Assembly (NCBI GenBank): GCA_002747735.1
Contig: PDQE01000030.1
Location: 1-20,015, forward strand
Direction of reading: 5' to 3'
From: Flavobacteriales bacterium
Lineage (GTDB): Bacteria > Bacteroidota > Bacteroidia > Flavobacteriales > Flavobacteriaceae
Length of the DNA stretch: 20,015 nucleotides
Shown: one piece after another, positions 1 through 20,015 of the stretch
How the letters are laid out: each line of letters begins with the position of its first letter
How positions within the stretch are numbered: the stretch's first letter is position 1
Translations under genes and position numbers: made by a program
Notes under the pieces: model-generated
The model's database searches: none
What the model was told of the DNA's origin: nothing
The model's input: the letters and a program-made list of their open reading frames with translations, nothing else

Positions 1-21
1 ACGGCTCTTACTTCTATAATT

Positions 22-1167
22 ATGCTCAACAAACGCCTTCTCATAAAAAACTTACTCGCTTCTAATGACGAGAACAGCTTTTATGACAAAAAAGCCCAAC
101 TCAATTTAGACAGTAGAGAAGGAAAGGCGAAATTTTTAAAGCATATCTGTGCATTGGCCAATTCTAATCTTAGCAACAATTCTTTTATTATAATTGGTGT
201 AGAAGACGAAACCGATAAAATAAAAGGGGTAGATTTCTTTGATGACAGTAAAATTCAGAATTTAATAAATGCTTTTTTAGAACATCCGCCACTAGTACTT
301 TATGAAAACGTTCCTTTTCCAAAATTGCCCCGATACAAAGTTGTGGGTTTGGTTACCATAAAATCATCCGGCAAAGCTACATTTTTAAAAAAAGGCATTT
401 GGAAATACAAAAAGAACACACTTTTTGTAAGGCAGGGCAGTAATTCTATTCAAACAGAGAAAATAAGCAATCAGACCAATAATACTGCCGTGGTGGACAG
501 GATAGAAAAGAATGCAGCCAACAATATAAAACTGGTCTTAGACGGAGTAATGGAATTTATGAACAAACACAGCAAAGAGTTAAACCCGCAATACATTGTA
601 TTTAAAGAGCAGTTTATATTATGCTGGGCAGGATTAAAGAAAAAAGCAGGGGATACTACTATGTATTCCAGAGTGGATATAGAACTCATTAATGAACAGG
701 TAAAACTGTTTTATTCCACTTTAGACGAAGTTACAATTAACTTTAATACCAGTGCTTTTATCATTACGGAATATGTCCATCTGGGTATTGAGAAAAAAAG
801 GATAAACCAAAGAGCTTATCCGTTAGAAAAAACGGTCATAAATTTTAAAAACAATGGTCAATACGATATTGTTACCGAATTGTTATTTGACCCGCCGCAG
901 TTTGACAAGGCGGTTTTAAAACATATCTTTAACAGCAATAATGCTGTGTTAAAAAAGTTGGAAAAAGGTGTTTCACTCAACAAAACAGATTATGAAATTT
1001 TAGTAGAGCTGCCCAAAACTTATCTTATTTGTTCGTTAAACGGATTTATTGATGCCCAGCAAAAACTGCAAACCGCCAAGCCACTCCTAAAAAACTTAAC
1101 CGATAAAACACCATATATTCACTTAAAGGAAACTTTAAGGTTATTGAGAAAAATAAAATACAACTAA
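22..1167 (+). CDS. AlbA_2 (Schlafen-type) domain protein, putative ATP/nucleic-acid binding
   Basis: This 381-residue protein resembles a group widespread in Flavobacteriia that is usually annotated as 'ATP-binding protein'. Its N-terminal part (about residues 15-145) matches the AlbA_2/Schlafen-type domain. Visible hallmarks are an early acidic/Phe stretch (ENSFYDKK), a helix with ALANS, a strand reading FIIIGVEDE followed by GVDFFDD, and later a GLVTIKSSGK strand. The remaining 230 or so residues are a Bacteroidetes-specific extension with no catalytic motif I recognise. There is no signal peptide or membrane segment, so it is probably cytoplasmic. The ATG at 22 gives the N-terminus usual for the group (MLNKRLLIKNLLA), so the gene is probably complete although only 21 bases precede it. 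It ends 10 bases before the convergent cytochrome gene. The exact function is unknown; nucleic-acid or nucleotide binding is inferred from the domain. Confidence 0.82.
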   Translation: MLNKRLLIKNLLASNDENSFYDKKAQLNLDSREGKAKFLKHICALANSNLSNNSFIIIGVEDETDKIKGVDFFDDSKIQNLINAFLEHPPLVLYENVPFPKLPRYKVVGLVTIKSSGKATFLKKGIWKYKKNTLFVRQGSNSIQTEKISNQTNNTAVVDRIEKNAANNIKLVLDGVMEFMNKHSKELNPQYIVFKEQFILCWAGLKKKAGDTTMYSRVDIELINEQVKLFYSTLDEVTINFNTSAFIITEYVHLGIEKKRINQRAYPLEKTVINFKNNGQYDIVTELLFDPPQFDKAVLKHIFNSNNAVLKKLEKGVSLNKTDYEILVELPKTYLICSLNGFIDAQQKLQTAKPLLKNLTDKTPYIHLKETLRLLRKIKYN

Positions 1168-1177
1168 GTAAATACTT

Positions 1178-1573
1178 TTACAACGTGCGTACATAATTCA
1201 CAATATCCCACCGTTGCTCTTCAGTAAGAATAGGTCCCCATTTTATCATATCATTTCTACCGTTAGATATTTTCCAAAATATTTCCCCATCAGTCTGGCT
1301 TTGTACCATATCAGAAGTAAGGTTTTGAGGTTTTGGCGTAAGGGCTTTTCCGCCAATGCCATCTCCTTTGCCCTTAGGACCATGGCAAATCATACAGCGG
1401 GTTTTAAACAATTTGGCTCCTCTTTCCGCAGATAAGCTCTTTTGAGCAGCCGTAACCGGATTTTTTATTTTTTTAGCCCCCTCAGGAGCTATCCATCGGT
1501 CTTCTTGAATTTTAAAACTCATAAAAAGTATTAAAACAAAACTTCCGATTATATATAGTAATTTTTTATCCAT
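1178..1573 (-). CDS. Membrane-anchored single-haem cytochrome c
   Basis: The protein has 131 residues. An N-terminal hydrophobic segment (about residues 5-20) has no obvious cleavage site and is probably a membrane anchor or uncleaved signal facing the periplasm. The haem-binding motif CMICH lies at residues 60-64 (Cys60, Cys63, axial His64), and Met109 in the RNDM segment is the likely distal ligand. The C-terminal helix EQRWDIVNYVRTL is typical of class I cytochromes c (cytochrome_CBB3 / cytochrome c-like families). Its role would be electron transfer on the outer face of the cytoplasmic membrane; the partner cannot be told from the neighbours. The ATG at 1573 is the only sensible start. 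The upstream 140 bases separate it from the divergent broken dehydrogenase gene, and I saw no clear TAnnTTTG promoter box on the minus strand there. Confidence 0.9.
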   Translation of the reverse strand: MDKKLLYIIGSFVLILFMSFKIQEDRWIAPEGAKKIKNPVTAAQKSLSAERGAKLFKTRCMICHGPKGKGDGIGGKALTPKPQNLTSDMVQSQTDGEIFWKISNGRNDMIKWGPILTEEQRWDIVNYVRTL

Positions 1574-1713
1574 ATCTTTAAACTTTAAATAATATTGCTT
1601 ATCATCGACAATATTTAGTCAAAATCTATACCGAAAATTAAAAGGCTTAAAATGAAATACTTATCACATGCTTAAGCCTTATTGTAAGAGTAAATGTAAT
1701 AAAACTATTCTAA

Positions 1714-2405
1714 ATGGAAACAAAAACGGCATTAATCACAGGAGCTACCAGCGGTATTGGTACAGCCACCGCCCAGCACTTAAAAAAGAGTTGGAACCAA
1801 AGGTGAAAACATGTGCTTTACAGTTTGATATAGGCGATAAAAAAGCTGTTTTTGAGGCAATTAATAGTATTCCAAAGGAGTTTCAGCCTATTCATTATTT
1901 AATTAATAATGCGGGTAATGCTCATGGTTTAGACCCCATACAAGATGGTGATATTACTGATTGGAATGCTATGATAGATAGTAATATTAAAGGCTTGCTC
2001 TATGTAAGCAAAGCCGTAATGCCTCAAATGAAAGCTCAAAAAGCGGGACATATCATCAATATTGGTTCTTTAGCAGGTAGGGAGGTGTATCCTAAAGGTA
2101 ATGTGTACTGTGCCACTAAACACGCCGTAGCCGCTATAACCGAAGGCATGCGAATAGACCTAAATCCGCTTGGTATAAAGGTAAGTTCCGTAAATCCCGG
2201 TTTAGTAAAAACAGAATTTTCTAAAGTTCGGTTTAAAGGCAATGCTATAGCCGATGATGTTTATAAAGGCTTTGATGCCTTGCAGGCAAAAGACATTGCA
2301 GAAATTATATATTTTACCATCAACAGGCCGGCACATGTAAACCTCGCTGATATTTTAATACTACCCACCGCTCAGGCCAATAGCGTTACGGTACATAGGA
2401 AATAA
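1714..2405 (+). pseudogene. Short-chain dehydrogenase (YdfG-like) broken by an internal deletion with frameshift
   Basis: From the ATG at 1714 the reading frame starts METKTALITGATSGIGTATAQHL, a textbook SDR N-terminus with the TGxxxGxG cofactor motif, but it stops at the TGA at 1804. In a different frame, from about 1779 to the TAA at 2403-2405, the rest of the enzyme is intact: NNAG, the Ser of IGSLAG, and the catalytic Tyr-x-x-x-Lys (YCATK, codons from 2106). The C-terminus matches cytosolic NADP-dependent serine/3-hydroxy-acid dehydrogenases of the YdfG type. The junction lies within 1771-1790, where TAQH would run directly into LKKELEPK. Compared with intact relatives, roughly 18 codons plus one base are missing. 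These are the second Rossmann strand and the basic residues that select NADP. The longer open frame starting at 1668 begins with residues unrelated to the family and is not the true start. It is a probable pseudogene unless the deletion is an assembly fault. Confidence 0.8.
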
Positions 2406-2489
2406 TGAATAACTTATACTGGAGAAAAAACTACAAATCAAAAATTATAATGGCATCATCCACTATATAATTCAGGCTAAATTTTAGGG

Positions 2490-3698
2490 TTACCGCTTAG
2501 CTATCCAAGGCTCCGGATTTTGAAATTGGGTTTCTTTGTACAAGCTAAATACCAATACTGTTTTTCCGGTTACGGCATCTGTATGAATGGTACCTATTTC
2601 TTGTTTGGTATTCACATGGCTGCCAACCTTTACTGTTACGTTGTCTAAGTTTTGATAAGTAGAGATATAATTTCCGTGTTGAATTAATACCATTTTTTTT
2701 CTGCCGGTAAGTAGTTGAATGGAAAGTACCTTGCCTTTAAAAACGGCACGGGCTTTTGCTCCTTTTTCCGTAGCTACTTGAATACCACTGCTTTGTATAG
2801 TAATATTGGGTAGTGTAGGATGTTTTTGCTTACCAAACTTTCTAATCACCACACCTCTTTTTGTAGGCCATGGGAGTTTTCCTTTATTGGCAATGAAATT
2901 AGACTCTAACACCTTAGCTTCCGGTGTTAAACTAAAACTGGATTTTCTTTTTACATTTGCAGCTTTATTGGATTTGGCTATAGCCGCTTTTATCAACCGT
3001 TCTATCTCCCTATCTAATTTTCGCTCTTCCTTTTGTTTGGCATTAATCTCCGCTATATATTTTTTTTCTTTAATTCTCACTTTTTTTACCAAACCCAATT
3101 GGGTGTTCTTTTCCCTGCTTACACTGTCTTTTTGTCTTTCGTACAAAGCAAGAAGCAGCCTTTTCTCATCTTCCCTTGCACGTAGCGAATCCGTGAGACT
3201 GGCTAGTAATTTTTTGGTTTTTATAATTTCTTCGCCTTGTCTTTTTTTGTATTCAGCATATTGTTGCATATACTGATAGCGTTTATAAGCCTGTGTAAAA
3301 CTTCCCGAAGACAATAAAAAGAGAAGCCTGCTTTGCTTGGTTTTATTTTTATAACTCTGCACTACCATCTCTGCATACTGCTTTCTTAGGGTACTGAGTT
3401 CTTTTTCTAATCCGGATATTTGTTTTTCGTTTTTGTTTATTTCTAAAGAAAGCGTATTGGCCTCTTTATTTATAGTAGTAATTAAATTAGAGCGTACGTT
3501 TATTATTTTATTCAGGTCGTTTAGTTCAGATAATAAAGTCTCGGCTTCTTTTTTTGATTTAAAAAGTAGTTGCTGTGTTTCCTTTATCTCTTGCTGTAGT
3601 TTTTCACGTTTGGCTTCCAATTCTTTTTTAGATTGTGCCGAAATAGATAAAACAGTGGATAAAAACAGTAATAAAATTAAACATCTTGGTCGCTCCAT
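2490..3698 (-). CDS. EnvC-like murein hydrolase activator (coiled coil plus degenerate LytM/M23 domain)
   Basis: The protein has 402 residues: a signal peptide (about 1-21, ending SISAQ), two long charged coiled-coil stretches (about 23-120 and 145-248), and a C-terminal LytM/peptidase M23 fold (about 275-395). The metal-binding residues of active M23 enzymes are absent. The usual HxGxD motif reads SSGIQV (304-308 region), the YAHL position reads STYQNL (346-351), and the terminal HLHFE motif reads VLVFSL (381-386). This is the pattern of EnvC/NlpD-type activators, which switch on cell-wall amidases during division rather than cutting peptidoglycan themselves. The protein should act in the periplasm. 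It is the last gene of a leftward run and lies 114 bases after the DUF4292 gene. A TAGTTTTG promoter-like box on the minus strand (3704-3711) lies only five bases from the ATG. Confidence 0.88.
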   Translation of the reverse strand: MERPRCLILLLFLSTVLSISAQSKKELEAKREKLQQEIKETQQLLFKSKKEAETLLSELNDLNKIINVRSNLITTINKEANTLSLEINKNEKQISGLEKELSTLRKQYAEMVVQSYKNKTKQSRLLFLLSSGSFTQAYKRYQYMQQYAEYKKRQGEEIIKTKKLLASLTDSLRAREDEKRLLLALYERQKDSVSREKNTQLGLVKKVRIKEKKYIAEINAKQKEERKLDREIERLIKAAIAKSNKAANVKRKSSFSLTPEAKVLESNFIANKGKLPWPTKRGVVIRKFGKQKHPTLPNITIQSSGIQVATEKGAKARAVFKGKVLSIQLLTGRKKMVLIQHGNYISTYQNLDNVTVKVGSHVNTKQEIGTIHTDAVTGKTVLVFSLYKETQFQNPEPWIAKR

Positions 3699-3812
3699 GA
3701 TTACAAAACTATCACTTATTTAAGTTAGCTTTACAGTATTGCAAAAAAAGTTTTTAAAAAGTTATATTAAATGGATTAATAAGTTTTCATTTTATTTTTT
3801 GCCTCCTTGGTA

Positions 3813-4586
3813 TTACTTTAATTCCACCCGGTCGTAATTTTTAGGGATTTTAAAAGGAAAACTCAGTTTTTTGTCAAACTCTACACTCTTATAATCCACG
3901 TCTATTTTAGTAACATATTTGTTGTCATTTGCAATAATAGCAATAATTTTAGGGAAAATTTGATTGTCAATAGATTGATAATCATTGTAATTTATCACTA
4001 ATGACTTCCGGTCTGCTTTCTCTGTAATCTGCTGACTGTTTACTTTAAAGTTTACGGGATTTATATAGAACAGAATAGCGTATAAGGGATGTGGATTTAC
4101 CGGTGTGAGCAAGTAGTTTTTATTGACTGTCTGGACGTCAAATTTTTCTTTTTTTAAATCATAAAGGGCCTCGCCTACCAATAAATTTTGAACTTTTTTA
4201 AAATCCAAATCGGCTCCCAACCAACGGCTCAAATCTGTAAAGCTACCGGTAAAATAAGTACGGTTTATTTTTTCATAGAAACTTATCTCCTCCGGTGTTA
4301 TCAAAATTTTTGCTACCTGAAAACCCAGTTTAGACACACTCACCCAGATAGCCTTGTCTTTTTCTAACCTTAATGACGCAGACACATTGGGCAAAGAGTT
4401 TTTACCACTGTATTTTAACCTTAATTTTGCATTAATGGTATTTTTATCAAATTGGTTAGTCTGATAGTTTCTTATTACTTTTTTAGCAGTCAAATCCATA
4501 TCGTTGGCACTTCCGGCAACTTTTTTTGCCTTACATGCCATAACGGTTAAAAACAATATTGATATATAGGCTATTTTATGTTTCAC
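3813..4586 (-). CDS. DUF4292 lipoprotein
   Basis: The protein has 257 residues. Its N-terminal signal ends in a lipobox LTVMAC with Cys18 as the lipidated residue. The rest is a beta-rich region matching the Bacteroidetes family DUF4292, with alternating hydrophobic strands such as AKLRLKYSG, SLRLEKDKAIWVSVSKLGFQVAKILITP (in part) and a late FPFKIPKNYDRVEL. It resembles the LolA/LolB-like lipid-carrier folds; that functional link is inference only. The start is GTG, not ATG: position 4587 alone separates the upstream stop codon (4588-4590) from the GTG at 4584-4586, so translation is probably coupled to the TPR gene. Its constant company in flavobacteria (nucleotidyltransferase, TPR protein, EnvC-like protein) points to an outer-membrane or envelope role. 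Confidence 0.85.
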   Translation of the reverse strand: MKHKIAYISILFLTVMACKAKKVAGSANDMDLTAKKVIRNYQTNQFDKNTINAKLRLKYSGKNSLPNVSASLRLEKDKAIWVSVSKLGFQVAKILITPEEISFYEKINRTYFTGSFTDLSRWLGADLDFKKVQNLLVGEALYDLKKEKFDVQTVNKNYLLTPVNPHPLYAILFYINPVNFKVNSQQITEKADRKSLVINYNDYQSIDNQIFPKIIAIIANDNKYVTKIDVDYKSVEFDKKLSFPFKIPKNYDRVELK

Positions 4587-4587
4587 C

Positions 4588-5580
4588 TTAGAGTTTTTTT
4601 CTTATATTTTTTGCTTTGTTTAGATATTCAGTGGCTACTACATTGTTAGATGTACCTTTATGGCTAAGGCTAAGTTGATCATAAAATTCGGCTTCCATAG
4701 TTGTGTTATCTATAAGGTATGCTAACCCTTCTTCCAAAACAGGTATAGCATCTTTGTATTGTTTTGTATTGTTTAAGGCTGTGCCACTCATAAGATATAC
4801 CAAAGGTTGTGCCGGAAATAATTCTATCCCGCTTTTACTGTATTTATCAAGATCTAAAAATTCCTTTTTATTCAAAAGTTCCGCCAGTAGAGATTTTAAA
4901 CTCTCAAAAGATTTTTCGCTTTCAAAGGCTTGTTTTAGTTGCCTAATGGTAAAATCTTCGTATTTGCCGCCTTCTGCTATGTGTTCTTTTACGGGTTGTG
5001 AAATTTTCCCCTGCAGAATAGTTTCTTTAAAAGGCATTAAAGTATCAGTAAGCAGTCCTTTTTCATCCAGTTCACGTAGTAATGTCCTTGCCTCATCTAC
5101 TTCATTATTTTTAATATACAACAAGACCAAGTCTATTTTTTCATCAATATTTTGGGCAGCCAGTTGTTTTTGAATATCTAATGCTGCTTTAAAATTTTGT
5201 TGTTTGTTATAAATATTTTTAAGCAAGGATAGAATTTCATAATTGTTGGGATCAATAAACAGAGCCTTTTTGGTAAATTCTTCGGCTTCTAAGAATTTTT
5301 CCATGGCAAAATAGTTTTTGCCAAATTCAAAATTAAGGGCTTTATCATTTGGATAGACTTTTTGGCAATTTTCTAATGCCACTATCGCTTTGTCATAATT
5401 TCCTATGGCTTTTTGTGCCAGAGCATCAAAAAAATACTGTTGAAAATCTAAGTTTTTTTGTTCTTTTTTTAGCAACTCGGTGTTTTTCTTTTCCATATAA
5501 TCAATAGAGTCTCCCTGAGCCGTACCTATTACTGAGATAAGCATGCCAAAAACAAAAAGATATATTTTCTTTGCAACCAT
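4588..5580 (-). CDS. Exported tetratricopeptide-repeat protein
   Basis: The protein has 330 residues with an N-terminal signal peptide (about 1-21, ending VIGTAQ). Tetratricopeptide repeats are visible at about 47-150, with repeating patterns such as AQKAIGNYDKAIVALENCQKVYP (in part), FGKNYFAMEKFLEAEEFTKKAL and a similar third unit. A second cluster lies near the C-terminus (about 255-325: GTALNNTKQYKDAIPVLEEGL). The middle is helical and less regular. No enzyme motif is present, so it is probably a periplasmic or outer-membrane-associated scaffold. It lies eight bases after the nucleotidyltransferase gene and one base before the DUF4292 lipoprotein gene. The three are almost certainly co-transcribed. 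The exact partner is unknown. Confidence 0.87.
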   Translation of the reverse strand: MVAKKIYLFVFGMLISVIGTAQGDSIDYMEKKNTELLKKEQKNLDFQQYFFDALAQKAIGNYDKAIVALENCQKVYPNDKALNFEFGKNYFAMEKFLEAEEFTKKALFIDPNNYEILSLLKNIYNKQQNFKAALDIQKQLAAQNIDEKIDLVLLYIKNNEVDEARTLLRELDEKGLLTDTLMPFKETILQGKISQPVKEHIAEGGKYEDFTIRQLKQAFESEKSFESLKSLLAELLNKKEFLDLDKYSKSGIELFPAQPLVYLMSGTALNNTKQYKDAIPVLEEGLAYLIDNTTMEAEFYDQLSLSHKGTSNNVVATEYLNKAKNIRKKL

Positions 5581-5588
5581 TAATTTAT

Positions 5589-6596
5589 CTAATTAAGTTG
5601 GGAAAAATCCCCAAGGCTTACACTGGAAAAATTCCCGTCAAAATTAACATTATTCCCTATCATTGCATTGTTTAGTTGAGCATTTTTAATTGTAGTATTG
5701 GTTTGAATTAAAGAATTTTTAATACTTGAATTTTCTACTACACTATTTGTGCCAATTGAAACATTTGGCCCTATTTTAGCATTTTTTAAGACTACGTTTT
5801 TACCTATATAACAAGGCGGAATAATCTCTGCATTTTCTCGCTGTACACTGTCCGACACCAGATTTTGACCATCTTTTTGGGCAAATTGCAATATTTTGCT
5901 GTTCGTTTCTACCGTTATTTCTTTGTTTCCACAGTCCATCCATTCTTTTACTTTGCCGGGAACAAATTGCATCCCTTTCTGCTTCATGTTTTCCAATGCA
6001 TTGGTAAGTTGATATTCACCATTTTCCGTAATATTATTATCTAGCAAATATTGGATTTCATCCCTAAGTATTTCTCCTTCTTTAAAGTAATAAATACCTA
6101 TTATAGCCAAATCTGAAACAAATTCTACCGGTTTTTCCACAAAATCTGTAATAATGCCTTCATTTACCTTTACTACACCGTAGGCCTGCGGATTTTCTAC
6201 TTGTTTTACCCAAATGGCTCCATCAACATTATTATCCAAGGTAAAATCGGCTTTAAAAAGTGTATCAGCAAAAGCCACTACACAAGGCCCGGACAAAGCA
6301 TCTTTGGCACAAGCAATAGCATGTGCGGTGCCTAATGCTTTGTGTTGAATACTCACTGTAGCTTTGGCTCCCAAACCGGTAGCAATAGCGTGTAATTTTT
6401 CTTCTGTATCCTGTGGAAAAGTAGGACCTATCACAAAAGCAATTTCATCAATTTCTTGTCTTAAAACGCCGGCTATGTCTTCAACAAGGCGTTGTACAAT
6501 GGGTTTTCCGGCGATTAAAGTAAGTGGCTTTGGTACAGTAAGGGTGTGTGGCCTTAATCTGGAACCTATTCCGGCCATGGGAACAATAATATTCAT
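5589..6596 (-). CDS. Sugar-phosphate nucleotidyltransferase with left-handed beta-helix C-terminus
   Basis: The protein has 335 residues. The N-terminal nucleotidyltransferase domain (about 1-235) carries the signature GIGSRLRPHT at residues 9-18 followed by PKPL (Lys23), and a metal-binding Asp111 in AFADTLF. Further motifs are NPQAYGVV, VEKP, the GEYQLTNAL segment and WMDCGNKE. The C-terminal part (about 255-335) shows hexapeptide-repeat spacing (IGKNVVLKNAKIGPNVSIG) typical of a left-handed beta helix. The enzyme should couple a sugar 1-phosphate with an NTP to make an activated nucleotide sugar for surface polysaccharides. It is close to glucose-1-phosphate thymidylyl/uridylyltransferases, but the exact sugar and nucleotide cannot be read from the sequence. 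The ATG at 6596 starts the strand MNIIVPMAG expected for the fold. It is first in a compact three- to four-gene unit. Confidence 0.88.
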   Translation of the reverse strand: MNIIVPMAGIGSRLRPHTLTVPKPLTLIAGKPIVQRLVEDIAGVLRQEIDEIAFVIGPTFPQDTEEKLHAIATGLGAKATVSIQHKALGTAHAIACAKDALSGPCVVAFADTLFKADFTLDNNVDGAIWVKQVENPQAYGVVKVNEGIITDFVEKPVEFVSDLAIIGIYYFKEGEILRDEIQYLLDNNITENGEYQLTNALENMKQKGMQFVPGKVKEWMDCGNKEITVETNSKILQFAQKDGQNLVSDSVQRENAEIIPPCYIGKNVVLKNAKIGPNVSIGTNSVVENSSIKNSLIQTNTTIKNAQLNNAMIGNNVNFDGNFSSVSLGDFSQLN

Positions 6597-6707
6597 AAAT
6601 ATAATTTTAGTCTAAGTTGCTGTTTATAAATTAATTAAGACATTAAAACAGGGCTTTATTAACTTAATTCCTGCCCGATTTTAGCCATATCGAGCTAGTT
6701 TAGGGGG

Positions 6708-8798
6708 CTACATTTTATGTTTTAAAAACGCAAATATAGGTAAATTAGTATGAGTTTCGACATATAAATTGTTTAGCTGAAAGGCACCGTCTTCAGCCGT
6801 ATAAGAAAATGGAACCCCCATATTTTTACAAGTCTTTTTCCATTGAGAAATATAGCCGGGATAATTTGACCCATCGGCCAGAATTTGCTTTGGCTTAAGC
6901 CGATGAATAACTCGCTCTAAATTTACTTTTGGAGAACTTGATAGTAACAGGATTTCCGGATTAAAACAGGACAGTTGATAAATAGCTGAACTGTCAATTA
7001 TATAAAGGGTTTTATCATTAAAAGTAAAAATGGGAAAATTAGAATCAGATTCATTGGCCAATTTGGTATTAGTACCTGTTATGTAATTATTTATATTGGT
7101 ATTTTTATCAGACTCCACGGAGGTACTGTTGTATAAAACACAAAGCTTTTTGCCTTGTTGATGGGTAATTAATGTACCGCTATACTCATTAAAAACAGTA
7201 ATTCTATTAATCTTTAACGATTGCACTTTTAAGTATAAAAAATGCAATTGAAATCCTATTATGAAGGCCAATCCCAAATAGAGGTATTTTATCTCTTTTT
7301 CTTTAAACCATCGGGCAATAGACAATATAATACTGTATAACAATACCATAGCCACAAAAGTGAAAAAGATGTTTTTTATGATAAAACTATCTTTATCCGC
7401 TATAGAGCTAATGATAAAATTCATGCTTTCTATAAGTTTTTGATAGGCCAAGGCTAAAAAATCAGGTAAGATTTCCAGCATAGCCATTATGATGAGAAAA
7501 ATACCGCTGATCAATATAAAGCCCATTATTGGGATGATGATTAAATTAGCAATAAAAAACAAGCCCGGAAATTGATGAAAATAATACAAAGTAAGCGGCA
7601 AAACACCTATTTGTGCGGCCACTGAAACCGTGAATAACTGCCAGAAATACCTCAGCGGCTTCCATTTAATATAAATAAGTTTTTCTAACATGGGCTGAAG
7701 CCAAACAATAAAAAATACGGCCAAATAACTCAATTGAAACCCAACTTCAAAAAGGTACTGTGGCCTGTACAGTAATAAAACGAATAAGGATACAGTCAAA
7801 GCCTGATATGTATTAAAACCACGCTGCCCAAAAACAGCAATGGCCACCGCCGTAAACATAGTTACTGCACGGACTACGGAAGCGGATAAACCTGCCAAAA
7901 AAGCAAATCCCCACATTACGAAAATTGTAATAACTAAACTCAATTTTTTGCCGTATGTAATGCTTTCCAAAGGTTTGAGCATAAATTTTATAAACAGTAA
8001 AATAATACCAATATGTAAGCCGGAAATAGCCAGAATATGTATTGCACCGGCATTCCTGTAGTTATTGGAAAGATCTTGTGAAATCTCATCCCGCTGCCCT
8101 AATAAAAGAGCTTTTATAACAGCAAGTTCATCTTTCTTAAACGGATACATTTCTAAACGTGTCCCAATTTGGTGTCTTATTTCATAAGCAAAACCACGAA
8201 CAGACGTAACTTTTCTGGAAAGCACTTTATGATTGTAACGGTTTAATTTTACGCTATGGTAAACCTGTTTATTTTCCAGAAATTTTTTGTAATCAAACTG
8301 ATAGGGGTTTTGTGGCTTTTTTATCTTTTGAAATGTTAAATGGGCAATGATTTCATGGTCAATTTTAAACGGTACTGATGCACTATCTTTTGGCTGATTT
8401 ACCAATAGCTTTCCTGTTGTTTTTTTTCCGTTACAACTAATTACTTCCGCAAAGTAATTGTAAGCATAATCCGTAGGTTTTAGAACTTCGTTAATTTTTA
8501 GGATTACTTCATTCTCCGAAACTTTAAAATTTTCATAAAAATCAGGCCTTAATTGCTGTTGATGAAAGGAATAAACACTTATTCCAATAATGAGAAAGCA
8601 ACACCATGTTGAAATTGTAAAAAATTGCTGATTAAAGTATCTTTTACGAAACACCATATAAGAAATTAGACTAAGTATAGTAGCAATTCCAATGAGTATA
8701 ACTACTGTAGTTATAGGCATCACAACATATTTGCCAATAACTATGCCTGTAATTAAAAAGAAAATCAGTTGAAAAGGAAGGTATTGGTTAATTTTCAC
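6708..8798 (-). CDS. comEC: ComEC/Rec2-family DNA-uptake membrane channel (short Bacteroidetes type)
   Basis: The protein has 696 residues. Two or three N-terminal membrane segments (about 8-75) are followed by a soluble DUF4131-type domain (about 85-200). The competence domain follows, with the signature HILAISGLHIG at residues 254-264 and several further membrane helices to about residue 520. The C-terminal 170 or so residues correspond to the metallo-beta-lactamase-like part of full ComEC, but the zinc-binding HxHxDH motif is absent, so that region is probably non-catalytic. The family forms the inner-membrane channel that takes up single-stranded DNA during natural transformation; whether this strain is competent is unknown. 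The start is GTG at 8796-8798, and the frame upstream is open only to a stop with no ATG. The first downstream Met lies inside the membrane segment. It reads away from the structured 8799-9249 intergenic region. Confidence 0.88.
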   Translation of the reverse strand: MKINQYLPFQLIFFLITGIVIGKYVVMPITTVVILIGIATILSLISYMVFRKRYFNQQFFTISTWCCFLIIGISVYSFHQQQLRPDFYENFKVSENEVILKINEVLKPTDYAYNYFAEVISCNGKKTTGKLLVNQPKDSASVPFKIDHEIIAHLTFQKIKKPQNPYQFDYKKFLENKQVYHSVKLNRYNHKVLSRKVTSVRGFAYEIRHQIGTRLEMYPFKKDELAVIKALLLGQRDEISQDLSNNYRNAGAIHILAISGLHIGIILLFIKFMLKPLESITYGKKLSLVITIFVMWGFAFLAGLSASVVRAVTMFTAVAIAVFGQRGFNTYQALTVSLFVLLLYRPQYLFEVGFQLSYLAVFFIVWLQPMLEKLIYIKWKPLRYFWQLFTVSVAAQIGVLPLTLYYFHQFPGLFFIANLIIIPIMGFILISGIFLIIMAMLEILPDFLALAYQKLIESMNFIISSIADKDSFIIKNIFFTFVAMVLLYSIILSIARWFKEKEIKYLYLGLAFIIGFQLHFLYLKVQSLKINRITVFNEYSGTLITHQQGKKLCVLYNSTSVESDKNTNINNYITGTNTKLANESDSNFPIFTFNDKTLYIIDSSAIYQLSCFNPEILLLSSSPKVNLERVIHRLKPKQILADGSNYPGYISQWKKTCKNMGVPFSYTAEDGAFQLNNLYVETHTNLPIFAFLKHKM

Positions 8799-8894
8799 GA
8801 GTGTTTTCCGGATTGTGACAAAAATTTAACGGAAAGAAACGATATTTTCGTATTTCTAACAAGAATTTGTTGTTTTTAATTTTATTAAGATTTA

Positions 8895-8927
8895 CCATTG
8901 GTTAAGAAAAATAAGCCATTCGTTAAG
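8895..8927. promoter_or_regulatory. Tandem 12-bp sites CCATTSGTTAAG, possible regulator-binding sites
   Basis: Two near-identical 12-mers, CCATTGGTTAAG (8895-8906) and CCATTCGTTAAG (8916-8927), differ at one base and start exactly 21 bp apart, about two helical turns. They lie between comEC (leftward) and a TAnnTTTG box at 8977. Such same-face spacing fits a dimeric activator or repressor. No regulator is known, so the role is inference. Confidence 0.35.
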
Positions 8928-8953
8928 TTTTTTTAGCATTTGGTGTATTTTAT

Positions 8954-8984
8954 TTTAAAATAACAAAGAGGTTTTTTAAGTTTG
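8954..8984 (+). promoter_or_regulatory. Bacteroidetes-type promoter upstream of a candidate small RNA
   Basis: TAAGTTTG at 8977-8984 matches the -7 consensus TAnnTTTG exactly. TTTA at 8954-8957 lies 19 bases upstream, close to the TTTG -33 consensus and its usual spacing. Transcription would begin near 8990-8993 and run into the repeats and terminator at 9017-9135. No protein start follows before the terminator. Confidence 0.5.
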
Positions 8985-9016
8985 CACCCAAGACGTACAA
9001 AAAAACTAAGAAAAAC

Positions 9017-9062
9017 TAATCAACCCAATTTTTACAACTTAATCAACCCAATTTTTTTACAG
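9017..9062. repeat. Two tandem copies of TAATCAACCCAATTTTT..ACA
   Basis: Copy 1 is at 9017-9036 and copy 2 at 9040-9061, with a period of 23 bases. They differ by two extra T in copy 2. Both contain AATCAACCCAATTT (9018-9031 and 9041-9054), the reverse complement of 12269-12282. Duplicated target sites of this kind are typical of RNA-RNA or protein-RNA recognition; that role is inference. Confidence 0.75.
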
Positions 9063-9101
9063 TCTGATTGCAAAAAAAGAATTTAAAGTTATTTAATAAG
9101 A

Positions 9102-9134
9102 AACCCCGATTGTGTAAAATCAGCCGGGGTTTTT
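9102..9134 (+). terminator. Intrinsic terminator between comEC and korA
   Basis: AACCCCG (9102-9108) pairs with CGGGGTT (9125-9131) around a 16-base loop and is followed by a T run (9130-9134). No protein gene on the plus strand ends just before it, which is why a short non-coding transcript or an attenuated leader is proposed here. Confidence 0.65.
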
Positions 9135-9192
9135 CCTTTTTTAAATTGTCCAAAATTTTTACCCCTTTACTATTCTAAGCAACAATGGTTAC

Positions 9193-9221
9193 TTTAAAAT
9201 CATAAAAGAGCCTTATCTTTG
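9193..9221 (+). promoter_or_regulatory. Probable korAB promoter
   Basis: TATCTTTG at 9214-9221 matches TAnnTTTG exactly, with TTTA at 9193-9196 as a weak -33 element 17 bases upstream. The predicted start of transcription, near 9227, leaves a leader of only about 23 bases before the korA ATG at 9250. The box lies downstream of the terminator at 9102-9134. Confidence 0.55.
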
Positions 9222-9249
9222 AGCCTTATTACAGGAATTTAATTTTTTC

Positions 9250-11121
9250 ATGATAAATTTAGATATAAATAAAAAGAGAAATACCAAAAAAATTGAGGAA
9301 TTAGAAGAGGTTGTCATCCGTTTTGTAGGTGATTCCGGTGACGGTATGCAGCTTATCGGCACACAGTTTTCTGACACTTCTGCTATGTTTGGCAATGATG
9401 TAGCTACCTTTCCCAATTATCCGGCAGAAATTAGAGCTCCACAAGGCAGTTTGTACGGGGTTTCCGGTTTTCAGGTACATATAGGAAGCGTGCAAATAAC
9501 TACACCCGGAGATTATTTAGACCTTTTGGTAGCCATGAATCCGGCAGGTTTAAAAACCAACCTTGTAGATTTAAAACCCGGGCATACGTTGATTGTAGAT
9601 ACGGATGCCTTTACAAAGAAAAATTTAAAAAGAGCAGAATACGATAGTAATCCTTTGGAAGATGGTAGTTTAGAGAATTATAGAGTTATTGAATTGGCCA
9701 TGACTACCTTAACCAAAGAAGCATTAAAAGATATAGATGGCCTGGATAACAAAACGGTAACCCGAAGTAAAAATATGTTTGCTCTGGGGATGGTTTACTG
9801 GATGTATCACCGTTCCAAAGAACATACCATTGAATATTTTAAGAAAAAATTTCAATCTAAACCAAAGATTGTTGAGGCAAATACAAAAGTTCTCAACGCA
9901 GGGTATTTCTATGCAGAAACCATGGAATTGATTTCTAATTCTTATACCATTGCCCCTGCAAAAATGGCTCCGGGCAAGTATAGAATTATTATGGGAAATA
10001 CCGCTACGGCCTGGGGGTTTTTGGCAGCAGCGGAAAAGTGTAAAAAAGAATTATTTTTAGGTTCTTACCCAATTACTCCGGCTTCCAGTATTCTGCACGA
10101 ACTGGCAAAACACAAACAATTAGGTATAAAAGCATTTCAGGCCGAAGACGAAATTGCAGCTATTTCCGCCGCTATTGGGGCAGCTTTTGCAGGCAGTTTG
10201 GCGTTGACTACCACTTCCGGGCCCGGATTGGCTTTAAAAACCGAAGCTACTAATTTAGCACTCATGTTAGAATTGCCTTTGGTTATAGTAAATGTTCAAA
10301 GGGGTGGGCCGTCCACAGGATTACCTACAAAAACTGAACAATCGGATTTATTACAAGCTCTATATGGCAGAAACGGCGATAGTCCTTTAATAGTTATTGC
10401 GGCAAGCACCCCTGCTAACTGCTTTAACTACGCTTATATGGCTTCTAAATTGGCATTGGAACACATGAGCCCCGTTATTTTATTAACCGATGGCTATCTG
10501 GCAAATGGATCAGAGCCATGGAAAATAAAAACAGTAGCTGAAATGCCTGATATTTTGCCCAATTATGTTTCTACAGACCATACTAATTGGTCACCTTACA
10601 AAAGGCATGCAGACACTTTAGCAAGAGAATGGGCTTTGCCCGGCACGCCTGATTTTGAACACAGAATTGGAGGGTTAGAAAAAGAAAATGAAAAAGGAAC
10701 TGTATCTTATAACCCTAAAAATCATGAAGTTATGACCAAGTTGCGGGCAGAAAAAATAGCCCGGGTACAAAATTATATTCCGGATTTGGAAACAGAATTT
10801 GCAAAAAATGGCGACCTGTTGGTTATTGGCTGGGGCGGAACCTATGGCAGCCTTTACACAGCAATTAAACATTTAAGAGAAGAAGGGTATAAGAACATTG
10901 GTCTGGCACATTTTAATTATATCAATCCGTTACCCAAAAACGTTAAAGACATCTTAAAAAAATATAAAAAAATTATTGTCTGTGAATTAAACAACGGCCA
11001 GTTTGTAAAAGTGTTACGAGCTGCGTTTAATCAGTTTAACTTTTTACAGTTCAATAAAATTCAAGGCTTGCCATTTTCCAATGCAGAATTGACAGAAAAA
11101 TTCAAAAAATTAGCACAATGA
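9250..11121 (+). CDS. korA: 2-oxoacid:ferredoxin oxidoreductase, fused gamma-alpha subunit (KorA type)
   Basis: The protein has 623 residues. The N-terminal gamma domain (about 20-215) starts IRFVGDSGDGMQ. The alpha/pyrimidine domain follows (about 245-610), with YPITP at 273-277, the acidic QAEDE at 297-301, TSGPG at 322-326 and RGGPSTG at 351-357. This fused architecture is the KorA type that pairs with a separate TPP-binding beta subunit. The complex oxidatively decarboxylates a 2-oxoacid, most probably 2-oxoglutarate, to the acyl-CoA while reducing ferredoxin. It acts in the cytoplasm at the TCA-cycle level. Substrate preference cannot be proved from motifs. The stop codon overlaps the korB start by four bases (ATGA at 11118-11121), so the two are translationally coupled. 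No ferredoxin gene lies nearby. Confidence 0.93.
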   Translation: MINLDINKKRNTKKIEELEEVVIRFVGDSGDGMQLIGTQFSDTSAMFGNDVATFPNYPAEIRAPQGSLYGVSGFQVHIGSVQITTPGDYLDLLVAMNPAGLKTNLVDLKPGHTLIVDTDAFTKKNLKRAEYDSNPLEDGSLENYRVIELAMTTLTKEALKDIDGLDNKTVTRSKNMFALGMVYWMYHRSKEHTIEYFKKKFQSKPKIVEANTKVLNAGYFYAETMELISNSYTIAPAKMAPGKYRIIMGNTATAWGFLAAAEKCKKELFLGSYPITPASSILHELAKHKQLGIKAFQAEDEIAAISAAIGAAFAGSLALTTTSGPGLALKTEATNLALMLELPLVIVNVQRGGPSTGLPTKTEQSDLLQALYGRNGDSPLIVIAASTPANCFNYAYMASKLALEHMSPVILLTDGYLANGSEPWKIKTVAEMPDILPNYVSTDHTNWSPYKRHADTLAREWALPGTPDFEHRIGGLEKENEKGTVSYNPKNHEVMTKLRAEKIARVQNYIPDLETEFAKNGDLLVIGWGGTYGSLYTAIKHLREEGYKNIGLAHFNYINPLPKNVKDILKKYKKIIVCELNNGQFVKVLRAAFNQFNFLQFNKIQGLPFSNAELTEKFKKLAQ

Positions 11122-12131
11122 GTACTACAGTAGCGTCTTCCTATACGTTTAGAGACTTTTCCAGTGATCAGGAGATAAGATGGTGTCCCGGTTGTGACGA
11201 TTATGTTATTCTCAATTCCATGCAGCGGGCATTGCCAAAAATGGAGATAAAAAAAGAAAATGTGGTATTTATCTCAGGCATTGGTTGCTCATCACGTTTT
11301 CCGTATTATATGAACACTTATGGCATCCACGGTATCCACGGAAGGGCGGCAGCCATAGCCACAGGTGTAAAACTGGCTAACCCCGATTTAAGCGTATGGG
11401 TTATTACCGGAGATGGTGATTCTTTAGCCATAGGAGGCAATCATTTTATCCATGTACTCCGCAGAAATATAGACATGAGCATGGTGCTTTTTAACAATGA
11501 AATTTACGGTTTAACCAAAGGGCAGTTTTCCCCCACATCTCTGATTGGCCAAAAAACCAAATCATCGCCTTATGGTAATACCCAGCCTCCATTTTCGCCA
11601 GGCGAATTGGCCTTAGGAGCAAATGCCCGTTTTTTTGCCAGAATAGGCGGCAATACACCAAAAGAAATGGCTGAATTGTTCATAGCTTCCGAAAAGTTTA
11701 AAGGAACTGCGTTAATTGAAGTTTTACAAAATTGTGTAATTTATAATGACGGTTGCTTTACACAATTTACAGACAGAAATGTTAGAGATGACCAACAGCT
11801 TTTTGTAGAACACGGCAAACCGATGATTTTTGGCAAAGAAAAAAACAAAGGCCTTATATTAAATAAGCTAAAACTTGAAGTAGTTACCATTGGTGAAAAC
11901 AATATTACCGAAGACAACATTCTTATTCACGATGCCCATTCTGAAGACAACACCTTACATAATATGCTGGTAAAACTGCAATATCCGTTGGTAACGGGCA
12001 TTATAAGAAGTTTTGAAGATAATACTTTGGAAAATCGTGAAATGGCCTTAACGGAAAAAGTGAAAGAAAAAGCTGTTCACAATAATACAAGCGATTTATT
12101 TTTTAGCGGCGATACCTACGAGGTACATTAA
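11118..12131 (+). CDS. korB: 2-oxoacid:ferredoxin oxidoreductase beta subunit (KorB type, TPP-binding)
   Basis: The protein has 337 residues. RWCPGCDDY (21-29) is the family's conserved Cys motif near the N-terminus, and GIGCSSR (54-60) follows. The thiamine-pyrophosphate motif runs from GDGD (98-101) to NNEIYG (126-131), and CVIYNDGCF comes later. No separate 4Fe-4S ferredoxin-like domain is present, as usual for KorB. It forms the catalytic half of the complex with the product of the overlapping upstream gene. It is followed by 350 bases without a protein gene, containing a hairpin complementary to repeats upstream of korA and a strong terminator (12292-12343), which closes the operon. Confidence 0.93.
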   Translation: MSTTVASSYTFRDFSSDQEIRWCPGCDDYVILNSMQRALPKMEIKKENVVFISGIGCSSRFPYYMNTYGIHGIHGRAAAIATGVKLANPDLSVWVITGDGDSLAIGGNHFIHVLRRNIDMSMVLFNNEIYGLTKGQFSPTSLIGQKTKSSPYGNTQPPFSPGELALGANARFFARIGGNTPKEMAELFIASEKFKGTALIEVLQNCVIYNDGCFTQFTDRNVRDDQQLFVEHGKPMIFGKEKNKGLILNKLKLEVVTIGENNITEDNILIHDAHSEDNTLHNMLVKLQYPLVTGIIRSFEDNTLENREMALTEKVKEKAVHNNTSDLFFSGDTYEVH

Positions 12132-12246
12132 TGCTTAAAAAATTGTTAAAAATAATACACATTTAGTTCCTTAAGAAAATCTTTAGAATTAGCAGATACA
12201 TTTACACCTGAAAATAATCTGAACTAAAACTTAATTTAGTTAGACA

Positions 12247-12343
12247 AATAGATCTTCTTAAAACGAGCAAATTGGGTTGATTGCTTTTATTAGAAACAGC
12301 TTACGAACACATACACTTCTTAACGTAAGTTGTTTCTTTTTTT
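12247..12343 (+). ncRNA. Candidate small RNA or 3'-end-derived RNA downstream of korB
   Basis: The end of this region folds into two hairpins. The first has stem AGCAA (12266-12270) with TTGCT (12281-12285) and presents the loop ATTGGGTTGA. The second is the terminator at 12292-12337 plus its T run. A 14-nt segment covering the first loop (12269-12282) is perfectly complementary to both repeat copies at 9018-9031 and 9041-9054. A short recognition loop followed by an intrinsic terminator is the classic layout of a bacterial small RNA. A near-consensus -7 box (TAATTTAG, 12232-12239, one mismatch) would start the RNA near 12247; otherwise it may be released from the korAB transcript by processing. 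The 5' end is therefore uncertain and the function is inference. Confidence 0.45.
12292..12343 (+). terminator. Strong intrinsic terminator of the korAB operon
   Basis: A 14-bp stem pairs 12292-12305 (AGAAACAGCTTACG) with 12324-12337 (CGTAAGTTGTTTCT) with one G-U wobble. The loop is 18 bases and a T run follows (12337-12343). It ends the korAB transcript and/or the candidate small RNA. Confidence 0.85.
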
Positions 12344-12397
12344 ATGGCTGCTTCTAAAATTTTATCCCTAAAATTGTTGATAACTTTACATATTTAA

Positions 12398-14422
<2,025 letters not shown>

Positions 14423-14432
14423 TTAACCATTA

Positions 14433-14462
14433 GCTAAAAACAAAAAGTATGCTGTTTTTGGC
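14433..14462 (+). terminator. Weak hairpin between gyrB and mdh
   Basis: GCTAAAAACA (14433-14442) pairs with TGTTTTTGGC (14453-14462) with one G-U wobble and a 10-base loop. The stem is A/U-rich and no T run follows, so termination would be inefficient; partial read-through into mdh is likely. Confidence 0.3.
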
Positions 14463-14517
14463 AATATTTATTCATAAATAACAGAAAAATTATTAATAAA
14501 CATAAAATAAATACAAA

Positions 14518-15444
14518 ATGAAAATAACAGTAGTAGGAGCAGGTGCTGTGGGTGCCAGTTGTGCCGAGTACATTGCCATGAAAAATTTTGCCGCTGAAGT
14601 GGTAATTTTAGATATTAAAGAAGGTTACGCCGAAGGGAAAGCTATGGATTTAATGCAAACCGCTTCGCTTAATTCATTCGACACAAAAATTGTAGGAACA
14701 ACTAATGACTACAGCAAAACTGCTAACAGTAACATCTGTGTTATTACCTCCGGAGTGCCCAGAAAACCGGGAATGACCCGTGAAGAACTTATTGGTATAA
14801 ATGCCGGTATTGTAAAAAATGTTTCAGAAAATTTAATTAAATATTCGCCTGATACTATTTTAATTGTGGTATCCAATCCTATGGACACTATGGCATATTT
14901 AGCTCATAAAGCCACTAATTTACCAAAAAACAGAATTATAGGTATGGGTGGTGCTTTAGACTCCGCTCGTTTTAAGTACAGGTTGGCAGAAGCCTTGGGT
15001 GCTCCTATATCTGACGTAGATGGCATGGTGATAGGCGGCCATTCTGATACAGGCATGATACCACTTACCCGCTTGGCAACCAGAAATAGCGTGTTGGTAA
15101 GTAAATTTATTGATAATGAGCGGCTAAAACAAGTAAAAGAAGATACAAAAGTAGGTGGTGCTACACTTACTAAGCTATTAGGTACTTCAGCTTGGTATGC
15201 CCCCGGAGCAGCAGTGAGCAGTTTGGTACAGGCTATAGCTTGTGACCAGAAGAAAATGTTTCCATGTTCTGTGTTACTGGAAGGAGAATACGGCTTAAAT
15301 GACATTTCAATTGGTGTGCCTGTAATATTAGGCAAAAAAGGTATTGAAAAAATAGTGGAGATAGAATTAACAGATGATGAAAAAGCCCAATTAAAAGAAA
15401 GTGCAGCTGCAGTTAGAAAAACTAATGGGTTATTAGATGCATAA
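14518..15444 (+). CDS. mdh: Malate dehydrogenase (LDH-like, NAD-dependent)
   Basis: The protein has 308 residues. The Rossmann motif VGAGAVG lies at 6-12, and Asp32 at the end of the second strand indicates NAD. The mobile loop VPRKPGMTREE carries substrate-binding Arg82 and Arg88, where Arg rather than Gln at 82 marks malate over lactate specificity. NPMD contains Asn120, and Asp148, Arg151 and catalytic His175 (GGHSD) are present. The length and motifs fit the LDH-like MDH group found in Bacteroidetes. It interconverts malate and oxaloacetate in the cytoplasm, one TCA-cycle step that sits naturally near korAB. It lies 95 bases after gyrB with only a weak hairpin between, so partial co-transcription is possible. 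Confidence 0.95.
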   Translation: MKITVVGAGAVGASCAEYIAMKNFAAEVVILDIKEGYAEGKAMDLMQTASLNSFDTKIVGTTNDYSKTANSNICVITSGVPRKPGMTREELIGINAGIVKNVSENLIKYSPDTILIVVSNPMDTMAYLAHKATNLPKNRIIGMGGALDSARFKYRLAEALGAPISDVDGMVIGGHSDTGMIPLTRLATRNSVLVSKFIDNERLKQVKEDTKVGGATLTKLLGTSAWYAPGAAVSSLVQAIACDQKKMFPCSVLLEGEYGLNDISIGVPVILGKKGIEKIVEIELTDDEKAQLKESAAAVRKTNGLLDA

Positions 15445-15466
15445 TCATTTTAAAAAGACAATAAAA

Positions 15467-15521
15467 CGTAAAAGATATTTCAGGCGGGAATTATAATACT
15501 AAATGTAAAGAAACTTTTACG
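15467..15521. repeat. 8-bp inverted repeat downstream of mdh
   Basis: CGTAAAAG (15467-15474) and CTTTTACG (15514-15521) are perfect inverted repeats separated by 39 bases. The spacer is too long for a typical terminator. It may be chance, a long RNA stem, or a binding site. Confidence 0.3.
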
Positions 15522-15562
15522 AAATTAAAGATTAACTTTCCTTATCATATAAATTTTTATTG

Positions 15563-15570
15563 TACTTTTG
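15563..15570 (+). promoter_or_regulatory. -7 promoter box upstream of the exported protein at 15632
   Basis: TACTTTTG matches TAnnTTTG exactly. Transcription would begin near 15576, just before a perfect terminator-like hairpin at 15585-15611. Confidence 0.5.
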
Positions 15571-15584
15571 GAAAAATTGTTTAC

Positions 15585-15611
15585 AAAAGCAGTTTTAAAA
15601 CTGCTTTTTTT
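15585..15611 (+). terminator. Perfect terminator-like hairpin in the leader of the gene at 15632
   Basis: AAAAGCAGTTTT (15585-15596) and AAAACTGCTTTT (15597-15608) form a perfect 24-bp palindrome continuing into a run of seven T (15605-15611). It lies 20 bases before the ATG at 15632 and downstream of the apparent promoter. It could be the mdh terminator, or an attenuator for the next gene. Confidence 0.6.
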
Positions 15612-15631
15612 ATTAACCAAAATTTAAAAAC

Positions 15632-16285
15632 ATGAAGAAATTAATCCTATTTTTTTGTTTTACATTAAGCTTGTCACTTTTTGCTCAGAAAGAAGTTGAA
15701 GAAGGTGTAATGAAACTAAAAGTTACCATGAGCAGTGAAAATGAGCAGGTAAATGCTTCATTGGCCATGATTGGTGATTTAAATGCTACTACTTATTTTA
15801 AATCTGGTAAATCCAGAACTGAAATGAGCAGTAATATGACAGGGAGCAACACCACCATTGTAGATAACGAAAATAAAAAATTACTTGTTTTGATGGATAA
15901 TCCTATGTTGGGTAAAAAATACCTAAAGCAAGATATTACCAATGAGGAAACTCCTAAAGATGTTAAAGTAACAGAAAACGGCGAAACCAAAACCATTTTG
16001 GGCTATGATTGCAAAGGCTATGATCTGGTTACTACCCAAAACGGCCAAGAGCAAAAAATAACCATGTATGTAACAGACAAGATTAAAGCTCCAAACCAGA
16101 ATACTGTTGCTGCCGGAGATCAGATTAAAGGGTTTCCATTACTGGCTATAGTTACCATAAATCAAATGGGCAGCCCCTTGACTACCACTGCAGAAGTTAT
16201 TGAGATAACAGGTGAAAAAGTTGATGACAGCAAATTTGACTTAACTGTACCCGAAGGCTACGATGAAATGAAAGTGCCTAAATAA
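15632..16285 (+). CDS. Small exported protein, DUF4412-like
   Basis: The protein has 217 residues with a clear signal peptide (about 1-19, ending SLFAQ). The mature part is beta-rich: an N-terminal segment GVMKLKVTMSS, a stretch recording sample-like strands SGKSRTEMSSN, then ILGYDCKGYDLV and ITMYVTDKI, ending FDLTVPEGYDEMKVP. This layout resembles the DUF4412 group of Bacteroidetes exported proteins, but I cannot prove membership by eye. There is no catalytic motif and no lipobox. It is probably periplasmic or secreted; the function is unknown. It has its own promoter box (15563) with a terminator-like hairpin between promoter and start. It faces the OsmC gene convergently across a shared terminator. 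Confidence 0.75.
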   Translation: MKKLILFFCFTLSLSLFAQKEVEEGVMKLKVTMSSENEQVNASLAMIGDLNATTYFKSGKSRTEMSSNMTGSNTTIVDNENKKLLVLMDNPMLGKKYLKQDITNEETPKDVKVTENGETKTILGYDCKGYDLVTTQNGQEQKITMYVTDKIKAPNQNTVAAGDQIKGFPLLAIVTINQMGSPLTTTAEVIEITGEKVDDSKFDLTVPEGYDEMKVPK

Positions 16286-16311
16286 TAAGAACATTGCTTT
16301 TTAGCTATAAA

Positions 16312-16348
16312 AAGAACCACTCTATAACAGGAGAAATAGAGTGGTTTT
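16312..16348. terminator. Bidirectional terminator between convergent genes
   Basis: AACCACTCTAT (16315-16325) pairs with ATAGAGTGGTT (16336-16346) as a perfect 11-bp stem with a 10-base loop. T-rich sequence follows on the plus strand, and A-rich sequence at 16309-16313 gives T on the minus strand. It serves the genes ending at 16285 (+) and 16355 (-). Confidence 0.85.
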
Positions 16349-16354
16349 CCATTT

Positions 16355-16774
16355 TTATTGTTCAAAGTATTTTATTTCAGCAGTTACTTTGGCAAACTTT
16401 TTAAACATTTCCATAACGCCGCAGTACTTATCTTTAGACATTTTTACGGCTTTTTCTATTTTGTCCTGTTTTAGTCCTTTGCCGTGAAAATTATAGATTA
16501 GGTGAACTTGGTCATAATATTTCGGATGTTCCTTAGTGAGGTGAGCTTCTACGTCTATGGAGAATTTTTCCACCTCAACACGCATTTTTCTTAGAAGAGA
16601 GACTACATCAAGCCCGGAGCAACCGGCTAGTGCCGAGAGCATTAACGCTTTGGGGCTATAGCCCTGATTATTTCCGCCAAACTCCTCAGCCGCATCAATA
16701 AACAGGTTACCACCCGGATTTTCGGACTCAAATTGCATGTTGTCTATCCATTTAGTTTTTACAGTGTGTATCAT
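16355..16774 (-). CDS. OsmC/Ohr-family protein (putative peroxiredoxin)
   Basis: The protein has 139 residues from the ATG at 16774; an in-frame TTG at 16795 would add seven residues but is less likely. Both active-site cysteines of the family are present: Cys52 in LAGCSGLD and Cys118 in KDKYCGVME. The middle DVEAHLTKEHPKYYDQVHL (in part) is the typical swapped beta sheet. Members reduce organic hydroperoxides with the two cysteines; this one belongs to the general OsmC/YhfA-like branch rather than clear Ohr, so the true substrate is uncertain. It is cytoplasmic. A TAAATTTG promoter box on the minus strand at 16838-16845 would give a leader of roughly 55 bases. Confidence 0.9.
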   Translation of the reverse strand: MIHTVKTKWIDNMQFESENPGGNLFIDAAEEFGGNNQGYSPKALMLSALAGCSGLDVVSLLRKMRVEVEKFSIDVEAHLTKEHPKYYDQVHLIYNFHGKGLKQDKIEKAVKMSKDKYCGVMEMFKKFAKVTAEIKYFEQ

Positions 16775-16837
16775 AGTTATAATTCTTATTCTCAAAAAAT
16801 TTTTCAGAAATGGGCGTTTTAAATTCTAATCTTTTAT

Positions 16838-16845
16838 CAAATTTA
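16838..16845 (-). promoter_or_regulatory. -7 promoter box of the OsmC-family gene
   Basis: CAAATTTA on the plus strand reads TAAATTTG on the minus strand, matching TAnnTTTG. It lies about 63 bases upstream of the ATG at 16774. No strong -33 element was seen at the expected distance. Confidence 0.4.
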
Positions 16846-16929
16846 CTACACCTGTTTACCTAAATTTTATTTCATTTTAACCCACAAATCTTTGACTTAG
16901 GTTAAAAATAAAAAGTAAAGAAGAGTTCA

Positions 16930-17949
16930 TTATAAATTTAGAACGTTCAATAATTTATTCAAATCTTTTCGGGTATGATTGGCCGTAATTACTATACGGT
17001 TCATCGTTTTCTTATAAGTAGGATATTTAAACCTGCTGATAATTATATCGGCATCAGCCAACTTGTCAAAAATAGCATCATCATCAAAATAAAGTACCGG
17101 ATAGTTTTTGTTAAATGTAACACTTTTATTATCCAAATTATTTTTAATATAGGTTAAATTTTTGAATAACTTTTTTCGCTGCTCTCTGTAAAAATTTCCC
17201 GATTGCAGAAAAGCCTCCAAATACGTGGCATTTGCCGGAGAAGAGGAAGTAAACGTGCTTTGCTCTTTTAAAGTATCAATAAATTCGCAGCTTCCGCCAA
17301 TGATACCTCCGGACAAACTGAAAGCTTTACTCAACGAAGAAGCTACCACAATATTATTTACGTTTTGCAAATCTAATGAACTAAAAATTCCACTGCCATT
17401 TTTTCCTAAAACTCCTATGGCATGAGACTCATCTAGCAACAAAGTTATTTGCTTTTTAGGATTGATGTTTTTTAAAATATCAAAATTTGTGGGGTTTACC
17501 ATTCCGCTTTCTATAGCATCAGCAGTGATGACTATTTTTTCTGCTTTATCAGAAAGCAATTCTTTATCTAATTTTCCTGCTACTACAACCGGTGTACTTT
17601 TTGGGGCAACGATAGCAGGATGTGTTTTTGGGAAATGAAAAAACCTGTAATTCCGGTCTCCAAAATAATCTACAACCAATTTACCCGCCAGCGTCCCCGA
17701 AGAGACCGATAGCACCTTATCGGCTCCTATAAAACGGGCAAAGTAATCTTCAAACCTATTAAAAATACCCAGTTTTACATTGGAATTTCTTGAGCTACCG
17801 TAAAAAGTTCCCCATTTTTTAAGGGCAATAACTAAATTTTCTTTAAATCCGCTATGTGTAGCCATGCCCAAATAGGCCGTTCCGCCAAAATAAAGGTAAG
17901 ATACGCTGCCTAATTTAATTGTATTATCAGGAAAGTGGTCTAATATCAT
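16930..17949 (-). CDS. BioF-like PLP-dependent aminotransferase class I/II (alpha-oxoamine synthase type)
   Basis: The protein has 339 residues of fold-type I. Residues resembling 8-amino-7-oxononanoate synthase are visible: GSSRNSN (51-57), a SVSSGTLAG loop (81-89), His110 that would stack on the cofactor, DESHAIGV (173-180) with the Asp that contacts the pyridine nitrogen, and Lys208 in SSLSKAFSLSGG as the Schiff-base lysine. It is shorter than BioF (about 385), and no biotin genes are near, so it probably does not make biotin. Its start directly abuts the stop codon of the dipeptide epimerase gene (17950-17952). That implies coupling and a shared role, plausibly metabolism of amino acids from murein peptides or dipeptides; this is inference. 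Confidence 0.85.
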   Translation of the reverse strand: MILDHFPDNTIKLGSVSYLYFGGTAYLGMATHSGFKENLVIALKKWGTFYGSSRNSNVKLGIFNRFEDYFARFIGADKVLSVSSGTLAGKLVVDYFGDRNYRFFHFPKTHPAIVAPKSTPVVVAGKLDKELLSDKAEKIVITADAIESGMVNPTNFDILKNINPKKQITLLLDESHAIGVLGKNGSGIFSSLDLQNVNNIVVASSLSKAFSLSGGIIGGSCEFIDTLKEQSTFTSSSPANATYLEAFLQSGNFYREQRKKLFKNLTYIKNNLDNKSVTFNKNYPVLYFDDDAIFDKLADADIIISRFKYPTYKKTMNRIVITANHTRKDLNKLLNVLNL

Positions 17950-18966
17950 TTACTGTTGTATTAAAGCTACGCCGGTGCCGTTTAAATCACTATAATGCAC
18001 TACACCGTTTTTTATGGTTACGCCGGTGGCAATATCTTCTGCCAGAAGCAAGGCCCCGTCCATATCTACATAATCCAGCAATGGCAGTAAATGGGCTATG
18101 GCAGAAATCCCTACCGTAGATTCTGTCATGCAACCTACCATGGTCTTCATTTGTAATTTTCTTGCTTTTTCCAACATACGTTTGGCTGAGGTTAGTCCGC
18201 CGCATTTTGTCAATTTTACATTTACACCGTGAAAATGCAGGTGGCATTTTTCTATATCGGATTCTATCTGGCAACTTTCATCGGCAATGACCGGTAAAAC
18301 TGAATTTTTAAAGACTTCTTTATGCCCCTGCCAGTCGTCTTCCGGCAGCGGTTGTTCTAAAAACTCTACGCCCAGTTGTTTAAGTGCTTTGGCATTAGAA
18401 ATGGTTTCTTCGGCAGTCCAACCACAGTTGGCATCTATCCTAAATACTGCATCGGTATGTTCTCGCAGGGCTTTTACTATTTCTATGTCATTTTCAGTAC
18501 CTAATTTTATTTTGTAAATAGGCCAAGGCAATTCTTTTAATTTAGTCACCATTTTATCAATAGTATCTATGCCAATGGTATAGTCTGAGAGTGGATTTCT
18601 GCTGGTGTCTAAACCCCAATATTCAAAAAGTTTTACTCCTTTTCGTTTAGTGTATATGTCGCAATACGCCAAATCTAAAGCACATAAGGCAAACATATTA
18701 TTCTTAAGGTACGGATACATGATATCCCAAAATTTTTCGGGTGTTTCACCATTGGTATCCTTTATTAAAGAACTTATAGATTTTAAATCTTTGGACATTT
18801 TTTCTATGGTAACACCGTAATAGGGATTAGAAGTAGCTTCGCCATAACCGGAATATCTGCCGTCTTTTATTTCTACAACCAAAGATGGTTGTACATCTCT
18901 GGATTCTCTGGAAATAGTAAAGGTATGTTTTAACTTAAGTTGATAAGGATGTAAAATAAGTTCCAT
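17950..18966 (-). CDS. Dipeptide epimerase (L-Ala-D/L-Glu epimerase type, enolase superfamily)
   Basis: The protein has 338 residues from the ATG at 18966; an in-frame TTG at 18975 would add three residues and is less likely. Catalytic Lys152 and Lys154 lie in YKIKLG. The metal ligands are Asp178 (RIDANCGW), Glu204 (FLEQPLP) and Asp229 (ADESC), and a second catalytic Lys254 lies in KLTKCGG. The DMDG motif with Asp301 and Asp303 near the C-terminus is the hallmark of dipeptide-binding members. The family inverts the alpha carbon of the second residue in dipeptides such as L-Ala-D-Glu released during murein recycling; other dipeptide specificities are known. It is cytoplasmic and magnesium-dependent. 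It is the first gene of a two-gene unit with the PLP enzyme. Confidence 0.9.
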   Translation of the reverse strand: MELILHPYQLKLKHTFTISRESRDVQPSLVVEIKDGRYSGYGEATSNPYYGVTIEKMSKDLKSISSLIKDTNGETPEKFWDIMYPYLKNNMFALCALDLAYCDIYTKRKGVKLFEYWGLDTSRNPLSDYTIGIDTIDKMVTKLKELPWPIYKIKLGTENDIEIVKALREHTDAVFRIDANCGWTAEETISNAKALKQLGVEFLEQPLPEDDWQGHKEVFKNSVLPVIADESCQIESDIEKCHLHFHGVNVKLTKCGGLTSAKRMLEKARKLQMKTMVGCMTESTVGISAIAHLLPLLDYVDMDGALLLAEDIATGVTIKNGVVHYSDLNGTGVALIQQ

Positions 18967-19307
18967 AACAGACAAATTTAAGAATTAAACTCCGGCTTAT
19001 TTTTTTATTTCAAATATATCTATTTAAACCCGATTTTTGGTAATTGTAAAAAAATTACAGGCTTTAGATCTTGATGAAACAGCTACCAGATTTTTAAGCT
19101 ATGAGGCCTATGCCAAATTTTATTTTTGGGTTTTAATACAAACCATATACTGCTTTAAAATTACCTAAAATCCGGCAATTAAGCCGGTAAAATGGCTAAG
19201 TTTTTTATAGCCAAAATATATTTAGGAAAAGATTGATAAATTTCTATAATATGTTTAATTTTTAAGCGTTATACAGCGTAACAAATTTTAAAAATTGAAT
19301 TAAGAGA
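18967..19307. other. Intergenic region with short hairpins and a repeat-like segment
   Basis: No protein gene is supported here. On the minus strand a TAAATTTG box (18973-18980) lies right before the epimerase ATG. CCGGC (19172-19176) pairs with GCCGG (19183-19187), and TGGCTA (19193-19198) pairs with TAGCCA (19208-19213), giving two small adjacent hairpins. The segment 19134-19170 resembles the start of the repeat at 19919. A near-consensus TATGTTTA (19250-19257) may serve the gene at 19308. Confidence 0.5.
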
Positions 19308-19908
19308 ATGAGAAAAATTACAATGTTTTTTATGTTGTTTTTTGCTGTATTTACGTATGCACAGAACGATGATGACACAATTACTAGTAACGATGTAAGG
19401 CCTTACAGAATAGGCTTAAAAATAGGAGTTCCTAATGTTGCCAGTTTAGAATTTGAGTATTTAACTCCGCTTTTAAATAACCGTGTTGCACCTTTTGCAA
19501 ACTATATAGGTAGCCGTCGTAATTTTGATGAAATTAAGGCACGTTTAAATATTTTTGAATTGGGTTCCAATATTTACATAAGCAAAAATAATGAAGGTAG
19601 GGGTTTATATGGTAGTATTTCATATCAAAACATCAGTGGAAAAGCTGATATTCAAGATTATGAACCTGAAAACAATAATCCGGATGGTACTATAAAATAC
19701 GATGGTACTTCTAAAACCAAAGTAAGCTATAACGGCATTAACTTAAAATTTGGTGCAAAATTGGGTAGAAAATTCTTTTTTTAAGGGCACTTATCAAGGT
19801 AGAAGTGTACAAGATGTGTACTCTATTAAAGAGAATATTGAAGATGCACCGGTAGTTGAACCGAACGGTTTCCCGATATTTAATTTAGGATTTGGATTTG
19901 CATTTTAG
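19308..19908 (+). pseudogene. Small outer-membrane beta-barrel protein, frameshifted in a T7 run
   Basis: The first frame has a signal peptide (about 1-18, ending VFTYAQ) and alternating beta-strand patterns, for example YRIGLKIG, SLEFEYLTP, GLYGSISYQNISG and GINLKFGAKLG. It stops at the TAA at 19782-19784. A run of seven T at 19776-19782 causes this. With six T the frame continues as KGTYQGRSVQDVY and ends FPIFNLGFGFAF before the TAG at 19906-19908. That C-terminal aromatic residue with alternating hydrophobics is the outer-membrane beta signal. Restored, the protein has 199 residues, a small barrel of the OMP_b-brl type. It is either a recent frameshift, a phase-variable or slippage site, or a one-base sequencing error. 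An AAGAGA precedes the ATG closely. Confidence 0.8.
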
Positions 19909-19920
19909 ATCAAAACAATA

Positions 19921-20015
19921 ATACCAGTTCTGCTTTAAAAATACTCAAAAAATAAAATGATGAATTTTTGTGATAGATAAGGCGTAAAAATTAAGTATAG
20001 CCGTAGCTATAGTTT
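19921..20015. repeat. Probable half of a palindromic dispersed repeat, cut by the window end
   Basis: After the barrel gene no coding frame is visible. TATAGC (19996-20001) and GCTATA (20006-20011) form a hairpin with loop CGTA, extended by AA/TT across one mismatch. The outer start ATACCAGTTCTGCTTTAAAAA resembles 19134-19170. It looks like the left arm of a MITE-like or intergenic repeat; the right arm would lie outside the window. Confidence 0.35.

What the first reader, a model, noticed from the sequence alone, without database searches (positions are those of the whole stretch)
8992..12343. korAB is bracketed by two complementary RNA elements: a possible self-regulating RNA circuit
The sequence shows AATCAACCCAATTT twice upstream of korA (9018-9031, 9041-9054) and its exact 14-nt complement once downstream of korB (12269-12282). 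The downstream copy largely fills a hairpin loop (ATTGGGTTGA) that sits seven bases before a strong terminator. The upstream copies sit between a promoter box and another terminator. A single 14-mer complement somewhere in 20 kb is not surprising, but a duplicated one restricted to the two short intergenic flanks of one operon, each beside a terminator, is. Inference: an RNA from the 3' end of the operon pairs with the upstream RNA or leader and tunes central carbon metabolism.
Basis: partly seen in the sequence, partly recalled or inferred. Interest (0 to 1): 0.72.

Follow-up and report, generated by a model that had tools for sequence, protein, structure and literature searches.

The report
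Conserved flavobacterial small RNA beside gyrB
The sequence noticed after korB is part of an apparently undescribed, conserved family of small hairpin RNAs that sits in front of the gyrase gene in related bacteria, probably switched on by a two-component sensor system, and a second short RNA in this genome carries two perfect docking sites for its loop, which may make it a decoy.

Summary
AATCAACCCAATTT occurs at 9018 and 9041 and its exact complement at 12269-12282.

Positions 12263-12343 (hairpin, loop AUUGGGUUGA, then a terminator) belong to an RNA family with no Rfam match. A covariance model finds it in 14 of 17 genomes of the nearest sampled genus, in 1-4 strong copies. The 14-mer is exact in 30 of 34 aligned copies while the stems covary. 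Copies lie in asnB-RR-HK-[box-PepSY-like gene-RNA]n-gyrB-mdh, directly upstream of gyrB in 13 of those genomes. The window keeps box, RNA, gyrB and mdh, with korAB where the RR, HK and PepSY genes would be. korAB in 26 relatives has neither element.

The upstream tandem sites lie in a separate predicted ~150-nt transcript that ends before korA's own promoter box. They can pair with the conserved loop (net -13 kcal/mol; 0 of 1000 shuffles), but no searched relative has them. Best reading: an RR-controlled small RNA (well supported as a family) with a lineage-specific decoy (tentative).

The parts
8977..8984 (+). TAAGTTTG, exact match to the Bacteroidota primary sigma -7 box TAnnTTTG; predicted promoter of an orphan transcript
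   Evidence: consensus from PMC9723704 (passages)
8988..9140 (+). predicted short non-coding transcript (candidate decoy RNA); ends inferred from promoter box and terminator, not measured
9017..9033 (+). first copy of the loop-complementary site (14-nt core 9018-9031)
9040..9056 (+). second copy of the loop-complementary site (14-nt core 9041-9054)
9100..9142 (+). predicted terminator of the orphan transcript (ACCCCG...CGGGGTTTTT)
   Evidence: fold; not reported by the simple scan, whose loop limit is 8
9214..9221 (+). TATCTTTG, predicted korAB promoter box, downstream of the upstream element
   Evidence: a TAnnTTTG box 44-69 nt before the aligned korA start occurs in 17 of 25 relatives with upstream sequence
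9250..11121 (+). korA, 2-oxoacid:acceptor oxidoreductase subunit alpha
11118..12131 (+). korB, 2-oxoacid:acceptor oxidoreductase subunit beta
12170..12204 (+). box CTTAAGAAAATCTTTAGAAT-N7-TACATTTA: 11-bp direct repeat joined to a -7-like box, as upstream of most family copies
   Evidence: 28 of the 34 copies of A4, window included, have a box by the pattern; outside this family's units no hits in about 1.69 Mb of other loci
12206..12343 (+). predicted small RNA (also the 3' end of korAB if transcription reads through)
   Evidence: ends inferred
12265..12286 (+). conserved hairpin, loop AUUGGGUUGA at 12271-12280
12269..12282 (+). near-invariant 14-mer (loop plus two inner stem pairs), complementary to 9018-9031 and 9041-9054
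12292..12343 (+). terminator stem and T run of the RNA family
12435..12442 (+). TATATTTG, predicted gyrB promoter box
12482..14422 (+). gyrB, the conserved downstream neighbour of the RNA
14518..15444 (+). malate/lactate dehydrogenase gene (mdh), also conserved next to gyrB

Best explanation
Positions 12170-12343 are a stand-alone copy of a conserved, multi-copy RNA family of one flavobacterial genus and its kin. Shown by comparison: the same hairpin (loop AUUGGGUUGA, nearly invariant) plus covarying terminator forms the 3' end of tandem small PepSY-like genes next to an OmpR-type response regulator and histidine kinase, and in several genomes also follows a shared promoter box with no gene between, just upstream of gyrB. 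Inferred: the response regulator drives each unit from the box; the hairpin is stable and its G-rich loop is the pairing seed of a trans-acting small RNA, working like CpxQ from cpxP. In the window the sensor and PepSY genes are absent from this place and korAB stands there, so korAB may simply share the RNA's terminator. Tentative: the separate short RNA at 8988-9140, with two tandem perfect sites for the loop, is a lineage-specific decoy or target of this RNA.
For: The only exact 14-mers in 204 fetched loci (1.46 Mb) were two copies upstream of gyrB in G401, the top GyrB match (86%) among 397 sampled family genomes. A covariance model built from the window and those two copies scores 44-102 bits in 14 of 17 genus genomes. 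In 34 copies (31 distinct) 99.3% of pair cells are standard, 8 of 19 pairs change on both sides, and 0 of 500 shuffles reach four of the five measures (7 of 500 reach the fifth, pair types). The 14-mer is exact in 30 of 34 while the terminator loop varies. Gene order RR-HK-[box-PepSY-RNA]n-gyrB-mdh recurs; the RNA is directly upstream of gyrB in 13 genomes (in one, G497, that copy is a weak 36-bit one). The box has no hits outside these units. Pairing of the two window RNAs: hybrid -17.0, net -13.1 kcal/mol, best of 39 exact complementary stretches of 10 nt or more, and 0 of 1000 shuffles.
Against: No transcript is measured. The decoy has no convincing homologue in 17 genus genomes and tandem sites are not enriched there (3 hits, 3 in the reversed control). 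Across the 17 genomes the 11-mer TCAACCCAATT occurs 106 times, 30 of them hairpin copies, against 58 for the reversed control, so no clear genome-wide excess of targets; 15 of 16 classed non-hairpin sites lie in open frames. A looser duplex measure gave 7 of 1000 shuffles and only about 20th rank. An invariant loop could equally bind a protein. The covariation alignment was fitted to the model. The window's own box ends TACATTTA, one base off TAnnTTTG, and none of the window's annotated genes is a response regulator or kinase.
Confidence: 0.68

Rival explanations
1. The hairpin-terminator is a conserved mRNA 3' end that binds an RNA-binding protein or protects transcripts; it does not act in trans, and the upstream 14-nt complement is coincidence plus a local tandem duplication.
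For: Most copies follow PepSY-like genes. There is no clear excess of complementary sites in relatives. The upstream repeats are lineage-specific as far as searched. A complement of 14 nt or more between korAB flanks is not very rare.
Against: In G401, G490, G491, G493, G130, G487 and the window a box is followed by the hairpin with no gene mapped between. The loop, not only the stem, is nearly invariant. The window's complementary stretch is centred on the loop and expected only about 0.001 times in the window.
Confidence: 0.25
2. One reading: the 3' end of korAB mRNA pairs with the korA leader or an upstream RNA and tunes korAB.
For: Exact complementarity in both flanks; no other terminator is evident between korB and 12292, so korAB mRNA probably carries the hairpin (inference).
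Against: The upstream sites lie before a terminator and before korA's own promoter box. korAB in 26 relatives has neither element. Of the 14 genus genomes with the RNA, 8 show no strong korB match; in the other 6, korAB and the RNA are on different contigs (5) or about 150 kb apart (1).
Confidence: 0.05
3. The three AATCAACCC words are DNA binding sites of a transcription factor.
For: Direct repeat with 23-bp spacing near promoters.
Against: In the aligned family copies the word sits inside an RNA hairpin next to a terminator, with compensating stem changes, and most units have a different, separate box at their promoter.
Confidence: 0.02

Closest known systems
CpxQ, the small RNA from the 3' end of cpxP in E. 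coli (PMC4817254, abstract and outline seen)
   Same: The promoter most strongly induced by a two-component envelope stress response makes an mRNA for a small envelope protein whose 3' end yields a small RNA. In the relatives here RR, HK and small-protein gene are neighbours, as cpxR, cpxA and cpxP are (the latter recalled).
   Different: No sequence relation tested; here the module is repeated in tandem after several PepSY-like paralogues and also stands alone under the same box; different phylum; no transcript shown.
FopS/GibS paralogous small RNAs of Bacteroides thetaiotaomicron (PMC11697453, passages seen)
   Same: Multi-copy paralogous small RNAs in Bacteroidota with a shared seed, one of 14 being 3'-UTR derived; induced by bile salts.
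   Different: FopS copies are mostly intergenic (9) or antisense (4) and carry the conserved seed in the 5' part; here the conserved stretch is a hairpin loop beside the terminator and most copies cluster at one two-component locus. Sequence relation not tested.
Rfp18 of Flavobacterium psychrophilum (PMC9723704, passages seen)
   Same: Structured small RNA conserved in Flavobacterium that is predicted to pair with its targets through one stem-loop.
sRNA sponges such as SroC (recalled)
   Same: A short RNA carrying sites complementary to another RNA's seed.
   Different: Here the sponge is only predicted, with two tandem sites, and was not found in relatives.

Membership tests
Any Rfam 15 family | Match at or above the gathering score | tested here: not met
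   Searches (window; 5 of the family loci): none; (window 12100-12500, E up to 5): only 17.2-bit and 12.5-bit hits to a microRNA and a lncRNA model
The hairpin RNA family described here | Conserved hairpin with loop AUUGGGUUGA plus adjoining terminator | tested here: met
   Window copy 84.8 bits, E 1.9e-17; it was one of three seed sequences, so it matches by construction; the independent support is the 14-mer hit in G401 and the 31 further copies of A4
The hairpin RNA family described here | Position directly upstream of gyrB-mdh | tested here: met
   Window and 13 of 17 genus genomes; in G497 by a weak 36-bit copy; mdh lies beyond the contig end in G495 (L270)
CpxQ-type two-component-regulated 3'-end small RNA | 3' end of an mRNA for a small envelope protein beside RR and HK | tested here: met
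   Met in relatives (PepSY_like PF11396 stays below its cut-off, 18-23 bits against 28.3, E 0.003-0.0001, in the 3 proteins scanned); not met in the window itself, whose upstream neighbour is korB
CpxQ-type two-component-regulated 3'-end small RNA | Promoter controlled by the neighbouring response regulator | tested here: inconclusive
   Shared 11-bp direct-repeat box next to TAnnTTTG; binding not shown
CpxQ-type two-component-regulated 3'-end small RNA | Discrete small RNA that base-pairs with mRNAs in trans | not testable with these tools
   No RNA-seq; target excess unclear
sRNA sponge (8988-9140) | Extended complementarity to the partner's seed in an accessible stretch | tested here: met
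   the looser measure is less favourable
sRNA sponge (8988-9140) | Titrates the partner in the cell | not testable with these tools
   Needs expression and mutants
icaR-type 5'-3' UTR pairing within one mRNA (recalled) | Both complementary sites lie in the same mRNA | tested here: not met
   A terminator and korA's own promoter box separate the upstream sites from korA; by sequence only
FopS/GibS | Shares the R1 seed sequence | not tested
   FopS sequence not fetched

The most novel reading that the evidence does not exclude
An undescribed family of two-component-controlled hairpin small RNAs, made both as 3' ends of tandem PepSY-like envelope genes and as stand-alone genes before gyrB, with a nearly invariant loop as seed; in the window lineage the sensor and envelope genes were lost from the locus, korAB moved in, and a new decoy RNA with two tandem perfect anti-loop sites arose on the other side of korAB.
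Probability: 0.38. Interest if true: 0.75.

Novelty: new variant of a known kind. Interest (0 to 1): 0.6.

Why it matters
Small RNAs of Flavobacteriia are little known. This gives a family with a clear locus, a predicted regulator, a nearly invariant loop and a covarying terminator, so regulator, RNA and targets can be tested together. It would add a Bacteroidota counterpart to the Cpx-CpxQ arrangement, repeated in tandem, and a possible case of a decoy RNA newly arisen against a conserved small RNA. It also shows how a true partial observation (complementary flanks) was attached to the wrong operon until relatives were compared.

Tried and rejected
korAB as the conserved context: the flanks of 26 relatives' korAB loci were examined (L001-L012, L191-L204; L202 has no upstream sequence); none has the elements. 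By eye the upstream neighbour is often a divergent ferredoxin gene and the downstream one often nuoA; these two names were recognised by me and not run through a family search. Homology search of the upstream element in 299 family genomes gave weak hits in 84; the ten loci I printed look like coding sequence, AT-rich noise or unrelated terminators (by eye). In 17 genus genomes 6 had weak hits, all within query positions 108-160, the part after the repeats (not inspected further). Tandem-site pattern: 3 of 397 family genomes hit, with 8-nt or 24-nt period repeats; 3 of 17 genus genomes, all in open frames. comEC flanks of relatives: 11 loci printed, another neighbour and no such element by eye. 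The sigma-70 and terminator scan was uninformative for this phylum. Unrestricted duplexfold ranking put the korB 3' region about 20th in the window once the two self-antisense rows are set aside, with 7 of 1000 shuffles as good, because long AT-rich hybrids dominate; the accessibility-corrected ranking of exact stretches put it first. Both are reported. A protein-site reading of the repeats was considered and dropped once the family appeared.

Outside the genus, 24 of the 38 genomes with a hit had only weak ones (E about 1e-5 to 0.05, at most 41.9 bits). Of the 16 such loci viewed (L251-L266), 9 carry a different 3' element after a gene; the other 7 are mixed, two with GGGTTGA-like loops. They were not counted as members. 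For alignment A4, 15 of the 49 matches (E above 1e-7) were dropped; many are reverse-strand shadows, but some forward-sense ones (L272 5491-5556, L279 5410-5476, perhaps L279 5076-5163) may be diverged real copies. One of the query proteins meant for (the gene between asnB and RR) was out of frame and was dropped, so that gene is not mapped.

Paper searches for a published description listed none, judging from titles and abstract starts; only open-licence PMC papers were searched, so this is no proof that it is unpublished.
Full report
Observation. The upstream copies form a 17-nt direct repeat 23 nt apart. The complement covers loop 12271-12280 of a hairpin plus two inner stem pairs; a strong terminator follows. 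On simple chance models the match is only mildly surprising: 2.6-5.4% of simulated flank pairs, 26 of 1751 cross-locus pairs of real flanks, and one of five long-distance exact 14-nt inverted pairs in the window.

Transcription layout. The primary -7 box of Flavobacterium is TAnnTTTG (PMC9723704, passages). Exact matches on the + strand between genes around korAB lie at 8977, 9214 and 12435, fitting an orphan transcript, korAB and gyrB. A GC-rich hairpin with a T run at about 9100-9142 separates the first from korA. So the repeats are predicted to lie in a short, separate, non-coding transcript, not in a korA leader. Relatives carry a TAnnTTTG box 44-69 nt before the aligned korA start in 17 of 25 cases with upstream sequence.

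Organism. No genome is held for the window. GyrB is closest (86%) to G401 among 397 sampled family genomes. G490 of the same genus is probably Aureibaculum luteum (equal contig length).

korAB is not the conserved context. In 26 korAB loci from relatives neither flank carries the 14-mer; the nearest is one 2-mismatch word in L199. Only 6 of the 17 genus genomes show a strong korB match (E 1e-150 or better), and in none is it beside the RNA: different contigs in 5, about 150 kb away in 1.

The downstream element is an RNA family. Among 204 fetched loci (1.46 Mb) exact 14-mers occurred only twice, both upstream of gyrB in G401. The window and G401 copies share hairpin and terminator. A model from these three (R1) searched against 248 relatives of G401 gave hits at E 0.05 or better in 38; all of 44 bits or more (44-102) are in 14 of the 17 genus members, 1-4 copies each; G485, G488 and G496 had none under the stricter filter used (genus list). 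Thirty-four copies from 18 sources, window included, give 31 distinct rows: 99.3% of cells paired, 8 of 19 pairs with changes on both sides, 28 such cells, 0 of 500 shuffles as high for these and for the covariation score, 7 of 500 for the number of pair types; slid structures fall to 27-60% paired. The 11-pair terminator stem is fully paired with five covarying pairs. The alignment was fitted to the model, which leans towards the structure. The 14-mer is exact in 30 of 34 and the 18-mer GCAAATTGGGTTGATTGC in 29 of 34; the two G487 copies share one variant loop. Rfam has no match.

Locus. Relatives show asnB, an OmpR-type response regulator, a histidine kinase (families tested in G401; elsewhere by similarity), then one or more units of box, PepSY-like small protein gene and RNA, then gyrB and mdh. 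RNA directly upstream of gyrB: 13 genomes (L205, L267-L270, L272, L273, L277-L282), in L272 by a weak 36-bit copy. By the pattern used, the box CTT(A/T)AGA...CTTTAGA-N-TAnnTTT(G/A) lies upstream of 28 of the 34 copies, window included; the six without are in L271, L276, L278 (one of two), L279 and L280 (two) (counted). In G401, G490, G491, G493, G130 and G487 one box is followed by the RNA with no gene mapped between, and G492 has a diverged box in such a place by eye. Across about 1.69 Mb of other loci the box pattern hit only re-fetched pieces of these same units (18 hits). The window has the box at 12170-12204, the RNA, gyrB and mdh, but comEC and korAB in place of asnB, RR, HK and PepSY. 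Its RNA is therefore best read as the gyrB-proximal stand-alone copy, now also at the 3' end of korAB.

The upstream element. No convincing homologue was found in 299 family genomes (ten weak hits viewed) or 17 genus genomes, and its double-site pattern gave only period repeats in 3 of 397 family genomes and no enrichment in the genus (3 hits against 3 in the control). Its pairing with the RNA is strong: hybrid -17.0, net -13.1 and -11.2 kcal/mol for the two copies, the first being the best of 39 exact complementary stretches of at least 10 nt in the window; 0 of 1000 shuffles reach the observed net. A less strict duplex measure gave 7 of 1000 and about 20th rank. The word is expected 0.0007-0.0013 times in the window and about 0.0001 times in that intergenic region. 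Among relatives, 15 of 16 classed non-hairpin 11-mer sites lie in open frames and 1 does not (30 loci given, 5 hairpins, 9 not classed), so two tandem sites in a non-coding stretch is unusual. Genome-wide, 106 sites (30 of them hairpins) against 58 for the reversed control is at most a slight excess.

Mechanism. Most likely: envelope or similar stress, sensed by the HK, activates the RR; the RR binds the 11-bp direct repeats; PepSY-like mRNAs and stand-alone RNAs are made; the conserved hairpin-terminator is the stable part and its loop pairs with targets that carry UCAACCC-like sequence. In the window organism the regulator would have to lie elsewhere. The 8988-9140 RNA, if made, could bind two RNA molecules and titrate them. 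Shown: family, covariation, locus and box conservation, complementarity. Inferred: transcription, regulation, trans action, decoy function.

Comparison. In design it resembles CpxQ (PMC4817254, abstract and outline) and, in being multi-copy in Bacteroidota, FopS (PMC11697453, passages); membership in neither is claimed. Verdict: observation right, context misread, underlying RNA family real and apparently undescribed (within the searches).

Noticed in passing
L001-L012, L191-L204, about 79-104 nt upstream of the aligned korA start: A palindrome like TGAYnnnnRTCA (most often TGACAAAAGTCA, 9 loci), resembling FNR/CRP-type sites (recalled), precedes korA: the loose form TGAN6TCA occurs within 220 nt in 22 of 25 relatives and in that distance range in 21, but not in the window's korA upstream region. 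It suggests a redox-type regulator of the korAB/ferredoxin divergent promoter, absent in the window.
   Followed up: partly
L251-L257, L261, L264 (match near position 1501): In nine other flavobacterial genomes a different 3' element, TTTTGGTTGGTTA-like followed by a GAAAC(C/A/T)G terminator, sits right after a conserved gene whose protein, read in four of them, looks like a lipoprotein. It may be another 3'-end RNA family.
   Followed up: partly
L265 and L266 (match near position 1501): Two genomes outside the genus have hairpin-like stretches with GGGTTGA-like loops before a terminator-like stem; possible distant relatives of the family (by eye).
   Followed up: no
L277 4649-4726 and 5949-6026: Both G487 copies carry the same altered loop (ATTCGGTTAA) and altered terminator stem, as if copies within a genome evolve together.
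   Followed up: no
L205 6000-6140; L267 6921-7061; L268 6192-6332; L269 5974-6114: A 47-residue ORF weakly similar to the C-terminal part of the PepSY-like protein has its own box between the last PepSY unit and the stand-alone RNA.
   Followed up: no
L309 around position 1500 (reverse strand): The only site TCAACCCAATT outside open frames among 16 classed sites in relatives (G492); a possible target of the RNA.
   Followed up: no
window 8808-8822 and 9105-9119: A degenerate 15-nt direct repeat links the comEC upstream region with the terminator of the orphan transcript; probably chance.
   Followed up: no
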